Source: Pirellulales bacterium (GTDB lineage: Bacteria > Planctomycetota > Planctomycetia > Pirellulales > PALSA-1355). Taken from it: a DNA stretch of 64,000 bases. The position numbers and the translations under genes were made by a program. Position 1 is the first letter of the stretch. Each line of letters begins with the position of its first letter. Shown here in pieces: positions 1 to 64,000 of this stretch. Under the pieces are notes generated by a model that saw only the letters and a program-made list of their open reading frames with translations, did not search any database and was not told the DNA's origin. The DNA lies in NCBI GenBank assembly GCA_022844125.1, contig JALHMI010000004.1:352777-416776 (forward strand). The letters are read 5' to 3'.

Positions 1-2163
1 CACGGCCAGATTCTTCCACATCATCGGCTGTGGTGACGCGCTGGCGCTGCCCAGCAGCAGGTTGCGGGCAAGCTCGAGCTGACCGGTCGAGGCCAGCAGC
101 ACGCCCAATTCGTGGGCTGCGCGGAAGTTCTGCGGTTCGCAAATCAAAGCCGCCTGGTAGAGCGCCATGGCCGGGCCGGTGTACTCCATCTGCTGGGAGT
201 TGGCGCCGGCGCCGGCGACGATGATTCGGGCCAGACCGTACAAGGCAATGGAGCCGACAGTTTCCCGGCCGATGCCATTGGATAACTGCACCTTGGCATA
301 GTCGTAGTAGTGCTGCGCGGCGAGCGACGGCGGCAGATCCGAGACGTCCAGGCCTTTGAGAATCGGCGTCTTGTGTCCTGCGACGATGCGCGTGATGTCG
401 GACGCGCCGGAGCCCGGCTTCACGAACTCGGTGGCTTCTTTCAAGGCTTGCAGGCCGGCGGCGGTGGCCTGGCTATACTGCCGCGTGCCGAATTCGACGT
501 CGCGGGCTTGGGAAATGAGCGACAGGGCACTCGTGAATTCCTTCCGCGAAGCATACATCGCGCCTTTTTCAGCAAGCTGGATTGCGTGGCGCACACGCTC
601 GTCGGCTTGCGCCATCGAAGCCACTAGCGCCGGCGAGCGAACTGGCGTGGCCGGAAGCGTGGGCAGAGCGGCAACAATTTGCGGCTGCGCGGGCGCCGCC
701 TGAACTGGCGAGGCTTGCACCGGCACCGACTGTTGTGGCGTCACCGGCGCGGCTTGCGCGACGACCTGCGCCGGAGCAGGCAAGACCGGCTCAGGTTGAG
801 TCCTTGCTGGCTGCGGCTGCTGGACGACCGGCGGCTGTGGCGCCGCGACAGGCGATGGCGCGACGGCAGGTGCGGAGGTCGTCGCGGCAACCGTGCTCGG
901 TTGGGGGACGACCGGCGTGGGCACCGCCGCAGCAGGCGCAGCAGATACCGGCTGCGTCGGAGTGGGCAGCGTCGCGGCAACTTCGACGGGCTTCGCTGCC
1001 GAGGGTGCCGCGGCTGCAACCGGTTCAGGTGTCGAAGCGACCTGTACTTCGGCCATCCGCAACGTCGAAGGGCTCGGAGCGAGGGGTTCCGGCTGAGCGG
1101 TCGCAGCCATTTCGATGGCCTTAGGCGCGGGCTCTGCGATTACGGCCTCGGCCGGCTGAGCTTTGGCCACTTCCTGTTGTACGGTCGCCGGTTTGTGCTC
1201 GGCGACGGCCGTTTCGGTGGCAGGCTTCGCCATTTTGGGTTCGGCAACCACGACCTTGGCTGCTGGCGGCGCGGGTGCTACCACGTTGGCTTCGGGCGCC
1301 GCGGTAGGAAGCGGTTCGGCTTCAACCTCTATCGGTTCAACGTCGTTTGCAGGTTGCGTGGCGGCGATGGCAACCGCGGCCGGCGTCAACCTTGACGCCA
1401 CGATCGGCTCTACGGGTTTGCTTTCCGGCTTCTTCTCGGCAACCTTGGCGGGCGCGGGAGTGGCTTCTACGGGTGCGGGCGACTCCGGCTCCGCGAGCGC
1501 CACGGGCGGTTCGACTTTCGCTTGCGCTGCTGGCGTCGGTTGACCGGGAACTCGCCGAGGCGTGACCACAAGCGGTTGCAACGTGCGCCGCTCGTTGGAA
1601 GTGGCAAAGCGGCTTGTTTCCGACGTGCGCGGCGCCCCTTTGCTTTCCGGGCCAACGTTCACCGAGATGGTCTTCGCGGCATCCGACGGTTCTTCGGGTG
1701 TTTCACCCTGCGCGAAGCGGAGTTCGACCGTGTTCGACGGCGCCTCTGCGGTCGGTTCGGCCGCCACGGGGTCCAGCGATTCACTAGTGCTCCCCGCGAG
1801 CGAAGTCTCCGCAACCGCGACGGGTTCCGAATCACTCGTCGCCTCGGCGGTCACGGCAACCGCTTGCGGTTCGTTGGCGAGCTGCGGCTCTGCTACCGGG
1901 TCGGCATAGGGATCGACAACAGCGACAGGCTGTTCGACGCCGCTGCTAACGAGTGACTCGCTTTCACTTGTGGAAGCGTGTTGTGGCCCGAAGAAGTTTG
2001 GTTCGGCGCTCACGACGACGACCGGTGCCGGCGCGCTGGTGCGCGTCTCGCGCTGAGCCATCCGAGCGGGCTGCGCGCTGTCGGTACCGCAGCCTGCGCT
2101 CAGCAGCACGCCAAGCGAAGCGCTCGCAGCGACGGCATAAAAGCCAACAGCTTTGCGATCCAT
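1..2163 (-). CDS. Lipoprotein with long Pro/Ala-rich linker and C-terminal helical repeat domain (partial)
   Basis: The 721 visible codons start at ATG 2163, preceded by a GGAAG ribosome site, and run off the left edge, so the C-terminus is missing. Residues 1-25 form a lipoprotein signal with lipobox LSAGC, so the protein is probably anchored to a membrane by Cys25. Residues from about 30 to 505 are low complexity, dominated by Pro, Ala, Val, Glu and Gln. A folded alpha-helical part follows (about 505-721), with TPR-like amphipathic helices such as MALYQAALICEPQNF. The linker could span the periplasm and present the repeat domain to partners. The specific function is unknown. The many forward ORFs over this region are shadows of the biased linker codons. 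Confidence 0.8.
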   Translation of the reverse strand, partial: MDRKAVGFYAVAASASLGVLLSAGCGTDSAQPARMAQRETRTSAPAPVVVVSAEPNFFGPQHASTSESESLVSSGVEQPVAVVDPYADPVAEPQLANEPQAVAVTAEATSDSEPVAVAETSLAGSTSESLDPVAAEPTAEAPSNTVELRFAQGETPEEPSDAAKTISVNVGPESKGAPRTSETSRFATSNERRTLQPLVVTPRRVPGQPTPAAQAKVEPPVALAEPESPAPVEATPAPAKVAEKKPESKPVEPIVASRLTPAAVAIAATQPANDVEPIEVEAEPLPTAAPEANVVAPAPPAAKVVVAEPKMAKPATETAVAEHKPATVQQEVAKAQPAEAVIAEPAPKAIEMAATAQPEPLAPSPSTLRMAEVQVASTPEPVAAAAPSAAKPVEVAATLPTPTQPVSAAPAAAVPTPVVPQPSTVAATTSAPAVAPSPVAAPQPPVVQQPQPARTQPEPVLPAPAQVVAQAAPVTPQQSVPVQASPVQAAPAQPQIVAALPTLPATPVRSPALVASMAQADERVRHAIQLAEKGAMYASRKEFTSALSLISQARDVEFGTRQYSQATAAGLQALKEATEFVKPGSGASDITRIVAGHKTPILKGLDVSDLPPSLAAQHYYDYAKVQLSNGIGRETVGSIALYGLARIIVAGAGANSQQMEYTGPAMALYQAALICEPQNFRAAHELGVLLASTGQLELARNLLLGSASASPQPMMWKNLAV

Positions 2164-2663
2164 CGTACTTCCATCCCTGGTAAAAAGGGGATCCTTCCAG
2201 TTTTCCAATCGTCGCGTTCGACCCGCTGGCAAAGCAAATCCCACACAACCCGCGCCCCGAGCGCTATTCTCCCGCGGAACGCGAGGAACATTCGCGCAAG
2301 GTTAACAGGAGAATGCCAGCACGACGTGCGAGGCTTGCCTGAACGGGCATTGCCCCACTTCCGTGACGATCGATTCCAGCGGCATAGTTCGCCACCTTGA
2401 TCGGTCATCGACCGGAGGCCCCGGCCGGGCCAGCCAATCGAGGGTTAATTTTGAGCGGATAAGCTCCAATCGCGCGATCCTCGTAAAAATCTACCGATTG
2501 GGAGGTTCACTCGACCTGCCGCGTCAGCTAGCATCGAACGGCATAGTTTCCTCATTCTGCCCATGCCGACTGGCATGCGGATGAGTGGCAACTACCGTTT
2601 GAAATCCCGGCACGACCTGCGTCGAGCCCTGCTAGCATCCGCCTGTGACTGTGAGGAATTTCG
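2164..2663. other. Intergenic region, 500 bp, divergent promoters expected
   Basis: This gap separates the divergent lipoprotein gene (minus) and the monooxygenase gene (plus), so it should carry both promoters. It is less GC-rich than the flanks between about 2440 and 2500. I see no convincing gene, no strong terminator and no clear consensus promoter hexamer pair. Confidence 0.5.
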
Positions 2664-4073
2664 TTGACCGCCCCCAGGGACGCCTTCCGTTTTTGGCTTT
2701 CTCAAGCCCCTCCGCCGACATCCGACACGTGCCCGCCAACCGATGCCAGCCTGCCACTGCTAGTCGTGGGCGCAGGACCGGCGGGGCTCGCCGGAATGGC
2801 AGCCTTGCGCCGTGCAGGTGTCCCGTTCACTGGCATCGAATTGCACGAAGACGTCGGCGGAATCTGGGACATTACGAATCCCGTCAGCTCCGTCTACGAG
2901 GGCATGCGCACCGTTACTTCGCGCTACACAACCTACCTGGGAATGCCGGCGCCCAGCGACTGGCCGGACTATATTCCGCATGCCCAGGCGCGGGAGTACC
3001 TGCGAAAGTTTGCCGAGAACGAAGGCATCCTGCCGCAGATCGAGTTTCAAACTCGCTATCTCGGCGCTGAAAAAACGCCGCGCGGAACCTGGAACGTCAC
3101 GCTGCGCCGCACGGGCGCGAAACGACCAGACGAAAAGTATGAGGTTCGTGAGTTTCGCGGAATTGTGTTCGCGACCGGCGCCCATCATCGCGAAGTCCAA
3201 TCCGTTCCCGACGATTTAGGATCGCAAGCAGGCGAGGCGGGACTCAACGTTCTGCACTCTTCCGACTACAAGCATCCGCAGCCGTTCGCTGGCCGTCGCG
3301 TGCTGATCGTCGGCGTCGGCAACTCCGGATCCGACATTGCCGACAAGATCAGCCACGTTGCGAAGCGCACCATCCTGGCGATCCGCACCACGCCCTGGAT
3401 CAACCCGCAAACGTTGTTCGGCACGCCCTTGGACAAGATGACGCGCGACACGCCCGCCTGGTTTCCTCGCTGGTATAAGCTCTCGACGTTCCACTTCGCG
3501 CGGTGGCTCACGGTGGGCGGGTTCCGGCGACTGGGCCTGCGCACCCCGCGGCATTCCATCAACGACCGACTCCCGATTGGCGATCGTGGCATCGTCAAGG
3601 CGATTCTCAGCGGACGAGTGACGGTTCGTTCGCAGGTCACGAGCCTCGCCGGCGGCGCCGCTCAGTTTGCCGATCCCAGTCAGGCGGCCGAGTCGGTCGA
3701 CGACGTGATCTTTGCCACCGGGTTCGAACGCCGCTATCCGCTGCTGGAAATCGACCCCCGGCAGGGAAGCGAAGTCAGCGAAGCCCTGGCGTTTCTCGCC
3801 TTTCATCGGCGGGAACCCGGCCTGGCCTACCTGGCCGAAGCCGTCGGCTTCCGGGGCTGCTGGCCGGTGTTCTGTGACCAGGCCCAGGCCGTGGCCGCCT
3901 ACTTTGCCGCGGAAGCCCGGGGCGGCCGAAACGCCCGGGATTTCAACCTCCGGCGGCAGTCTCCGACACCCGACTTCAAGGGCGAGCTGTTCGCCAAATC
4001 GGACGGGTTTCACGTCGATTACGACATCTATTCCCGGGCCCTGCGCGATTTGGCGGGCTGGCTGGCCCGATGA
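2664..4073 (+). CDS. FMO-like flavin-dependent monooxygenase
   Basis: This 469-aa protein has the two-nucleotide-site layout of flavin-containing monooxygenases. The FAD Rossmann motif GAGPAGLAG lies at residues 36-44, and the NADPH site GVGNSGSDIA at about 217-226. An FATG motif is at 169-172 with an HH pair just after it, and a second FATGF motif is near residue 351. The start is TTG 2664, chosen because GAGGAA lies about 6 bases upstream and the next in-frame Met would remove the N-terminus. The family oxygenates nucleophilic N or S atoms of small substrates in the cytoplasm; the substrate is not deducible. It has no same-strand partner: the next gene is convergent, 18 bp away. Confidence 0.85.
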   Translation: MTAPRDAFRFWLSQAPPPTSDTCPPTDASLPLLVVGAGPAGLAGMAALRRAGVPFTGIELHEDVGGIWDITNPVSSVYEGMRTVTSRYTTYLGMPAPSDWPDYIPHAQAREYLRKFAENEGILPQIEFQTRYLGAEKTPRGTWNVTLRRTGAKRPDEKYEVREFRGIVFATGAHHREVQSVPDDLGSQAGEAGLNVLHSSDYKHPQPFAGRRVLIVGVGNSGSDIADKISHVAKRTILAIRTTPWINPQTLFGTPLDKMTRDTPAWFPRWYKLSTFHFARWLTVGGFRRLGLRTPRHSINDRLPIGDRGIVKAILSGRVTVRSQVTSLAGGAAQFADPSQAAESVDDVIFATGFERRYPLLEIDPRQGSEVSEALAFLAFHRREPGLAYLAEAVGFRGCWPVFCDQAQAVAAYFAAEARGGRNARDFNLRRQSPTPDFKGELFAKSDGFHVDYDIYSRALRDLAGWLAR

Positions 4074-4091
4074 ATCGCGGTGATGCATTTC

Positions 4092-5003
4092 CTATGCGGC
4101 CTGCTTGGCAGCCGGGATTTTGTCCCAACTGAATCGCTTGCCCAACACATTGAAAAGTCGTTCATTGTGTGGCCGAAAGTACTCGATCAATCGTAGACGG
4201 GTTTCGTTACTCATGCGATCGCGGTACTTTCCGGGAAACCGGTTGCCGAAATGAGAGGGCTTCCAGTCAGGCAGCCCTAAGAAGCTCAGCACCCGCTCAA
4301 ACACCTCGCTGGTGTGAGTGAAGAATTCGCCACTTTCCAGGATGAGCAGGCGGTCTGGGGAAAAAAGGTTTCGCCAGCGAATTACCTGCTCAGCATAGAT
4401 TCCGCGCGCCAAGTACGAGAATCGATCGTGGCGGAAGCTGTAATAACGAGGATTAGCGCGGATCTTCTCTTCCTCGCCCGCCAGGCGCTGAGATTCGGCC
4501 GCGAGCGCATCTTCAAAAGGCAGATTCTCCTGGCGCCGCCGAACCTTCAGCTGGTAGTGCGAGAATGCACGATCGATTGGGTTCCGCAGCAAGAGTACGA
4601 TCTTAACGTTTGGGGTCGTGTCGGCAATTCGTTGAGCCGCCAGCGGGTGAAACATGTAGTAAGCAGTCGATTCACCCGTCAGAGACACCGTCGATTGCCC
4701 AGGCGTAGTGGCGGTATGCTGCAGCGGAAAGTGGGCACGATACCAGTTGAGCCCCCGGTGAAAATTGATGTCAAAGAAGCTCATCTCTTTGGTCATCGGC
4801 GGGATCACGTTCGGGTGCTCGCTAAGATAAGCCCACAGCGATGTGGTGCCGCATTTCTGGGCACCAGCAACGATAAAGTCCGGCAAGCGGCGTTGCGAAG
4901 CCGTTGACCAACGATACCAGCGATCGGCCGATGCGAGATGGCGGATCGATCGTACTGCTGGGGACTGCCAAACATTGGTAAACAGGTGGTGTTTCGTCGC
5001 CAT
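4092..5003 (-). CDS. PAPS-dependent sulfotransferase
   Basis: The 303-aa product starts at ATG 5003, with AGGA upstream. A longer frame from 5180 would overlap the upstream glycosyltransferase gene and its extra N-terminus is unlike the family. The 5'-phosphosulfate loop is at residues 45-56 (AGAQKCGTTSLW), and the 3'-phosphate-binding region is LLRNPIDRAFSHY. Both match the Sulfotransfer_1 family of carbohydrate sulfotransferases, whose usual length is about 300 aa. It transfers sulfate from PAPS, probably to a glycan. It lies 52 bp downstream of a glycosyltransferase on the same strand, so the two probably modify the same cell-surface polysaccharide. That pairing is inference. Confidence 0.88.
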   Translation of the reverse strand: MATKHHLFTNVWQSPAVRSIRHLASADRWYRWSTASQRRLPDFIVAGAQKCGTTSLWAYLSEHPNVIPPMTKEMSFFDINFHRGLNWYRAHFPLQHTATTPGQSTVSLTGESTAYYMFHPLAAQRIADTTPNVKIVLLLRNPIDRAFSHYQLKVRRRQENLPFEDALAAESQRLAGEEEKIRANPRYYSFRHDRFSYLARGIYAEQVIRWRNLFSPDRLLILESGEFFTHTSEVFERVLSFLGLPDWKPSHFGNRFPGKYRDRMSNETRLRLIEYFRPHNERLFNVLGKRFSWDKIPAAKQAA

Positions 5004-5055
5004 CGTGGATTCCTGCTTCGCGATTGAAGTGTACCGAACTGCCACCTCCCGGCGA

Positions 5056-5934
5056 TCACGCCGCTCGATGGCTCGTCTCAAGAGTTCGCTGTTTGTTTGG
5101 CGCTGGCGTATTGCTGCCGGCGAAAGGAAGCAGCGTGTGACTTCCGTGTTCCGCCTCCGGATCCGGCTGCGGTTTGGCATGATGCAGCTCCCACAGTCGG
5201 GCCTGCTTCATGAACGTGTAGAAGGCAGTGTACATGCAGATGTGAAACCCGGGCATACCATCCAGGAAGCCCAGCCGCAGAAAGTACAATTGCAGAAACC
5301 TGGCCGGCGCTCGGAAGATCATCGAGGTCAGGCTGACCTTGTGGCCTTCGTCCCGAAGGTTGAGTGCGCCCCACGAGGCGTAGCGGTTGATCTTCCGCCA
5401 GTATTCGTCCGAACTCCAGGTGGTGAAATGATCGAACGGCTCGTCGAGCCGGGCGGCCTTGTCTTTGGGCAACTCGATTTCGGCGTGGACCCACCGCTCG
5501 CGATAGCGGCAGTTGTCGCGGCGAAAGAGCCGCAGCACGTCGTCGCTCTCCCAGCCGCAGTGGGCAATGTGATAGCCCAGAAAGTGATTGCGGCGGCCGA
5601 TCCAATATCCGTCGATGTTCTCCGGCGGCGACGTTAGCGTCTGGCGTATCTCGGCGCCAAGTGCGTGCGTAACCCGTTCGTCGGCGTCGACAATCAGCAC
5701 CCAGGGATGCTGGCACTGGGGGATGGCCCAGTTCTTGAAGTTTGCCGAGTGGACGTATTCGCGTTCGATGATGCGGCAGCCGCCCATGCTGCGCACGATC
5801 TCGAGCGTGCCGTCGGTCGAACCGCTATCGGCAATCAGGATCTCATCCGCGATTGAACGGACCGACTCAATGCAGGGCCGGATGTTCATCCGCTCGTTCT
5901 TGCAAGGAATCAGAACGGTCAGCTTGGCAGTCAT
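5056..5934 (-). CDS. WaaE/KdtX-like family 2 glycosyltransferase
   Basis: This 292-aa enzyme starts at ATG 5934 with AAGGAAG close upstream; an in-frame extension to 6006 is possible but has no better ribosome site. The GT-A fold is recognisable from the N-terminal LIPCKNERMNI, the ADSGSTDGT nucleotide-sugar site at about 38-46, and the DADE metal-binding motif. The rest resembles WaaE/KdtX glycosyltransferases of lipopolysaccharide core assembly, including RYRERWVHAEI. It acts at the cytoplasmic membrane face on glycolipid or polysaccharide precursors. The sulfotransferase gene follows on the same strand, suggesting a two-gene surface-glycan unit. Confidence 0.85.
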   Translation of the reverse strand: MTAKLTVLIPCKNERMNIRPCIESVRSIADEILIADSGSTDGTLEIVRSMGGCRIIEREYVHSANFKNWAIPQCQHPWVLIVDADERVTHALGAEIRQTLTSPPENIDGYWIGRRNHFLGYHIAHCGWESDDVLRLFRRDNCRYRERWVHAEIELPKDKAARLDEPFDHFTTWSSDEYWRKINRYASWGALNLRDEGHKVSLTSMIFRAPARFLQLYFLRLGFLDGMPGFHICMYTAFYTFMKQARLWELHHAKPQPDPEAEHGSHTLLPFAGSNTPAPNKQRTLETSHRAA

Positions 5935-6162
5935 GGCTCTTCCTTGAGAGGTGGCGGCAGGTCCGTGGAATCTCCCTGCCCCGACAACAATGTTCGGCCG
6001 CGCCAAATGCGCGTCTTTCGTTAAAACCCGCTAAATCCTGCGAATCGACATAAGTGGACTGGTGTTTCGGCTGCTGGCATTGCTGTCGCGGCGGCGTGAT
6101 AATCAAACGCCCAAGCGGCCCCGCCTCCAGTCTCTGTCCCGGCCCGCCTTGCGAGGTTTACG

Positions 6163-7416
6163 ATGTCTCCGACCCTCGGAGCGCGCGACGCGCTGCAATT
6201 CGACCGGCGAACCTTTCTGAAAGCGATAGCAGCGGCTAGCCTGGCTTGCGGCCATAGTGCTTTGGCCGCTGAGCCTGCGCGCGAGCCGCGACTGCTGTTC
6301 ACCTCGCGCGGCAAAACTGGCGTCGTGAATCTGAACGACGGTTCGGTTCGCTATCTCGAGCTCAGCGTGCCGAACCAGGCGACCTGGCAGCCGGGCCCAG
6401 CGTTCCCCGATGGCCAGCGGATAATTCTGCTCAGCATGGAGCCGCGCCGCGACGGACCAGGCAAACCGTTCGATGAGTACTACACGCAAACGCCTACGCA
6501 CATCTGGAGCTACCATCTCGACTCGGGCGAGCTCACCGAGCTTTGCACCCGCGATCGGATCGCGCCGTTCGTCACACCCGCGCTACTGATCGGCGATGAG
6601 CGGCTGCTCGTGCAGGTGGTCAAGGATCGCGTAGGGCAGATCTTCAGCGTGCGGCTCGATGGCAGCGATCCGGTCCCGTTCACCAAAGCCGGCGAAGGAC
6701 TGCCCTACGGCTTAAGCCTCAGCCCCGATCAAAAGCGAGTTGCTTATCACCTGGCGAGTCCCGAAGGCTATCAGGTGTGGACGGCCGATTCGGACGGCGG
6801 CAATCGCATATCCGTCGCGGCCGATCCATCGCATTTATATTTCGGCACCAACTGGTCGCCCGACGGCAAGTGGGTCAACTACGTCGATTGTCATTACCAC
6901 ACCGATCCGGGGCACGATTGGGCCGATGTATGCGTCGGCCGCGCCCTGGGCGGCGAGCATCGCGTGCTAACCAAGGATCAGGCGATGTGGTTTGCCGCGT
7001 CCTACGGGAACGAGAAGACTCGCGGCGGCGGATCGAACGTGCCCGGCTGGACACCCGATGGCGGTGTGCTGTTTCCGCGCCGCTCGCCGGGCGCGCAAGT
7101 TCCCTGGCAATATCGCGTGGGTCAAGCGGATCTGGATCACTTCAACCGGGCGTTTCAGCCCGAGGAAGCCAAAGGCGGTTCGCAGATTGTCCGGCTCGAT
7201 CCGAACTCCGGTGCGATCACTGAGTTTACGACGTTCCAAGATGGCGTATGGGACTTCCGCTCGAGCGTGTCGGCGGATGGCAAGCAGTTGGTGTTCTGCC
7301 GCGCAGCCACGGGCGAAGGCCCCGGCATTTGGGTTGCCGATGCCGATGGCGGCAACCCGCGGCTCGTCACCCGCGGCATTGACGACCTCGGCGCCGATCA
7401 TCCGCGATGGGTGTAG
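6163..7416 (+). CDS. Tat-exported TolB-like beta-propeller protein
   Basis: The 417-aa protein begins at ATG 6163, 6 bases after GAGG. Residues 15-40 carry a twin-arginine signal (RRTFLK, hydrophobic stretch, ALAA), so it is exported folded. The mature part has repeated PD40/WD40-like blades such as LSPDQKRVAY, WSPDGKWVNY and VSADGKQLVF, typical of TolB-family propellers and related secreted planctomycete proteins. No catalytic residues can be named. Its stop codon lies inside the first codons of the following amidohydrolase gene (overlap 7407-7416), so the two are translationally coupled and probably act on the same extracytoplasmic substrate. Confidence 0.8.
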   Translation: MSPTLGARDALQFDRRTFLKAIAAASLACGHSALAAEPAREPRLLFTSRGKTGVVNLNDGSVRYLELSVPNQATWQPGPAFPDGQRIILLSMEPRRDGPGKPFDEYYTQTPTHIWSYHLDSGELTELCTRDRIAPFVTPALLIGDERLLVQVVKDRVGQIFSVRLDGSDPVPFTKAGEGLPYGLSLSPDQKRVAYHLASPEGYQVWTADSDGGNRISVAADPSHLYFGTNWSPDGKWVNYVDCHYHTDPGHDWADVCVGRALGGEHRVLTKDQAMWFAASYGNEKTRGGGSNVPGWTPDGGVLFPRRSPGAQVPWQYRVGQADLDHFNRAFQPEEAKGGSQIVRLDPNSGAITEFTTFQDGVWDFRSSVSADGKQLVFCRAATGEGPGIWVADADGGNPRLVTRGIDDLGADHPRWV

Positions 7417-8783
7417 CGATGCCAGTTTTTGCGGTTCGGTGGATCGGAGTGGTGCTGTTGTGCGCGACGTTGCTTATGCGCGCGAACTTCGCGGCCGATG
7501 CCACGCTCGTCATCGAGGGATGTTCGCTGTTCGATCCGCACACGCAATCGATGCTGCCAGATCGTACCGTCGTCGTGCGCGGCGAGCGCATCGAAGCCGT
7601 GCTGCAGACTGGCGAGCCGTTTAAATTGACGGCGGACACAGTGCGCATCGACGGCAGTGGCAGGTTTGTCATCCCAGGTTTGATCGATGCCCACGTGCAT
7701 GTGGTGCATGTGCTTGACTTGGCCGGAGTCTCGGGCGAAGAGGTTCTGCGGCTCTACCTGGCGGCCGGCGTCACCAGCGTCCGCAGCACGGGCGACGAAC
7801 TCGCGGCCGCCACCAAGGTCAAGTGGTATGCCGAGGCGAATGCGCTGGCAAGCCCGCGCGTGTTCCTGTGCAGCCCGCTGCTGGATGCAGACCCGCCGAT
7901 TCACGGTCCGCTGACAGGCCGCGCCATCACCCATCCGGCGGAGGTGCCACCGCTGCTCGACGATTTACAGCGGCGAAACGTTAGCACGCTGAAGATTTAT
8001 GCGGGCACCACACGCGACGTTGGTCGGGCGATCATCGACGAAGGGCATCGCCGCGGGTTCTTCGTCACAGCCCACCTGGGAGCGTACTCCGCTCAAGACG
8101 CCGTGGCCGACGGCATCGACGGCCTGGAGCACATCTGGTCGGTGTTCAACTACGTGGTGCCGGCTGGTGCTACCCGCTCGACGGTCGACTTCGACAATCC
8201 GCAGTGTGCGGCGCTCATCGCCCAGCTTGTCGAGCGCAAGACGTATGTCGATCCGACGCTCACCGTGTTTCGCAACATGATCCTGCTGCCGGACGTGCCC
8301 GAGGTGAGTGGTCATGCCGACAATATTCTCGCGCCTGCGAAGCTCCGCGAGTTTTGGCCCCGATACTTACAACAAGCCGGCTGTCCGCAAGGGGGCGATC
8401 TGGCCACGCGTCGTCGCGAGTTTGCCAAGTATCAGGAGCTGACGGGTCGGCTCTATCGGGCCGGAGTGCCGCTGTTGGTCGGCACCGATGCTCCGGAGCC
8501 GCACGTCACGCCGGGCTTCTCGCTGCATCAGGAGCTCGAACTGCTGGTCGAGTCGGGCATACCGCCGGCGGCCGTGCTGCAGGCCGCGACGCGGCACAAC
8601 GCCACGGTTTTGCGGAAACAGGATCAGCTCGGCTCGCTCGAGGCCGGCAAACTGGCCGACCTGCTGGTGCTCTCGGCCGATCCGCTTATCGACATCCGCA
8701 ATACAAGACGGATCGATTGGGTGATTCGCGGCGGAGTCGCCCTGCGGCCGGCCGAAGTGCTTTCCGGCAAGTCGCCTGAATAG
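7407..8783 (+). CDS. Amidohydrolase-superfamily metal-dependent hydrolase, exported
   Basis: A 458-aa imidazolonepropionase-like amidohydrolase. After an N-terminal hydrophobic signal (about residues 8-30) comes the urease-type entry strand and the metal site PGLIDAHVHVVH. Further ligands are probably the His in VTAHLG, the His in GLEHIW and the Asp in VGTDAPEPH; the Lys in LKIYAG may be the carbamylated lysine. The C-terminus has the usual LGSLEAGKLADLLVL strand. ATG 7407 overlaps the previous stop; ATG 7419 is an alternative start. It hydrolyses C-N or related bonds in cyclic amides or peptides; the substrate is unknown. Coupling to the beta-propeller gene suggests a joint catabolic function. 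Confidence 0.85.
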   Translation: MGVAMPVFAVRWIGVVLLCATLLMRANFAADATLVIEGCSLFDPHTQSMLPDRTVVVRGERIEAVLQTGEPFKLTADTVRIDGSGRFVIPGLIDAHVHVVHVLDLAGVSGEEVLRLYLAAGVTSVRSTGDELAAATKVKWYAEANALASPRVFLCSPLLDADPPIHGPLTGRAITHPAEVPPLLDDLQRRNVSTLKIYAGTTRDVGRAIIDEGHRRGFFVTAHLGAYSAQDAVADGIDGLEHIWSVFNYVVPAGATRSTVDFDNPQCAALIAQLVERKTYVDPTLTVFRNMILLPDVPEVSGHADNILAPAKLREFWPRYLQQAGCPQGGDLATRRREFAKYQELTGRLYRAGVPLLVGTDAPEPHVTPGFSLHQELELLVESGIPPAAVLQAATRHNATVLRKQDQLGSLEAGKLADLLVLSADPLIDIRNTRRIDWVIRGGVALRPAEVLSGKSPE

Positions 8784-8879
8784 CCGATGGAAACACCGTC
8801 GGCGGCAGGCTAACTTAGAGGGCACGTGGACGAACCCTCGCCATGCCAATCCGCCCGCTTCCCTTTGAGGTACCCCACC

Positions 8880-9890
8880 ATGCTTAGCCGCCGCAGTCTG
8901 CTCGCCGCCTTGTTCGTGTGTGTTCTTGCGTCGGGAAGTACGGCGAGCTTCGCTGCCGGTGTCGAGTTCAAAGGCCAGGACGGTCCGGGCAAAGGCAAGA
9001 AGGTCGTGCTGGTGAGTGGCGACGAGGAGTATCGCTCGGAGGAGGGTCTTTTGCAGTTTGGCAAGATCCTGGCGGCGCATCATGGCTTCGACACCACCGT
9101 GCTGTTCGCGATCGACAAGAACGACGGCACGATCAACCCGAATCAGACGGACAACATTCCCGGTCTCGAGGTGCTCGACGACGCCGACCTGTTGATCCTG
9201 TTCACACGGTTCCGCAACCTGCCCGACGACCAGATGCAGCACATTGTGAAGTACGTCGACTCGGGCCGGCCGATCATCGGCTTGCGAACCGCGACGCACG
9301 CCTTCAACCCTAGGCCTGACAGCACGTACGCCGACTATGGTTGGACAAGCAAGAAATGGGATGGCGGGTTCGGCCGCCAGGTGCTGGGCGAAACCTGGAT
9401 CAACCATCACGGCGGACACGGCACGCAAAGCACGCGCGGCATCGTCGCGCCCGGGCAGGCCGACCATCCGATCCTCCGCGGCATTAAGGACGGCGACATC
9501 TGGGGCCCGACCGATGTCTACGGCGTGCGCCTGCCGCTCCCCGGCGATAGCCAGCCGCTGGTGCTGGGCCAGGTGCTGGTCGGCATGAGCCCCGACGACG
9601 CGCCGCTCAAAGGCGCGAAGAACGAGCCGATGATGCCCGTCGCCTGGACGAAGAGCTATGAGACCAAGAGCGGCAAGACCGGCAAGTCGTTTACCACCAC
9701 GATGGGCGCCTCGCAAGATCTTTCCAGCGAGGGCTTTCGCCGGCTGCTCGTGAACGCCAGCTACTGGGCGCTCGACATGGCCGACAAGATTCCGGCCAAG
9801 AGCGACGTCACGATCGTCGGCGAGTACGCACCGACGCCCTTCGGCAACAACGGGTTCAAGAAGGGCGTGAAGCCGGAAGATCTGAAGTAG
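8880..9890 (+). CDS. ThuA-domain protein, exported
   Basis: The 336-aa product starts at ATG 8880 (GAGG upstream, just ahead of the signal peptide); the frame is open from 8826 but the extension precedes the signal sequence. The signal peptide covers residues 1-25 (RRSLLAALFVCVLA, cleavage near SFAAG). The mature domain matches the ThuA family, a class-I-glutamine-amidotransferase-like fold, with VVLVSGDEEYRSEE near the start, VDSGRPIIGLRTATHAF, and NHHGGHGTQ. Secreted ThuA proteins are very abundant in planctomycetes and are associated with sugar use, but their reaction is not settled. It follows the amidohydrolase by 96 bp and may share its transcript. Confidence 0.83.
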   Translation: MLSRRSLLAALFVCVLASGSTASFAAGVEFKGQDGPGKGKKVVLVSGDEEYRSEEGLLQFGKILAAHHGFDTTVLFAIDKNDGTINPNQTDNIPGLEVLDDADLLILFTRFRNLPDDQMQHIVKYVDSGRPIIGLRTATHAFNPRPDSTYADYGWTSKKWDGGFGRQVLGETWINHHGGHGTQSTRGIVAPGQADHPILRGIKDGDIWGPTDVYGVRLPLPGDSQPLVLGQVLVGMSPDDAPLKGAKNEPMMPVAWTKSYETKSGKTGKSFTTTMGASQDLSSEGFRRLLVNASYWALDMADKIPAKSDVTIVGEYAPTPFGNNGFKKGVKPEDLK

Positions 9891-10123
9891 CCGCGATCGT
9901 CTCCACGCGAAGCCGCCGGTTTTGCCGGGGCCGTGGGCGATCGCTCGCTACAAGCGTGCGAAGGCCCCCACTTTCGGTCATGCCGTCTGGTTAGCTGGCC
10001 GGCGTTGCCGCGCCGCGTGGCAAGCCCCAAGGGTTGCGCTTGTTGCAGCGAGCTGTCCCGCAGCGATAATGAGCGGGCCGAACCAACTGTGCCCACCTTA
10101 CCTCCCGCCAGGAGTGCCATCTA

Positions 10124-11191
10124 ATGAGTTCGCTCTCTCGCCGCGACGTCCTCAAGGCCGGCGCAGCCGCTGCCGTATCGCCTGCGATGATCTCGATGCT
10201 CGGCTCCACGGCCCAGGCCGCCGACCCCTATGCCGACGGCAAGCTCATCGACGGCGAACCTCCCAAGCCGCAAAAGGGCTCCTTCACCATCGCTGTGCTC
10301 CCCGACACCCAGAACTACAGCGAGCGCTATCCCGAGACGTATAAGTCCCAAACGGCCTGGATCTCCGACAGCAAAAAAGATCGCAACATCGCTTGCGTCC
10401 TGCACTTGGGAGACATCACGAACAACAATGCGCCGGCCGAATGGCAGAATGCCCAGGCGGCCATGAAGCAGCTCGACGGTAACGTGCCGTACTTCATGGT
10501 CCCCGGCAACCACGATTACAGCGACGGCGGCGGCTGCCGCGACCGCACGACGCTGCTCAACGACTACTTCACGGTCGGCCAGTTCAAAGACACACCCAAC
10601 TTCGGCGGCGTCTACGACAAGGAGCCCGATCGCCTGGAGAACAGCTACCACACCTTCAGCGCCGAAGGGCGCGACTTCCTGGTCCTTGCCCTCGAATTCG
10701 GTCCGCGCAAAGACGTCGTCCGCTGGGCCAACGAGGTCGTGGCGAAACACAAGGACCGCGCGGCGATCCTGATCACGCACGCCTACATGTACTACGACGA
10801 CACACGCTACGACTGGAAGAAGTACGGCACGAAGCAAATCTGGAATCCGCACAACTACCCGGTGGCAAAGTCGACGGACAACGACGTGACCGATGGCGAA
10901 GAGCTCTGGAACGACCTAATCAACAAGCATGAGAACTTCATTCTCACCCTGAACGGGCACGTTCTCAAGGACGGCCTGGCCCGGCTCACTTCGACCACGC
11001 CCAGCGGACGCAACATCGAGCAGATCCTGGTCAACTACCAGATGCGTCCGCACGGCGGCGACGGCTGGATTCGGCTGCTTGAATTCCGTCCCGACGGAAA
11101 AACGGTTGAAGTCTTCGACTACTCGCCCGTGCTCAAGCAGCGGAACGAAGGTGCGGGCAACCGCTTCGCGTTCCAGATTGCGGGCGCATAG
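10124..11191 (+). CDS. Tat-exported calcineurin-like metallophosphoesterase
   Basis: This 355-aa protein starts at ATG 10124, 9 bases after AGGAG. A Tat signal is visible at residues 6-32 (RRDVLKAG, then AQA). The metallophosphoesterase signature follows in order: AVLPDTQNYS (Asp), LHLGDITNN (GD), VPGNHDYSD (GNHD), ITHAYMYYDD (His), LNGHVL (GH). These provide a two-metal site for phosphoester hydrolysis outside the cytoplasm. The substrate is unknown. It is the last of four consecutive exported proteins on the plus strand (6163-11191). Confidence 0.88.
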   Translation: MSSLSRRDVLKAGAAAAVSPAMISMLGSTAQAADPYADGKLIDGEPPKPQKGSFTIAVLPDTQNYSERYPETYKSQTAWISDSKKDRNIACVLHLGDITNNNAPAEWQNAQAAMKQLDGNVPYFMVPGNHDYSDGGGCRDRTTLLNDYFTVGQFKDTPNFGGVYDKEPDRLENSYHTFSAEGRDFLVLALEFGPRKDVVRWANEVVAKHKDRAAILITHAYMYYDDTRYDWKKYGTKQIWNPHNYPVAKSTDNDVTDGEELWNDLINKHENFILTLNGHVLKDGLARLTSTTPSGRNIEQILVNYQMRPHGGDGWIRLLEFRPDGKTVEVFDYSPVLKQRNEGAGNRFAFQIAGA

Positions 11192-11229
11192 GGACGAGAG
11201 TTGTCGCCCAGTTGTTTTCTGCTCGGTGC

Positions 11230-11259
11230 CACGGGTGGCCGCGTTGCGGCTCACCCGTG
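11230..11259. terminator. Hairpin between convergent genes
   Basis: CACGGGTG and CACCCGTG flank an inner GCCGC/GCGGC stem with loop GTT and one bulged T, giving about 13 paired bases in the 84-bp gap between convergent genes. It has no T-run, so a role as bidirectional terminator is only likely, not shown. Similar CACGGGTG-type palindromes are common in planctomycete intergenic DNA, so it may instead be a repeat copy. Confidence 0.4.
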
Positions 11260-11275
11260 CTCCGCTCGGGATGCG

Positions 11276-12517
11276 TCACTCATTGTGCCCAAACACATCC
11301 GGCGTCTTCACGTGCTCCGGTCGCACGCCTAATCCGATGAGCCTTGCCGGGACACGTCGCCCCAGCGAGAACTTGAGCATCTGCTCCACCGGCCACGGCA
11401 AAGTCGGTTCTTCGGTGCCGCCCAGCGCTGGCTCCAGCACGCGATGGTGCAGAAACACCTGAATCCGCTGCGTCCAGCGGGTGGGAAACTTTCGCCGCTC
11501 CTGGACCGCCGCCAGTTGCGTTTCAGTAACGTTCCCATTGCGGAGCGGTTCGCAGAGTAAGTTGGCCGTGGCCACGGCGTCTTGAATCGCCAGGTTGATG
11601 CCCACGCCGCCGACGGGCGACATCGCATGCGCGGCGTCGCCGATGCAGATCAAGCCCGGCCGATGCCACGTCGTCAGGCGATCGACCTTCACGGTGAGCA
11701 GCTTGACCTGATCCCAACTGGCAATCTCCTGCACGCGGTCGGCCACCAGCGGAGCGATGTGCTTCAGCCGCTCGCGAAATGCCTCCAGCCCGTCGCTGCG
11801 AATCTGCTCGTCGCCCCCTTTGCGAATGATGTAGGCACATTGCCAGTACGTGTCGCGATTGAGCATCACCATCGCCGCGCCGCGGCCGAAGCGCCCCAGC
11901 GGCTGATCGTCGTCGGTCGCCGTGCGCGAGAGCTTCAGCCACAGGGCATCGATTGGCGCGCCAAGGTCCTCGACTTCCAGGCCAGCCTGTTGGCGAACGG
12001 TCGAGTGCCGGCCATCGCAGCCCACGGTCAGCAGTGAGCGCACTTCCAAGGGACCGTCCGGCGTCGTCGCCCGGACGCCCACGACCCGGTCATCGTCTTC
12101 GATCAGTTCGGTCACGTCGGCCTGCATCACCAGGTGAAACGTCGGGTATCGTTTCGCTTTTTCCGCCACGAAGTTCAGGAACTCCCACTGCGGCATGAAG
12201 GCGATGAACTTCGAGTGCGTGGGCAGGTGCGAGAAGTCGGCGAACTGAAACGTCTGGCCGCCAATCACTCCGCGAATCTCGCCCATCTGCTGATGCGGCC
12301 GCTGGAGGAATTCATCGACCAGCCCGAGCTCATACAACAGTTCCAGCGTCGAGGGATGGATCGTGTCGCCGCGAAAGTCGCGCAGGAAATCCGCGTGCTT
12401 CTCGAGCACGACCACGTCGATGCCCGCCCGGGCCAACAGCAGCCCAAGCATCATCCCGGCCGGACCACCGCCGACGATCGCGCAGGTGGTTGAGATCATC
12501 TTCGCTGCACCGTCCAT
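11276..12517 (-). CDS. FAD-dependent aromatic-ring-hydroxylase-type monooxygenase
   Basis: A 413-aa member of the PHBH/UbiH group. The FAD site GGGPAGMMLG lies at residues 16-25 with the acidic end VVVLEKH, the GD motif in RGDTIHPST and VGCDGRHSTVR, and the second FAD contact CIGDAAHAMSPVGGVG at about 285-300. These enzymes hydroxylate aromatic or polyprenyl-phenol compounds with NAD(P)H and oxygen. Start ATG 12517 has AGGA about 12 bases upstream; ATG 12499 is also possible. The upstream sulfatase gene ends only 25 bp away on the same strand, so they are probably co-transcribed, although a functional link is not obvious. Confidence 0.85.
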   Translation of the reverse strand: MDGAAKMISTTCAIVGGGPAGMMLGLLLARAGIDVVVLEKHADFLRDFRGDTIHPSTLELLYELGLVDEFLQRPHQQMGEIRGVIGGQTFQFADFSHLPTHSKFIAFMPQWEFLNFVAEKAKRYPTFHLVMQADVTELIEDDDRVVGVRATTPDGPLEVRSLLTVGCDGRHSTVRQQAGLEVEDLGAPIDALWLKLSRTATDDDQPLGRFGRGAAMVMLNRDTYWQCAYIIRKGGDEQIRSDGLEAFRERLKHIAPLVADRVQEIASWDQVKLLTVKVDRLTTWHRPGLICIGDAAHAMSPVGGVGINLAIQDAVATANLLCEPLRNGNVTETQLAAVQERRKFPTRWTQRIQVFLHHRVLEPALGGTEEPTLPWPVEQMLKFSLGRRVPARLIGLGVRPEHVKTPDVFGHNE

Positions 12518-12542
12518 GGTCTTGGTCCTGTCGACGAGCGGG

Positions 12543-14318
12543 TTAAGGCAACAGCCGCAACGTCACGCCGCGCACATCCCCTGCCGAGCGGCCGGGGATT
12601 TCGCTCGCACGAAGCCTTAGCGTCCCACGCTCGGCGGGTAGTTCGAACGTGCCCAACACGAGCGGCCGAAAGTCTTTCACATAGGATTCACCTTGCCGGG
12701 GTACCCGATCTTCCGCCGCGCCCACCAGCGGTGGATCGTGCGCTTCGGTCACCTTGCTGCCGATGCCCTGATTGCCGAACTCCAGCTCAATCGTCGAACC
12801 GAGATCCGCTTCCGGGCACGTGTAGTGCACGATCGCTTCGTATTCGCCCGGCGTGTGCACCTCGATGTCCCAGGTGATCGCGTCCTTGGTGCTCTTCCAG
12901 TTGGTGAAGAACGAACAGTTTGGCGCCCGTGCGCTGCGCTGGATGCCGCCGTGCGCTACTCCGTCGCGAGCCGGTAGCTGGCTGATCGGAAACTCTGCGT
13001 AACCAACCGTCAGCGGCCGCGTGTCGCTGTCGTCGCGCGCGAGTTCGCCGAGCACGTCACTCCGCCAGTTGGCCACGGCTGTCTGCAGTTGCCCAGCGAT
13101 CTCCGGCTGTTTGTCAGCGATGTCGGTCGACTGTCCCGGATCGCTGACCATGTCGAACAGCTTACCGTTCTGGTCCAGGCGATACCGCTGAGAGCGGGCG
13201 CTGACCTTGCCGGCCCAGTGCGAGAAAATCAATCGCCCGGGAGAGTCACTTTGCTTTCCAAGCAGGCGTTGCGCGTGGCTTTGACCATCGAGCGGTTTGG
13301 CGTCCGTGATCTTAACGTCCGCCAACTCGGCCAGCGTCGGCAGGAGGTCGATTGCGCCCGAGATGTTGGGGACTTTGGTGCCCGGGAGAATATGCCCCGG
13401 CCAGTGCACCAGCAGCGGCGAGCGAACGCCCCCCTCATCGACCGAACCCTTGCGACCTTTCATGCCGCCATTCCAACGCCAGCCGTTCGGACCGTTGTCG
13501 CAGAAGTACACCACGATGGTGTCATCGGCCAGCTTTAGTTCGTCAAGCTTGGCCAGCACGCGCCCCACGTTCCAGTCGATGTTCTCACACATCGCCAGTG
13601 CCGCCCGGGTGTGCCCGAGGTCTTCCTCATTGCCTTCGTCTGCCCGCAGCTTAAGGTCCGCAGCCTTGAACTTCTCGAACCATTTATCGGGCACCTGCAT
13701 GGGCGAGTGCGGCGTGTTGAACGGCAGGTAACAGAAGAACGGTTCTTCGCGGTGCTTGTCGATGAAATTGATCGCGTGATCGGTAAAGTCGTCGGCAATG
13801 AAGCCCTCGCCCAGCGCGGAGTGACCATTAATTTCGAGTACGGGATTGAAGTAATGCCCCCAATGGCCTGAACAGAAACCATAGAACTGGTCGAACCCGC
13901 GACCCCGCGGATGATAGGGCCACTGCGTGCCGTTGTGCCACTTGCCGAACGCGCCGGTCGCATAGCCGGCTGCCTTGAACACCTGGGCGATCGTCCGCTC
14001 GTCGAGATCGAGTCGCTCACCGCCGGCACTCGTGCTCCACACGCCGCCGCGCGGATGGTAGCGTCCCGTGAGAAACTCGGCTCGCGTGGGCGAACAGACG
14101 GGGCAGACAAAGAACCGCTCGAACTGGGCTCCCTCGCGAGCGAGCGAATCGATGTTGGGCGTGGCGAGATTCGTGTTCCCATTTACGCTCAAATCGCCCC
14201 AGCCCTGATCGTCGCTGAGGATCACAACGATGTTCGGCTGGCGAGCCTGGGCAACGCCCGCAAGCCCGGCCGTCGCGGCCACGATCCACAAAATGAGGCG
14301 AGATTCCAAATTCCACAT
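12543..14318 (-). CDS. Type I sulfatase with C-terminal beta-sandwich-like extension, exported
   Basis: A 591-aa sulfatase. I chose ATG 14318 because CAGG lies at the right distance, whereas the GTG at 14327 directly abuts it. A signal peptide (about residues 1-25) is followed by the metal-binding strand NIVVILSDDQGWGD. The formylglycine signature VCSPTRAEFLTGRY at about residues 75-90 has Cys in the CxPxR position, so it needs a sulfatase-maturing enzyme. The substrate-binding NTPHSP and FCDNGPNGW segments follow. The last ~150 residues form an additional domain resembling a carbohydrate-binding sandwich. It probably removes sulfate esters from algal-type polysaccharides outside the cytoplasm. 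Confidence 0.9.
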   Translation of the reverse strand: MWNLESRLILWIVAATAGLAGVAQARQPNIVVILSDDQGWGDLSVNGNTNLATPNIDSLAREGAQFERFFVCPVCSPTRAEFLTGRYHPRGGVWSTSAGGERLDLDERTIAQVFKAAGYATGAFGKWHNGTQWPYHPRGRGFDQFYGFCSGHWGHYFNPVLEINGHSALGEGFIADDFTDHAINFIDKHREEPFFCYLPFNTPHSPMQVPDKWFEKFKAADLKLRADEGNEEDLGHTRAALAMCENIDWNVGRVLAKLDELKLADDTIVVYFCDNGPNGWRWNGGMKGRKGSVDEGGVRSPLLVHWPGHILPGTKVPNISGAIDLLPTLAELADVKITDAKPLDGQSHAQRLLGKQSDSPGRLIFSHWAGKVSARSQRYRLDQNGKLFDMVSDPGQSTDIADKQPEIAGQLQTAVANWRSDVLGELARDDSDTRPLTVGYAEFPISQLPARDGVAHGGIQRSARAPNCSFFTNWKSTKDAITWDIEVHTPGEYEAIVHYTCPEADLGSTIELEFGNQGIGSKVTEAHDPPLVGAAEDRVPRQGESYVKDFRPLVLGTFELPAERGTLRLRASEIPGRSAGDVRGVTLRLLP

Positions 14319-14397
14319 AGTGCGCACCTGACTGCAAGACTGTTGAGCTTGCTTCAGGATAACCTTAGTCAGTTCGCGTCACAAATTGCAGCATTGC

Positions 14398-14568
14398 TCA
14401 GAAGTCGTCCCCTAAAATCTCCTTCACTATGCGTTGCGTACTGTCTGCATCCTCCAAGCGTGCGATCGCATCGCGAGCTTCGTCCGTATCATCGAGTTCG
14501 CGAGACTTCATCAAGAATTTGCGAGCCTCGTCGAAGCGCCTACTTGCGAGCAAATTCAGGCCGATTTT
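14398..14568 (-). CDS. Possible small ORF or remnant directly after the YhaM-like stop
   Basis: In frame with, and immediately after, the TAG (14569-14571) of the exoribonuclease gene are 56 sense codons ending in TGA 14398-14400. The encoded peptide is charged and strongly helical, with segments LLASRRFDEARKFL and DEARDAIARLEDA, like a TPR hairpin. Inner starts exist (ATG 14511, TTG 14553), but neither has a good ribosome site. It could be a small protein, a stop-readthrough extension, or the remnant of a longer repeat protein. Its codon use looks less GC-biased than the neighbours. Confidence 0.3.
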   Translation of the reverse strand, partial: KIGLNLLASRRFDEARKFLMKSRELDDTDEARDAIARLEDADSTQRIVKEILGDDF

Positions 14569-15573
14569 CTACTTCTCCCCCCGATAAATCTTCTGATACA
14601 GCGGATTCTTTTTCGAGGTCATCGGCCCGGGCGTTGTGTCCTCGGCAATCGCCGCCGCCATCATCTGGTACTTCGCGTCCAGGTCGTCGGCATAGTGCAC
14701 GAGCAACGCCTCGGGCGTCATCGGCGCTTTCGGTGAGCCCCACTCCGGGAGCCGCTGGTGCGAAACGATCACGTGCTCCACGCGCAAGAGCACGTCCGGA
14801 TCGATGCCGCGCCCGGCCGCCCCTTCGCGCAGGATGTCGCGTCCTTGCAGAATGTGGCCGATCAGGTTGCCCGAGGCGGTGTACTCCGCGCCCGTCGGGT
14901 TCTCCGCAATCTCACGCAGCTTGCCGATGTCGTGTAGGATCGCACCCGCCGTGGCGGCGTCCTTATTCAACCGCGGTTTCATCTCAGGATAGTAGTCGTC
15001 GTACTTGTCAGCCAGCATCACGGCGGTCCGGGTCACGCTCAGCACGTGCTCCAGCCAGCCGCCGACGAACGCGTGATGGTTGTGCGTGGCCGCCGGCAGC
15101 GTGAGCAGCTCCGTGCGGTTCGATTCCAGCAGATGCACGACCAGCTCACGTAACGCCGCGTCACCGATTCGCTCCCGGGCGATGCTCACCAACTCGTCGA
15201 ACATTTCCGGCATGCTAAACCGGGTTTGTGGCCGGCACATGTTCGGCGAGAAGCCGTCGGCCTGATCGGCTTCGGTCACATCGCGAATCTTTCGCAGTTC
15301 AAGTTGCGGCCCGTAGTTCGACTCGCGGTAGACGGCCCTGACCTTGTAGTAGTTGCCCACTTGCCAGCCTTGCTTGCAGTCGGCGCCCCAAGCCGAGTCG
15401 TTCCAGATCGGAAACGAAACTTCACGGGCATGGTCGCGAAAGGCCACGCGGAAGTACGGCTTGCCGTCGCGCGTGGTTAGTTCTTCCTTGGCGGTGAGCA
15501 GCACGAACAGATCGGCTTCCTGCCCGTTCGTCATTTCCGAGAGCATCACGATCGGCAATGCAGCGCGCGACAT
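14569..15573 (-). CDS. YhaM-like 3'-5' exoribonuclease (OB fold plus HD domain)
   Basis: The 334-aa protein has the two-part layout of Bacillus YhaM (about 310 aa). An N-terminal OB-type nucleic-acid-binding domain (about 20-110) contains LTTRDGKPYFRVAFRD. A C-terminal HD phosphohydrolase domain has the pattern THNHHAFVGGWLEH, then AILHDIGKLRE, with metal-binding His and Asp in order. The family degrades RNA from the 3' end with manganese or cobalt. It stands alone between the sulfatase and galE. The reading frame continues after the amber stop, described as a separate entry. Confidence 0.83.
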   Translation of the reverse strand: MSRAALPIVMLSEMTNGQEADLFVLLTAKEELTTRDGKPYFRVAFRDHAREVSFPIWNDSAWGADCKQGWQVGNYYKVRAVYRESNYGPQLELRKIRDVTEADQADGFSPNMCRPQTRFSMPEMFDELVSIARERIGDAALRELVVHLLESNRTELLTLPAATHNHHAFVGGWLEHVLSVTRTAVMLADKYDDYYPEMKPRLNKDAATAGAILHDIGKLREIAENPTGAEYTASGNLIGHILQGRDILREGAAGRGIDPDVLLRVEHVIVSHQRLPEWGSPKAPMTPEALLVHYADDLDAKYQMMAAAIAEDTTPGPMTSKKNPLYQKIYRGEK

Positions 15574-15650
15574 GATTCGGTCCTCGACAAGGTAGCCATA
15601 CCTTCGGGTGGTATGGCAGTTTATCTTAACCGATCAAGAACGCTGCCGCA

Positions 15651-16634
15651 CTAGCTTCGGTAGCCACGCGGATGTTTCGAGTGCCAGCCCCAGGCGGTGC
15701 TGACGATCGACTCAATGTCGGTGTATTGCGGCTGCCAGGAGAGCGTGCTCTGAGCCAGCGTCGAGTCGGCCACCAGTTCCGGCGGGTCGCCGGGGCGGCG
15801 CAGGCCGACTTCGGCGGGAATCTTGTGACCGGTCACGCGGCGGCAAGCCTCGATCACTTCGCGCACGCTCGCTCCGCGGCCGGTTCCCAGGTTCAGCTTC
15901 AGCGCCACGCCGGGGCCCAACTGCTCGAGCGCCGCCAGGTGCGCGGTGGCCAGATCGTCGACGTGCACGTAGTCGCGAATGCAGGTGCCGTCGGGCGTGG
16001 GATAGTCGTCGCCATAGATCGTGATGTGCGAGCGCTGGCCGAGCGCCACCTGTAGCACTAGCGGAATCAAATGCGTCTCGGGATCGTGATCTTCGCCGAT
16101 ATCTCCCTGCGGACTTGCCCCGGCGGCGTTAAAGTATCGCAGGGCCGCGTAACTGAACTCATAGGCCAGGGCATAGTCGGCCAGCGCCTGCTCGACCACC
16201 AGCTTGCTAAAACCATAAGGATTAATCGGCCGCTGCGGGACGTCCTCGGTGATCGGCATCACCTTGGGCTCGCCGTACGTGGCCGTCGTGCTCGAGAACA
16301 CGATTTTCAGCACGCCGGCCTCGCGCATCGCTTCCAGCAGATTCAAACTGCCGACGACGTTGTTCTGGTAGTACTTCGCCGGATCGACAACCGACTCGCC
16401 CACGAAAGCGAACGCCGCGAAATGCATCACGGCCTCGATCTCGTGCTCGCGCATCACAGAGACCAGCCGCCGCCGATCCAGCAGATCGCCCTCGATCAAC
16501 CGGGCTTGGGGAACTGCCTGTGGGTGACCGAACACCAGGTTGTCGTAGACCCAGGTATTGTGACCTGCGCGCGTGAGCAACCGCACGGCATGACTGCCGA
16601 TGTAGCCTGCACCTCCAACGACGAGCACGTTCAC
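15651..16634 (-). CDS. galE: UDP-glucose 4-epimerase
   Basis: This 327-aa SDR-extended epimerase interconverts UDP-glucose and UDP-galactose using bound NAD. The NAD site GGAGYIGSH is at residues 7-15. The catalytic triad is visible as the SSTTATYGE serine/threonine region and Y-x-x-x-K in NPYGFSKLV. C-terminal GTGRGASVREVIEA and RPGDPPELVADS are typical GalE segments. I chose GTG 16634, 7 bases after AGGAAG, because it gives the standard N-terminus; an upstream TTG at 16655 would add seven residues. It supplies UDP-galactose for surface polysaccharides. The gene is divergent from the recombinase gene. Confidence 0.93.
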   Translation of the reverse strand: MNVLVVGGAGYIGSHAVRLLTRAGHNTWVYDNLVFGHPQAVPQARLIEGDLLDRRRLVSVMREHEIEAVMHFAAFAFVGESVVDPAKYYQNNVVGSLNLLEAMREAGVLKIVFSSTTATYGEPKVMPITEDVPQRPINPYGFSKLVVEQALADYALAYEFSYAALRYFNAAGASPQGDIGEDHDPETHLIPLVLQVALGQRSHITIYGDDYPTPDGTCIRDYVHVDDLATAHLAALEQLGPGVALKLNLGTGRGASVREVIEACRRVTGHKIPAEVGLRRPGDPPELVADSTLAQSTLSWQPQYTDIESIVSTAWGWHSKHPRGYRS

Positions 16635-16857
16635 GTTGTCGCTTCCTGGTGTCAAAGTTTGCGGGCACTGACCATCCCACCGGTTGTGCCGGTCTGCATT
16701 CTAGCCGGTCTTAAGCGAAATCATTGCTAAGAGTCGCCCGCAAGCATAGGACCAAACACCAGGAGCGGCAAATACCACTCCAGCAGCCTGCCTGCCGCCG
16801 ACGAAGATGTTCGATACGGCATCCTCGCACTCTCGAACAAGCGCAAACGGAGCAGGC

Positions 16858-17799
16858 ATGGGCGGCCCCCGACGCAAACTCCTCAAGCCGGCGACCGTCG
16901 CCACCGGCGCCTTGGCCGGACGCTGGGTCGAATCGTTCGTCGACTATCTGCGGGCCGAGTGCCACTTGTCGGACAACACGGTTTCCGCTTACCATCGCGA
17001 TATCCGCCGGCTGTATACCTGGCTCGCCGGACGTTCGGTCCGGCAGCTCACGATTCAGGAACTGGCCGACTATGCCAGTTGGCTGCACGAGCGTAAGCTC
17101 GCGCCGGCCAGCATCGCCCGGCACCTGGCGTCGCTGCGGATCTTCTTTCGCTACCTGCAGCTTGAAGGTTTGCTCACCGAGAACCTGGCCGAGCTTTTGG
17201 GCAGTCAGAAGCTGTGGGAGCGCGTGCCGCACGTGTTGACGCCCGGCATGGTCGAACGGCTGCTCGAAGCGCCGCGCAAGGGCGAGCCTCTGTGGCGTCG
17301 AGATCGGGCGCTGTTGGAATTGCTATATGCCACGGGCTGCCGCGCGTCGGAGATATCGTTTCTGCAACTGCAGGACACGCATCTCGACGAAGGCTACTGC
17401 CTGTGCAAGGGCAAGGGAAACAAGGAACGCCTGGTGCCGCTGGGCCGGCGAGCGATCGAAGCGGTGCGCGATTACCTCAAACACGATCGGCCGCCGTCGG
17501 TGGCGCATCGCGATCCCGAACCGCCGTGGCTGCTCGTCTCCAAGCGAGGGCTGCGTCTGCGGCGCGAACGCATCTGGGAGCTATTCAAGCGCTATGCGGC
17601 CGAGGTGAACATTTCACCCGACATGAGTCCGCACACGCTCCGGCACAGTTTCGCCACGCACTTACTCACGGGCGGCGCGGATCTGCGGCAGGTGCAGGAA
17701 ATGCTGGGGCACGCGAGCATCGCCACCACCCAGATCTACACGCACGTCGATCCCGCCCGGCTCAAGAAGATTCACAAGCAGTTTCATCCGCGCGGGTGA
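16858..17799 (+). CDS. xerD: XerC/XerD-type tyrosine recombinase
   Basis: About 313 aa from ATG 16858 (GGAG 5 bases upstream); ATG 16807 would add 17 residues. The N-terminal SAM-like core-binding domain contains FVDYLRAECHLSDNTVSAY. The catalytic domain shows the full tyrosine-recombinase set: Arg in TGCRASEI, Lys in KGKGNKER, HxxR in HTLRHSFATH, His in LGHASI, and nucleophile Tyr in TTQIYTHV. Length and lack of an inserted domain match housekeeping XerC/XerD, which resolve chromosome dimers at dif. No dif site or mobile-element boundary is visible, so XerC versus XerD cannot be fixed from one copy. It ends 10 bp from the convergent exbD gene. Confidence 0.88.
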   Translation: MGGPRRKLLKPATVATGALAGRWVESFVDYLRAECHLSDNTVSAYHRDIRRLYTWLAGRSVRQLTIQELADYASWLHERKLAPASIARHLASLRIFFRYLQLEGLLTENLAELLGSQKLWERVPHVLTPGMVERLLEAPRKGEPLWRRDRALLELLYATGCRASEISFLQLQDTHLDEGYCLCKGKGNKERLVPLGRRAIEAVRDYLKHDRPPSVAHRDPEPPWLLVSKRGLRLRRERIWELFKRYAAEVNISPDMSPHTLRHSFATHLLTGGADLRQVQEMLGHASIATTQIYTHVDPARLKKIHKQFHPRG

Positions 17800-17809
17800 G
17801 CCGTTCGCG

Positions 17810-18301
17810 CTAAGCTTCGGGTTTCTTCGGCGGCGAGAGCTTGATCTTCTGGATCAGTTTGACGATGCGTCCGTCCGGCGTGACATATCCGGAGATCGCG
17901 GTGACCGCGCCGATGACGTTGCGATACTTCAGGTTGTAGTCGCAATCCAGTTCGGCTTCGTTGTTCTCGGTGGCGTCGGGGCCGGCATTCGTCCCCACGC
18001 GGCTCATGACTTTCTCGTGCAGGGCGGTGAAGTTTGGCAGAACCGCATCATCCATGCGGATGCTGGCCAGATTTCCATCGCCATCCGCGGTCAGCCGCAC
18101 CTTGATTGGCAGATCGGTTTGCAGGCTCGTCGAGCTGGCCGGACCGGCCACCGGCATGCGAATGTTGAAATCGCCTTCCTGCGTCACGATCTTGAAGCTG
18201 AACAGAAAGAAGATCAGCAGTTGAAACACGATGTCGATCATCGGAGTCATCTGGATCTCGACCTTTTCGGGAGCCTGGCTCGCGGTATGTCTCAGCTTCA
18301 T
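17810..18301 (-). CDS. ExbD/TolR-family motor subunit (second of two)
   Basis: A 163-aa single-span protein. Residues 17-40 carry the ExbD/TolR hallmark MTPMIDIVFQLLIFFLF, with the proton-carrying Asp23, followed by a periplasmic domain of about 115 residues. Its ATG overlaps the stop of the preceding exbD-like gene by 4 bases, so translation is coupled. It is the last gene of an operon with two TPR proteins, an ExbB and another ExbD. The pair of ExbD paralogues per one ExbB recalls the AglR-AglQ-AglS gliding motor of Myxococcus as well as Ton-type energisers; which applies here is unknown. Confidence 0.88.
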   Translation of the reverse strand: MKLRHTASQAPEKVEIQMTPMIDIVFQLLIFFLFSFKIVTQEGDFNIRMPVAGPASSTSLQTDLPIKVRLTADGDGNLASIRMDDAVLPNFTALHEKVMSRVGTNAGPDATENNEAELDCDYNLKYRNVIGAVTAISGYVTPDGRIVKLIQKIKLSPPKKPEA

Positions 18302-18747
18302 GACTCTTCGTCCTCCTGCTTGGCCCGCAGGGCGAAGTTCTCAAAGCCGTTCTCCTGACATTTCTGAATCACTTCCTGCACGACGCCTGTTTTCGACTCC
18401 GCATCGGCCCGCAGAATGACCGTGGCGTCCTCCGGCTTCTCGCCGCTGAGAGTGATGAATCGTGCTTCTCGGCGAAGTTTCTCGTCGAGCCCCGCAATCG
18501 GCATCAACTCGCCGCTGAATAGCACCTGGTTATCGCCAGTGAGCTGCACGACCAGGGCGTTCTCGAGCGCCGTTTCCGGCGGCTTGGCCAACTGGCTGCT
18601 GGGAAGCCGGATGCGCGCATCCTGCTCGGCCTCGCCGAAGTTCAGCAGCACCATGAAAAACGCGATCAACTGGAACGTCATGTCGATCATCGGCGTCATG
18701 TCCGGTTCCAGCGCTGCCGCGGTCGTTTTGGGCTTAATGATCTTCAT
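18298..18747 (-). CDS. ExbD/TolR-family motor subunit (first of two)
   Basis: The 149-aa protein has a short cytoplasmic N-terminus, then MTPMIDMTFQLIAFFMVLL (about residues 17-35) with the conserved Asp, then a small periplasmic domain. It differs from the downstream paralogue in sequence but has the same architecture, suggesting a heteromeric ExbD pair. It lies 38 bp after the exbB-like gene. It uses proton flow through ExbB to drive an envelope process across the periplasm. The ribosome site upstream of ATG 18747 is weak. Confidence 0.88.
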   Translation of the reverse strand: MKIIKPKTTAAALEPDMTPMIDMTFQLIAFFMVLLNFGEAEQDARIRLPSSQLAKPPETALENALVVQLTGDNQVLFSGELMPIAGLDEKLRREARFITLSGEKPEDATVILRADAESKTGVVQEVIQKCQENGFENFALRAKQEDEES

Positions 18748-18785
18748 CGCGATTGCCGACGTGCCTGCTGATCTTGCCTGAAACG

Positions 18786-19568
18786 CTACTTTTTCGGACC
18801 GACGTTCTGGAACCGGCTCATCAAGCGTTCGCTGTAGATCCCGACCTCCAGCACCAACCGCTGCAAGCGATTGCGGAAATAGCCGAACATCGCGATTGCC
18901 GGAATCGCCAACATGAGCCCGACGAGCGTTGTGATCAGGGCCGTTGAGATGCCCTGTGCCAGGTCCGCTGGTTTCGGCTGCGTATTACTCGAGGCGATCA
19001 CGCGAAACGCCGCGACCATACCCTGCACGGTTCCCAGCAGACCCACCATGGGGCTAATCGTGCCAATCAGGGCGATGTAGCTGAGCCGTTGTTCCAGTCG
19101 CATGTTTTCGTCTTCGCCCACTTCCTGCATCGCCTCGACGGCTTGCGGATAGCCCTCTTGCAGCTTGGCGAGCCCCGCGGCGAGCACATGCCCCAGGAAG
19201 CTGTCGTCGTTCTTGGCCAGTTCGTAGGCTTCCTGGAATCGCTTCTCGTTCAGCATCACTTCAAAGTTATCGATCAAGTCCTGCGGCACGACGGCTTGTC
19301 GGCGCAGCGACATGATGTTCATGACCACCAAGGCGACGAAGATGAACGAAATCGCCAGGAACACGATCGTGTAGAACGGCCCCAGCGCGCCGTAGTAGAA
19401 CCCGAGCGCACTCTGCTGAACCGGCGCCGCGTCGGCGGCCGCGGCCGGATCCTGGGCCAGTGCCACCTGGCTGAAAAGTAGATCGCTCACCGGCGCCACG
19501 GCCAGGCCAAAGGCGATCGCGCACAACAGGGCATAGGCATGTTGCCGCAGGCGAGTTCGTTTCCGCAT
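18786..19568 (-). CDS. MotA/TolQ/ExbB-family proton channel
   Basis: This 260-aa membrane protein starts at ATG 19568 with AGAGGAA upstream. An N-terminal signal-like segment ends near ALAQ (residue 39). The three ExbB transmembrane helices are about 60-82 (TIVFLAISFIFVALVVMNI), 160-182 (GTISPMVGLLGTVQGMVAAF) and 205-228 (LITTLVGLMLAIPAIAMF). The conserved Gly/Thr-rich core GLLGTVQGM is present. It forms the pentameric channel around the ExbD dimer. The signal-like N-terminus is an extra compared with E. coli ExbB and is frequent in TPR-linked ExbB proteins. Confidence 0.9.
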   Translation of the reverse strand: MRKRTRLRQHAYALLCAIAFGLAVAPVSDLLFSQVALAQDPAAAADAAPVQQSALGFYYGALGPFYTIVFLAISFIFVALVVMNIMSLRRQAVVPQDLIDNFEVMLNEKRFQEAYELAKNDDSFLGHVLAAGLAKLQEGYPQAVEAMQEVGEDENMRLEQRLSYIALIGTISPMVGLLGTVQGMVAAFRVIASSNTQPKPADLAQGISTALITTLVGLMLAIPAIAMFGYFRNRLQRLVLEVGIYSERLMSRFQNVGPKK

Positions 19569-19683
19569 GGAGATTCCTCTGGCTAAAGCGGGGGTTCCGG
19601 TGGATGATTCGATCGGTGGCGACTAGAGTTTAGTGCTACGAGTTGTTTTTCGCCAAGACGAGCCGCGAAGGGCTGTGCGCGGC

Positions 19684-20727
19684 TCAGCGATTGGCCCAAC
19701 TACTTTGGGGATATTTCTGCTTAAGCGTACTGCGCGCTTGCGCCGCGCGCTGGGTTTTGTTGTCGGTCGTAAACAACTCGGCCAGGTGCCCCAAAGCCTC
19801 GGCATGGATCGCCGGAAACCTCGGGTACAACAGGTCGACGTGCAGGTAGGCCACGATCGCCGGCTTCACCTGCCCCGCCGCTTGCAGGCTCGCGCCTTTG
19901 ACGTTGTACGCCCGGGCCAGCAATTCGTCCTCGTCCGGTCCGGCTTTGGCAATCACTTCGTCCACCAAGGCCACGGCCTCCTGTGGCTTGTTCGAACCAC
20001 TCAAGGCTTCGGCCTTTCCCAGCTTGGCGGCGATCTTCTGCGCGCTCACCTGCGAACCTTGCAGATCGCTGGCCAGCACCTGGTCGAACCGTGCGATTGC
20101 CTGGTCGTATTTTTTCTGTCCCACGAGCGCGCGTCCCGAGAGGGCCGCGGCCTTCAGCTTGTACTCCGGCCAGGGAGCGCTGGCGATCTTCGTGTAGTAA
20201 GCCTCGGCCACGGGAAAGTTGCCCATCGCCACCAGCAAATCGCCCAGCGCTTCGCAGGCGTCGAAGTAGTGGAAGCTGGTCGGGTTCGATTTCTCAAACG
20301 CGAGCATCCGCTTGCCGGCATCCTGGATCGAGCCGCTTCCGCCGAGCGCCATCCGCGCCGCGGTGAGCGCCTGGTAGAACTGCACTTCCTGATTCAACAG
20401 CGGCCGCTTCAGGTCGCCTTGCGGAACCTTGGCAAGCTGCGTCGCGGCTTCAGCATACCTGCCGCCGGCGACGGCCATGCGGGCCTGCGTCAGCCCCGTG
20501 GGCTCGCCCTCGAATTGAACGCTTTCCAGTTCGTTGACGGGCAGTTGTTTTTTTGTGGCACCGATTTCCAGCGTCAACTCGGTGGGCGTACTGCCGGTAA
20601 TGTCACCCGTTTGCTGGGCGCCCGTGGCGAGTTTCACGCGGTCGACGGCCTGACATGCCGTGGCGAGCAGCAGCCAGATGGCGCCGCTGAAAGCGAGTTG
20701 TTCAATTCTTCGCATGTTTGGAGTCAT
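19684..20727 (-). CDS. Exported TPR-repeat protein of the ExbB/ExbD operon
   Basis: A 347-aa protein with a signal peptide (residues 1-27, AFSGAIWLLLATACQA) starting at ATG 20727 with GAGG upstream. A short beta-rich segment (about 28-75) resembles a small SH3-like domain: KLATGAQQTGDITGSTPTEL. Helical repeats follow, e.g. GGRYAEAATQLAKV, GNFPVAEAYYTKIA and KKYDQAIARFDQVL. The protein is probably periplasmic. It sits 30 bp after the larger TPR gene and 115 bp before exbB, so it is probably an adaptor of the motor complex. Confidence 0.8.
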   Translation of the reverse strand: MTPNMRRIEQLAFSGAIWLLLATACQAVDRVKLATGAQQTGDITGSTPTELTLEIGATKKQLPVNELESVQFEGEPTGLTQARMAVAGGRYAEAATQLAKVPQGDLKRPLLNQEVQFYQALTAARMALGGSGSIQDAGKRMLAFEKSNPTSFHYFDACEALGDLLVAMGNFPVAEAYYTKIASAPWPEYKLKAAALSGRALVGQKKYDQAIARFDQVLASDLQGSQVSAQKIAAKLGKAEALSGSNKPQEAVALVDEVIAKAGPDEDELLARAYNVKGASLQAAGQVKPAIVAYLHVDLLYPRFPAIHAEALGHLAELFTTDNKTQRAAQARSTLKQKYPQSSWANR

Positions 20728-20757
20728 CTCACTTGCCTCGCCGATCTCGTTTCGCGC

Positions 20758-23700
20758 TTACGTGGTGGGCGCCGCTTCAGATTCTTTGAACGCTTCCAAG
20801 CCTACTTCAGGCTGTCCGAGCGCCTTCTGAATTGTCTTCAGCAGTTGGTTGTACCGGGCTCGCGTTGCCTCGCCGCCCAGGTCCGGTCGCACCTTGTAGG
20901 TCGACAGCACGTCTTGAACCGCCGCCTTCAGAATGTTCTCTCGTTTCGTGGGATCCTTCTCGGCCATGGCATAGCCGTAGCGCGACTCGACGATCGCCAG
21001 CCGCGACTTATGGAACGTTTCGGCGAATTTCTCATCGCCCATCGTGGCCTTGGAGAGCTTCGCCCAGCCCCAGATCAGGTTCTGGCCGTTGCGTCCCGGT
21101 TCGCCACCCATGATCGCCTTGGCATAGCCGGTCGGATCTTTGGCGCCACGGGCCTGGTAAATTTTCGCCGCGACAACCTGAGCGGGCAGCAGCGTGGGCT
21201 TCTCACGGAGCACGTTGGCAATCACTTGCGTGGCCTCTTCGTACAAACCCGCTCCGCGATAGGCGTCAGCCTGCTTGAGCCGCAGAGCCAAGAGCGAGTC
21301 CGGCGAAGCGCTTAGCTTGGGATCCTTGGCCGCGGCTTCGAGCAACTGTTCGTACGCCTTGGCGGCTTTGCCGTAGCATTCCAGCGCCCGGGGCGACGTG
21401 CTGAGCGCACCGCTGTCGATGCCCGAGGCCAGGTTCAGATACGTTTCGGCCATCCAGTTGAGCGTGGGCAGGCTGCCGCCGGCGCCACGCTCGAGCAACC
21501 GATCGAGAAACACCTGAAAACCCGCCGCCAGCCGATCGAGCTCTTCGGTCTTGCCGTCTTCGCGAAGCTGCTGCATGTCTTGTTGAAGTTGACGGCCGAG
21601 GCTCACATAGATGGCCGTCAGGTTGTCGGCCGCTTGCGAGTCGCTGCCCGCAGGCACCAGCTTTTCGAGCGCGTTCATCGCCGCTTCGGCTTTGTCGAGC
21701 TGCGCCGGATTCGTCGCAATGAATGCCCGCATCGCCAGCTTGTACGTCTCGGCCGGGAAATTACCTTGCGACGCCGCGGAGCTACCAGCCTGCACGAGCG
21801 TGAGCGGGCCGAAGGTCGGTTCCTCGAGCCAGATAACTGCCTGTGCGGGCTCATCCGCTTCGAGCAGCAGCTGCGCGAGCGAGAACACGGCCGTCGCCAC
21901 GGTCGCGTCGGGCGTGGCGCCGGCCTTCTTAACGCGTTCGATTCCGCCTTCCAGCACCTCGCGCGCTTGCTTGCGGAGCGCGGCCAGTTGCTCGGCGTTC
22001 GGTCGCTCGGCCTCGGGCTGGCGCAGCGCCTTGAGATAGGTCGACCACAGTGCCTGTCCGGCACGCAGTTCAGCCTGTCCACGGCGCGGCGAATCGGCCG
22101 GAATCTTGTTGAGGTATTCGGCCGCCCGTTCGACCTTTCCGGCCGCGGCAGCGAAGTTCACCAGCGTCAGCGCCGCCTCCTCGGCTTCATCCTGATCAGG
22201 CCACCGCTGGAACGTCATCTCCGCGACACGCTCAATCTGCCCGATCTCGAACGACCGATCTTCTTCCTTCGACTCGCCGTACAACCGCACCCACGAGGCG
22301 AGCGCGATCTTGGCCCCTTGCCGTCCAGGCAGCGTGTCAGGATAGTTCTGCAGCAGGTACTCGCCCAGCACCGCCGCATCGTAGTAGTTGCCAACGGTCC
22401 AATTCAGGAAGCACTGATAGTACCGGGCTGAAGCGAGCAGCTCGGCCGTTGTGTCCTGATCGCGAAGTCGCATCGCCAGGTCGAGCAGTCGCATCGCATC
22501 GCCGGCTGAGACATTTCGCTGCTTCTCCAGATCGGCGATTGCGGGCTTGTCTCCCTGCGCGCGAACGGCGTCCAGCGCTAGCGCCGCTTTCTGCATCCGC
22601 TCGAGCGCGGGTTTGGCCTGGGTGAGCGCCTCGACAAACGTCTTCGGTGGACCGGCCTTGACAGCGTCGTCCTGCTTGGCGCTCGTGTTCGTGGCGGGAA
22701 CTCCACCCGAAAGCAACGCCAGCAGCACCCTGGCCGGCTGCTGGAAAGGATTCGCTTCTCGCAACAGCGGTCCAGCCGCTTCCCGCGCCGAACTGGCGAG
22801 CCGTTTGCGGTTCGGATCTTTTTCGGGCAGCGCTTCGGCCTGCCGCTGGTAGGCGACGGCCGTCAGATAGCGAATCGCCAGGTCATCTTCTTCCGATCCT
22901 TCGCCCGCGGATTCCTTAGTCCACCGCTCGCCGCGTTCGATGGCCGCCTGGTACTTGCCGACCGTTGCTTCGGTCCAGCACTCCATCGCGTGCCGAGTGC
23001 TCTTGGTGCGGATTGACCGCGTTTCGACCGAATCGGGCAGATCCATTAGCTCGCCAAAGCACGTCACCGCCAGGTCGAACTGACCCAGGGCTTGCCGGCA
23101 GCGTCCTTCCCACAAACGGGCGAGCACGCCCACCGTACGCGTTCGATAGGCCTCGTGCAATTCGGCGTAGGCCTTCGCCGCAGTCTCATATTTCTTCTTG
23201 GCTTCGGCACTTCCAGCCGGAAAGGAACGCGCCGTTTCGAAGTCGATGTTTGCCCGCATCAGCTTGGCCTGAGCCAACTCGGCTGAAAGCCGCTGCTTCT
23301 GGGCCTGCAGTTCGGTTTCGCCGGGCGGGATCAGCTTCGGCATTTCGCCGAGGTGTCGGGTGAGCGTTTCTTCGGCTGAAGTGAACTCGGTGAGCGCCTG
23401 GCCATACAGGTTGCGGGCCTGCGTGGCCGCGGCTTCCTTTTCGGCCTCGGGCGCAATCTGCACCAGCCGGCGGCCGCGTTCCACCAGCACGCCGGCCAGC
23501 GAATTGCGCGCTGCGCCGGCCAGCGGGTGATCGGCATGTTCTTTTGCGAACTTTTCGAGTGCGGCCGTCGCCTGGTCGAGTTGCGCACTGCGCAGTTGCG
23601 GATCGCCGGGTTCGCCGGCTGCCGCCAACAGCGTCACGCCGCGTTCGTAGTCCAGCCGCTTGCGAATGGCCTCGTTAGCCAGCGGACTGGTTGCGAGGTC

Positions 23701-23847
23701 CTCGAGATACGTGAGCGTCTCGTCGTAGTACTTGCCCGAGCGGAGCGCGGCGAGGAACTCGTCGACCGGCTCGGCGGCGCCGGCAGACCCGGCCGCAATT
23801 GCGACCAGTCCCCACGCTACCAATTGCAAGCGGAGCAACGAGTTCAT
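20758..23847 (-). CDS. Large exported TPR-repeat protein of the ExbB/ExbD operon
   Basis: A 1029-aa protein. The frame is open to 24291, but ATG 23847 directly precedes a clear signal peptide (LLRLQLVAWGLVAIAAGSAGAAE) and has GAGGA upstream, so it is preferred. The whole mature part is helical TPR-like repeats, e.g. YDETLTYLEDLATSPLAN, FDLAVTCFGELMDL, NYYDAAVLGEYLLQNYPDT and EEATQVIANVLREKPTLL. It is presumably a periplasmic scaffold and the first gene of the operon that continues into TPR, ExbB, ExbD and ExbD. The cargo or partner is unknown. Confidence 0.82.
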   Translation of the reverse strand: MNSLLRLQLVAWGLVAIAAGSAGAAEPVDEFLAALRSGKYYDETLTYLEDLATSPLANEAIRKRLDYERGVTLLAAAGEPGDPQLRSAQLDQATAALEKFAKEHADHPLAGAARNSLAGVLVERGRRLVQIAPEAEKEAAATQARNLYGQALTEFTSAEETLTRHLGEMPKLIPPGETELQAQKQRLSAELAQAKLMRANIDFETARSFPAGSAEAKKKYETAAKAYAELHEAYRTRTVGVLARLWEGRCRQALGQFDLAVTCFGELMDLPDSVETRSIRTKSTRHAMECWTEATVGKYQAAIERGERWTKESAGEGSEEDDLAIRYLTAVAYQRQAEALPEKDPNRKRLASSAREAAGPLLREANPFQQPARVLLALLSGGVPATNTSAKQDDAVKAGPPKTFVEALTQAKPALERMQKAALALDAVRAQGDKPAIADLEKQRNVSAGDAMRLLDLAMRLRDQDTTAELLASARYYQCFLNWTVGNYYDAAVLGEYLLQNYPDTLPGRQGAKIALASWVRLYGESKEEDRSFEIGQIERVAEMTFQRWPDQDEAEEAALTLVNFAAAAGKVERAAEYLNKIPADSPRRGQAELRAGQALWSTYLKALRQPEAERPNAEQLAALRKQAREVLEGGIERVKKAGATPDATVATAVFSLAQLLLEADEPAQAVIWLEEPTFGPLTLVQAGSSAASQGNFPAETYKLAMRAFIATNPAQLDKAEAAMNALEKLVPAGSDSQAADNLTAIYVSLGRQLQQDMQQLREDGKTEELDRLAAGFQVFLDRLLERGAGGSLPTLNWMAETYLNLASGIDSGALSTSPRALECYGKAAKAYEQLLEAAAKDPKLSASPDSLLALRLKQADAYRGAGLYEEATQVIANVLREKPTLLPAQVVAAKIYQARGAKDPTGYAKAIMGGEPGRNGQNLIWGWAKLSKATMGDEKFAETFHKSRLAIVESRYGYAMAEKDPTKRENILKAAVQDVLSTYKVRPDLGGEATRARYNQLLKTIQKALGQPEVGLEAFKESEAAPTT

Positions 23848-24173
23848 CAGGTCCTCGAAGTTGTCGTGCCGAAATGGATGCGCTTTGCTGCGAGCGTCGC
23901 TACTTGTGAATCTTAACCGCTCGGGCGCGGTTACAGGACTCCAAGTGAGCGCAGGCAGCGAGCGCGATCGTTGGCAAGAGGCCGAGCAGACGCACAACGG
24001 CGCTCGACGGGAAGATTTGGCCCTGGCAAGTTTGGCACGTTGCGCTGGTGCGGGTTCCGGGCCGCGATCGCGCTCGCCAGTTGGCCTGCTTCGTCCTCTC
24101 TCTATATAGCCAGAGTATAGTGCCGGGCCGGCAATCTCAACCCTTTTCCGGGGAACGGCTTGCAATTCGCCCG
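23848..24173. other. Intergenic region, 326 bp
   Basis: This gap lies between the SDR gene (upstream) and the large TPR gene, both on the minus strand. It should contain the operon promoter; one candidate is listed separately. The in-frame open extension of the TPR gene through this region gives an Arg/Pro-rich translation with no family resemblance. Confidence 0.5.
24114..24140 (-). promoter_or_regulatory. Candidate promoter for the TPR-ExbB-ExbD operon
   Basis: On the minus strand TTGAGA (24135-24140) precedes TATACT (24114-24119) with a 15-base spacer containing the palindrome GCCGGCCCGGC. The spacing is shorter than the optimal 17, so this is tentative. It lies about 270 bp upstream of ATG 23847. 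Confidence 0.3.
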
Positions 24174-25040
24174 CTACGCTGTTTCTGCGGCCGTTTCCAG
24201 GGCCGCCTTGGTCCGCCGCAGCTCGCTCCGTGCCATGCGCTGACCCAGGGCCGGCGAAAGCCGATTCAGCCACCAAATCAGCCGCCACCACTGCGGAATC
24301 ACGATCACCGAGCGGTTACGCGCCACGGCCTTCAGCGTTTGTCGCGCGAACTCGTCAGGCTCCATCGGGTTCAGCTTGGCCCAGAACTTTTGCTGCCGTT
24401 CGAGCGGGACCGGTTGTATCAGTTTTCCGAACTTGCCGTAATCTTCCAGTAGTGCCGTGCGCACGGTGCCGGGGCAGAGCGCGCTGACGCGCACGCCGTG
24501 CTCGGCGGCTTCGACGCGGAGCGAAAGCGAGAGGCCCAACACGCCGTATTTCGAGGCCGCGTAACTTACGCACCATGGCGACGGCAGAAAACCGCAGACC
24601 GAGGCCGTGTTCACGATGTGTCCAAAGCCTTGCCGCACCATCAGCGGGTAAGCAGCCTGCACGCCGTTCGCCACGCCGCGCAGGTTGACGTCGAACACCG
24701 TGTTCCAGTCGTCGATCCCATAGAGCTTCGCTTCGCCACCAATGCTGATGCCCGCGTTGTTGAACAGGTAGTCGAGCCGTCCGTGTTGGCGAGCGGTGTC
24801 TTCGACCACTCGGCGCACCGCTTCGAAGTCAACGACGTTCAGTTCCGTCGCGGTGGCTTTGAGGTTGTGCTGCCGCAGGGACGCGGCGATTTCTTCAGCG
24901 CGCTGGCCCTGCCGGTCGGCCAGCACGACAGTCGCCCCGCGTTCCACGAGGGCCTTTGCCAGGCCATAGCCGATTCCCGATGCCGCACCGGTCACAATTG
25001 CCACGGCGCCGTCGTATGTGCGTATTTGGTTGTTCTTCAT
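24174..25040 (-). CDS. Short-chain dehydrogenase/reductase
   Basis: This 288-aa classical SDR has the NAD(P) site TGAASGIG at residues 18-25, the NNAG motif in LDYLFNNAGISIGG, catalytic Ser in NTASVCGF and Tyr/Lys in YAASKYG. The Asp-rich end of the second strand (VVLADRQ) suggests NAD preference. The C-terminus contains a Trp-rich hydrophobic stretch (PQWWRLIWWLNRL) that could touch the membrane. The substrate is unknown. ATG 25040 is preceded by a run of C/G without a clear ribosome site. Confidence 0.87.
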   Translation of the reverse strand: MKNNQIRTYDGAVAIVTGAASGIGYGLAKALVERGATVVLADRQGQRAEEIAASLRQHNLKATATELNVVDFEAVRRVVEDTARQHGRLDYLFNNAGISIGGEAKLYGIDDWNTVFDVNLRGVANGVQAAYPLMVRQGFGHIVNTASVCGFLPSPWCVSYAASKYGVLGLSLSLRVEAAEHGVRVSALCPGTVRTALLEDYGKFGKLIQPVPLERQQKFWAKLNPMEPDEFARQTLKAVARNRSVIVIPQWWRLIWWLNRLSPALGQRMARSELRRTKAALETAAETA

Positions 25041-25206
25041 GTGGGGGGGGAATTTGAACTAAGACTGGCGTTAACGCGGGATTGCCAAGACTCCCAGTGT
25101 AACTTCCCGGGCAATGTGGCGCGATCACTGGGCCGCTGGCGACCGCTTGCATTTCGCACTAGACTGGTTCACTGTCGTCCCAAACCACGTTTTTTCGAGG
25201 ATTTCC

Positions 25207-25812
25207 ATGCTCGGCGCCACGCTCGGCATTCCCCAGTACATCGCCCGCCTGCACGCGGAAATCGACCGCGTCGACCATCAGCAGATTCAGGCCTGGGCTG
25301 ACCTGGTCTACGAAGCCTGGGAGAACGAACGCTTCATTTTCGTGTTCGGCAACGGCGGCTCCGGCACCACGGCCACGCACATCTGCGAAGACCTCGGCAA
25401 GAGCTCGCTCCGCCAGGAAGAACTACACGACGAATCCAAGAAGCGGCTTAAGATCCTCAGCCTTACCGATAACCTCGGCTGGATTCTGGCCCTGGGGAAC
25501 GACATCGGCTACGAGCATATCTTCGTCCAGCAGCTGATGAACTATGGCTCGGCCGGCGACCTCTGCATCGCCATCAGCGGCTCGGGCAACAGTCCCAATG
25601 TTCTGAGCGCTGTCGACTGGGCCAATCGCCACGGGCTGAAGACCTTCGGCCTCACCGGCTTCGATGGCGGCAAGCTGAAGGGGATGGCCCACTCGGGCAT
25701 GCACGTCCCGCTGCACGACATGGGCATGGTTGAAAGCATTCACCTCGCACTGTTCCACTGGGTGCTGAACGACGTCTTCGCCCGGATCAACAGCGAAGGA
25801 CGGCACGCGTAG
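25207..25812 (+). CDS. SIS-domain phosphosugar isomerase (GmhA-like)
   Basis: The 201-aa product starts at ATG 25207, 6 bases after GAGGA; the open frame from 25114 is not coding-like. The sugar-phosphate isomerase fold is shown by FVFGNGGSGTTATHICEDLGK at about 40-60 and the phosphate-binding AISGSGNSPNVLSAV at about 117-131. Both match GmhA-like sedoheptulose-7-phosphate isomerases, although GmhA assignment is not certain. A sugar kinase gene follows after 6 bp, so the pair probably makes or processes an activated sugar phosphate for glycans. Confidence 0.83.
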   Translation: MLGATLGIPQYIARLHAEIDRVDHQQIQAWADLVYEAWENERFIFVFGNGGSGTTATHICEDLGKSSLRQEELHDESKKRLKILSLTDNLGWILALGNDIGYEHIFVQQLMNYGSAGDLCIAISGSGNSPNVLSAVDWANRHGLKTFGLTGFDGGKLKGMAHSGMHVPLHDMGMVESIHLALFHWVLNDVFARINSEGRHA

Positions 25813-25818
25813 GTTCCC

Positions 25819-26760
25819 ATGCTTCTCGGCATTGAAATCGGTGGAACCAAGCTGCAACTCGGCGTCGGGGCGGGCAACGGTGTGCTCGTTGATCTCGTCC
25901 GCTTGAACGTCGATCCATCGCCAGGGGCCGAAGGGATTCTGCGGCAGATCGCGACTGCCGGGCGTGAGCTGGTGGCGAAGCACGGCGTTACGGCCGCGGG
26001 CTTTGGCTTCGGTGGACCGGTCGATACATCGCGCGGTGTCGCAGTGAAGAGTCACCACGTGCGCGGCTGGGATGGGTTTCCGCTGGCCGACTGGTGCGGT
26101 CGCGAATTGGGCGTTCGCGCCGTGATTGAGAACGATTGCGACGCCGCCGCGCTGGCCGAAGCCCGTTACGGGGCAGGGCGGGGGGCCAATCCGGTCTTCT
26201 ACGTCACGGTCGGAACCGGCATCGGCGGCGGACTCGTCGTCGATGGCCGCATCTATCGCGGTTCCGGTCACGGCGCTGCCGAGATCGGGCATCTGCGGCC
26301 CGGACTCGATTGCGATGATCCCGAGGCCATCGTTGAAGCGAGCTCCGCCGGGTGGGGGATCGCGGCCACTGCCGTTCGCTGGCTTGCGGATGAGCAACGG
26401 TTTTCGGTTGCCGACCGCAAATCACTGCTCGCCGCTTGCGAGCAAGATCCGGCGCAGCTCAATGCGCGGATGGTTGCCGAAGCCGCGGCGGCCGGCAGTC
26501 CCTTGGCCGGCGCGGTCATGGATCGCGCACTGCAAACGCTCGGCTGGGCCATCGCTCAGGCGTTGACGCTCACGTCACCGCAAGTGGTCGTCATCGGTGG
26601 CGGAGTTTCACTCAGCGGCGAGCAGCAATTCTTCACGCCGCTGCGTGAGCACGTCGCGCGATATATATTTCCACCCTTGAGGGAGAAATACAGGATCGTG
26701 CCCGCCGCTCTGGGCGAGGAAGTCGTCGTGCACGGCGCTTTGGCTGCCGCCGCGGAGTAA
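25819..26760 (+). CDS. ROK-family sugar kinase lacking the zinc motif
   Basis: A 313-aa ROK kinase starting 6 bp after the SIS gene. The ATP site LLGIEIGGTKLQLGV is at 2-16, the catalytic Asp in VIENDCDAAALAE at about 108, and a second phosphate loop VTVGTGIGGGL. The ROK zinc motif CxCGxxGCxE is not present: the corresponding segment, after the conserved EIGH, reads RPGLDCDDPEAIVEASS with a single Cys. It probably phosphorylates a hexose or derivative, using the SIS product or supplying it. The missing zinc ligands separate it from classical glucokinase/NagK ROK proteins. Confidence 0.83.
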   Translation: MLLGIEIGGTKLQLGVGAGNGVLVDLVRLNVDPSPGAEGILRQIATAGRELVAKHGVTAAGFGFGGPVDTSRGVAVKSHHVRGWDGFPLADWCGRELGVRAVIENDCDAAALAEARYGAGRGANPVFYVTVGTGIGGGLVVDGRIYRGSGHGAAEIGHLRPGLDCDDPEAIVEASSAGWGIAATAVRWLADEQRFSVADRKSLLAACEQDPAQLNARMVAEAAAAGSPLAGAVMDRALQTLGWAIAQALTLTSPQVVVIGGGVSLSGEQQFFTPLREHVARYIFPPLREKYRIVPAALGEEVVVHGALAAAAE

Positions 26761-26890
26761 GGGAATATCCTCTCCGGCTGTAGACGAATCCGCTTGTGTG
26801 CCGGAATCTTCGGCACAAAGCTTGTATTCCACCGCTCGTAGTCTTGTCTTGGTGGCGCGCCGAACTTCCCTCATCTCACGGGCGTACGTT

Positions 26891-26903
26891 CTACACAGTG
26901 TAG
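26891..26903. repeat. 13-bp perfect palindrome
   Basis: CTACAC-A-GTGTAG lies in the 284-bp gap after the ROK gene; another small hairpin (TGTGCCG/CGGCACA, 26797-26817) sits nearer the ROK stop. The palindrome could be an operator or chance; no adjacent promoter is clear. Confidence 0.3.
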
Positions 26904-27044
26904 TACCGACCGACTCGATAGCGCGCTCGCCTTTTCCCGGCGAGCGACATCCGCCAGCCCGAGGCGCACGCTCGTAGAATTCCCGCCACAAGGAGTTTCG
27001 AAGGGTGCAATTCGGGCTGGCGCTGTTTCCGGATGGTGGATTTG

Positions 27045-27431
27045 CTACGACTTGCGCCAGCCGCCACCTGCCTGTTGTTCCAGCTTCGCTCGAACCTCCG
27101 GCAGCGGATAGTCGATGATCGGCAAGTCCAGATGCGATAGCTCGCGCAGCCGCTCGTAGCCGCGAGTGACCAGGACCTGTTGGTCGCGGACATAAGTCGA
27201 ATCGAGCGAGCGCTTGTCGAACGGCCCTTCGACCACGACCGGCGAAAAGTCCGAATGCACGATGTACTGCGCGAGCACCGGATTGCAGCGGATGTGTCGC
27301 TCGCGGGTCGTGTGCAGCGTTTCGGGATCGAGCATCCCGATCACGTAGCGCAAATAGAGATCGCTGTCGGTGAGCCCTGCGACGTCACCGCCGCAAACTT
27401 CGCAGAGATATCCCTCATCGCACTTGGCCAT
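27045..27431 (-). CDS. Hypothetical protein with N-terminal Cys cluster
   Basis: A 128-aa protein; ATG 27431 is preferred over TTG 27446. The N-terminus KCDEGYLCEVCGGDV places three Cys that could bind zinc with another ligand, and RHIRCNP adds a fourth. The middle contains YLRYVIGMLDPETLHTTRERH and VVVEGPFDKRSLD. I do not recognise the family. It follows dapB by 57 bp on the same strand, so it is probably the last gene of the thrC-dapB operon. Confidence 0.65.
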   Translation of the reverse strand: MAKCDEGYLCEVCGGDVAGLTDSDLYLRYVIGMLDPETLHTTRERHIRCNPVLAQYIVHSDFSPVVVEGPFDKRSLDSTYVRDQQVLVTRGYERLRELSHLDLPIIDYPLPEVRAKLEQQAGGGWRKS

Positions 27432-27488
27432 GATTGCCAATTCCAAAAGCCAGGCGAATACCTTCGCCTGGAACCACCGCGCGAAAAG

Positions 27489-28283
27489 CTAGTTCCCCAG
27501 CACATCCTTCATCGTATACAGCCCTGCCGGTTTACCGGCCAGAAACTTCGCCGCCGCCAGCGCGCCATGCGCATAACAGTCGCGATTCGTGGCTTTGACC
27601 GTGATCTCCAGCGTTTCGCCCAGAAGGCCAAACACGATCGTGTGCTCGCCCGGGTTGTCGCCGGTGCGGAGCGCGTGATAGCCGATTTCGCCGTGCGGGC
27701 GCTGACCGGGGCGACCTGATCGGCCGTGCACAACGTCTTTCTGCCCCATCACGCCGGCGATGATTTCGCCGAACTTGAGGGCCGTGCCGCTGGGGGCGTC
27801 TTCCTTAAAGCGATGATGCCGCTCGATGATCTCGACGTCCGCCCCGCCGGGATGATCCTTGAGCGCCTTGGCCGCCGACTCGCTGAGCTGCATGGCCAGG
27901 TTCACCGCCAGGCTCATGCTCGGCGCCCACAGGATCGGAATCCCACCCGCCGCGGCGCGGATCTTCTCCTGCTGCTCGGGCTCCAGGCCGGTCGTCGCGA
28001 CGACCAGCGGAATCTTCTGCTCCAGGCACCGCGCGACGATCGAATCCGTCGCCTGCGGTACGGAGAAATCGATTACCACGTCGAGATCTTTTGGTAGCCC
28101 GGCCGAGAGTGGCACGCCGATTGGGCCCACGCCCGCCATCGTGCCCGCGTCGGTCCCGAGCTTTGAATGCGACGCATGTTCGATGGCGGCAACGACCGAA
28201 AGTTCCGGATCGGCACTGGCCAGTGCGATCAGCCGCTGACCCATCCGTCCGGCGGCGCCGTTGATTCCAAGCTTAAGTGGCAT
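27489..28283 (-). CDS. dapB: 4-hydroxy-tetrahydrodipicolinate reductase
   Basis: A 264-aa enzyme reducing 4-hydroxy-tetrahydrodipicolinate with NAD(P)H in lysine and diaminopimelate synthesis. ATG 28283 has GAGG 7 bases upstream; the extension to 28331 is ignored. The nucleotide site GINGAAGRMGQRL is at residues 6-18. The DapB signature EIIERHHRFKEDAPSGTAL gives the active His pair, Lys and the substrate-binding GTA. The VATTGL segment is also typical. It lies 71 bp after thrC, grouping two aspartate-family pathway genes. Confidence 0.94.
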   Translation of the reverse strand: MPLKLGINGAAGRMGQRLIALASADPELSVVAAIEHASHSKLGTDAGTMAGVGPIGVPLSAGLPKDLDVVIDFSVPQATDSIVARCLEQKIPLVVATTGLEPEQQEKIRAAAGGIPILWAPSMSLAVNLAMQLSESAAKALKDHPGGADVEIIERHHRFKEDAPSGTALKFGEIIAGVMGQKDVVHGRSGRPGQRPHGEIGYHALRTGDNPGEHTIVFGLLGETLEITVKATNRDCYAHGALAAAKFLAGKPAGLYTMKDVLGN

Positions 28284-28354
28284 GCGGTCCCTCGGTGCCC
28301 GGTCAATATGCTGATAGGACCCCGCCGGCAAAGCCGGGGGCTATAGAATGAATG

Positions 28355-29752
28355 CTAACTATAAAGCTGAATCGCTTTGACGATCTCGTCGAGCTCGTTC
28401 GGCACAGCGACTGCGCGGTTGGCGTACGAGGCTCGCTTCACGCCGCGGCTCCCCAGTACCTTGTTGAACTGATCCTGGTCGGTCGTGTGATAGGCGACCG
28501 TCGCGGTCGGATCCTTGAGCTGGTGACCAGTGAGGATGCAGACCACGCGTTCATCCGGCTGAATGACGCCTTGTTCGACCAGCAGCTTCGCACCGGCGAC
28601 GCTCGCGGCGCTCGCCGGCTCGCAGCCCATCCCGCCTGCGCCTACCTGGGCCTTGGCGTCCAGAATCTCCTGATCGCTCACTTCGCGGACCACGCCGTCG
28701 CAGAATTCCAGCGCTCGCAGGCACTTGTCGAGGTTCACCGGCCGATTGATTTCGATGGCGCTGGCGATCGTCGAAGCCCGCCGCGCATGTTCGTCGAGTT
28801 CCTGGTAGTACCCGTCGGCAACCGACTGATCGGGCTCGCCGCCGTTCCAGCGCAAGCTGCGCTTCTCGTACAGCTCGTGCAGGGTATTGGAGCCCGTGGC
28901 ATTAATCACGGCCAGCCGCGGCACGCGATCAATCAGGCCGATCTCCTTCATCTCGGCAAACGCTTTGCCGAACGCACTCGAGTTCCCCAGGTTGCCGCCG
29001 GGCACCACGATCCAGTCGGGCACTTCCCACCGCAGCCCTTCGAGCACCCGGCACATGATCGTTTTTTGCCCCTCCAGCCGGAACGGATTCACGCTGTTCA
29101 CCAGATAAATCCCCAGCCGGCTGGAGACCTCTCTCACTCGGGCCATCGCGTCATCGAAGTCACCAGCGATCTGCATGGTGAGCGCGCCATAGTCGAGCGC
29201 CTGCGACAGCTTGCCGTACGAGATCTTGCCTGAGCCGATGAAGATCACGGCTTTCATCAGGTGGGTAACCGAGCAGTAGAGCGCGAGCGAGGCGCTGGTG
29301 TTGCCGGTCGATGCGCAGGCCGCACGCTTGGCGCCGATGGTGTGCGCGTGCGTAAAAGCGGCGGTCATGCCGTTGTCTTTGAAGCTGCCCGAGGGGTTCA
29401 TGCCTTCGTATTCCAGCAGCAGCTTGCCGGCGCCTTTGAGTCCGACATACTTCGCCACGGCGGGCGCAGACTGCAAGAGCGTCTGGCCCTCGCCGATCGT
29501 GACCACCTGCTCGCGCTTGGCGAACGGGAGTAGTTCGTAGAACCGCCAGACGCCGCTGAGCGCCAGCGGGTCATAGCGCTGCGACCACTTGCCCTCGAAG
29601 TAAGAAAGCTCGCGCGGCGGGTTCAGGCGGTCCCAGTCGTAGACCACGTCGAGCAAACCGCCGCAGGCCTGGCAGGCGACGCGCACCTCGTCAATGGCGT
29701 AGGTGGCCGCGCAGGAGGGGCGAATACAACGTTGGTAAGCGAGATCGGTCAA
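28355..29752 (-). CDS. thrC: Threonine synthase
   Basis: This 465-aa PLP enzyme converts O-phosphohomoserine to threonine. The N-terminal [13 protein letters not shown] and [12 protein letters not shown] hold two CxnC pairs typical of the zinc-ribbon start of this ThrC type. The PLP lysine lies in [11 protein letters not shown], with [12 protein letters not shown] binding the cofactor phosphate and [16 protein letters not shown] further on. The start is TTG 29752; no ATG or good ribosome site lies upstream, and starting later would remove the zinc ribbon. It is the first gene of a thrC-dapB-hypothetical operon. Confidence 0.93.
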
Positions 29753-30265
29753 TGTGGCGGCGCGAATGGCTTGGGCTCCCCGGCAAATGACCCACGCCGC
29801 AACTCAGTCGGCGGGGTACAGAAGCACGAGTTTCGACGCCAGAACGAGACCCACCCCGTCGCCAGGATTCTCGCTCACAGACGGCTTTTCGCCCACCGCG
29901 TACGCAAAGATTCAGCCACGCTTGCACCAACAGCCATGCCCTCAGGAGGCATAACAGCGGGCAGGCCGAACTGGGCGGCGAGCACCGAAACCGCCTCTAG
30001 TCTAAGTCAGCGTTCGGCCGGATGTCTAGCTGTGCCCACTGCGATTGCCACGGCACCGTAGTTGTTTGCGGGGGGCGGCTTGCGGCAGTTTACGCAATCG
30101 CGCAAATCCAGTCCACACCCCAGCTTAGCAGAGCGCAATTGGCGGGTGTTTGTTTGACAGCCGGGAGTCGCGATTTTAGAATGATGATTTTGTAGTACCC
30201 CAAAATGGGGTCAATCTGATCGGATACACTCTGCTCCACCGTCGTTGCTCTCGGAGATGTCAGCT
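29753..30265. other. Intergenic region, 513 bp, divergent
   Basis: This gap separates thrC (minus) and the dksA-like gene (plus). It contains the consensus promoter at 30154-30182. Short ORFs here have Arg/Pro-rich translations and no ribosome sites. No riboswitch-like structure was recognised upstream of thrC. Confidence 0.5.
30154..30182 (+). promoter_or_regulatory. Consensus sigma70-type promoter of the dksA-like gene
   Basis: TTGACA (30154-30159), a 17-base spacer and TAGAAT (30177-30182) match the housekeeping consensus almost perfectly. The predicted start of transcription is about 30189, leaving a leader of about 75 bases before ATG 30266. This is the clearest promoter in the window. 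Confidence 0.75.
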
Positions 30266-30637
30266 ATGAAGAAGGCTGAGATGAAGGTGTACAAGGAACG
30301 ACTCCTGGCCCTGCGTGCCCGACTGCGTGGCGACGTTGACGCCATGGCAGACGCAGCGTTGCGAAAAACCCGCTCGGAAGCGAATGGCGACCTCTCCAGC
30401 ATGCCCATTCACATGGCGGACATTGGCAGCGACAACTACGAACAAGAGTTCACCCTGACGCTGATGCAGTCGGACGAGGTGACGCTCGAGTCGATTGAAG
30501 CCGCCATCGAAAGGATCGAAGACGGCATTTTTGGCGCCTGCGAAGAATGTTCGGGGCCGATTAGCAAGGCCCGCCTGAACGCGATTCCCTACACTCCGCT
30601 GTGCATCAAGTGTGCGCAGAAGATGGAGAACCGCTAG
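30266..30637 (+). CDS. DksA/TraR-family zinc-finger regulator
   Basis: A 123-aa protein. ATG 30266 is 9 bases after GGAG; upstream in-frame starts (TTG 30245, ATG 30257) are less well placed. An N-terminal coiled coil (about residues 5-75) is followed by the C4 zinc finger CEECSGPI...CIKC at about 91-115, followed by AQKME. Family members insert a coiled coil into the secondary channel of RNA polymerase and, with ppGpp, adjust rRNA and stress transcription. The usual acidic DxxDxA tip is not plainly present, so a CarD-unrelated DksA-like or TraR-like role is the safe call. Strong own promoter and terminator indicate a monocistronic, highly expressed gene. Confidence 0.85.
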   Translation: MKKAEMKVYKERLLALRARLRGDVDAMADAALRKTRSEANGDLSSMPIHMADIGSDNYEQEFTLTLMQSDEVTLESIEAAIERIEDGIFGACEECSGPISKARLNAIPYTPLCIKCAQKMENR

Positions 30638-31143
30638 GAGTTAGATGCCGGCTGACCGGCCGCGCTGTGGTTTTCATCGATGTACAAACAGCGCCGCGGG
30701 CGACCCTCTGAAGGTTGCTCGCGGCGTTTCTTGTTTTCGGACATGCGAAACTTTCGCAGTCTCTTTGGAGATCGGAATCGAACCTCTACCGGATGGCGGC
30801 TGCGCACATCCCGTGTATATCCTTATCTTCATGAGACTTGCGCACTTATGCAAATACCCCCCCACGGGTGCGGATTTGCTTTGACGCACGCCGATTTTTC
30901 TGCCAAATTTACGCGCGTCAGCATTTCCTTTGGGTGAATTGCTTGGCCAACTGGTAGGGGTTAGCTCGTTGACTGCCGAGCTGACTTGCCGAGCGATAAG
31001 CCCTTCGTGCGTCTTCGTCGTGTCGCGGTATCAAAATGGCGGCCGTCGCCGGGACGGCAGCCCCCGTTTCATATGTGGTCCAACGCCTGGCCGTCTTGCG
31101 CCACGCGCTGTTGCCACGGCGGCCTCTCCTCAGGCAGCGACGG
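30638..31143. other. Intergenic region, about 506 bp, with terminator
   Basis: The first part holds the terminator of the dksA-like gene. The rest (30738-31143) contains a relatively AT-rich patch near 30830-30930 that may hold the promoter of the Rrf2 gene. No RNA gene was recognised; a T-arm-like string near 30770 does not form a tRNA fold. Confidence 0.5.
30692..30737 (+). terminator. Intrinsic terminator of the dksA-like gene
   Basis: CGCCGCGGGCGACC pairs with GGTTGCTCGCGGCG (14 bp including two G-U pairs) around the loop CTCTGAA, directly followed by TTTCTTGTTTT. This is a textbook rho-independent terminator 55 bp after the stop codon. Confidence 0.85.
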
Positions 31144-31563
31144 ATGAAACTCTCCCGCACAGTGGTTTACGCAGTCCAAGCCACGCTACAACTCGCCGAG
31201 TTGCAGTCGGCCGGGCCTGTCCCTTGCAGTCGACTGGCCAGTGAAGGTCACATGCCCGAGCGGTTCCTGCTGCAAATTCTCCGCGGCCTGGTTACGCATG
31301 GCATCCTCAACTCCACACGTGGTGTTGATGGCGGCTACTCGCTCGATCGCAGTCCCCAGGAAATTTCGCTTCTGGAAGTGATCGAAGCGATCGAAGGTCC
31401 CTTTGGACCCAAGCTGCCCGTGCCTGAGAACGCCAGTTCCGCCGCTCGCCAGCATCAGCTCCGCGAGGCGATCGAAGGTGTTGCGGTAAACCTTCGGCGG
31501 CAACTCCACGGCATCAAGCTCGCGGATCTTGCCGGCTCCGCGCCGCGGGCCCGTTTGGCGTAA
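31144..31563 (+). CDS. Rrf2-family transcriptional regulator without Fe-S cysteines
   Basis: A 139-aa winged-helix regulator starting at ATG 31144, in front of the Rrf2-typical N-terminus MKLSRTVVYAVQATLQLAEL. The recognition region MPERFLLQILRGLVTHGIL and wing TRGVDGGYSLDRSP are characteristic. IscR, NsrR and RirA carry three Cys in the loop after the dimerisation helix; here that loop (about 90-105) has none, and the only Cys is in PCSRLASEG. It may therefore sense something other than an iron-sulfur cluster. The target could be its own gene or the phosphatase gene downstream. Confidence 0.85.
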   Translation: MKLSRTVVYAVQATLQLAELQSAGPVPCSRLASEGHMPERFLLQILRGLVTHGILNSTRGVDGGYSLDRSPQEISLLEVIEAIEGPFGPKLPVPENASSAARQHQLREAIEGVAVNLRRQLHGIKLADLAGSAPRARLA

Positions 31564-31684
31564 AGCCGCCGGCCAAACGGGCACCAAGAATCGTGCGGCG
31601 CCCAAGCGACGCCGGTAGTCGCCGGGTGCGTTCGCACGCGCCACCCTTGGCAGCCGGCCGCCGCTCAGGGTACGCTCAGTGGCC

Positions 31685-32476
31685 ATGAGCACCTCCGAAT
31701 TGCACGCACGTTACGAGTGGGCCGTCAAAATCGCCCAGGAAGCCGGCCGCCACACGCTGAACTACTTCCAGCGGGCCGACCTGGCCGTCGAACTCAAGAG
31801 CGACGCCTCGCCGGTCACGATTGCCGATCGCGAAGCAGAACAACACCTCCGCCAGCGGATCGCCGAGCGCTTTGCCGACGATGCGGTCCTCGGCGAAGAG
31901 TTTGGTGAGCAGCATGGCACGACCGGCTTTCGCTGGATTCTCGACCCGATCGACGGCACCAAGAGCTTCGTCCACGGCGTCCCGCTCTATGGAACGCTGG
32001 TGGCCATCGAGTATGGCGGACGAAGCGTCGTGGGTGTGATCTACATTCCAGCCCTGGACGAGGGCGTGCACGCGCTGTCCGGCGACGGCTGCTGGCATCA
32101 TCGCGGCGGCAATGAGCCGGCGCGAGCGCATGTGAACACAACCGCGCGGCTGGCCGATTCGCTCGTGCTATCCAGCGAGGTGCGCTATCCCACCCCCGGG
32201 CGGCAGCAGGCGCTGCTGAAGCTCGCCCAGTCGGCCCGGATCAACCGCACCTGGGGCGACTGCTACGGCTATTTGCTCGTCGCCACCGGCCGGGCCGAAG
32301 TGATGCTCGATCCGATCATGGGATTGTGGGACATCGCGCCGATGCAGCCGATTCTGGAAGAAGCCGGCGGCACACTCACCGACTGGCACGGCAAGCCGAC
32401 GATCTACTCGGCCGAAGGCATTGCTACCAATGGCCGCGTGCTCGACGAAGTGCTGGCGATTTGCAAAGGCGCGTAG
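31685..32476 (+). CDS. Inositol-monophosphatase-family phosphatase, HisN-like histidinol-phosphatase
   Basis: About 263 aa from ATG 31685 (GTG 31679 is also in frame). Metal-binding motifs of the family are present: LGEEFG (Glu pair), DPIDGTKSFVHG (Asp-Asp-Gly-Thr) and GLWDIAPM (Asp). FVHGVPLYGTLVAIEY and the short C-terminus resemble HisN-type histidinol-phosphate phosphatases rather than SuhB. It probably dephosphorylates histidinol phosphate in histidine synthesis, but other sugar or inositol phosphates cannot be excluded. It ends 10 bp from the convergent redoxin-like gene. Confidence 0.8.
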   Translation: MSTSELHARYEWAVKIAQEAGRHTLNYFQRADLAVELKSDASPVTIADREAEQHLRQRIAERFADDAVLGEEFGEQHGTTGFRWILDPIDGTKSFVHGVPLYGTLVAIEYGGRSVVGVIYIPALDEGVHALSGDGCWHHRGGNEPARAHVNTTARLADSLVLSSEVRYPTPGRQQALLKLAQSARINRTWGDCYGYLLVATGRAEVMLDPIMGLWDIAPMQPILEEAGGTLTDWHGKPTIYSAEGIATNGRVLDEVLAICKGA

Positions 32477-32486
32477 CGGAGAGATC

Positions 32487-33848
32487 TTATTCGCTTTTGC
32501 CCAGCGCCTTGGCCACGACGGCATCGAGCTCGGTCAGCCCCTGGTCGCGCTCAACTTCATAGGTGCCCACGTGGTAGTGGATGATTTTCCCCTCGGGACC
32601 GATCACCACGAACAGCGGCAGGCTCGCGCCGACGACCCGCGGATCGCCAAATGCACGGAGGAGTTCGCCACGATCCAGTAGCACCGGATAGCTGAGGTTC
32701 ATGAACGACTTCAGCTTTCGCACGCTCCGCTGGGCCGCGCCGCGAGTCGACTCATCTCCTAGCCGCGAATTCACCGCCACGCCATAAAGCTGCAAGCCCG
32801 ACGGGCGATGCCGCTGGTAGAGAAAATCGAGATAGCCGACCTGGCCGTAGGGCTCGCGTAGCGGTTCGTCGCGGTAGTCCCAAAAGTGCAGGACCGTAAC
32901 TTGCCCCTTGAGGTCCTCTGTCTTCAGGGACTCGCCGCTCGAGCCGCGCAAGGCGAACTCCTCGACGGTTTTGCCTACAAACTTATCCTGAATGCCTGCC
33001 ACGGCGTCGTTGCGTCCCGCCTGTAGTTCCAAGTCGCGGGCCGCGACCTTCGCCAGGCCGCCCAGTGGCGTGCCCTCGGCCGCCGCCAACAATTGCGGCA
33101 ATTCACGCTTCAGCGTGGCCACCTGGTTTTCGTTCCAGACGATTTCCTGCACGCGCTCGGGCAGCTTGAGCTGGGCCGTCAGTGAGCTGATCGCGGCGAG
33201 CGCTGCTTCGACCTTGGCGAGGTTCGCCGGATCGAGGCTTTCGCTCGCCACTAGCTCCAGCCGCAACTTGTACTCATCACCCCGCCCCATGAACACGCGT
33301 TCTTCCAGGTCGAGCACCAGCGGGCTCTTCTGATCGACCCACAGCGTGCGCTTGGGGCCAAAGCCGTCGCGCACGCCAATCCGCCAGGCAGGCTTTTCAC
33401 CGCGCTTGGCGGGGCGTTCGACTTGATATTGGAACTTGTCGACCTCAAAGGCACTCGTCGCGGTGAGCGGTTCGCTGTGCGTGAAGAACGGCCACAGGAC
33501 GCTGACGACACTCTCGCCCTCGCCGCGATCGAACAGCAGCGCCGGTCCGGTCTGCGTGGTGCGATACGATTTGTCGAGACCCGCACGGCCGAAGCGGGCA
33601 GGCCAGGGGAAGGCGCCGCTGCCGTTTTCTTCGACGAGCCAGGCCACGTCCGAGCCTCCCTCGCCGCTCGCCAGCACCCACAGCGTCAGGTCGAACGCTT
33701 TCTGAGTGTTCGTGGCTTCATCGCCAGCCGCCACGACCGAGCCGCGATACGTGAGCTGCGTGCCCGCGGGAACGGAGACATCCGCCAGAGCCAGAGGCGC
33801 AAGGGCAACGGAAAGCAGAAGTGAGAGCATTGGATGAGTTCCAAGCAT
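32487..33848 (-). CDS. Exported redoxin-like protein with no cysteine
   Basis: A 453-aa protein with a short signal peptide (cleavage near ALADV); ATG 33848 or 33830 may start it. The first ~290 residues are a beta-rich domain of unknown family. The C-terminal ~150 residues have the TlpA/AhpC fold, with GKTVEEFALRGSSGESL, VTVLHFWDYRDEPLREPYGQ and SLPLFVVIGPEGKIIHYHVG. The position that should hold CxxC reads WDYRDE, and I find no Cys in the whole protein. It therefore cannot be a thiol oxidoreductase. It may have a structural or ligand-binding function in the periplasm. Confidence 0.78.
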   Translation of the reverse strand: MLGTHPMLSLLLSVALAPLALADVSVPAGTQLTYRGSVVAAGDEATNTQKAFDLTLWVLASGEGGSDVAWLVEENGSGAFPWPARFGRAGLDKSYRTTQTGPALLFDRGEGESVVSVLWPFFTHSEPLTATSAFEVDKFQYQVERPAKRGEKPAWRIGVRDGFGPKRTLWVDQKSPLVLDLEERVFMGRGDEYKLRLELVASESLDPANLAKVEAALAAISSLTAQLKLPERVQEIVWNENQVATLKRELPQLLAAAEGTPLGGLAKVAARDLELQAGRNDAVAGIQDKFVGKTVEEFALRGSSGESLKTEDLKGQVTVLHFWDYRDEPLREPYGQVGYLDFLYQRHRPSGLQLYGVAVNSRLGDESTRGAAQRSVRKLKSFMNLSYPVLLDRGELLRAFGDPRVVGASLPLFVVIGPEGKIIHYHVGTYEVERDQGLTELDAVVAKALGKSE

Positions 33849-34008
33849 TTTCGTGGGGGAGGGTAGGGCGGCCGTTCAAGTTGACCCGCGGGGCGTCTTC
33901 CAAAACATCCCGGCTATTGTAGCCACGAGTTCCCAGCCGGGCGACTACCGGGCTGCCTGCTGCTTGCCGGGTTGCCTGCGCAAGCCGATGTCCGCTAAAA
34001 TTCCACGT

Positions 34009-34224
34009 ATGAGCCAGCTCCAAACCGTTGCAACATATCCGCAGGCGTTCCTGGCTCATGCCGCGAGAAATTACCTTGCCGAGCAAGGGATTCGCTCCTT
34101 CGTGGCCGATGAGTTCACGACCGATCAAAGCTGGTCGAACTACATCGAAGCCAAGCTTCAGGTCGCCGCCGAGGATGCAGAGCGGGCTGCCTCGCTGCTC
34201 GCGGCGGTGCAACTTACGCCGTAG
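34009..34224 (+). CDS. DUF2007-like small protein
   Basis: A 71-aa protein starting at ATG 34009. It has the pattern of DUF2007 signal-transducing-type proteins: an N-terminal strand TVATYPQAFLAHAARNYL, GIRSFVADEF, and a C-terminal helix VAAEDAERAASLLAAV. The fold resembles the PII/ferredoxin-like family, but the role is unknown. It is divergent from the redoxin-like gene and ends 14 bp from the convergent glycoside-hydrolase-like gene. The open frame continues upstream to 33853 but the extra part is not family-like. Confidence 0.75.
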   Translation: MSQLQTVATYPQAFLAHAARNYLAEQGIRSFVADEFTTDQSWSNYIEAKLQVAAEDAERAASLLAAVQLTP

Positions 34225-34238
34225 CGGACGTTGTTTCG

Positions 34239-36539
34239 CTACTTGCCGCCGGCAACCTCGGGCGCAATTTCCGCGACGACCATCGTGTGGACGTCCAGCC
34301 GGGGGACGGTCACCGACCAGCCCTGTTCCGCTCGCGTAACGTCAAGGTCCTTGCTCCCCGGCTCCAGGTGCACGCGGGTAATCCGGTAGTGCGGCCCAAA
34401 CGTCACCCGAATGTCGTGGATCGGCAGGGTCTCCTCGCGCAGCGGCACATCATCCACCGGTAGCGCATGCTGCGAGGTCGTGTTCACGTCGTTGAACAAG
34501 TGCACGACCAGTCGCTCGCCGTCGCGCACTTGCCGCATAACGGTCGAGTGTACGCACATCGGCGCTTCGACCGTGACCGGCACATGGTCGCCGGCGGCCC
34601 ACTGGATGGCATGCTTGAGCGCCAGTCGCTGATAAGGATACGCGTACAGATAGTACGCGGCGTCGAGCCCGCCGGCGAAGTAGACCACGCGGCCTTCGCC
34701 GTACTGGTGCGTGATGACACCTGGTAGCGTCTCGGCGCCAGCCGTCTTGGTCCGCAGCGTGGCGATCGTTCGGGAGTCGGCTGCCGGCTCGACACGCACC
34801 GCTGGCCCCTTGAACGTCACGCTCTGCTCGCCGACGTAAGTTTTCATCCGCCCCTGGTTCAAGAGCGACGCCGGATCCTGCTGGAAGTCGAACACATTTT
34901 TCCGCTTCTCCCAATAGTCGGGCCCGATGCTCTTGGCGAAGTTCAGGTCGAGCTGCGGTTGGACCGCGCCGTCTCCGCTCGCCGGCAGCCCGCGATAGTG
35001 CACGCCCAAGACTTCGGCCAGGGCGAAGTCGTCGCGCGGATCGCCAAACTCGTTGAACAGTGATACGTCGAGACTCGCCACCAATCCGCCGCCCGCTTTG
35101 ACATATGCCTCAATCGCCGCCACTTGGGTGTCGTCCAGGCAAGCCGTGTTCGGCAGGACGATCACCTTGTATCTGGCCAGATCTTCCGGCGTCAGGTTCC
35201 AATCGTTGATCACCGTCGTCGGCAGATGCTCCTCCACCGCGGTGCGAAACGTCCCAAACACGGCCGCCAGGTAACGCTCTTCGACCAAGCCACTCGAACG
35301 CCCATAGAAGTTACGCGTGTTGTCGCTCATCACCAGCCCGCACCACGGCTCGGGCTGCTTATGCGTCAGCCACGGCTTGCGGGCCTGCACGGCGTCCATC
35401 ATCGCATACAGCTCGTCCTGCAGGTTCGCGGGCTGCGCGACCGCGATGCTCGGCGCCGCGCCATAGGTGAGCGCGAGCATCATTCGCCGTTCGATCTCGG
35501 TGGGCGGAAAACTGTCTTTGCCGTACGGGTTGCCGTGCGAGAGGATGTACGGCTCGCTGAACGCCACGCGATGATTCGTCACCGCCCAGATGTAAGCGTT
35601 CGCAAACGCCGGCACGATCGTCGTCCCGCGGTTCGTCTCGTCGAGCCAGAACTCCTGGTCGGGGGCATCCAGCAGCAGGTTCATCCGGGCCGGCATGTTG
35701 CGCGGAATGTCGCGAAAATGGCCGAACCGCCCGGCGTTCGTGGTCCAGGTGACGAGCGCGATCTGGGGATTGATCCCCTTGAGTCGCGATTGCATCCGGC
35801 GCACCAGGTCTTCCATCCTTCGATCGGCCCAGTGCTGATACCGTCGAAACGCCGGATCGTTCATGTCGAGATTGGGGATCTCCGCGCCCGTGTCTCGCCG
35901 GAAGTTTTCGCGGCAGTGCTGACAGTAACAGGAACCGCCGTAGTGCAGGCCATCGAAACTGAAGGCGTCGACTTGCGGAAACTCGGTGACGATCTCCGCG
36001 AGCACATCAATGAAGAAGTCGCCGTATGGACCCAGCAGGCAGAGCATCCCGCCGTGCGGAAATTGCTTGAGATCGATCGTGGGAATCTCGGTCGTGTTGG
36101 TCGCGATCCGCCGCCACTCGGGATGCTTCTCGTACACCTCGCCTTGCAAGCACGGCGGATAGACGCCCAGGATGCGCACGCCGACTTGTTCGTATTCGGC
36201 AATGTCTTTCGGCAGCCGATCCAGCGGCACGTGCGGACTACGACGTTCCAGCAGCTTGCTGTCGTAATAGGCGTAGAACGGATCGACGAAGCCCATCTCG
36301 CTGATCGTCACGCCATGTTTTGCAGCACGCTCACGAGCAGCGCTATCCATCACCGACAGCGTGTACCCGCAACCGATGGTGTCTTGCACCCAGCCCGGGA
36401 TGCGAATCTCTCGGAACGGCTGTTTGTCGAACGGCTGGGCGAGGATCGTGCGATCGAAGATGTCGGGAGTGCTTGTTTGGGCCAGGGCCAGGGCGGAAAG
36501 CACACGCCAAACGACGAGACAGACAAACGCGATTCGCAT
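34239..36539 (-). CDS. Exported glycoside-hydrolase-like protein with beta-galactosidase trimerisation-type domain
   Basis: A 766-aa protein from ATG 36539, with GGAG 10 bases upstream and a signal peptide at residues 1-21. The first half is a TIM-barrel-like catalytic region containing DAFSFDGLHYGGSCYCQHC, where Asp in FSFDGLH is a candidate catalytic acid, followed by a CxCxxC cluster. The middle, about residues 430-640, resembles the GATase-like trimerisation domain of GH42 enzymes (LARYKVIVLPNTACL, VKAGGGLVASLD, YGEGRVVYFAGG). The C-terminal 100 residues form a beta domain. It probably hydrolyses an imported or surface polysaccharide; the family number cannot be given from reading alone. 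Confidence 0.72.
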   Translation of the reverse strand: MRIAFVCLVVWRVLSALALAQTSTPDIFDRTILAQPFDKQPFREIRIPGWVQDTIGCGYTLSVMDSAARERAAKHGVTISEMGFVDPFYAYYDSKLLERRSPHVPLDRLPKDIAEYEQVGVRILGVYPPCLQGEVYEKHPEWRRIATNTTEIPTIDLKQFPHGGMLCLLGPYGDFFIDVLAEIVTEFPQVDAFSFDGLHYGGSCYCQHCRENFRRDTGAEIPNLDMNDPAFRRYQHWADRRMEDLVRRMQSRLKGINPQIALVTWTTNAGRFGHFRDIPRNMPARMNLLLDAPDQEFWLDETNRGTTIVPAFANAYIWAVTNHRVAFSEPYILSHGNPYGKDSFPPTEIERRMMLALTYGAAPSIAVAQPANLQDELYAMMDAVQARKPWLTHKQPEPWCGLVMSDNTRNFYGRSSGLVEERYLAAVFGTFRTAVEEHLPTTVINDWNLTPEDLARYKVIVLPNTACLDDTQVAAIEAYVKAGGGLVASLDVSLFNEFGDPRDDFALAEVLGVHYRGLPASGDGAVQPQLDLNFAKSIGPDYWEKRKNVFDFQQDPASLLNQGRMKTYVGEQSVTFKGPAVRVEPAADSRTIATLRTKTAGAETLPGVITHQYGEGRVVYFAGGLDAAYYLYAYPYQRLALKHAIQWAAGDHVPVTVEAPMCVHSTVMRQVRDGERLVVHLFNDVNTTSQHALPVDDVPLREETLPIHDIRVTFGPHYRITRVHLEPGSKDLDVTRAEQGWSVTVPRLDVHTMVVAEIAPEVAGGK

Positions 36540-36546
36540 GGTCGTA

Positions 36547-37083
36547 CTACTCCAAGGGTGAATCACTCTGGGTGCGTTGTTCATCGATGGGAAACACGAT
36601 GTTGTGTGGCCGCGGATCGAGATAGTAAATCTGAAAGCTCTCGAGAGCCGACATCAAACGCTGCACGGCTTTCCAATTGTCCTCTCCGAATTGCTCGCGC
36701 CCGCGACGATCGTGATACTCGAGCACGTCGTCCGAGAACTCCGGCGGCCGGTCGATCCGCACCTTGCCGAAGTCGATGATGAAAGGTGGATTCTGCATCA
36801 ACTCCATCTCAACTACCATGAGTTCGTCATCGTAGTTGATTAACATCGGAATCCAGAACTCAGAGAGCTGGACGGGTCACACCATAGTCTTCCAGGCGCA
36901 AGTAGGTATCCCGCTCGTTGCAGTAACCGATGAAGTAATCGAAGACCTTGACCGCAGAATTTCGGTTCGTGCTCCATATACCGCGCCGTCTGTCCCCTGG
37001 CCGAGAAAATCGCCGAGCTTTACCTGCGGTGCCGTGCGGCTAAGATACTCTTGCGCTATCGCTATTTGTCGAGGACTTGCCAT
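36547..37083 (-). pseudogene. Kinase-like gene interrupted by two compensating frame changes
   Basis: Starts at ATG 37083 with GGAG 4-5 bases upstream. Frame 1 gives VKLGDFLGQGTDGAVYGAR, a kinase-type glycine loop. About 36965 the coding continues in another frame for 31 codons (NSAVKVFDYF, with a VAIK-like Lys, then ERDTYLRLEDYG). About 36870-36880 the original frame resumes (LSEFWIPMLINYDDELMVVEMEL, ending at 36547 with IYYLDPRPHNIVFP, like a catalytic-loop HxDxxxxN). Summed, this is a ~177-aa atypical kinase-like protein of a type I associate with planctomycetes. As written, translation stops at TGA 36877-36879. It may be a recent pseudogene or two sequencing indels. Confidence 0.7.
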
Positions 37084-37336
37084 GGGTCTCCATCACGAGA
37101 ACGGGTATTCCGCCAGCGTCGAAGGCTTCTTCGTCTTCAACGGAGAGCGGATTCGTGTGGCGAAATCCAGTCATTCTTACTTTTATGCGGTCGAGCCTCG
37201 CGACCTGCCAGCGGGTGTGGAAGGCGATTTGCTCGTCATCGTTGACGGCAATTCATCTTCGCGACGAGTTCGGTTGCCACTGGGAATGCAGGCCAATCAA
37301 TTGCCCACTCAGTACGAAGTGGCCGCCCGCATCTAG
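37082..37336 (+). CDS. Hypothetical small protein, start overlapping divergent gene
   Basis: An 84-aa protein from ATG 37082, with GAGG 7 bases upstream. It is beta-rich: VEGFFVFNGERIRVAKSS, FYAVEPRDLPAGVEGDLLVIVDG, then SSRRVRLPLG. I do not recognise the family; the fold could be a small barrel. Its ATG overlaps the ATG of the kinase-like gene on the other strand (shared CATG), so its promoter and leader must lie inside that gene. The frame is open upstream to 36836, but the extension is a shadow of the kinase-like gene. Confidence 0.65.
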   Translation: MGLHHENGYSASVEGFFVFNGERIRVAKSSHSYFYAVEPRDLPAGVEGDLLVIVDGNSSSRRVRLPLGMQANQLPTQYEVAARI

Positions 37337-37464
37337 GCACAGAAATCTACCCTTGTAGGGCGGGCGACTCAAACCAGCGGCTTGGTGGCATTTCACCGAC
37401 TGCCGCCGCGCAACCGCTCGTGCCGGCGGCCCTTACCCTCGCCACTCCCGCTCCCAAACGAGCC

Positions 37465-37492
37465 TTGCGTGCCCACCTAAACTCGGTATACT
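37465..37492 (+). promoter_or_regulatory. Candidate promoter of rpmB
   Basis: TTGCGT (37465-37470) and TATACT (37487-37492) are separated by 16 bases. The start of transcription would be near 37499, giving a leader of about 46 bases before ATG 37545. Confidence 0.5.
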
Positions 37493-37544
37493 GGCGGTTT
37501 TGCGATTTTTCACGGGTAGACCGTATAACGAAGGCGTTCGTCCG

Positions 37545-37826
37545 ATGTCGAAGCAATGTGAAGTCTGTGGCAAGGCGCCCTCGCTGGGCAACCAGGTGAC
37601 CATCCGCGGTAAGGCCAAATACCTGGGTGGCGTCGGCACCAAAGTGACCGGCATCTCGCGCCGCCAGTTCAAGCCCAACCTGCAGCGGGTGCACGTCACC
37701 ACTGCCAACGGCACCAACAAGTCCATGCGCGTCTGCACCCAGTGCATCCGCAGCGGAGCTGTGACCAAGCGCATTCGCAACGCGCCGTTCAAGCTCCCCA
37801 CCGCCAAAGCGGCCAAGGCTAGTTAG
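37545..37826 (+). CDS. rpmB: 50S ribosomal protein L28
   Basis: This 93-aa protein is bL28: SKQCEVCGKAPSLGNQV at the N-terminus, NLQRVHVTTANGT in the middle, and RVCTQCIRSGAV at the end. Two CxxC pairs (residues 5-8 and about 64-67) indicate the zinc-binding form. ATG 37545 is chosen over an upstream frame start at 37500 because the family begins there. A G/C-rich imperfect inverted repeat follows the stop and may end transcription before gatC. Confidence 0.93.
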   Translation: MSKQCEVCGKAPSLGNQVTIRGKAKYLGGVGTKVTGISRRQFKPNLQRVHVTTANGTNKSMRVCTQCIRSGAVTKRIRNAPFKLPTAKAAKAS

Positions 37827-37938
37827 GGTTTAGGGGCTGGGGGCGAGGTCCAAAGAACCCGGTTCCTGGCGCGGCTCCAACCTGCCCTCAGGTCCGGGCC
37901 TCAGTTGTCTAACCCCTAAACTCCATCCCCTAACCCCT
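37824..37938. repeat. Imperfect inverted repeat between rpmB and gatC
   Basis: A left arm TTAGGGTTTAGGGGCTGG-type (37823-37843) is nearly complementary to a right arm CCCCTAAACTCCATCCCC (37913-37931 and onward). Between them lies CCGGTTCCTGGCGCGG, related to the element at 48271-48322 on the opposite strand. It may be the rpmB terminator or an intergenic repeat. Confidence 0.4.
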
Positions 37939-37951
37939 TGTCTCTCCCGTC

Positions 37952-38239
37952 ATGCTCTCTCGCGCCGACGTCGAAAAGGTCTCCCTCCTCGCTCGGCTCG
38001 AGCTCACGCCCGAAGAGCTCGAGCGGATGACCGCGCAGATGGTCCAGATCGTGGGCTACGTCGAGCAACTGGCCGAGCTAAAGACTGACGACGTGCAGCC
38101 AATGGCGCACGCGCTGGAAGTGCACAACGTATTCGCCGCCGACGAAGTCCGGCCGAGCCTGCCTCGCGAGGCGGCCCTGGCGAACGCTCCGCACCACGAC
38201 AAAGAGTTCTACCTGGTCCCCGCCGTGCTGGGCGAATAA
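37952..38239 (+). CDS. gatC: Asp-tRNA(Asn)/Glu-tRNA(Gln) amidotransferase subunit C
   Basis: A 95-aa GatC with the typical VEKVSLLARLELTPEELERM start and the C-terminal P-H-HDKEFYLVP (about 84-93). It stabilises GatA and links it to GatB in the complex that amidates mischarged tRNAs. It lies 3 bp before gatA, so the three gat genes form one operon (gatCAB). Confidence 0.94.
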   Translation: MLSRADVEKVSLLARLELTPEELERMTAQMVQIVGYVEQLAELKTDDVQPMAHALEVHNVFAADEVRPSLPREAALANAPHHDKEFYLVPAVLGE

Positions 38240-38242
38240 ACC

Positions 38243-39790
38243 ATGTCCGTTCTTCGCCAAAGCGCCACGGAGCTGCTCGCCAAACTCAATGCCGGCGAAG
38301 TCACTTCGGTCCAGCTCACCCAGGCGCATCTCGACCAGATCAAACAGCACGACGGCCAGGTAAAGGCCTTTCTCCGCGTCGATCCCGCGGCCGCGCTGGC
38401 TCGGGCGAAAGAGATCGACGACCGCCGCAAGGCGAAGAAGCCGCTTGGTCTGCTCGGCGGCTTGCCCGTCGCGATCAAGGACCTGCTCTGCACCGAAGGC
38501 GAGACGACCACCTGCGGCTCGAAGATGCTCGAGCACTTCAAGCCGCCGTACGATGCCACGGTGATCAAGAAGCTCAAAGCGGCCGACGCGGTCCTGATCG
38601 GCAAGACCAACCTCGACGAATTCGCGATGGGCGGCTCGACCGAGAACTCGGCCTATCAGAAAACGGCCAACCCCTGGGACCTGGCGCGCACGCCGGGCGG
38701 TTCCAGCGGCGGCGCTGCGGCCTGCGTCGCGGCCGGCATGGCGCCCCTCTCCATCGGCACCGACACCGGCGGTTCCATTCGCCAGCCCGCAGCGCTCTGC
38801 GGTGTGACCGGTCTCAAGCCGACGTATGGCCGCGTCAGCCGGTTCGGGCTTGTGGCGTTCGCCAGCAGCTTGGATCAGATCGGCCCGCTCGCTCGCACGG
38901 CCGAAGACGCGGCCTTGTTGCTTGAGGTCCTCGCCGGTCACGATCCGCTCGACAGCACGTCGGTTGATGTGCCCGTGCCCAAGTACAGCGAAACCGTCAA
39001 GCAGCCGCTCAAGAATCTGCGCATTGGCCTGGTGCGCGAACACTTTGGCGAAGGGCTCGAGCCCGAGGTTGAAAAGGCGGTCCGCGACGCGGTCGAAGTT
39101 TACAAATCGCTCGGCGCCACGGTGAAAGACATCTCGCTGCCGCATGGCAAGTACGGCGTGGCGACGTACTACATCATCGCCCCCAGCGAAGCTTCGAGTA
39201 ACCTGGCCCGGTACGATGGCGTGCACTACGGCCACCGCACCAACGAAAAGCAGATGGTCGCCGAGCTCGCTGATGAGCGGAACAAGCTCGTCGCCGCAGG
39301 CAAGACCGCCGCGGCCGAGGCGCTCGACAACCCGCTGGTCCGCATGTATCGCCGCAGCCGGGCCGAAGGGTTCGGCCCCGAAGTGAAACGCCGGATCATG
39401 CTCGGCACGTACGCCCTGAGCGCGGGCTACTACGACGCCTACTACCTCAAGGCGCTCAAGGTTCGTCGGCTGATTCGCCAGGACTACGACGTTGCCTTCA
39501 ATGAAGTGGATCTGATTGTCGGCCCCGTAACGACGAGCCCCGCGTTCAAGCTGGGCGAAAAGGTCGATGACCCCTTGTCGATGTACCTCGTTGACCTGTA
39601 CACCGTAAGCGCGAACCTGGCCGGCATCGGCGGAATTTCGATTCCCTGCGGCATGAGCCGCAACTTGCCGCTGGGGCTGCAGCTTCAGGCGCCGCCGTTC
39701 GAAGAAGAGCGGCTGCTCCGCGCGGCGCACATGTTTCAGCAGGCCACGGATTGGCATCAGCAGTTTCCGGCGATGGTTCCCAAAGCCTGA
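38243..39790 (+). CDS. gatA: Asp-tRNA(Asn)/Glu-tRNA(Gln) amidotransferase subunit A
   Basis: A 515-aa amidase-signature protein that releases ammonia from glutamine. The Ser-cisSer-Lys triad is visible: Lys in PVAIKDLLCTEG (about residue 77), cis-Ser in GGSSGGAAA and nucleophile Ser in GTDTGGSIRQPA. FGLVAFASSLDQIGP is another GatA landmark. The C-terminus is slightly longer than in many homologues. gatB starts 11 bp downstream. Confidence 0.95.
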   Translation: MSVLRQSATELLAKLNAGEVTSVQLTQAHLDQIKQHDGQVKAFLRVDPAAALARAKEIDDRRKAKKPLGLLGGLPVAIKDLLCTEGETTTCGSKMLEHFKPPYDATVIKKLKAADAVLIGKTNLDEFAMGGSTENSAYQKTANPWDLARTPGGSSGGAAACVAAGMAPLSIGTDTGGSIRQPAALCGVTGLKPTYGRVSRFGLVAFASSLDQIGPLARTAEDAALLLEVLAGHDPLDSTSVDVPVPKYSETVKQPLKNLRIGLVREHFGEGLEPEVEKAVRDAVEVYKSLGATVKDISLPHGKYGVATYYIIAPSEASSNLARYDGVHYGHRTNEKQMVAELADERNKLVAAGKTAAAEALDNPLVRMYRRSRAEGFGPEVKRRIMLGTYALSAGYYDAYYLKALKVRRLIRQDYDVAFNEVDLIVGPVTTSPAFKLGEKVDDPLSMYLVDLYTVSANLAGIGGISIPCGMSRNLPLGLQLQAPPFEEERLLRAAHMFQQATDWHQQFPAMVPKA

Positions 39791-39801
39791 GTGCAAACGA
39801 C

Positions 39802-41271
39802 GTGAGCGAACCCTACACGATCATCATCGGCCTTGAGGTGCACGTGCAGCTCGCCACACGCACCAAGCTGTTCTGCCGCTGCAGCACGAAGTTCGGCGCC
39901 CCGCCGAACACGCAGACCTGCCCGATCTGCATCGGCATGCCGGGCACGCTCCCGGTGATGAATCGCGAAGCATTCGCTCTCGGCCTGAAGACGGCCATCG
40001 CGCTCAACTGCCAGATCGCCAGGTTCACAAAGTGGGACCGCAAACAGTACTACTATCCGGATCTGCCCAAGGGCTACCAGATCAGTCAGTACGATCTGCC
40101 GTTCTCCCAGGATGGCCACCTCGAAATTAGCGACCCGAAAGGCCGCTTCAAGCCCAAGCGCATCGGCATCATCCGCGCGCACCTGGAAGAAGATGCCGGC
40201 AAGAGCATGCACGACGAGGTTTCCGGCCAGGCCGACAGCAAAATCGACCTGAACCGCACCGGCACGCCGCTTCTGGAGATTGTCAGCCAGCCGGACATGC
40301 GTTCGCCCGCCGAAGCCAAGGCTTACCTGCAGGAGCTCAAGCTGCTGCTCACCTACCTGGGCGTTTCCGACTGCAACATGCAGGAAGGCAGCCTGCGGGT
40401 GGATGCCAACATCAACCTGCACGTCGACACGCCCGAAGGCAAAGTCGCCACGCCGATCGTCGAAGTCAAGAACATGAACAGCTTCCGGGCGGTCGAACGG
40501 GCAATGGAGTACGAAGCCGTTCGCCACTGGGAAGTCTGGCAGGAAACTGGCCAGCGCCTGGGACAAGTCCCGAAGCAGACACGCGGCTGGGACGACACGG
40601 CGATGATCACCCGCGGTCAGCGTCACAAGGAAGAGTCGAGCGACTATCGCTACTTTCCCGATCCGGACCTGGTGCCGGTGGTGACGACCGACGAAGAACT
40701 GGCGGCGGTCAAATCCTCGCTCGGCGAACTGCCGGCTCAGATGCGAACGCGACTCGAAGCGAAGTACGGCATCAAGCCCTACGATAGCGATGTGCTGGTC
40801 AGTGCGGGGCAGGGGCTCGTTGACTACTATGTCGAGCTCGCGGACCTGGTGGGCGATGGCAAGCTGGCCAGCAACTGGGTCCAGCAGGACGTCATGCGCA
40901 CGCTCAACGAGCAAAAGGTCGAGCCCGCGGCGTTCGCCATGCGGCCCAAGCAGCTGGGCGAGCTACTCACCGCGATTCAAAAAGGCGAGATCGACACCAG
41001 CCGCGCCCGCGAAGTGTTCCTCGAGATGGTCGCTTCCGGCAAGAGCGCGGCCGACGTGATGAAAGCCCAGGGGATTGAGAAGGTCGACGAAAGCGAACTC
41101 ATCGCGCTCTGCCAAGAGCTGATCGCGGCCAATCCAAAGATCGTGGCCGACATTCAAGGCGGTAAGCCCCAAGCGGCAGGCAACCTGATCGGCCAAGCTA
41201 AGAAGAAAAACCCGAACATCAATCCGGGCCGTTTCCGCGAGCTGGTCGTCGAGCTCGTGGGCAAAATGTAG
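39802..41271 (+). CDS. gatB: Asp-tRNA(Asn)/Glu-tRNA(Gln) amidotransferase subunit B
   Basis: A 489-aa protein that activates and amidates the tRNA-bound Asp or Glu. GTG 39802 is chosen because IIGLEVHVQLATRTKLFCRC must lie close to the start; the longer frame from 39751 runs inside gatA. The CxC and CPIC cysteines (FCRCSTKF, TCPICIGMPG) bind zinc. YYYPDLPKGYQISQYD and the C-terminal YqeY-like tail (INPGRFRELVVELV) are complete. Presence of GatCAB implies indirect Asn-tRNA and/or Gln-tRNA formation. Confidence 0.95.
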   Translation: MSEPYTIIIGLEVHVQLATRTKLFCRCSTKFGAPPNTQTCPICIGMPGTLPVMNREAFALGLKTAIALNCQIARFTKWDRKQYYYPDLPKGYQISQYDLPFSQDGHLEISDPKGRFKPKRIGIIRAHLEEDAGKSMHDEVSGQADSKIDLNRTGTPLLEIVSQPDMRSPAEAKAYLQELKLLLTYLGVSDCNMQEGSLRVDANINLHVDTPEGKVATPIVEVKNMNSFRAVERAMEYEAVRHWEVWQETGQRLGQVPKQTRGWDDTAMITRGQRHKEESSDYRYFPDPDLVPVVTTDEELAAVKSSLGELPAQMRTRLEAKYGIKPYDSDVLVSAGQGLVDYYVELADLVGDGKLASNWVQQDVMRTLNEQKVEPAAFAMRPKQLGELLTAIQKGEIDTSRAREVFLEMVASGKSAADVMKAQGIEKVDESELIALCQELIAANPKIVADIQGGKPQAAGNLIGQAKKKNPNINPGRFRELVVELVGKM

Positions 41272-41385
41272 TCAGGCCGCGAGTCGCGCGGTTGCTGCGC
41301 GACCCGTCCTCGCGGGGCTATACTGCATTTCCGTGAGGAGCCGCGTTCTCTCCTCGCCCTCTGCTGGCCAGGCTGTGAATTCAAG

Positions 41386-42180
41386 ATGTCGATGCGGCGC
41401 ATCATCACGCTCACCACTGATTTTGGCGTCGGCAGCCCCTATGTGGCCGCCATGCGCGGCGTGATTCTCTCGATCAATCCCAACGCCGAGCTCATCGATA
41501 TCTCACACGCCGTCCCGCCGCAGGACATCCGCGCCGGAGCGCTCACGCTCGCTCAGGCCACGCCCTGGTTCCCGCCCGATACGATTCACGTGGCCGTTGT
41601 CGACCCGGGCGTTGGCTCCGCGCGGCGGATCGTCTATGCGCGTTTCGGTCAGCAGCAGTTCGTCGCGCCCGACAATGGGCTATTAAGTTGTTTGGCGCTG
41701 CGGGAGCATCCCTCTACAATCATTGCGGTCGAGGAGCCCGGGTTCTGGTTGCCGCGGGTTTCGTCGACGTTCCACGGGCGCGACATCATGGCGCCCGTGG
41801 CGGCAAGGCTGAGCCTGGGGCTGGACCCCGCACAGCTGGGGCCGGTACTGGCGGACATCGAACGCTTGGATTGGACGGAGGCTCGCGTGGCCGGAAACAA
41901 AATCGAGGGCGCGGTCGAGTCGATCGACTCGTTCGGCAATCTGATCACGAATATCCCGGAAGACGCCCTGACGAAGGTCCCTCGTGGTGAGGAGGAAGTC
42001 GCGATTTTTTGCGACGAGCACGAGACGCGCGGCATCTTCCGCACCTACAGCGATCAGCCCGAGATGACGCTGATCGCGCTGGTCGGTTCGACGGGCCGAC
42101 TGGAGCTGGCCATTGTGGGCGAGAACGCTTCGCTGATGTTGGGCGTCAAGGCCGGTACGCCGGTTAAAGTCACCTGGTAG
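41386..42180 (+). CDS. SAM hydroxide adenosyltransferase (DUF62 family)
   Basis: A 264-aa member of the SAM-hydrolysing family related to fluorinase. N-terminal ITLTTDFGVGSPYVAAMRGV gives the Asp that binds the ribose, and AVVDPGVGS and FVAPDNGLL are further family motifs. The C-terminal domain has IDSFGNLITNI. The family converts S-adenosylmethionine and water to adenosine and methionine; halide-forming members have an extra loop that I do not see. Start ATG 41386 (ATG 41392 also possible). Confidence 0.87.
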   Translation: MSMRRIITLTTDFGVGSPYVAAMRGVILSINPNAELIDISHAVPPQDIRAGALTLAQATPWFPPDTIHVAVVDPGVGSARRIVYARFGQQQFVAPDNGLLSCLALREHPSTIIAVEEPGFWLPRVSSTFHGRDIMAPVAARLSLGLDPAQLGPVLADIERLDWTEARVAGNKIEGAVESIDSFGNLITNIPEDALTKVPRGEEEVAIFCDEHETRGIFRTYSDQPEMTLIALVGSTGRLELAIVGENASLMLGVKAGTPVKVTW

Positions 42181-42217
42181 CCGCCCAGCCTTGAGCGGCA
42201 CAACAGGCGGAGGCGAC

Positions 42218-43594
42218 ATGTTGACCCCGGCAACGTCCACGAATCGCGAGCCTTCGCTCGACGAACTGCGCCAGTGGGATCGCGAGATCGTCTGGCACGC
42301 CTTCACGCAGATGGCTGAGTATGAGCCCCTGATCTTTGAACGCGCCGAGGGGTGCACGCTCACCGACGTCGAGGGGCGCCAGTACCTTGACGCCTGTGCC
42401 AGCGTGTGGTGCAACGTGCACGGCCACCGGCATCCGCGACTCGACGCGGCCCTGCGCGAGCAGCTCGACAAAGTGGCTCACGTCACATCACTCGGCTCGT
42501 CGAATCCTACGACGATCAAGCTGGCCAAGCGACTGACCGAAATCGCGCCTGCGGGGCTCGAGCATGTGTTCTTCTCCGACAGTGGCGCGACGGCCGTCGA
42601 AGTCGCGCTCAAAATGTCGCTGCAGTACTGGCGGCAGCGCACCGTTCCGCGGCCGAACAAGACGACTTATATCGCCCTGGCGGATGCCTACCACGGCGAC
42701 ACGCTCGGCAGCGTCAGCGTCGGTGGCGTGGCCCGCTTCCACGCGATGTTCGATCCGCTGCTGTTCCCCGTGCTGCGCGCTCCCGCTCCGGACACGTACC
42801 GCCTGCCGCCCGGCGTCACACGCGAGAACGCCTTGGCTCATTACGTGCGCCAGATGGAAGAACTGCTCGCCCGCGAGCACGAGCGCGTCGCGGCCGTCGT
42901 GATCGAACCCTTGATCCAGGCCGCCGCCGGCATGATCATGCACCCGCCGGGCTACCTGGCCGCGGTCCGCGAGCTGACGCAGAAGTACGACGTGCACCTG
43001 ATCGCCGATGAAGTTGCCGTCGGCTTCGGCCGCACGGGTACCATGTTCGCCTGCCAGCAGGAACTCGTTACGCCGGACTTCCTTTGCCTGGCGAAGGGTC
43101 TCACCGGTGGCTACATGCCGGTCGCCGCGACGCTCACCACGACCGAAGTCTGGAACGCATTCCTCGGCGCCTATGCCCAGTCGAAAACCTTCTTTCACGG
43201 CCATACCTACGGCGGCAACCCATTGGGCTGCGCCGTGGGACTGGCGACGCTCGACGTGTTCGAAGAAGAGCAGACGCTGGCCAGGCTGCCGGAGAAGATC
43301 GAACGGCTGGCCGAGCATCTGGCACGCATCAGCCAGCATCCGCACGTCGGCGACGTCCGGCAACGCGGCCTGATCGGCGCCATCGAGCTGGTCCGCGATC
43401 GGCAGACGCGCGAGCCGTTCCCTTGGGAGCAAAAACGCGGGATGGCCGTGTGCGACTACGCGCGAGGGCAGGGGGTTCTGGCCCGACCACTCGGCAGTGT
43501 GCTGGTGATCTTCCCGCCGCTGTCGATCACACTCGCGGAGCTCGACCGCATCTGCACGACGCTTGAGGCCGGCATCGTGGCCGCGACGGAGTAA
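42218..43594 (+). CDS. bioA: Adenosylmethionine-8-amino-7-oxononanoate aminotransferase
   Basis: A 458-aa class III aminotransferase that makes 7,8-diaminopelargonate in biotin synthesis, using SAM as the amino donor. ATG 42218 follows GGAGG. The BioA mark VWHAFTQMAEYEP (usual WHPFTQ, here with Ala) is at about 25-37, DACASVWCNVHGH near 60, and the PLP lysine in CLAKGLTGGYMP at about 290. HGHTYGGNPLGCAV is the substrate-binding turn. No other bio gene lies in the window. Confidence 0.92.
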   Translation: MLTPATSTNREPSLDELRQWDREIVWHAFTQMAEYEPLIFERAEGCTLTDVEGRQYLDACASVWCNVHGHRHPRLDAALREQLDKVAHVTSLGSSNPTTIKLAKRLTEIAPAGLEHVFFSDSGATAVEVALKMSLQYWRQRTVPRPNKTTYIALADAYHGDTLGSVSVGGVARFHAMFDPLLFPVLRAPAPDTYRLPPGVTRENALAHYVRQMEELLAREHERVAAVVIEPLIQAAAGMIMHPPGYLAAVRELTQKYDVHLIADEVAVGFGRTGTMFACQQELVTPDFLCLAKGLTGGYMPVAATLTTTEVWNAFLGAYAQSKTFFHGHTYGGNPLGCAVGLATLDVFEEEQTLARLPEKIERLAEHLARISQHPHVGDVRQRGLIGAIELVRDRQTREPFPWEQKRGMAVCDYARGQGVLARPLGSVLVIFPPLSITLAELDRICTTLEAGIVAATE

Positions 43595-43607
43595 GTTTCG
43601 CCCGGCG

Positions 43608-44585
43608 TTACTGCGCGGTCGACTTGCTGCCTTTCGGAGAAGCGCCAATGGCCATGCCGTGCGGCAGCGGCCGAGCGGCGACGGCATAACCCAGCTCGTA
43701 CAGTTCCTTCTTGAGCCGCGCGTATTCCGCGAAGCTGTCGGGATATGTCCAGATCGTGATCGTGTACGTGTCGGGCGACATGCGCGCTAGCGCGGCGCGA
43801 AACTCCGAGCCTTCGCGCAGAGCATCGTCAACCGGCTCGCCAAGCTGGCTGCTGGTAGGCAGGAACTCGACGAATGAGAGCTCGAATACCGAACCCTGGG
43901 CAACGTCACGCCTCGAGACTACATATCGCATGCGAAACCCTTCGATCGGTCCGATCATGTCGACCAGTTCGTTGCTGTTTCCCATCCGGCCGACCGCACT
44001 GCGCAGGATGCTCCGCAGTCGCGCGATAAGCAGGTCCATTGGCAGCACGGCGAGTCGCCCTCCCTTGAGCTGCAAGTGCGCTTCGTTGTCATCCACGGTC
44101 TTGCCCAGTGGCGTGGGATAGCTGGTGATCTGTACGATTTGCGGTGTCATCGCCTTCTCGACCATCTCACGTTCTGTATTGGCTTTTGCCAGCGCATCTT
44201 CGGCCAGGGCCAGATCGCGGTCGATGGCATACTGCGCGCCCTTTGTTTCGCCCAGTGTCTGCTGTTGTTTAGCAAGTTCCTGCTCCACGGCCGTGGTCAA
44301 CGTCTGCAGTTGGCTCCGTTCGATCGCACGTACTTGAATTTCCTGCTGGACGCCCAGCATCTGGCCCTGTATCTCCTGTAAGTCACGCTCGAGCGACTGG
44401 GCTTCGTGACGAGCCTGAACGAACTCAGGGCTCGGCACCGCGGCCTGCGCAGGAACCGGCGCCAACTTGGCCCGCTCTCCCACGACCATCACCAGGATGA
44501 TCAAGATCCCGACGATGTTCGTGATTACATCGAGAAAGGAGTCGGCGCCAACCGCCTCTTGATCGCTTGCTTGTCGTCGTGCCAT
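43608..44585 (-). CDS. ExbD/MotB-like single-span coiled-coil protein
   Basis: A 325-aa protein, last gene of a three-gene unit. Residues 14-38 contain one membrane helix with an Asp at its cytoplasmic edge (ADSFLDVITNIVGILIILV), positioned like the proton Asp of ExbD or MotB. A coiled coil follows (about 55-145), then a periplasmic beta/alpha domain (about 170-310) that I do not recognise; no OmpA-type peptidoglycan motif is visible. ATG 44585 has GGGA upstream and lies 18 bp after the preceding gene. It probably forms the stator partner of the ExbB-like channel encoded upstream. Confidence 0.75.
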   Translation of the reverse strand: MARRQASDQEAVGADSFLDVITNIVGILIILVMVVGERAKLAPVPAQAAVPSPEFVQARHEAQSLERDLQEIQGQMLGVQQEIQVRAIERSQLQTLTTAVEQELAKQQQTLGETKGAQYAIDRDLALAEDALAKANTEREMVEKAMTPQIVQITSYPTPLGKTVDDNEAHLQLKGGRLAVLPMDLLIARLRSILRSAVGRMGNSNELVDMIGPIEGFRMRYVVSRRDVAQGSVFELSFVEFLPTSSQLGEPVDDALREGSEFRAALARMSPDTYTITIWTYPDSFAEYARLKKELYELGYAVAARPLPHGMAIGASPKGSKSTAQ

Positions 44586-44603
44586 GATGATCCCGGCCGA
44601 GAA

Positions 44604-46688
44604 CTATCTCTGGTTGGTGGGGCGAACCGTCTGTTGCGTTGCGCGCCGCTGCACTTCGAGTCCGCTGTCGCTCAGCAACAGTTGTATGTCGTGGAACCGG
44701 TCGTCACCGCCGGGGAGTACTTCGACGACCAGCGTGGGCTTCCAGTACATGCCCCGCCCCGCCTTTCCCCAGCTCTCGGTCTGCGTCCAAATGCCCGAGA
44801 TCAAATCATCGATCGCTGCTTCCGTTGAAGGACCCAGTGCAATTTCGTTCGCCGCCTGGCCACGCGATTCGGGTACGATCACGATTTTGTCGGCGGAACA
44901 GCGGACGAGAATCGGTCGCGTCGCGCCGATTGAGCCGACCTGGCTGCTTACGCCCCAGCCGCGACCGCGAGTCACCGCGATACTCTGAGTCGCCTTGGTT
45001 CGTGTTCCTAGCATCGATGGATTCGGCTGGTGATCGAGCGTCAAGCTCTCAGGCACATTGTGCCTGGCGACGTCCGGAACGTCGGTGCTCTGCTCGGGGT
45101 CTGCGGCGGAAGCGTTCGTCGCAGAGTGTGCCGAACCCGGCGAACCGCCAGCGGTGGACTTACTAGCACCAGCCATCAGGTGATAGTTGTTCTTGGATTC
45201 GGCTCCGGCCTGGCCACCGGGACGTGCAGCGGGATTTCCAGTCGGCGCGCGAGCATGCGCCGGCCCGCCGCCTACCGTCGCCGGTCCGACTCGAGTCTGG
45301 GGCACGCTTTCACCTCCGGCCGGGCCATCGAATTTCCCGTCTGGTCCGCCAGCGCTGCTGTATGGGCCGGTCTGGGGCTCTGCCCCGCCGAGGCTAGTTC
45401 CCGGTCCGCTCGTGCCGCCCGCCGTTCCATTCTGCATCTCGGCGAACTGGCGGCCTTCGATCGTGGCGCTACTATTTCCGGGCCGCATCTGGGGTCCGAT
45501 TGTGCCTGGTTCGGCGTAGGGATCGCCTCCACCGGTGCCGGTTGGCGCGTATGCACTCAATGACGAGTCGGCCGAGCCGCTGAAACTGTCGTTGCCACTC
45601 GAAGCGAATTCGCCTCCTGTCCCGCGTGTGCCACTATCTCCGCGGCTCCAATTCTCAGGCTCTTCCCAGCCACCCAGGAAACTTCCGCCCGGGCCATCGC
45701 CCGTGCCGGGCACCTGGGCGATCCCGCCGTGTGACTTGGCGTGGAAGACGGGCTTGGAACGACCCTTTCGGAACTGCGGCGAGCTCGCAATATATTCTGC
45801 TAATCGCTTGCGCGCTTCGCTAACCACGGTCGCAGTAAGTTGCTTTAGCTCGGGATCGCTGGGCGGATACGACAAAGTCCAGTCGGCGCCGATCAATTCA
45901 TAACCGAAATCGCTCCCCCAGGACTCCAATGCTGCCCGGGCGGCATAGTACGATGCTATCCCCTCGGGCCGCACGATCAATAGCGGGTAAGGTTCTTCTT
46001 GCAGGGTTCCACCGGGCGAAAGCTTGGCAAAGTACTCACGCTGAGCTCGCAGGCCTGCCGCCAGCGGATTACCGGGGCCGAAGTACCCAATAAAGTCTTC
46101 TGGAGAGAGTTCGATTCCCTCGGGTTGTAGCACGATCTTTTGTTCGCAGCATTCGATGTAGATCGGTCGCCGGTGCGTACCACTACGCCCGTCGAACGGC
46201 ACGATCGAATAGTTGACAACCTCGTGCTTCCCCTTCTTGCGGGCTTCGTCGACCGCCGCACGCGTTTTGGCAAGTTCGTCCTGAACTCTAGCCAGTTCGG
46301 CATGGTTCTGTGTCTGTTCGTTGGCGTGGGAATTACCAGCCTTCTCAAGCTCGGCAACCGCGATTCTGAGCTGGTGAAACTTTTCTTCCAGCCGTCGCTG
46401 ATGCTCTTCGATATGGCTGAGCTTCAAACGTTCCGCTTCCAGATCGGCTTGCGTCTTGGTGCGCGCTTCGCGCAAGTGCGTGGAACGCCAGCGGAAGTAG
46501 TCGGCATCAAGCTCATCCTGCTCATTTTGCGCGCGATTCTTGGCTTGGGCCGCTTTCTCAGCCTCTTGCCTGCCATGGCTGGCAAAGGCGTGCAACAGCA
46601 CCACCAGCGCTCCCATCGTGCAGATCAGCACGGCGAGGAACGGGAAGAGTTGAATGCCCGCAGGTTTGGCACCTCCGCGCCTGCTCAT
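44604..46688 (-). CDS. Large membrane-anchored coiled-coil protein, second motor-cassette subunit
   Basis: A 694-aa protein. One N-terminal membrane helix (residues 13-35, IQLFPFLAVLICTMGALVVLL) lacks the acidic residue of its partner. A coiled coil (about 40-150) is followed by a folded domain (about 155-320) containing IYIECCEQKIVLQPEG and PEDFIGYFGPGNPL. A long Gly/Ser/Pro-rich linker (about 325-560) leads to a C-terminal domain with PILVRCSADKIVIVP, which resembles the first domain and suggests an internal duplication. Its ATG overlaps the stop of the ExbB-like gene (ATGA), so translation is coupled. The function is unknown. Confidence 0.72.
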   Translation of the reverse strand: MSRRGGAKPAGIQLFPFLAVLICTMGALVVLLHAFASHGRQEAEKAAQAKNRAQNEQDELDADYFRWRSTHLREARTKTQADLEAERLKLSHIEEHQRRLEEKFHQLRIAVAELEKAGNSHANEQTQNHAELARVQDELAKTRAAVDEARKKGKHEVVNYSIVPFDGRSGTHRRPIYIECCEQKIVLQPEGIELSPEDFIGYFGPGNPLAAGLRAQREYFAKLSPGGTLQEEPYPLLIVRPEGIASYYAARAALESWGSDFGYELIGADWTLSYPPSDPELKQLTATVVSEARKRLAEYIASSPQFRKGRSKPVFHAKSHGGIAQVPGTGDGPGGSFLGGWEEPENWSRGDSGTRGTGGEFASSGNDSFSGSADSSLSAYAPTGTGGGDPYAEPGTIGPQMRPGNSSATIEGRQFAEMQNGTAGGTSGPGTSLGGAEPQTGPYSSAGGPDGKFDGPAGGESVPQTRVGPATVGGGPAHARAPTGNPAARPGGQAGAESKNNYHLMAGASKSTAGGSPGSAHSATNASAADPEQSTDVPDVARHNVPESLTLDHQPNPSMLGTRTKATQSIAVTRGRGWGVSSQVGSIGATRPILVRCSADKIVIVPESRGQAANEIALGPSTEAAIDDLISGIWTQTESWGKAGRGMYWKPTLVVEVLPGGDDRFHDIQLLLSDSGLEVQRRATQQTVRPTNQR

Positions 46689-48016
46689 GCCGCCTGGCCT
46701 TTTCGGGTGCCGCTGTTAAGATCAATCCGCGCGGCATCTGCCGGCGACAGCCGTGTGCTCAAGAGGCCGATGGCCGCCGAGAGCGAAATGACCGTCTCTT
46801 CGAAGTGCTGTGCGCCGGCCAGCGCCGAGAGGTTGCGATTCAATTCCGACTCGAGCCGGGCCACCTGATCCGACGCTCCGACCACTTGCGACAGCAGCTC
46901 TGTCTGGCGAGTCATTTCGCGTTGCTGGCTGGCCACGGCCGCGGCATTTTGCAGCAGGGCTTGCTGCACGCCTTGCCAATGCTCGCGGCTTTCGGCCGCG
47001 ATCGCGCGTTCGGCGCTCGCCAGCGTCAGGGCGTGCTGTTCAACGCTCTGGTTCATGGCCCCGGCGAGCGAGGCTTCAATCACCTTGGCCGAGGCTTGCG
47101 TCTGCTGCGCCCACTGCTCGTACATCGCCCGCAGACTCTGTTGCCAGATTTCAGCCTGCCGGACCACCACCTTGTCGAGCGCGCCCAATACGTTTTCCGC
47201 GATCCGGCGCACGATGTTCACGTCCGGATCGGCCGAGGCGTCGGCGTCGGTAATGAATCGTCCCACAAGTTCCGCGTTGGCTCGCTCGTCGACCTGCGAG
47301 AGCAGTTGGCTCTCATAGCGTTCCACAAAGTACTTTACGAACATCAGCACGATCGACAGCGACAGCGACAGGGCCGTCGTGTCGAAGGCGACGCCCAGGC
47401 CGCTGGTCACGCCCGAAAGCGAGGCTTCCAGGGCCTTGGGGCTGAGATTGCCCACGGCGCCCGTGATGCCGATGATCGTGCCCAGGAAGCCCATGATCGG
47501 TACGGCCCAGACGACGAACCACACCAGGGCGTATGACGATTGCATGCGCCCCGCGTCGAGGTCCGAAAGGTAGCGAATCTCCTCGTCGAGCCCCGCGGCC
47601 GAGTTCTTGCGGTACACGAACTCGAGCGCCTCGCGCAGACGCCGCACCAGGTAACTGTCTTGCCAGGAATCGGGGAGTTTCGCGAGCCGCGCCAGCAGGT
47701 TCTCGCAATGGGCCACGTCCTGTCCGCCGGGCGGAATCGCATCCAGCATCGGCTCGGAGAGGATCTGCGACTGCCCGACGAGGTTGGTGACCTTTAGAAG
47801 GAGCGACGCCACGCCAATGCAGAACATCGCGACCGTGACGTACTCTGCCCAGTGGCCGGCAAAGTAACGGAGCACAAAGGCATGGGCACTGTAACCCGAG
47901 AGCAGCTCCGAGTTGCGACTGATTTCCAACGGGACATAGACGGCCAGCGTGGCAAGTCCGCCCCAGACGACTGGCGACCACACGATGGCCCGGGCGATTC
48001 GATTGACCTGGTTCAC
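46685..48016 (-). CDS. MotA/TolQ/ExbB-type channel with long C-terminal helical tail
   Basis: About 443 aa from GTG 48016, 8 bases after AAGGA; the GTG at 48025 abuts the ribosome site and is less likely. Membrane helices are near 15-32, 60-80, 158-180 and 210-232. The pair WFVVWAVPIMGFLGTIIGITGAVG and FDTTALSLSLSIVLMF matches the MotA/ExbB core, including GFLGTIIG and a TT pair. From about 260 to 430 a long helical tail follows, unlike ExbB but comparable to ZorA-type or TolQ-like long-tail channels. It heads the three-gene cassette. Confidence 0.82.
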   Translation of the reverse strand: MNQVNRIARAIVWSPVVWGGLATLAVYVPLEISRNSELLSGYSAHAFVLRYFAGHWAEYVTVAMFCIGVASLLLKVTNLVGQSQILSEPMLDAIPPGGQDVAHCENLLARLAKLPDSWQDSYLVRRLREALEFVYRKNSAAGLDEEIRYLSDLDAGRMQSSYALVWFVVWAVPIMGFLGTIIGITGAVGNLSPKALEASLSGVTSGLGVAFDTTALSLSLSIVLMFVKYFVERYESQLLSQVDERANAELVGRFITDADASADPDVNIVRRIAENVLGALDKVVVRQAEIWQQSLRAMYEQWAQQTQASAKVIEASLAGAMNQSVEQHALTLASAERAIAAESREHWQGVQQALLQNAAAVASQQREMTRQTELLSQVVGASDQVARLESELNRNLSALAGAQHFEETVISLSAAIGLLSTRLSPADAARIDLNSGTRKGQAA

Positions 48017-48389
48017 CCGACGCACTCCTTATTCTGTAGCAGCCCGCCCCGCGCAGGGCGGCCGATTGGCGACGTATCTGTTGCGCTGTCCTAAGAATCG
48101 GCGCAATCGCTACAGTTTATGAATGCAATCCGCGTGAAGTGCGGCCGCTGTCGGTCAGACGCCAGTGCTGCAGTCAGCCCGCGCAAAGCCAAAGATTTCG
48201 AGCCGCAGAAATTCTCTAACTGCCCGGCCTCACGCAACCGATAACACTTAGGTCGCAACGCACGACACAAAAAACGGGGCCAGGAACCTTTTCCAGAAAA
48301 CGGCGCCAGGAAGCTTTATCGCGATATTCCCAGGGGGGATTAACCGTCCGGTGATGGCCCAACTCGGGCCTCCCGGACTGTTTTTATTG
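48017..48389. other. Intergenic region, about 373 bp
   Basis: This gap separates the motor cassette (its promoter must lie here, minus strand) from the stop of queD (minus). It contains the 26-bp tandem repeat at 48271-48322. No gene was recognised. Confidence 0.5.
48271..48322. repeat. Two tandem copies of a 26-bp repeat
   Basis: Copy 1 (48271-48296) begins AAAACGGGGCCAGGAACC; copy 2 (48297-48322) begins AAAACGGCGCCAGGAAGC. They match at 20 of 26 positions. The core GCGCCAGGAACC recurs in reverse at about 37855-37866. It looks like a dispersed intergenic repeat. Confidence 0.6.
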
Positions 48390-48791
48390 CTACCCCGTGT
48401 ACGTCGCGAAGCATCGCGGCGTCTCCCACAAAATCGTCTCGACCACCGGAAAGCCCTGGCTCCGGGCATAGTCGAAGATCAGCTTGGCGATGTTTTCCGC
48501 CGTGGGATTCGTGTCGACCAGATAGAGCGGCTCGCCCAGCTTCTCGAGCGCCGTTCGCGCCGGATCATCACGATGCAGGATCATCCGATGATCGAGATTC
48601 TCATCGATCCAGTTGCTCACGACCCGTTTGATCTCCGAAAAGTCCATCACCATGCCGAGATCGTCGAGCGCAGCGGACTCGATGGCAATCACGGCCCGGC
48701 CGTTATGCCCGTGGAGATTGCGGCACTTGCCGGCGTAATTCAGCAGCCGGTGGCCGTAACAGAAGTCGATTTCGCGAGTGACTCGAAACAT
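48390..48791 (-). CDS. queD: 6-carboxy-5,6,7,8-tetrahydropterin synthase (QueD/PTPS family)
   Basis: A 133-aa enzyme. ATG 48791 fits the family N-terminus MFRVTREIDFCYGHRLL; the longer frame to 48938 overlaps queC. Zinc His residues are in YGHRL and in the CRNLHGH motif (CxxxHGH), whose Cys is the QueD-type catalytic residue. The catalytic Asp-His (LDHRM) and the terminal Glu (WETPRC) are present. It converts dihydroneopterin triphosphate to CPH4, precursor of preQ0 and queuosine. It follows queC by 53 bp. Confidence 0.88.
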   Translation of the reverse strand: MFRVTREIDFCYGHRLLNYAGKCRNLHGHNGRAVIAIESAALDDLGMVMDFSEIKRVVSNWIDENLDHRMILHRDDPARTALEKLGEPLYLVDTNPTAENIAKLIFDYARSQGFPVVETILWETPRCFATYTG

Positions 48792-48844
48792 TCGGGGCGT
48801 GCCTGCTTGTGGAGATTGGACTGTTCTTGCTCGGTGAGCTTGGC

Positions 48845-49546
48845 TTAGTGAATGGTCGCGGCTAGCGGCTGTTCGGCGACATAATGCGTGTGGTCGGGTA
48901 TCTCGGCGATGCGAAATGCCTGCCGCCTCTCGGCGCACTTGTTACAGCGGCCGCAATGCTCGCCCCCGACTGGAGAGAGGCATGAAAAAGTCCACTCCAG
49001 CGGCAGCTCGCGGCCAAGCTGCATCACCTGCCGTTTGCTCAAGTGGCTCAGCGGACGGACGAGCTCCACGTGGCCCGAAACCGCCCGGTCCATGGCTGCC
49101 TGAAAAGTGCGGAAGAACTCGTCGGTCGAATCGGCAAACGGATTGCTCGCCAGCGCCCCCAGCGCTAACTGGCTGACCCCGTGCAGCTGGCACCAGACCT
49201 GGGCCTTCACGAGCAGCAGCGGGTTATGTCCGGGCAGGTAAACGTTTTCGTCCGGCTCCGCGGCGCCCGGCACGGAGCGACCTGTGATGCTCCAGTGATC
49301 TGCGTACAGGTCCGCTAGCGGCATCTGCAAGACGACCAGTGGCTCGAGCCGGGGGTGTTCGATGGCTGCCAGAAAGCGTTTCGCCGCTTGCAATTCAGCG
49401 GGCTGCCAGTGCCACTGGCAGTCCATGGCCAGCGGCCATACTCGCCGGCCGGTCGCCAGCAGTTGGCCCACCAGCACGGCGCTATCCAGCCCACCGCTGA
49501 ACAGCACGGCAATGTCTTTGTCTTTTCGCACTCCGTCTGCGATCAC
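48845..49546 (-). CDS. queC: 7-cyano-7-deazaguanine synthase
   Basis: About 233 aa from GTG 49546 (GAGGA 5 bases upstream), which matches the usual QueC length; the frame is open to a GTG at 49756. The ATP-pyrophosphatase loop AVLFSGGLDSAVLVG is near the N-terminus and the C-terminal zinc site FSCLSPVGGEHCGRCNKC carries four Cys. The enzyme makes preQ0 from CDG with ammonia and ATP. With queD downstream it forms a two-gene preQ0 unit; queE and folE are not in the window. Confidence 0.87.
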   Translation of the reverse strand: MIADGVRKDKDIAVLFSGGLDSAVLVGQLLATGRRVWPLAMDCQWHWQPAELQAAKRFLAAIEHPRLEPLVVLQMPLADLYADHWSITGRSVPGAAEPDENVYLPGHNPLLLVKAQVWCQLHGVSQLALGALASNPFADSTDEFFRTFQAAMDRAVSGHVELVRPLSHLSKRQVMQLGRELPLEWTFSCLSPVGGEHCGRCNKCAERRQAFRIAEIPDHTHYVAEQPLAATIH

Positions 49547-50116
49547 GTGGTCCTCATTCCCGTTGGAGAGCCGAGCGCCTTTGTGGAGACCGAGCAGCTT
49601 CGTGCAAGCCGAGTAATGTCCGCCAGCGGCCACCCTCGCAGCCGGCCCGCGAGGAAATTGTAGAACCTTGGCCAGTCGTTCGGGAGTGGCCGGTGAGACA
49701 CCCTTTGGCTTTGTCGAGGGATTCTTTTGCTGCGCGAAATCGCCGAGGGCTGGCACCCGGAACGGCCGGAACGCAGTTGATCTTGCTTTCCAGCGGGCAT
49801 GGGCCTACAGTGCCGCCCTAATTTTCCCGTCGTACGAAGGTCCGTTCGGACACCTGGGCTTCCGCAAGATACTTGTCTCCAAACTGCGGCGTTTTTCGCC
49901 CGCGGTAGGGGCTGCAAGGATTCTGCGGGTTTTGACTCCTGCGGAGGTCGCCCGGCGAATGTCGGGGCGTCGACGCATCTGCTTATGAGATAACGAGCTA
50001 ACGCGCGAGACGGCACCCGGTTGTGAGCGGATTTTGGTTGAATTGGCAGCTCCGGCTTTTACAATGAATACAGTTCGCCCGGACTGCCGCAAACCTCCTA
50101 AAGTGAAAGGTCACTT
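49547..50116. other. Intergenic region, 570 bp, divergent
   Basis: This gap lies between queC (minus) and a small exported protein gene (plus). It is shorter by 210 bp if queC starts at 49756. I looked for a short preQ1-type pseudoknot upstream of queC and saw none. ORFs on both strands here are Arg-rich and lack ribosome sites. Confidence 0.45.
50038..50065 (+). promoter_or_regulatory. Candidate promoter of the small exported protein gene
   Basis: TTGAAT (50038-50043) and TACAAT (50060-50065) are separated by 16 bases, 52 bp before ATG 50117. Confidence 0.5.
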
Positions 50117-50458
50117 ATGAGAATGGTGGTGGTCGGTCTGGGTGCAATTGCAACTCTTGGTGTCGCGGCTTTAGTCATGGCCGCGGGTCCTGGCGAAGCC
50201 TTGCCCGCGGGAATTCCGGGTACTACTGCTGTCGGCGGCGAGGGGCTGATCGCCCTATCGGCAACGTCAGGCGGCCAGCACCAGCAAGTGACTGTGATCG
50301 ATCCTGCGACCCGCGCGATGAGTGTTTATCACATCTCGCTGGCGACCGGAGAGGTTACGCTCAAAAGCGTCCGCCGCATCCACTGGGATTTGCAGATGAA
50401 CGAGTTTAATGCGACACATCCGCTGCCGGGTGAGATTCGCTCGATGATCGAGCAGTAA
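50117..50458 (+). CDS. Small exported protein of unknown function
   Basis: A 113-aa protein from ATG 50117 with AAAGG 7 bases upstream. A signal peptide (residues 1-23, VVGLGAIATLGVAALVMAA) is followed by a compact beta-rich domain: GLIALSATSGGQHQQVTVIDPATRAMSVYHI and VTLKSVRRIHWDLQMNEFN. The pattern of a value, its type and its comparison resembles small secreted planctomycete proteins near envelope genes. I do not recognise a family. The next gene starts 164 bp downstream on the same strand. Confidence 0.7.
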   Translation: MRMVVVGLGAIATLGVAALVMAAGPGEALPAGIPGTTAVGGEGLIALSATSGGQHQQVTVIDPATRAMSVYHISLATGEVTLKSVRRIHWDLQMNEFNATHPLPGEIRSMIEQ

Positions 50459-50622
50459 ACCCGGCGGCTGGCGATTCACGGATTCGGTACCGCAAGGAGG
50501 CCGGGAACGAGAAACGCAACCACTATTTGCGATGATCGAGAGGCGACGCGCCTCGCGGTTATTCGCACCGGCAGCGCGCTGCGGATCACGCGCGCTGCAC
50601 GGTAACGGGAACACGACTTATA

Positions 50623-52095
50623 ATGGCCACGCGCAAGTTCATCACGCTTGAAGAAGCGGCGAGCATGTTGGGCGTTTCCACCGACACCGTGAGCGAAATG
50701 CGCGACCGTGGCAAGATCCACGGCTATCGCGACGGTGGCAGTTGGAAATTCAAGCCCGAGGAAATCGAACGTGCGATCGCCGATCGCGATTCCGCCGAGG
50801 AAGAAGGCGACTATGCCGAGGTGAACGAAGACCCCGATTCGATCCTGCTCAGCGAAGTCGAACTGGGCCAATCGGACGAAAGCACCTCGAGCACGATCAT
50901 TGGCGGCAAGCCCAGCCGCAACCCGGCCGAAAGCGACATTACACTCGCCCCGGATAGCGCCATCGACATTCAGCTCAAACAGCCCAAGGGCGATAGCAGC
51001 CTCGATCTCGACTCGGCCCTGACGCTGGAGCCCAGCAGCGGTTCGGACGTGCTCGATATTGGCTCCGGACTACAGGAGGGCTCGGGCGCAAAGAGTGGCT
51101 CGGGCCTTGGCTCCGGTCTTAGCCCAATGTTCGATGATCTCGATACGCTCGATCTCGACCTGCCAAGCGCCGCCGATAGCGGCATTAGTTCCAAGATCTT
51201 GATGGATGTGCCCCCGGCCGATGGGCCCGGCGCCAGCAAGACGGTCATCGGCGCGGGCCGTTCCGCGGAAGGCTCCGGCCTGGGGCTCGCCAACGAAGAT
51301 GAACTCGCCCTGGGCGAAGCCGCGGCCGATGATGAAATCCTGCTCGACGTCGATGCCGGCGGTTCGGCCATCGATCTGGCCGAGGACGTGGATGACGATC
51401 TCGTGCTGGGCGGCAGTTCGCACGGTGACATCTCGCGCACCGGTGATAGCGGTATCTCGCTCTTGAACCCGTCCGACAGCGGGCTCTCGCTCGAATCGGC
51501 TCCCATGGAACTTGGCGGCTCGGGGATCGTCGATTCGCTCAACCTGGGTGATGACGACCTGCTGCTCGATGAAGAGTCGCCCGCCGCGGCGGGCGCGGAC
51601 GGAGGCATTTCCGGCATCGGCGACCTGGGTGTCGAAGCCGCGGACGATCAATCGGACGACGACTTCCTGCTCACCCCGCTCGAAGAAGGCGCGGCCGAAG
51701 AGTCGGACAGCGGTTCGCAAGTCATCGCCCTTGATGACGACGTGGAGTTTGAAGAAGCCGGCGTGGGCGCGCTCGATGACGGCGGCGGCGGTGGTCTGCT
51801 TGAAGATGATCTGGGCGAAGGCTTTGGCGGCGGCGCGGCGCTCGGTGCCGAGGCACTTTCGGCCGCGCCCGCCCGGGGCATGGCGCCGGCGGCTGCCGGA
51901 GCCCCGATGATGGCCGCCGCGCCCGAAGCCCCGTTCAGTTTGTGGAACGTGCTCAGTCTGGCCTTGTGCTCGGTGCTTCTCTTGATGTGCGGGATGTTCA
52001 CGTTCGACTTGCTCCGCAACATGTGGAGTTGGAACGAAGCCTATAGCGTTAACAGCAGCATGATGGATATGGTGCTGAGTTGGTTTGAAGGTTAA
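50623..52095 (+). CDS. Helix-turn-helix protein with acidic linker and C-terminal membrane anchor
   Basis: A 490-aa protein. Residues 5-55 are an excisionase/MerR-type winged HTH (ITLEEAASMLGVSTDTVSEM, then WKFKPEEIERAI). Residues about 60-410 are a low-complexity, acidic, Ser/Gly/Asp-rich linker with recurring SGSGLGSGL, DSGISLL and GDDDLLLDE blocks. Near the end comes a hydrophobic helix of about 22 residues (VLSLALCSVLLLMCGMFTF) and a short tail. This predicts a DNA-binding domain tethered to the inner membrane from the C-terminal side. An OmpA-like lipoprotein gene lies 73 bp downstream. Confidence 0.78.
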   Translation: MATRKFITLEEAASMLGVSTDTVSEMRDRGKIHGYRDGGSWKFKPEEIERAIADRDSAEEEGDYAEVNEDPDSILLSEVELGQSDESTSSTIIGGKPSRNPAESDITLAPDSAIDIQLKQPKGDSSLDLDSALTLEPSSGSDVLDIGSGLQEGSGAKSGSGLGSGLSPMFDDLDTLDLDLPSAADSGISSKILMDVPPADGPGASKTVIGAGRSAEGSGLGLANEDELALGEAAADDEILLDVDAGGSAIDLAEDVDDDLVLGGSSHGDISRTGDSGISLLNPSDSGLSLESAPMELGGSGIVDSLNLGDDDLLLDEESPAAAGADGGISGIGDLGVEAADDQSDDDFLLTPLEEGAAEESDSGSQVIALDDDVEFEEAGVGALDDGGGGGLLEDDLGEGFGGGAALGAEALSAAPARGMAPAAAGAPMMAAAPEAPFSLWNVLSLALCSVLLLMCGMFTFDLLRNMWSWNEAYSVNSSMMDMVLSWFEG

Positions 52096-52168
52096 ACGAA
52101 TAAACTGCCGGCCGAGGCTCGCGTAGCCGCCGGACTCAAAATACGTTGATTCGAAAGGAGTCGAATCG

Positions 52169-52936
52169 ATGCACCTAACACATTGCCACATTCGTGCCCT
52201 GCCTGTGTTGCTGGCAACATGCGCTGCTGTGGCACTCTCTGGCGCCGGCTGCTCCAGTTCCAATACGCAGACCGCGACGCTGCAATCGCAAAACCGAATC
52301 CTCACCGAGCAGAACCGCGCGCAGCTTGCCGAGATTCAGAATCTGAAGATTCACAACCGGCAAACCGAGGACAAGCTCATCCAGGCTGAGCGAGAACTCG
52401 CGCAACTCGACGCGAGCCGCCGGCTGGCCGGCAATCAACTCCCCGTCGGCATGAGCACCCGGCTGGCCGCCCTCGCCGAGCGCTACCCGTTTCTGCAATA
52501 CGATCCGCAGACGGGCATCAGCAAGCTCGACACCGACGTGCTGTTCGATTCCGGCCAGGCGGATCTGAAGCCTAGCGCTGACCAGGCCCTGGCCGAGATT
52601 GCCGAGATCTTTACCGCGCCTGACGGACGTGAGTTCAAGCTGATGGTCGTCGGCCATGCCGATGCGCAAGCCATTCGCGGCGAAGAGCTCCGCTCGCGCT
52701 ACCCCAGCAACTGGCACTTGAGCGCCGGTCGCGCGCTGGCCGTCGCCGATTGGCTGCGCCAGAGCGGAATTCCCGAATCGCGGATGGGCGTGGCGGGCTT
52801 CGGGCAGCATCAGCCCATCGCCAGCAATGACTCGGACGACACCCGCAGCCGCAATCGCCGCGTCGAGATCTACGTCCTCGGCCCGGAAACGCCGCTCGTG
52901 GGCTGGGCTGATACGTCGGGAAGGTTCTATCGCTAG
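52169..52936 (+). CDS. OmpA-family outer-membrane-type lipoprotein
   Basis: A 255-aa protein from ATG 52169, with AAAGGAG upstream. The N-terminus has a lipoprotein-like signal ending SGAGC (Cys28). A coiled coil (about 35-85, LQSQNRILTEQNRAQLAEIQ) precedes the OmpA domain (about 110-240) with VLFDSGQADLKPSADQAL, VVGHADAQA, LSAGRALAVADWL and RNRRVEIYV. OmpA domains bind peptidoglycan meso-diaminopimelate, here linking a membrane to the cell wall. Planctomycete peptidoglycan supports this role; it may also be a Pal-like partner of the motor loci in the window. Confidence 0.87.
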   Translation: MHLTHCHIRALPVLLATCAAVALSGAGCSSSNTQTATLQSQNRILTEQNRAQLAEIQNLKIHNRQTEDKLIQAERELAQLDASRRLAGNQLPVGMSTRLAALAERYPFLQYDPQTGISKLDTDVLFDSGQADLKPSADQALAEIAEIFTAPDGREFKLMVVGHADAQAIRGEELRSRYPSNWHLSAGRALAVADWLRQSGIPESRMGVAGFGQHQPIASNDSDDTRSRNRRVEIYVLGPETPLVGWADTSGRFYR

Positions 52937-52944
52937 CGCGGTGG

Positions 52945-53493
52945 CTATGCCACGGGCGTCACGATCTCAATCAGCTCCACCGCCGGCTCACCGTCGAAGT
53001 GAATGATCGCCGTCCGGCCGTAGGTGAACTGGCCCGGCTGCATGCCAAACAGCTTCACAAGGTCGGGACCAGGAGTGATGCGGTAGAGCCGCGTCAGATG
53101 CACTTCGCGCAGCACGTTGTGCTCGATCAGGATGCGGCCCAGCGGCGTGCCGCGGCTTTCAATCTCGCGCCGCACCGCGGGATTCACGCAGCGGAAATCC
53201 AGCCGCATGATCCCGAACTGAACCACTTGCCCGTCTCCCTGCCGCGTGAGCAGGATCTTGCGCGAATAGTGATCGCCATCGAGCCGGCTTTCCAGCACGC
53301 GAACGTCCACCTTGTCGTTGTGGAACCGCTCGACCGTGACCGTCATGTGGCTGTCGTGGGCCAGCAGCATTCGATAGTCGCGCGCAAGGTCCTGCGAAGC
53401 GACTTCCTCGAATTGTCCCAGGTCTTCCGGCCGCGGGTAGAAAAGTGCGATCAATGTATCGAGATCAGGCGTCACGGCGCGGGAATCACTCAC
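52945..53493 (-). CDS. Chorismate-lyase/UTRA-fold-like protein
   Basis: About 182 aa; GTG 53493 is chosen as the earliest start with GGAGG nearby, and the longer frame to 53847 is Arg-rich and not coding-like. The core LLAHDSHMTVTVERF, YSRKILLTRQGDGQVVQFGI, RGTPLGRILIEHNVLREVH and AIIHFDGEPAVELIEIV resembles the UbiC/UTRA chorismate-lyase fold, with the PLGRIL strand and a late Glu. It may convert chorismate to 4-hydroxybenzoate or only share the fold. It ends up downstream of the squalene-cyclase-like gene (203 bp), possibly in one transcript. Confidence 0.6.
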   Translation of the reverse strand: MSDSRAVTPDLDTLIALFYPRPEDLGQFEEVASQDLARDYRMLLAHDSHMTVTVERFHNDKVDVRVLESRLDGDHYSRKILLTRQGDGQVVQFGIMRLDFRCVNPAVRREIESRGTPLGRILIEHNVLREVHLTRLYRITPGPDLVKLFGMQPGQFTYGRTAIIHFDGEPAVELIEIVTPVA

Positions 53494-53696
53494 GACGGGC
53501 GGGCCTCCAGGCGGGACACTGCGGGGCAGGCGTGCCACCATTCTACGCGCCACGCCGCAGAACTCCAAAACCGCCAGGGCACGATCTCGCGCAGGTGCGC
53601 AAGTCTCTGGTCGAGCTGTCAGTCGGCTGCCAAGGCCGGCCGCACTACGGCTCACCCCGTGCTGAGCTTCGGCGTTCACCGCTGTGGCAGGCTGTT

Positions 53697-55553
53697 TTAG
53701 GGCTGTGAGGCGTGCATCACGGGCTGCGCCGTCTTGGCTGCCAGCGCCCTGCGAGCCGCGGGCCCCAATGCCCCCACGGTCCACACGAGCGGGTACAACC
53801 GTTCGTAGTACCACACTTTGCCGAAGTACCGCCCCAGCGGCGCGCACTCCGAATGCCGGTTCGCTTCGACGGCATCGGCGAGCCAGTGCATGGCACGCAT
53901 CGCGGCGTCAATTTGCGGCTGAGCATCGCCGCAAGCGTACAAAGCCTGCGCCGCAAGCGCGGTCTCTTCAACACTGGCCGGGCCGCTTTTCACGTCCGCG
54001 CCAAAGCTGCCGTCCGCGCGCTGATTGACGGTCAGCCAGTCGAGCGCCCGCCGCGCGGCGAATAAATCCATTCGCCCCAGGTCGCGAAGCGCGAGCAGCA
54101 CCTGTGCGGTGCCGTAGACGGGGTTTTCTCCTGCTGCACGATGCGGATTGCCGAACCGCAATGGAATCCACGATCCATCGCGCGCCTGCGTCGCCACAAG
54201 GTGCCGCAATCCCGCGTCGAGGGCCCCGCTGATTCGGCGATCGAGGTCTGTTCGCCGTGTTTCAGTAAGCGAGGCATCGGATAGCACGCTCTGCTGCCAG
54301 GCCTTGATTGCTCGCAGCGCTCGCGCGGTCATGTCGGCCCCGCTCGTGTCGAACGGCAATCCGCCGGAGCCGCGGCCGAACAACGGCCAGCCACCATCGG
54401 AGTTCTGCAGCGCCAGCAGAAAGTTCACGCCGGCCTGGGCCGCACCGACGATCTCCTCCGTGCGAATGCCAGCGTCGAATGCGGCCCGCAGGGCAATCAG
54501 CGCGCTCGCCGTGTCGTCACTGTTGGGCACTCCTCCGGGCAGATCGGTCCAGGCCCAGCCGCCAATCTCTACGCCACTGGCGTCACGCGTGCGAAGCTGG
54601 CAGCTCAGCAGCCAATTCCAACATTGCGATTCGCGGGGATCTTCACCCGCCGCGGCCAGCGCGCCGGCGGCCAGCGTCGTGTTCCAGATCGCCAGGTTCG
54701 CACATAGCGGCCAACTGCCGTCGGGCCGCACCCCTGCGAGCAAAAACTCCACGCCGCGGCGAACGACCACATTATCCGCGCGATTGATTGCCGCCAGGCA
54801 CATGACCACGAAACTCGTGAGCGGCGTCGATTCCAGAAATCCACCGCTCGAAGGCTGCTGCTCTTCCAGCTTCACCAGGCTCGATTCGCAAGTCGCGTCG
54901 CGCAAGATGCGCGCGATCGGATTGGCCGGCTTGCGGTAAAAATGTCGGGCTTGCCCTACCGCCACCAGCATCGGAATCGAATAGCCCGCCAGGGGCAAGC
55001 GCAGGAGCTTGGCCAACTGCCACGGCAGGCGTGTGGCCTCAAACGGCAGCGCCGGTACTTGTTTCCAATCCACGAGTCCGGCCAGCGCGTAGTTCGCGAG
55101 CACCGGCGCGGCGAGCGTTTTGCCGTAGCGTTGCTTGAGTCCTTTCACGCCGCCTTGCGCGGCGATGTAGGCGTCGGCTCGCTCCAAGAGACCCGGATGT
55201 CCGGCGGGCGTGCAGGTCAGCGCGAAGGCGGCGCGGACAACCATCGTGGCGGCAATGTTCGACGGGCTCAGGTCGGTGTCGCCCCAGCCGCCGTCAGTGT
55301 TTTGATGTTTGGCGAGCCAACGCAGGCTGCCGATGATAAGTTCACTCAGCGCGCATTCGCGCTGCTCGTCGACAATCCGTCCGCCCGCCAGTGGCGCATG
55401 GCGATCCACTATCGCCAAGGCGCTGATCGCGGTGGCAGTCGAGAGAGGTGAACTGGAGACACGGCCGATCCAATGTCCGTCGGCAGTGCTTTCTGCAAGT
55501 AAGTCGCATCGGGCCGTTGCATAGGCGGCCAGAAGGCGGTCGGGATCGACCAT
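53697..55553 (-). CDS. Squalene/hopene-cyclase-like prenyltransferase-repeat protein
   Basis: A 618-aa protein made of alpha-alpha barrel repeats with QW-type motifs: QNTDGGWGDTDLS, VRPDGSWPLCANL, QNSDGGWPLFGRG, QARDGSWIPLRFGN and QRADGSFGADV. The length matches squalene-hopene cyclases (about 630 aa). The catalytic DxDD motif appears as GGVPNSDDTASAL, i.e. N-S-D-D, so the first Asp is changed. It may cyclise squalene or another terpene, or be a planctomycete homologue with altered chemistry. No signal peptide is seen; cyclases of this class bind the membrane face. ATG 55553 is the start. Confidence 0.78.
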   Translation of the reverse strand: MVDPDRLLAAYATARCDLLAESTADGHWIGRVSSSPLSTATAISALAIVDRHAPLAGGRIVDEQRECALSELIIGSLRWLAKHQNTDGGWGDTDLSPSNIAATMVVRAAFALTCTPAGHPGLLERADAYIAAQGGVKGLKQRYGKTLAAPVLANYALAGLVDWKQVPALPFEATRLPWQLAKLLRLPLAGYSIPMLVAVGQARHFYRKPANPIARILRDATCESSLVKLEEQQPSSGGFLESTPLTSFVVMCLAAINRADNVVVRRGVEFLLAGVRPDGSWPLCANLAIWNTTLAAGALAAAGEDPRESQCWNWLLSCQLRTRDASGVEIGGWAWTDLPGGVPNSDDTASALIALRAAFDAGIRTEEIVGAAQAGVNFLLALQNSDGGWPLFGRGSGGLPFDTSGADMTARALRAIKAWQQSVLSDASLTETRRTDLDRRISGALDAGLRHLVATQARDGSWIPLRFGNPHRAAGENPVYGTAQVLLALRDLGRMDLFAARRALDWLTVNQRADGSFGADVKSGPASVEETALAAQALYACGDAQPQIDAAMRAMHWLADAVEANRHSECAPLGRYFGKVWYYERLYPLVWTVGALGPAARRALAAKTAQPVMHASQP

Positions 55554-55908
55554 CGGGTGTCATGCCCTCGGTGGACAAAAGCGGTTCGAAGTGGTTCCGG
55601 CCATCGACAGCGGGACAGGCGGCGCGATTTCCTTCGCGCTCGCGGTTGCCCGCTGGGCCAGAGCGAACCGTGAGAGTTCAATTGTATTCAGCCGCAGCCT
55701 GCAATGTCGAGACTTCGCTGCGGGCCACCCCCAGCAGGACGGACATCCCTCAGCCTCCCGGGGATTTTCTCAGAGAACGGCATTCCTAAGCGCAAGTGTT
55801 TACGCTGCTTCACCAAACGAAAAAGGCCCTGCATGGGTTGGCACGCCATGCAGGGCCAAACGCGCAAGATGGGCTAATGCGCGTTGACGGTCCAAATTGT
55901 GCCGTTGG
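55554..55908. other. Intergenic region, 355 bp
   Basis: This gap lies between the cyclase-like gene and the fusion redox gene, both on the minus strand. It holds the terminator of the upstream (fusion) gene at 55819-55857. No gene was recognised in the rest. Confidence 0.5.
55819..55857 (-). terminator. Intrinsic terminator of the redox fusion gene
   Basis: GGCCCTGCATGG (55825-55836) pairs perfectly with CCATGCAGGGCC (55846-55857) around a 9-base loop. On the minus strand the stem is followed by TTTTT (plus-strand A-run 55820-55824). It lies 52 bp after the stop of the 55909-58224 gene. Confidence 0.85.
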
Positions 55909-58224
55909 TTACTTCTGGGCGACCGATGTCCCCTCCGTCATCAGCCGGACGACCTGCTCCAGCAACTTCACGGCCTCGGGCGGAAACGCTTCGGCCTCGG
56001 CACTCCAGAAGTTCACGGTCGCGCGTCGGCCATCCAGCATCACGGGAATGTGCATGCTGGACCGAATGTCCTTCCGCGACATGCCCGACATGATCGAGCC
56101 CTTGGTCTCGGCCAGGCTGGGGTTTACCACGGTCTTGTCTCCCGCGGCATACTCGGCCAGCGACTGTCCTTTGATACGCACAACCGTCGATTGGCTTTCC
56201 AGCGACGAACGCACGCCGAGTCGCTGCTCCATGTGAGCCAGTCGCAGCCGATCACCATCGATGACCGTGACGCACATCCGGTCCAGTTGCGGGACCAGTT
56301 CAAACAGTTGCAGCACGAAAGGCTCGAAGTTCTTCTCCGAATCGAGAGCCCCGGCCGCCTGAACTTTCAGGTCATTGGTCAGAATGGCGGTGTCCGCCGT
56401 GGCGAGGAACTCCTTCACGCGCGTCGACTCGGCTCCTGGCGGCTGCGTCAGGTCCTGATCGGCCAGCGCCATCTCGAACCAGCCGAACATCATCTCTTCC
56501 CAGGTCTGCTCACCCCAGCCCACCTCGACCGTGGGATCGGGATTCGCCAGGTTGTCTTCCGAGTTGTCGAAATGCGCCACGCAGTGCATCCGCGTGCCGC
56601 GCGGCAGATACTTTGGCTCGGCCAGCTCATAGGTCGTCTGCCAGCCGAAGTCGTAACCGGGAATCCAGAGGATCGTCTCGGTCTTGCCGTCCGGATAGAT
56701 CAGGTCGTAGCGGAAGTCCTTGCCGCGGACGTGCATGTGCGGCGAGACCGTCAGCAGCAGCGAGTTGTGGCGGAAGTGATAGTCCGCTTCCACCTTGTGA
56801 TTGTCCGCGTGCGGCGGAATCTTGAACGTGAAGCTCGCCGCGTTCTGCACGGCAACTTCCTTCTTGACCGTCTTGGGATCGGCGAACACAAAGCCCGCGT
56901 AGCTGCGGTCCGGCTGCTTGGCGCCATTGGCCGTGTAGTGCATCTCGAACAGCAGCTTTGTCCCCTTCTGCACAAATCGGGCATAACCCTCGGGCAGCGG
57001 TTCTTGCCGTAGCCCCGGAGCGAACGCTCCCAGCCAATTCGAGCGCAGCCGGCCAGCCTGACCCGTCGGCGCGACGCCCGGCGGAACCAGGTACACGATG
57101 ATGTGATGCACCACCGCAGGATTCCCCGGCACGCACTCCAAGGCCGCAATCCACTTGTCTTCGGTCCAGCCTGGGTCGACCACGAACCGCTGGTACTCGA
57201 TCGTACCGCTGGCCGGAACTTCATAGGGCTCGTCGGCCATGTAGATCACCTGGTCGGGCTGGGGAATCTGCCAGCCTTCCGGGAACACTGGCGTTGGCGG
57301 CAGATCTTTCGGATCCCCCTCGGGAGCGCCGTTGTCGACCCAGGTAAAGATCAATTCTTTCTCTTTGTCCGTAAGCCGGGCGTCGTTCTTGAAGTGACCC
57401 ACCGACGGATCGGCATGCCAGGGGGGCATCCGCCGCTCGGCCACCACTTCGCGAATCATCTCCGCCCAACCCACGCACTGTTCGTAGGTATTCATCGGGA
57501 AGGGGCCAATCTGCCCCTCGCGATGGCAGGCCACGCAGTTGGCGTTGAAGATCGGTGCGATGTCCTTGGTGAACGTCACGGCGCTATCGGCGACCGGCTC
57601 CTTCACGCGGCCGATGTGGCAACCCTGTGCGAGTGTCACCGGTTCACTCACGGGCTTGCCGGCCAGCAGCTCGTCAATTGCAACCGCCAGATCGCGGCGG
57701 TTCGGTTCGTTCCGCTGATAGGCGATGCCGTTTCCCTGGAAGCCGAACTGATCGTCCACGCGGCCCCAATAGCGAATCACGCGATCACTATCCAGCACGA
57801 AGATTTCGGGTGTGCGAATCGCCCCGAACTGATCGGCGATCACGTTGTTCACGTCCTTCAGCACGGGAAATTTGATCCCGTGCCGGCGAGCGTAATGCTC
57901 GAGCTCCGCGATCGAATCCTGCTGGTTGGCGTCCACTACCAGGAACGCCACGGCCTTGTCGGCAAACTCATCGGCCATCGCGGCGAGCCGCGGACCGTAG
58001 AGTTTTGCCAGCGGGCACTCGGTGCCCATGAATGCCACGACAACCAGCTTCTTGTCCGCGAAGTCCGCGAGCTTGTGCTCACGACCGTCAAAGTCGTTGG
58101 CCGTGAAGCCCTCGATCTTGCGGCCTATCGGGGAATCCTGCGGACTCTCCGCGCGCAGCCCCGCACACGGAAGCGTCACTAAGGCGAACGCCAATCCTGC
58201 CAACCAGAGAAACCGCATGCCCAT
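55909..58224 (-). CDS. Exported redoxin - cytochrome c - copper-monooxygenase-like - GAF-like fusion protein
   Basis: A 771-aa protein from ATG 58224 with GGAGG 8 bases upstream and a signal peptide to about residue 25. Domains in order: AhpC/TSA-type redoxin (about 30-200, with FMGTECPLAKLYGPRL, a single Cys); a heme-c site NANCVACHREG near 235; a type II copper monooxygenase (PHM-like) region about 330-600 with VVHHIIVYLVP, LLFEMHYTANG, SPHMHVRGKDFRYD and RMHCVAHFDN; then a GAF-like C-terminal domain (about 625-765). This suggests oxidation of an organic substrate coupled to electron transfer in the periplasm. The combination is unusual; the reaction is not deducible. Confidence 0.8.
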   Translation of the reverse strand: MGMRFLWLAGLAFALVTLPCAGLRAESPQDSPIGRKIEGFTANDFDGREHKLADFADKKLVVVAFMGTECPLAKLYGPRLAAMADEFADKAVAFLVVDANQQDSIAELEHYARRHGIKFPVLKDVNNVIADQFGAIRTPEIFVLDSDRVIRYWGRVDDQFGFQGNGIAYQRNEPNRRDLAVAIDELLAGKPVSEPVTLAQGCHIGRVKEPVADSAVTFTKDIAPIFNANCVACHREGQIGPFPMNTYEQCVGWAEMIREVVAERRMPPWHADPSVGHFKNDARLTDKEKELIFTWVDNGAPEGDPKDLPPTPVFPEGWQIPQPDQVIYMADEPYEVPASGTIEYQRFVVDPGWTEDKWIAALECVPGNPAVVHHIIVYLVPPGVAPTGQAGRLRSNWLGAFAPGLRQEPLPEGYARFVQKGTKLLFEMHYTANGAKQPDRSYAGFVFADPKTVKKEVAVQNAASFTFKIPPHADNHKVEADYHFRHNSLLLTVSPHMHVRGKDFRYDLIYPDGKTETILWIPGYDFGWQTTYELAEPKYLPRGTRMHCVAHFDNSEDNLANPDPTVEVGWGEQTWEEMMFGWFEMALADQDLTQPPGAESTRVKEFLATADTAILTNDLKVQAAGALDSEKNFEPFVLQLFELVPQLDRMCVTVIDGDRLRLAHMEQRLGVRSSLESQSTVVRIKGQSLAEYAAGDKTVVNPSLAETKGSIMSGMSRKDIRSSMHIPVMLDGRRATVNFWSAEAEAFPPEAVKLLEQVVRLMTEGTSVAQK

Positions 58225-58489
58225 CAGTCGATCCTCCGTTTGCCCTCATCTGGGAGGGCGGGTGTTTTGCGCCCGATTCGTTTGCAGTCCTGGCAAGTGT
58301 CCGGTCGGGCAGCCGGCGCGCGTGAATGGGTCGCGGCATGATGCAATTTGTATACCCGTGTTGTAAGTCCGCAACTTGCAAGGGGTAGACGCAAGCAAGC
58401 GCTGTGCGGCGTGCCAGAGCGGCGCGCGCGGTGCACGCACCAGATGGGCGGAAAGGGCACGGAAATACGCTGGGGCTACCACATAAACG

Positions 58490-58699
58490 TCAGCCCCGGG
58501 TACGACTGGCGAGCCAGATCAGCGGTCCGATTAGGCCCACCAAAGCCGCAAGAAAGATGACGAGTTTAGTCGCCGGGAATACGGTGAGAGCCAGCACCAC
58601 GGCCAGCGGCGTCGTCATTAGGGGCACCGTAGTGAGCAGGACCGGAGGTAGAGGGATGCGCTGCCGCACTTTGCCGGTAGACGACTTTGAGTCTGACAT
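58490..58699 (-). CDS. Small two-helix membrane protein
   Basis: A 69-aa protein from ATG 58699, with GAGG 6 bases upstream. After a basic N-terminus (SDSKSSTGKVRQRIPL) two hydrophobic segments follow, about residues 20-38 and 42-63 (LTVFPATKLVIFLAALVGLIG). The topology suggests a membrane hairpin with both ends on the cytoplasmic side. No family is recognised. It is divergent from the PfkB kinase gene. Confidence 0.55.
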   Translation of the reverse strand: MSDSKSSTGKVRQRIPLPPVLLTTVPLMTTPLAVVLALTVFPATKLVIFLAALVGLIGPLIWLASRTRG

Positions 58700-58893
58700 T
58701 GCCCGCCTCGCGTTGTCGGAACGGAACCCTAATGGCATACAGACCCTCTACAAGAATCGTACCAATTTCGCGAGATGCCTGTGAATCAGGCGTGGCCGAT
58801 GGCCCGGTTGCGACAAAACACCCGCCCGCCGATAATGAGCCGCTTTGCACACCCCCAGCTTCAGCTTTTACTGCTTTGGGAGATTTTGCCGTT

Positions 58894-59796
58894 ATGTCGC
58901 TTTTGGTTGTTGGCAGCGTGGCTTTGGATAGCGTCGAGACCCCCACCGACAAGCGCGACAACGTGCTCGGCGGCTCCGCCGTGTTCTTCTCCTATGCCGC
59001 CAGCTACTTCACCGACGTCCGCCTCGTCGGCGTCGTCGGCGAAGACTGGCCCAGCGAACATACCGAGCTCCTCAAAAAGCAGAAGATCGACGTCTCGGGC
59101 CTGCAGGTCATCCCCGGCGCGAAGACCTTCCGCTGGCGCGGCAAGTACCAGCCGAACATGAACGACCGTGAAACGCTCGAAATTCACCTCAACGTGTTTG
59201 AGAAGTTCGACCCGCAGATTCCCGCCAGCTATCAGGATTGCCAGTTCCTGTTCCTGGCGAACGGCACGCCCACGCTCCAGATGCATGTCCTCGAGCAGCT
59301 TCCCAACGCGAAGCTGGTCGTGGCCGACACGATGGACCTCTGGATCAACATCCAGAACGACGAACTCAAAGCCCTCATGAAGCGGCTCGACGGCCTCGTG
59401 CTCAACGACTCCGAGGCCAAGCTCCTCACCGGCGATGAAAACCTCGTCCGCGCGGGTCACAAGGTCCGCGAGATGGGTCCCAAGTTCGTCGTCATCAAGA
59501 AGGGCGAACACGGGGCGATGTTCTTTAGCAAGGACGAAACCTATGTGATGCCTGCCTATCCCACGCCCGACGTCATCGACCCGACCGGCGCCGGCGACAG
59601 CTTCGCGGGCGGCATGATGGGCTACCTCGCTTCCAAGAAAGAAGCCACGCCACAAACGCTGAAGGAAGCCTTGGCCTACGGCACGATCGTGGCCAGCTAC
59701 AACGTCGAGGACTTCAGCCTTGAGCGGATGAAGCAGATCGGCCGCCCCGAACTCGAATCGCGGATGAAGGATTACCGGCGGATGCTGTCGTTCTAG
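58894..59796 (+). CDS. PfkB-family sugar/nucleoside kinase
   Basis: A 300-aa kinase from ATG 58894 (GGGAG upstream); the open frame to 58687 is not family-like. It starts MSLLVVGSVALDSVETP with the GGSAVFFSYAA glycine region. The C-terminal PfkB signature DPTGAGDSFAGGMMGYL (about 228-244) carries the catalytic Asp. The acceptor could be ribose, a hexose or adenosine; the family does not allow a safe choice, although LADTMDLW-type segments resemble adenosine-kinase-like PfkB proteins. A repeat copy lies just after the stop. Confidence 0.85.
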   Translation: MSLLVVGSVALDSVETPTDKRDNVLGGSAVFFSYAASYFTDVRLVGVVGEDWPSEHTELLKKQKIDVSGLQVIPGAKTFRWRGKYQPNMNDRETLEIHLNVFEKFDPQIPASYQDCQFLFLANGTPTLQMHVLEQLPNAKLVVADTMDLWINIQNDELKALMKRLDGLVLNDSEAKLLTGDENLVRAGHKVREMGPKFVVIKKGEHGAMFFSKDETYVMPAYPTPDVIDPTGAGDSFAGGMMGYLASKKEATPQTLKEALAYGTIVASYNVEDFSLERMKQIGRPELESRMKDYRRMLSF

Positions 59797-59803
59797 CTCT
59801 TCG

Positions 59804-59823
59804 TAACCCGACGCGTGAGCGAG
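59804..59823 (+). repeat. Dispersed 20-bp repeat, left copy of an inverted pair
   Basis: TAACCCGACGCGTGAGCGAG lies 8 bp after the PfkB stop. An inverted copy (18 of 20 identical) lies at 60621-60640. Together they bracket thpR. The motif resembles short repeats that are frequent in planctomycete intergenic DNA. Confidence 0.6.
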
Positions 59824-59945
59824 GATTTTTATTCCGGTGGTCGTGACAACCTGATGTCAGTGAGCCTGGTGGCCCAATAGGGTTCAAGGGGACATTGGCG
59901 CGAAGGAATGTTTTGATGTCATTTGGCGGTTGACCTGATCCACCT

Positions 59946-59980
59946 TGTTGCTGCGCAACACCGACAAGGCGTTGTCGGTG
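59946..59980. repeat. Two adjacent hairpins upstream of thpR
   Basis: TGTTGC-TGC-GCAACA (59946-59960) is followed by CACCGACAA-GGCG-TTGTCGGTG (59959-59980), a 9-bp perfect stem with a GGCG tetraloop. They share two bases, so they may exclude each other. No T-run follows. Confidence 0.5.
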
Positions 59981-60015
59981 CTACCCGATCTTCACTTTCA
60001 GTCGCTTCGCCCGCG

Positions 60016-60021
60016 TATAAT
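60016..60021 (+). promoter_or_regulatory. Candidate -10 element of thpR
   Basis: TATAAT is a perfect -10 hexamer, but it lies only 15 bases before ATG 60036, so a transcript from it would have a leader of about 8 bases. No good -35 is seen (TTCACT at 59991, 19-base spacer). Confidence 0.35.
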
Positions 60022-60035
60022 CCACTTCGCACCCC

Positions 60036-60614
60036 ATGTCCGAAACCCTTCGCACCTTTGTCGCCGTCGAAATCCCGCTCGAAGTGCGCGACCGCGCGCG
60101 GCGCGTGATCGCGGCTCTCGACACCACGCCGGCCAAGGTCAAATGGGTCGAGCCGCAAAACCTCCACTGGACTCTCAAGTTTCTGGGCGAAGTGGACATC
60201 GTCGACACGCCCGCCGTCTGCGAAGCGGTCCGCCGCGCGGCGGAACCCCTGGCCGCTTTTGACCTTGGTGTCTGGGGCGTCGGAGCTTTTCCCGACATCA
60301 CTCGCCCGCGCACCGTGTGGCTGGGCGTGGACGAAGGGGGCGAGGCAATGATCGAGTTGCACGACGCCATCGAGTTCGAGCTCTCGAAGCTCGGCTACCG
60401 GCCCGAGAACCGCCGGTTCCGCCCCCACCTGACCATCGGCCGCGTGCGGCAGAGCCCCGAGGGGATCCCAGCGCTGGGAGCCCTGATCGAGCAGCATGCC
60501 GAATTTGACGGCGGCGTGACCATGATCGACGAGGTGGTCGTCTTTTCCAGCGAGCTCCATCGCGACGGTCCCACCTACGAGCCGCTCTCCCATGTCGAAC
60601 TCAAGGGGCATTAG
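60036..60614 (+). CDS. thpR: RNA 2',3'-cyclic phosphodiesterase (2H family)
   Basis: A 192-aa 2H phosphoesterase. The two catalytic motifs are HWTL (about residue 43-46, in NLHWTLKFLGE) and HLTI (about 129-132, in FRPHLTIGRV). The N-terminus MSETLRTFVAVEIP is typical of ThpR (formerly LigT). The enzyme opens 2',3'-cyclic phosphate ends of RNA to 2'-phosphate. It is a stand-alone gene, bracketed by inverted repeat copies. Confidence 0.9.
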   Translation: MSETLRTFVAVEIPLEVRDRARRVIAALDTTPAKVKWVEPQNLHWTLKFLGEVDIVDTPAVCEAVRRAAEPLAAFDLGVWGVGAFPDITRPRTVWLGVDEGGEAMIELHDAIEFELSKLGYRPENRRFRPHLTIGRVRQSPEGIPALGALIEQHAEFDGGVTMIDEVVVFSSELHRDGPTYEPLSHVELKGH

Positions 60615-60620
60615 GAAGGT

Positions 60621-60640
60621 CTCACTCACGCGTCGCGTTA
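60621..60640 (-). repeat. Dispersed 20-bp repeat, right copy of an inverted pair
   Basis: Read on the minus strand it is TAACGCGACGCGTGAGTGAG, matching the copy at 59804-59823 at 18 of 20 positions. It lies 7 bp after the thpR stop. Confidence 0.6.
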
Positions 60641-60748
60641 GGATTCTGCCGCTTGCGTGCTCCGTCATAACCCGACCTGTGCTTGGAGACCGCCCCGCCG
60701 CAGGATTTTGGCTCCTCTTGTGTTTTGTGTCTTCTCGGCCTTAGGCCG

Positions 60749-60926
60749 GCAACATGCCAGCCCCGGGCCGCCCGGGGTATCGTTCCAATCAGTCCATCCA
60801 GCCCTGAAGGGCGACACTTGTTTTCAGGCATGGGTCGGCCAGAGAGGTTCTGCCCCTACAGGGCGAGCTGCAATTCAGGCGGGGCCTATTTCTTTCCCCG
60901 GGCGATGCCCGTGGCTGACATGTTGC
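60749..60926. repeat. 178-bp palindromic intergenic element with terminal inverted repeats
   Basis: The left end (60749-60777, GCAACATGCCAGCCCCGGGC and on) is almost the reverse complement of the right end (60896-60926). Each end itself folds: CCCCGGG-CCG-CCCGGGG on the left, CCCCGGGC-GAT-GCCCGTGG on the right. Inside, GCCC-TGAA-GGGC (60801-60812) and GCCC-CTACA-GGGC (60852-60864) form a second symmetric pair. It encodes nothing and looks like a REP/BIME-type or MITE-like element, a kind mobilised in trans by RAYT transposases. No transposase is present here. Confidence 0.65.
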
Positions 60927-61007
60927 ACGCCTTCGGCGTAAAGAGCCTGATTGGCCTTTCGAGGTCGAACATGTACGGGCAAGCCGGCCCAGTCCCCTCC
61001 CGCCCGG

Positions 61008-61038
61008 TTGTACTTTTTTTGAACTCGGCGGCTATAAT
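61008..61038 (+). promoter_or_regulatory. Candidate promoter of the lipoprotein-resB unit
   Basis: A perfect TATAAT (61033-61038) has TTGTAC (61008-61013) upstream with a 19-base spacer, longer than optimal. The leader to ATG 61249 would be about 205 bases. Confidence 0.4.
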
Positions 61039-61248
61039 CGAATGAGGAAAGTTGGCGGCCATCCAGACGGTGCGAGCCGTGCCTCTTAACCTGCCCGAGG
61101 CACTGAGTTTACGTTGAATCCCTCCCCCCGCGTGCTCGCTGCTGGCCATCCGCTCTGCTTTCCCACGCCGCGTTAGGCTGACGAACGTTTTTCCGCGCCT
61201 CGGGCTACACGCCGGCGGCCACACTTCCAACGAGATAAACGAGCGCTG

Positions 61249-61914
61249 ATGTTTTTCCTCCGCCAAGTGACTCTTGTGGCGATCGGCTGCCTGGCCATTG
61301 TTGGCTGCAGCGACAAGCCGCCGATCACCAGCTACACCGTCAAAAAACCCGAGCCGCTGCCGGCGATGCCCAATCCGCACGATGCAGGCTTGCCCAAGAC
61401 GCTCCCCGGCCAGGATGCTCCGCCGCCCACCGGCGAACCGACCGATCGTACGCTGGCCGTGATCGTGCCCACCACGCCGCAAGGCTGGTTCTTCAAACTC
61501 ACCGGTCCGGAGGCTGCCGTCGCCGCCGTCGAACCGGCGTTCAATGATTTTCTCAAGACCGTCAAGTTTGCCGATGGCCAGCCCACCTGGACACTGCCCG
61601 AGGGCTGGCAACAGCAGCCGGGCAACGCCTTCCGTTTCGCGACGCTGGTGATTCCCGGCGAGGGGAAGCCGCTCGAGCTCACCGTCTCTGGCCTGCCGAA
61701 TTCCGGCAGCGACAACGTTGCGTACGTCTTGCAGAATGTGAACCGCTGGCGTGGGCAACTTCAGCTTGCTTCCATCGCGGCCGATGCACTCGCGACCGAG
61801 ACCAAGACGATCGACGTCGGCGGCACCAGCTCGACGCTCGTGAACCTGGCCGGCCATGCGGCGGCGGGCGGCATGCAACCACCTTTTGCGTCTGGAGCTC
61901 CGAATGGCAACTGA
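61249..61914 (+). CDS. Lipoprotein coupled to the ResB gene
   Basis: A 221-aa protein with a lipoprotein signal (residues 1-20, lipobox LAIVGC). A Pro-rich stretch to about 65 is followed by a domain with RTLAVIVPTTPQGWFFKLTGPEAAV, FLKTVKFADGQPTWTLPEGW and a beta-rich C-terminus with VNRWRGQLQL. I do not recognise a characterised family. Its last codons overlap the first of the ResB gene (ATG 61904, stop TGA 61912-61914), so translation is coupled. It probably helps cytochrome c maturation or heme handling at the outer face of the membrane; this is inferred from the coupling only. Confidence 0.75.
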   Translation: MFFLRQVTLVAIGCLAIVGCSDKPPITSYTVKKPEPLPAMPNPHDAGLPKTLPGQDAPPPTGEPTDRTLAVIVPTTPQGWFFKLTGPEAAVAAVEPAFNDFLKTVKFADGQPTWTLPEGWQQQPGNAFRFATLVIPGEGKPLELTVSGLPNSGSDNVAYVLQNVNRWRGQLQLASIAADALATETKTIDVGGTSSTLVNLAGHAAAGGMQPPFASGAPNGN

Positions 61915-64000
61915 TGCCCCCGAACAGGAAGCGCTGACGATTCGCGACGTTGACGAACAGCGTGCCGCGCGCCGCGTGCGCAAGGTGGCCAGCGACGCGC
62001 CGCTGCTCAAGTGGCTGATGCCGCTGGCGTCGCTGAAGCTGACGATCGTGCTGTTCGTGGCCGCGATCTTCCTGGTCTTTGCCGGTACATTGGCCCAGGT
62101 CGACAAAGACATCTGGGAAGTCGTAAAGCTCTACTTCCGCACGTACGTCGCCTGGATCGACTTCCAGATCTTCTTCCCGCCCGCCTTCACCGGTGAGCGC
62201 TGGGAAGTGCCCGGCGGGTTCTATTTCCCCGGCGGCTTCACGATCGGCGCCTTGATGTTCGTGAACCTGATTGCCGCCCACGCCCTGCGTTTCAAGATTC
62301 AGGCTCGCGGCATGCGCCTCTGGGCCGGCCTGGGCGTGATCGCGCTGGGGTGCCTGCTCACCTGGATGGTCGTGGTCGCGGGCTCCAGCCGTGAAACGAT
62401 TGAGCACACGGCGCCCGTTTCCTACTCTGCCCTTTGGACCGTGATGAAGTGGTCCCTCTTGCTGTTGTGGGGCGCTGGCGCTTATCTGGCCTGGCAACTC
62501 GATCACACCCGCAAGATCGAGCGCTGGCTGCTGGTGAGCTGCGAGGTGGTCGTTGGCGGTCTCTTGTTCTATCTGTTTCTGGCCGGCGAGCGTGCTTCGC
62601 TCGGCGACTCGTCGATGCGCATCATGTGGCAGCTCATCGAGGGCGGGTTCGCCGCGGCCGTGCTTCTGGCCGGCTGCATCATGGTCTTCCGCAAGCGCGG
62701 CGGCATCGTGCTCCTGCACGGCGGGATCATGCTCGTGATGGCCAATGAGCTGGTCGTGCACACGATGCACGTCGAACAACAGATGCGGATCATGGAAGGC
62801 GAGACGGTTGACCACGCCTCCGATGTCCGCAGCATCGAGTTGGCCGTGACGGACACTTCCGCGGCCGACACGAACCAGGTTGTCGTCGTGCCTCAATGGA
62901 TGCTCGAGGAAAAGAAGGACATTCGCGACGAGCAGTTGCCGTTCGACCTCCAGATCGACAAGTACATTCAAAACGCCAAGTTCGAGCCGGCCAAGCCCGG
63001 CGAGCCGAATCCCGCGACGGCCGGCTTTGGCTCCCGGAACATCGCCGTGGACGTGGCGGCCGGCGCCGGTACGGATGTTGGCGCCCAGGTCGACATCACG
63101 TCGGCTTACGTCACGCTGCTCAAGAAGGGCACCAAGGAAAAGCTCGGCACCTGGCTGGTCAGCGTTGGCCTCAACGATCAGCCGGTCTCTTATGACGGCA
63201 AGAACTACGAGATCGCTCTCCGCTTTGAGCGTGAGTACAAACCGTATAACGTGAAGCTCGACGACGTTCGAGCCGACATGTACCTCGGAACGAATAAGCC
63301 CAAGAACTATTCGTCCGACATCCGCCTGGTTGACCCGAGCCGAAACGTCGATACCGACGTTCATATCTGGATGAACAACCCGCTCCGCTATGGCGGCGAG
63401 ACGTTCTATCAGTCGGACTACGGCATGGACACCAGTGGCCGCGAGTTCACCGTGTTCTCGATCGTCAGCAACACGGGCTGGATGATTCCGTATGTTGCCT
63501 GCATGCTGGTCGGCACCGGGATGATCGCCCAGTTTGGCATTACGCTGGCCCGGTTCATGCGCCGGCGCGACGAAGTGCTGGTGGCCCCCACCAGCCGCGG
63601 CCGGCGATCCGTTGTCGCGACGACCAGCGCGGCCGCACAATATGGGCCGATCATTTTTGTCGCCGTGATCGGCGTGTGCGTCGTTGCCATGGCCTGGCCG
63701 CGGCCACTGCCCACCACGCAAATGAAACTCGACGAGTTCGGCCGTTTGCCCGTCGTCGCCGATGGCCGCATCAAGCCGATTGATTCGCTGGCCCGCAGCA
63801 CGCTCAAGAACCTCTCCGGCCGCGAGTCGTTCAAGGACAAGGACGGCAAGACGCAACCTGCCGTCCGCTGGCTGCTCGACACGATCGCCAAGCCGGCCGA
63901 CGCCCACGAGCACAAGGTCGTGCAGATTTATAGCCTCGAAGTGCTGGACACGCTGGGACTCGAGCGGCGCGAGGGCTTCCGCTACTCGAACGCCGAGATC
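61904..64000 (+). CDS. resB: ResB-type cytochrome c biogenesis protein (partial)
   Basis: 699 codons are visible and the frame is open at the right edge. Membrane helices occur at about 38-60 (MPLASLKLTIVLFVAAIFLVF), 100-120, 127-150, 165-185, 200-220, 232-250 and later at 525-550 and 580-600. The segment LKLTIVLFVAAIFLVFAGTLAQVDKDIWEV matches the first helix of ResB/Ccs1, and YNVKLDDVRADMYLGTNKPKNYSSD and LRYGGETFYQSDYG match its large periplasmic domain. ResB works with CcsA in system II heme export and ligation to apocytochrome c. The long sequence after the ResB part suggests a ResB-CcsA fusion, but the CcsA WWD motif is not within the window. Confidence 0.82.
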   Translation, partial: MATDAPEQEALTIRDVDEQRAARRVRKVASDAPLLKWLMPLASLKLTIVLFVAAIFLVFAGTLAQVDKDIWEVVKLYFRTYVAWIDFQIFFPPAFTGERWEVPGGFYFPGGFTIGALMFVNLIAAHALRFKIQARGMRLWAGLGVIALGCLLTWMVVVAGSSRETIEHTAPVSYSALWTVMKWSLLLLWGAGAYLAWQLDHTRKIERWLLVSCEVVVGGLLFYLFLAGERASLGDSSMRIMWQLIEGGFAAAVLLAGCIMVFRKRGGIVLLHGGIMLVMANELVVHTMHVEQQMRIMEGETVDHASDVRSIELAVTDTSAADTNQVVVVPQWMLEEKKDIRDEQLPFDLQIDKYIQNAKFEPAKPGEPNPATAGFGSRNIAVDVAAGAGTDVGAQVDITSAYVTLLKKGTKEKLGTWLVSVGLNDQPVSYDGKNYEIALRFEREYKPYNVKLDDVRADMYLGTNKPKNYSSDIRLVDPSRNVDTDVHIWMNNPLRYGGETFYQSDYGMDTSGREFTVFSIVSNTGWMIPYVACMLVGTGMIAQFGITLARFMRRRDEVLVAPTSRGRRSVVATTSAAAQYGPIIFVAVIGVCVVAMAWPRPLPTTQMKLDEFGRLPVVADGRIKPIDSLARSTLKNLSGRESFKDKDGKTQPAVRWLLDTIAKPADAHEHKVVQIYSLEVLDTLGLERREGFRYSNAEI

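What the first reader, a model, noticed from the sequence alone, without database searches (positions are those of the whole stretch)
43608..48016. Motor-like cassette: ExbB/MotA-type channel plus two oversized single-span coiled-coil proteins
Three tightly coupled genes (4-bp overlap, then 18 bp) encode a long-tailed ExbB/MotA-type channel and two proteins that each have one N-terminal membrane helix followed by a coiled coil. Only one of these helices carries an Asp at the ExbD/MotB proton position (SFLDVITNIVG); the other (LFPFLAVLICTMG) does not. The 694-aa partner has two related-looking beta domains separated by a ~235-residue Gly/Pro/Ser linker. No OmpA, TonB, helicase or nuclease partner is adjacent, so neither Ton/Tol nor Zorya fits fully. 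It may be an undescribed proton-driven envelope or defence machine with a hetero-stator.
Basis: partly seen in the sequence, partly recalled or inferred. Interest (0 to 1): 0.7.

Follow-up and report, generated by a model that had tools for sequence, protein, structure and literature searches.

The report
Planctomycete envelope motor with mismatched axle
Three neighbouring genes, found in nearly every sampled member of this bacterial order, most likely build a proton-driven motor in the inner membrane whose central axle pairs two different proteins, only one of which carries the usual proton-binding acid; this would let one ask how many such acids a rotary motor needs.

Summary
The trio is real and the coordinates are right: a MotA/ExbB channel (P1), a 694-aa protein (P2) and a 325-aa protein (P3). 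It is not a defence island: among 57 genomes of the order (own included) P1 and P2 are in 57 and P3 in 55 (both gaps at contig ends).

Two results go beyond the finding and support a shared, unlike axle. (1) P2's membrane helix has no acid where P3 has Asp19, except when the genome carries a second channel type (His in TM3, Asn in TM4) that is never joined to P2. P2 then has Asp or Glu: 18 of 20 such genomes against 0 of 79 with the usual channel. This channel is one clade on its own tree but scattered on the P2+P3 tree (one clade rejected, AU p 1e-31). (2) Helix-to-domain spacing in P2 and P3 changes together (contrast r 0.93; nine control pairs at most 0.18).

The two helices are homologous (hhalign), and P2's two beta domains are a duplication of weakly ExbD/TolR-like fold. 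The window's genome has no TonB_C or Plug match, so Ton-type uptake is unlikely.

Best reading: a 5:1:1 proton motor acting on the envelope; stoichiometry and task are inferred. A new variant of the 5:2 motors; my searches found no description.

The parts
46685..48016 (-). P1: channel, MotA/TolQ/ExbB family, four membrane segments and a long C-terminal tail, presumed cytoplasmic (start GTG 48016; first possible GTG 48025)
   Evidence: ORF, PF01618 E 2e-13, weak ZorA match E 8e-8, hydropathy, upstream AAGGAG
47468..47470 (-). P1 residue 186 (446-aa numbering), Gly here; His in the second channel type
   Evidence: alignment of 99 genomes; three residues after the Thr that aligns with the GTV motif of TolQ
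47381..47383 (-). P1 residue 215, Asp here (AFDTT); Asn in the second channel type
   Evidence: Asp in 76 of 79 genomes with the usual channel (2 Asn, 1 unread), Asn in 20 of 20 with the second type
44604..46688 (-). P2: 694 aa; N-terminal membrane helix, coiled coil, beta domain 1, disordered linker, beta domain 2
   Evidence: found in 57 of 57 genomes of the order, own included
46632..46634 (-). P2 residue 19, Ala here: the place of the Asp in P3; Asp/Glu in 18 of 20 genomes with the second channel type
46224..46568 (-). P2 coiled coil, residues about 41-155
   Evidence: AlphaFold2 helices 15-117 and 119-155
45870..46214 (-). P2 beta domain 1, residues about 159-273
   Evidence: partial resemblance to TolR 5by4, Z 6.2
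45000..45695 (-). P2 disordered Gly/Ser/Ala/Pro linker, residues about 332-563
   Evidence: pLDDT under 50; Gly322 to Arg591 spans 115-481 residues in 53 genomes
44646..44930 (-). P2 beta domain 2, residues about 587-681
   Evidence: resembles ExbD periplasmic domain 8p9r, Z 6.2, 71 of 74 residues; homologous to domain 1
43608..44585 (-). P3: 325 aa; N-terminal membrane helix with Asp19, coiled coil, beta domain
   Evidence: Asp19 in 114 of 114 aligned rows, some rows being the same genome twice
44529..44531 (-). P3 Asp19 (SFLDV), the presumed proton-carrying acid
44151..44429 (-). P3 coiled coil, residues 53-145
43641..44093 (-). P3 beta domain, residues about 165-315
   Evidence: no clear fold match

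Best explanation
P1 forms a pentameric proton channel in the inner membrane. One P2 and one P3 run side by side through it as an unlike pair (5:1:1), held together by a parallel coiled coil of matched length. Protons loaded on P3 Asp19 drive stepwise rotation or a conformational cycle of this axle against P1. In the usual type P2 has no acid at that place, so the axle carries a single acid (P1 Asp215 may assist); with the second channel type P2 gains an acid and the axle has two, like ExbD2 or MotB2. Beyond the membrane P2's flexible linker and second beta domain reach across the periplasm to peptidoglycan or the outer membrane, so the machine works as a Tol-like envelope energiser of these planctomycetes. 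Shown by comparison: conserved trio, homologous helices, acid/channel covariation, matched spacing. Inferred: pentamer, 1:1 ratio, rotation, proton use, envelope target.
For: P1 and P2 are in 57 and P3 in 55 of 57 genomes of the order; in both genomes without P3 (G050, G052) P2 runs into a contig end. P2 and P3 helices are homologous with A19 opposite D19 (hhalign p 2.6e-7 and 3.4e-7 in the two directions; 2.7e-5 with other settings); eight comparisons with P1 membrane segments gave p 0.05-0.76. P2 residue 19 is acidic in 18 of 20 genomes with the His/Asn channel and 0 of 79 with the usual one. That channel is one clade on the P1 tree (support 100) but needs 8 changes on the P2 tree of 97 rows (acid 7) and 5 on the P2+P3 tree of 55 (acid 5), where one clade is rejected with AU p 1e-31 (12 rows against 43, quick tree). 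So P2's helix answers to a channel gene that is not joined to it. Spacing from residue 19 to the beta domain: contrast r 0.93 over 53 contrasts, 0 of 20,000 permutations, 0.66 without the five largest; nine control length pairs had r from -0.10 to 0.18. Matched Pro-rich inserts sit just after the helix in both proteins in several genomes. P2 domain 2 resembles ExbD over 71 of 74 residues.
Against: No complex was modelled, so pore occupancy is inferred. G039 (Ser) and G622 (Ala) have the second channel without an acid in P2. G044 and G054 have neither P1 Asp215 nor a P2 acid, so the charge does not simply move between proteins. Independent pairs on supported branches are only 4 (sign test not significant). 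Spacing covariation rests on the longer cases: without the four longest, 84 rows gave Spearman 0.11, p 0.31; the rank version of the contrasts (0.52) does not stand clear of two controls (0.46, 0.39). ExbD/TolR fold matches tie with unrelated folds, and profile matches of the helices and of domain 2 to ExbD are weak (p 0.02-0.03; domain 1 and P3's domain none, p 0.28 and 0.16). P3's domain has no clear fold match. Nothing found names the target.
Confidence: 0.6

Rival explanations
1. A Ton-like three-part machine: P3 is a homodimer inside P1 (5:2), and P2 is a TonB-like transducer whose helix docks on the outside of the ring.
For: Gene content channel + long-linker protein + ExbD-like protein; TonB's helix binds ExbB subunits with 1:5:2 stoichiometry (PMC12905483 passages; that the site is peripheral is partly recalled); P2 has a long flexible linker and a terminal domain.
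Against: P2's helix is homologous to P3's with position 19 in register, gains Asp/Glu just there when the channel differs, and its rod length follows P3's. The window's own genome has no TonB_C or Plug match.
Confidence: 0.2
2. Two separate homodimeric motors share one channel: P1 with P2-P2 and P1 with P3-P3.
For: Axles of the known 5:2 structures are dimers of one protein (MotB, ExbD, GldM; PMC9389320 passages, partly recalled); GldL carries the essential glutamate in the pentamer itself (PMC8986121 passages), so P1 Asp215 could drive an acid-free P2 dimer.
Against: P2 and P3 spacing changes together, hard to explain without contact; they are encoded side by side in most loci seen; G044 and G054 lack Asp215.
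Confidence: 0.1
3. A passive or gated channel or envelope tether rather than a motor.
For: No direct evidence of proton flow or motion in any call; function is inferred from family (PF01618).
Against: Asp19 of P3 kept in 114 of 114 rows; P1 belongs to the MotA/ExbB family.
Confidence: 0.07
4. A Zorya-like anti-phage system.
For: P1 resembles ZorA in PADLOC (E 8e-8) and has a long tail; its best PDB profile hit, 8vvi, is a MotA/TolQ/ExbB-domain protein with a long tail (E 0.006; that it is a ZorA is a guess). A Pal-like protein 4.1 kb away matches ZorB models through its OmpA domain (E 4e-24).
Against: Near-universal in the order; no OmpA domain in P2 or P3; the eight neighbouring proteins scanned match no Zorya effector and are mostly GatB, aminotransferase, PTPS, QueC and the like; P3 absent from the plasmid and phage sets; the OmpA gene is near the trio in only 8 of 137 anchors.
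Confidence: 0.03

Closest known systems
AglRQS of Myxococcus xanthus gliding
   Same: One channel and two MotB homologues; whether the two form hetero- or homodimers is an open question (PMC9389320 passage)
   Different: No Agl sequence was compared here. P2 and P3 have long coiled coils, and P2 usually lacks the acid; that AglQ and AglS are smaller and both carry the Asp is recalled, not tested
ExbB-ExbD-TonB (Ton system)
   Same: ExbB-family channel, ExbD-like helix and weakly ExbD-like domains, a partner with a long flexible linker
   Different: P2 has an ExbD-type helix and two ExbD-like domains instead of TonB_C; the window's genome has no TonB_C or Plug match
TolQ-TolR (Tol-Pal)
   Same: Channel family; P2 domain 1 resembles TolR (Z 6.2); a Pal-like lipoprotein lies 4.1 kb away
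   Different: No ExbD/TolR-family match for P2 or P3; coiled coil and long linker are not part of TolR as I recall it; the Pal-like gene was found near the trio in only 8 of 137 anchors
ZorA-ZorB (Zorya)
   Same: Long-tailed MotA-type channel; closest PADLOC match of P1
   Different: ZorA and ZorB form a 5:2 complex, ZorB binding peptidoglycan (PMC11890865 abstract); here two OmpA-less partners, and no effector among the neighbours scanned
GldL-GldM
   Same: Precedent for an acid in the pentamer (GldL E49, PMC8986121 passages), compare P1 Asp215
   Different: GldM dimerises and has four periplasmic domains (PMC9389320 passages); no Gld sequence was compared here

Membership tests
MotA/TolQ/ExbB channel family (PF01618) | Profile match above the curated cut-off | tested here: met
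   P1 50.6 bits against cut-off 22.9
ExbD/TolR family (PF02472) | Profile match above the curated cut-off by P2 or P3 | tested here: not met
   No PF02472 match for the window's P2 and P3, nor among the families listed for 42 P3 and 43 P2 sequences
ExbD/TolR family (PF02472) | N-terminal helix with Asp at the proton site | tested here: met
   P3 Asp19 in 114 of 114 rows; its register with planctomycete ExbD rests on weak hhalign matches only (p 0.02-0.03); P2 of the window lacks it
ExbD/TolR family (PF02472) | ExbD-type periplasmic fold | tested here: inconclusive
   P2 domain 2 with ExbD 8p9r Z 6.2 over 71 of 74 residues, domain 1 with TolR 5by4 Z 6.2, but tied with unrelated folds; P3 unassigned
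Ton system | TonB C-terminal domain and Plug receptors in the genome | tested here: not met
   Own genome: no PF03544 and no PF07715 match; of 19 genomes 9 have TonB_C and 13 Plug
Zorya | ZorB with OmpA domain beside ZorA, plus ZorCD or ZorE | tested here: not met
   No OmpA match in P2 or P3. Eight neighbouring proteins show no Zorya effector; one of them, 4.1 kb away, matches ZorB models through its OmpA domain. ZorE role from the abstract, ZorCD recalled
5:2 rotary motors | Pentamer around two single-helix axle chains | not testable with these tools
   No multimer prediction available; two axle-type proteins present
5:2 rotary motors | Two identical axle chains, each with an acid (as in MotB, ExbD; recalled) | tested here: inconclusive
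   Comparative data favour an unlike pair with one acid, not shown physically
MotAB | OmpA-type peptidoglycan-binding domain on the axle protein | tested here: not met
   None in P2 or P3

The most novel reading that the evidence does not exclude
The ancestral motor of this class turns an axle with one proton-carrying acid (P3 only). Several lineages replaced the channel with a His/Asn type not joined to P2, and each then gained a second acid at the same place in P2. Nature would thus hold a repeated series of one-acid and two-acid versions of one motor, with G039 and G622 as possible halfway states.
Probability: 0.45. Interest if true: 0.85.

Novelty: new variant of a known kind. Interest (0 to 1): 0.7.

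Why it matters
Known 5:2 ion motors are pictured with two like axle chains. A motor with an unlike axle and a single acid would test how many proton sites are needed and how steps are shared. It would also give these planctomycetes, some of which (the window's genome included) show no recognisable TonB, a conserved envelope motor of their own, and it bears on the open question whether AglQ and AglS pair as a heterodimer. The recurring channel swap offers ready-made natural pairs for experiments.

Tried and rejected
Defence system: rejected on near-universal presence, housekeeping neighbours and absence of P3 from the phage and plasmid sets, although a nearby OmpA gene matches ZorB models. Ton-type uptake: unlikely for this genome. 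Simple charge exchange between P1 Asp215 and P2 residue 19: rejected, since G044 and G054 (and the short paralogues G017p, G033p) have Asn215 with no acid in P2.

Conserved neighbour as functional clue: only genes of no evident link recur (HTH_17 protein in 39 of 137 anchors, aminotransferase 27, QueC 21). A Pal-like gene seemed promising but was near the trio in only 8 of 137 anchors, and in 5 of the 27 with the HTH gene and room beyond it. Twelve loci of the second-type channel showed no recurrent partner beyond closely related genomes or the trio's own surroundings.

Fold searches: Foldseek gave no hit at E 0.001 or better for P3 or P2. P3's domain gave a mixed list (IS621, RuvC/YqgF-like, actin-like, ribosomal, Pur-alpha), best Z 6.1, which may mean only a common arrangement; no ExbD or TolR chain was among the 50 rows shown. 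Sequence searches of solved structures with P3 and P2 profiles listed 49 and 19 chains, mostly coiled coils, none named ExbD or TolR.

Script faults: one search returned no P3 rows (pattern fault), repeated. One search used wrong reading frames for ExbD; its ExbD rows are void and one search replaces them. One search used another alignment mode, with weaker values for the helices (2.7e-5) and the P2 domains (1.5e-7). Rows dropped: one search kept 88 of 114 (rows without the anchor residues, among them G018, and duplicates removed); one search dropped G006; one search used 97 of 99 rows for the tree.

Sampling: eight of the 20 second-type genomes came from a deliberate search, so 20 of 99 is not a frequency; in the order sample that channel was recognised in 20 of 296 genomes by identity to the query.

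Literature: searches listed no paper that, by title and start of abstract, describes the trio; the single papers listed in 78 and 94 were not opened. One search found no mention of ExbB, TolQ, MotA or Tol-Pal in the main text of the Planctopirus essential-gene paper. Supplements could not be read, and most subscription papers are not held.

Full report
WHAT IS THERE. On the minus strand, P1 (ending 46685), P2 (46688-44604) and P3 (44585-43608) are joined by a 4-bp overlap and an 18-bp gap. P1 is a MotA/TolQ/ExbB channel (PF01618 E 2e-13) with four hydrophobic segments and a long C-terminal tail. P2 and P3 match no Pfam family above its cut-off; the weak matches of their relatives are scattered, mostly coiled-coil families, with no ExbD or OmpA family listed. 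AlphaFold2 on alignments of 42 and 43 sequences gives P3 (mean pLDDT 83.7) a helix 15-40, a coiled coil 53-145 and a beta domain; and P2 (mean 69.3) a helix and coiled coil to 155, beta domain 1, a disordered stretch at about 332-563 and beta domain 2. Single chains only; the complex was not modelled.

HOW WIDESPREAD. In 57 genomes of the order (own included) P1 and P2 occur in 57 and P3 in 55. In the two genomes without P3 (G050, G052) P2 runs into a contig end. In a phylum sample P2 is found in 55 of 392 genomes: 12 of the order, 27 of the same class in two families, and 16 elsewhere with weak, mostly short matches. One same-class genome (G161) is listed without a match; 317 unmatched genomes are not listed. 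A second, shorter trio whose P2 has no linker or second domain occurs in some genomes (G004, G017, G030, G033). P3 has no match in 72,556 plasmid or 50,697 phage records. This is a housekeeping distribution.

TWO CHANNEL TYPES. In 45 of the 57 genomes P1 has Gly186 (446-aa numbering), mostly with Asp215, and lies on the same contig as P2 in 43 (the other two sit at contig breaks), usually with the 4-bp overlap. In 12 a second type with His186 and Asn215, 26-30% identical to P1, takes its place; no genome showed both. With eight more found by a targeted search, the second type is on another contig than P2 in 10 of 20, inverted on the same contig in 3, and on the same strand but about 0.6-2.5 kb away in 7 (read). 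Across 99 genomes P2 residue 19 is Asp in 17, Glu in 1, Ser in 1 and Ala in 1 of 20 genomes with the second type, and never acidic in 79 with the first (residues). All 25 genomes examined of family f21 (same class, another order) have the first type without an acid, which suggests that this is ancestral; the root was not inferred. In the window's own family the sister genus (G001, G003) has the second channel and Asp in P2, while the window (G000) and G002 have the first channel and Ala.

INDEPENDENCE. On the channel tree (103 rows) the second type is one clade, support 100. On the P2 tree (97 rows; membrane helix and linker left out) it needs 8 changes and the acid 7; on the P2+P3 tree (55 rows) 5 and 5, with one clade rejected at AU p 1e-31. 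All trees are of the quick kind. Independent pairs on well-supported branches are too few for a sign test (4 pairs; median p 0.25 and 0.125), but the acid never went the other way. The pattern fits repeated replacement of the channel, by transfer or by differential loss, followed by gain of the acid. G039 and G622, without the acid, branch outside the other 18 second-type channels (support 81, not starred).

UNLIKE AXLE. The P2 and P3 helices are homologous (hhalign p about 3e-7; 2.7e-5 in another mode), with A19 of P2 opposite D19 of P3; eight comparisons with P1 membrane segments gave p 0.05-0.76. The distance from residue 19 to the beta domain varies together in P2 and P3: median 169 and 159 residues, longest 256 and 234; contrast r 0.93, 0 of 20,000 permutations, 0.66 without the five largest contrasts. 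Nine control pairs (linker, domain sizes, P1 tail and loop) gave r from -0.10 to 0.18. Against this: the signal sits in the longer cases, and without the four longest 84 rows gave Spearman 0.11; the rank form of the contrasts (0.52) is not clear of two controls (0.46 and 0.39); G015 and G045 have a longer P2 without a longer P3. In G008, G022, G033 and G053 the inserts lie just after the helix in both proteins and are rich in Pro in both.

DOMAINS. P2 domains 1 and 2 are homologous (p 1.4e-8 to 3.8e-8). Domain 2 aligns with ExbD (8p9r, Z 6.2, 71 of 74 residues, rmsd 2.7) and domain 1 with TolR (5by4, Z 6.2, 81 residues), but YqgF and actin-like folds score the same, so the fold call is suggestive only. 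Direct profile comparison with 17 planctomycete ExbD sequences is weak for the helices and domain 2 (p 0.02-0.03) and absent for domain 1 and P3's domain. P3's domain is unassigned.

FUNCTION. The own genome has two further ExbB and three ExbD genes but no TonB_C or Plug match, so the trio is unlikely to serve TonB-type uptake here. Neighbours are GatB, SAM hydroxide adenosyltransferase, a class III aminotransferase, PTPS, QueC, an HTH_17 protein and, 4.1 kb away, a Pal-like OmpA lipoprotein; several recur beside the trio, none is telling, and the OmpA gene matches ZorB models by its OmpA domain. I therefore propose an envelope motor that acts through P2's tethered second domain; this last step is inference.

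COMPARISON. 5:2 motors are reviewed in PMC9389320 (passages), which leaves open whether AglQ and AglS pair as hetero- or homodimers. GldL E49 shows that the working acid can sit in the pentamer (PMC8986121 passages). TonB binds ExbBD at 1:5:2 (PMC12905483 passages). ZorAB is a 5:2 complex with a long tail (PMC11890865 abstract and outline). None matches the trio. Searches listed no description of it.

Noticed in passing
window 17897-19202: A conventional ExbB followed by two ExbD genes on the minus strand (genome C4:370673-371978), a separate energiser operon in the same window.
   Followed up: no
window 52169-52936: Pal-like OmpA lipoprotein (PF00691 E 5e-20; PADLOC ZorB3 E 4e-24 through the OmpA domain) with a lipobox-like N-terminus, 4.1 kb upstream of the trio on the other strand.
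   Followed up: partly
window 50623-52095: Protein with an N-terminal HTH_17 domain, a long acidic low-complexity middle and a C-terminal hydrophobic segment; found near the trio in 39 of 137 anchors.
   Followed up: partly
L074, L075, L076, L077 (G017, G033, G004, G030): A shorter paralogous trio: P2 without linker and second domain (PFLSV or PFLSI helix); P1 in L075 with a weak N-terminal zinc-ribbon match.
   Followed up: partly
L078-L085: Second-type channel as an orphan gene at unrelated places (for example beside SMC-like or DnaE-like genes, named by eye), with no recurrent partner there beyond closely related genomes.
   Followed up: yes
window 43611-43649 (P3 C-terminus): P3 ends in a conserved tail, IGGSPxGSKSxAQ in consensus, of unknown use.
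   Followed up: no
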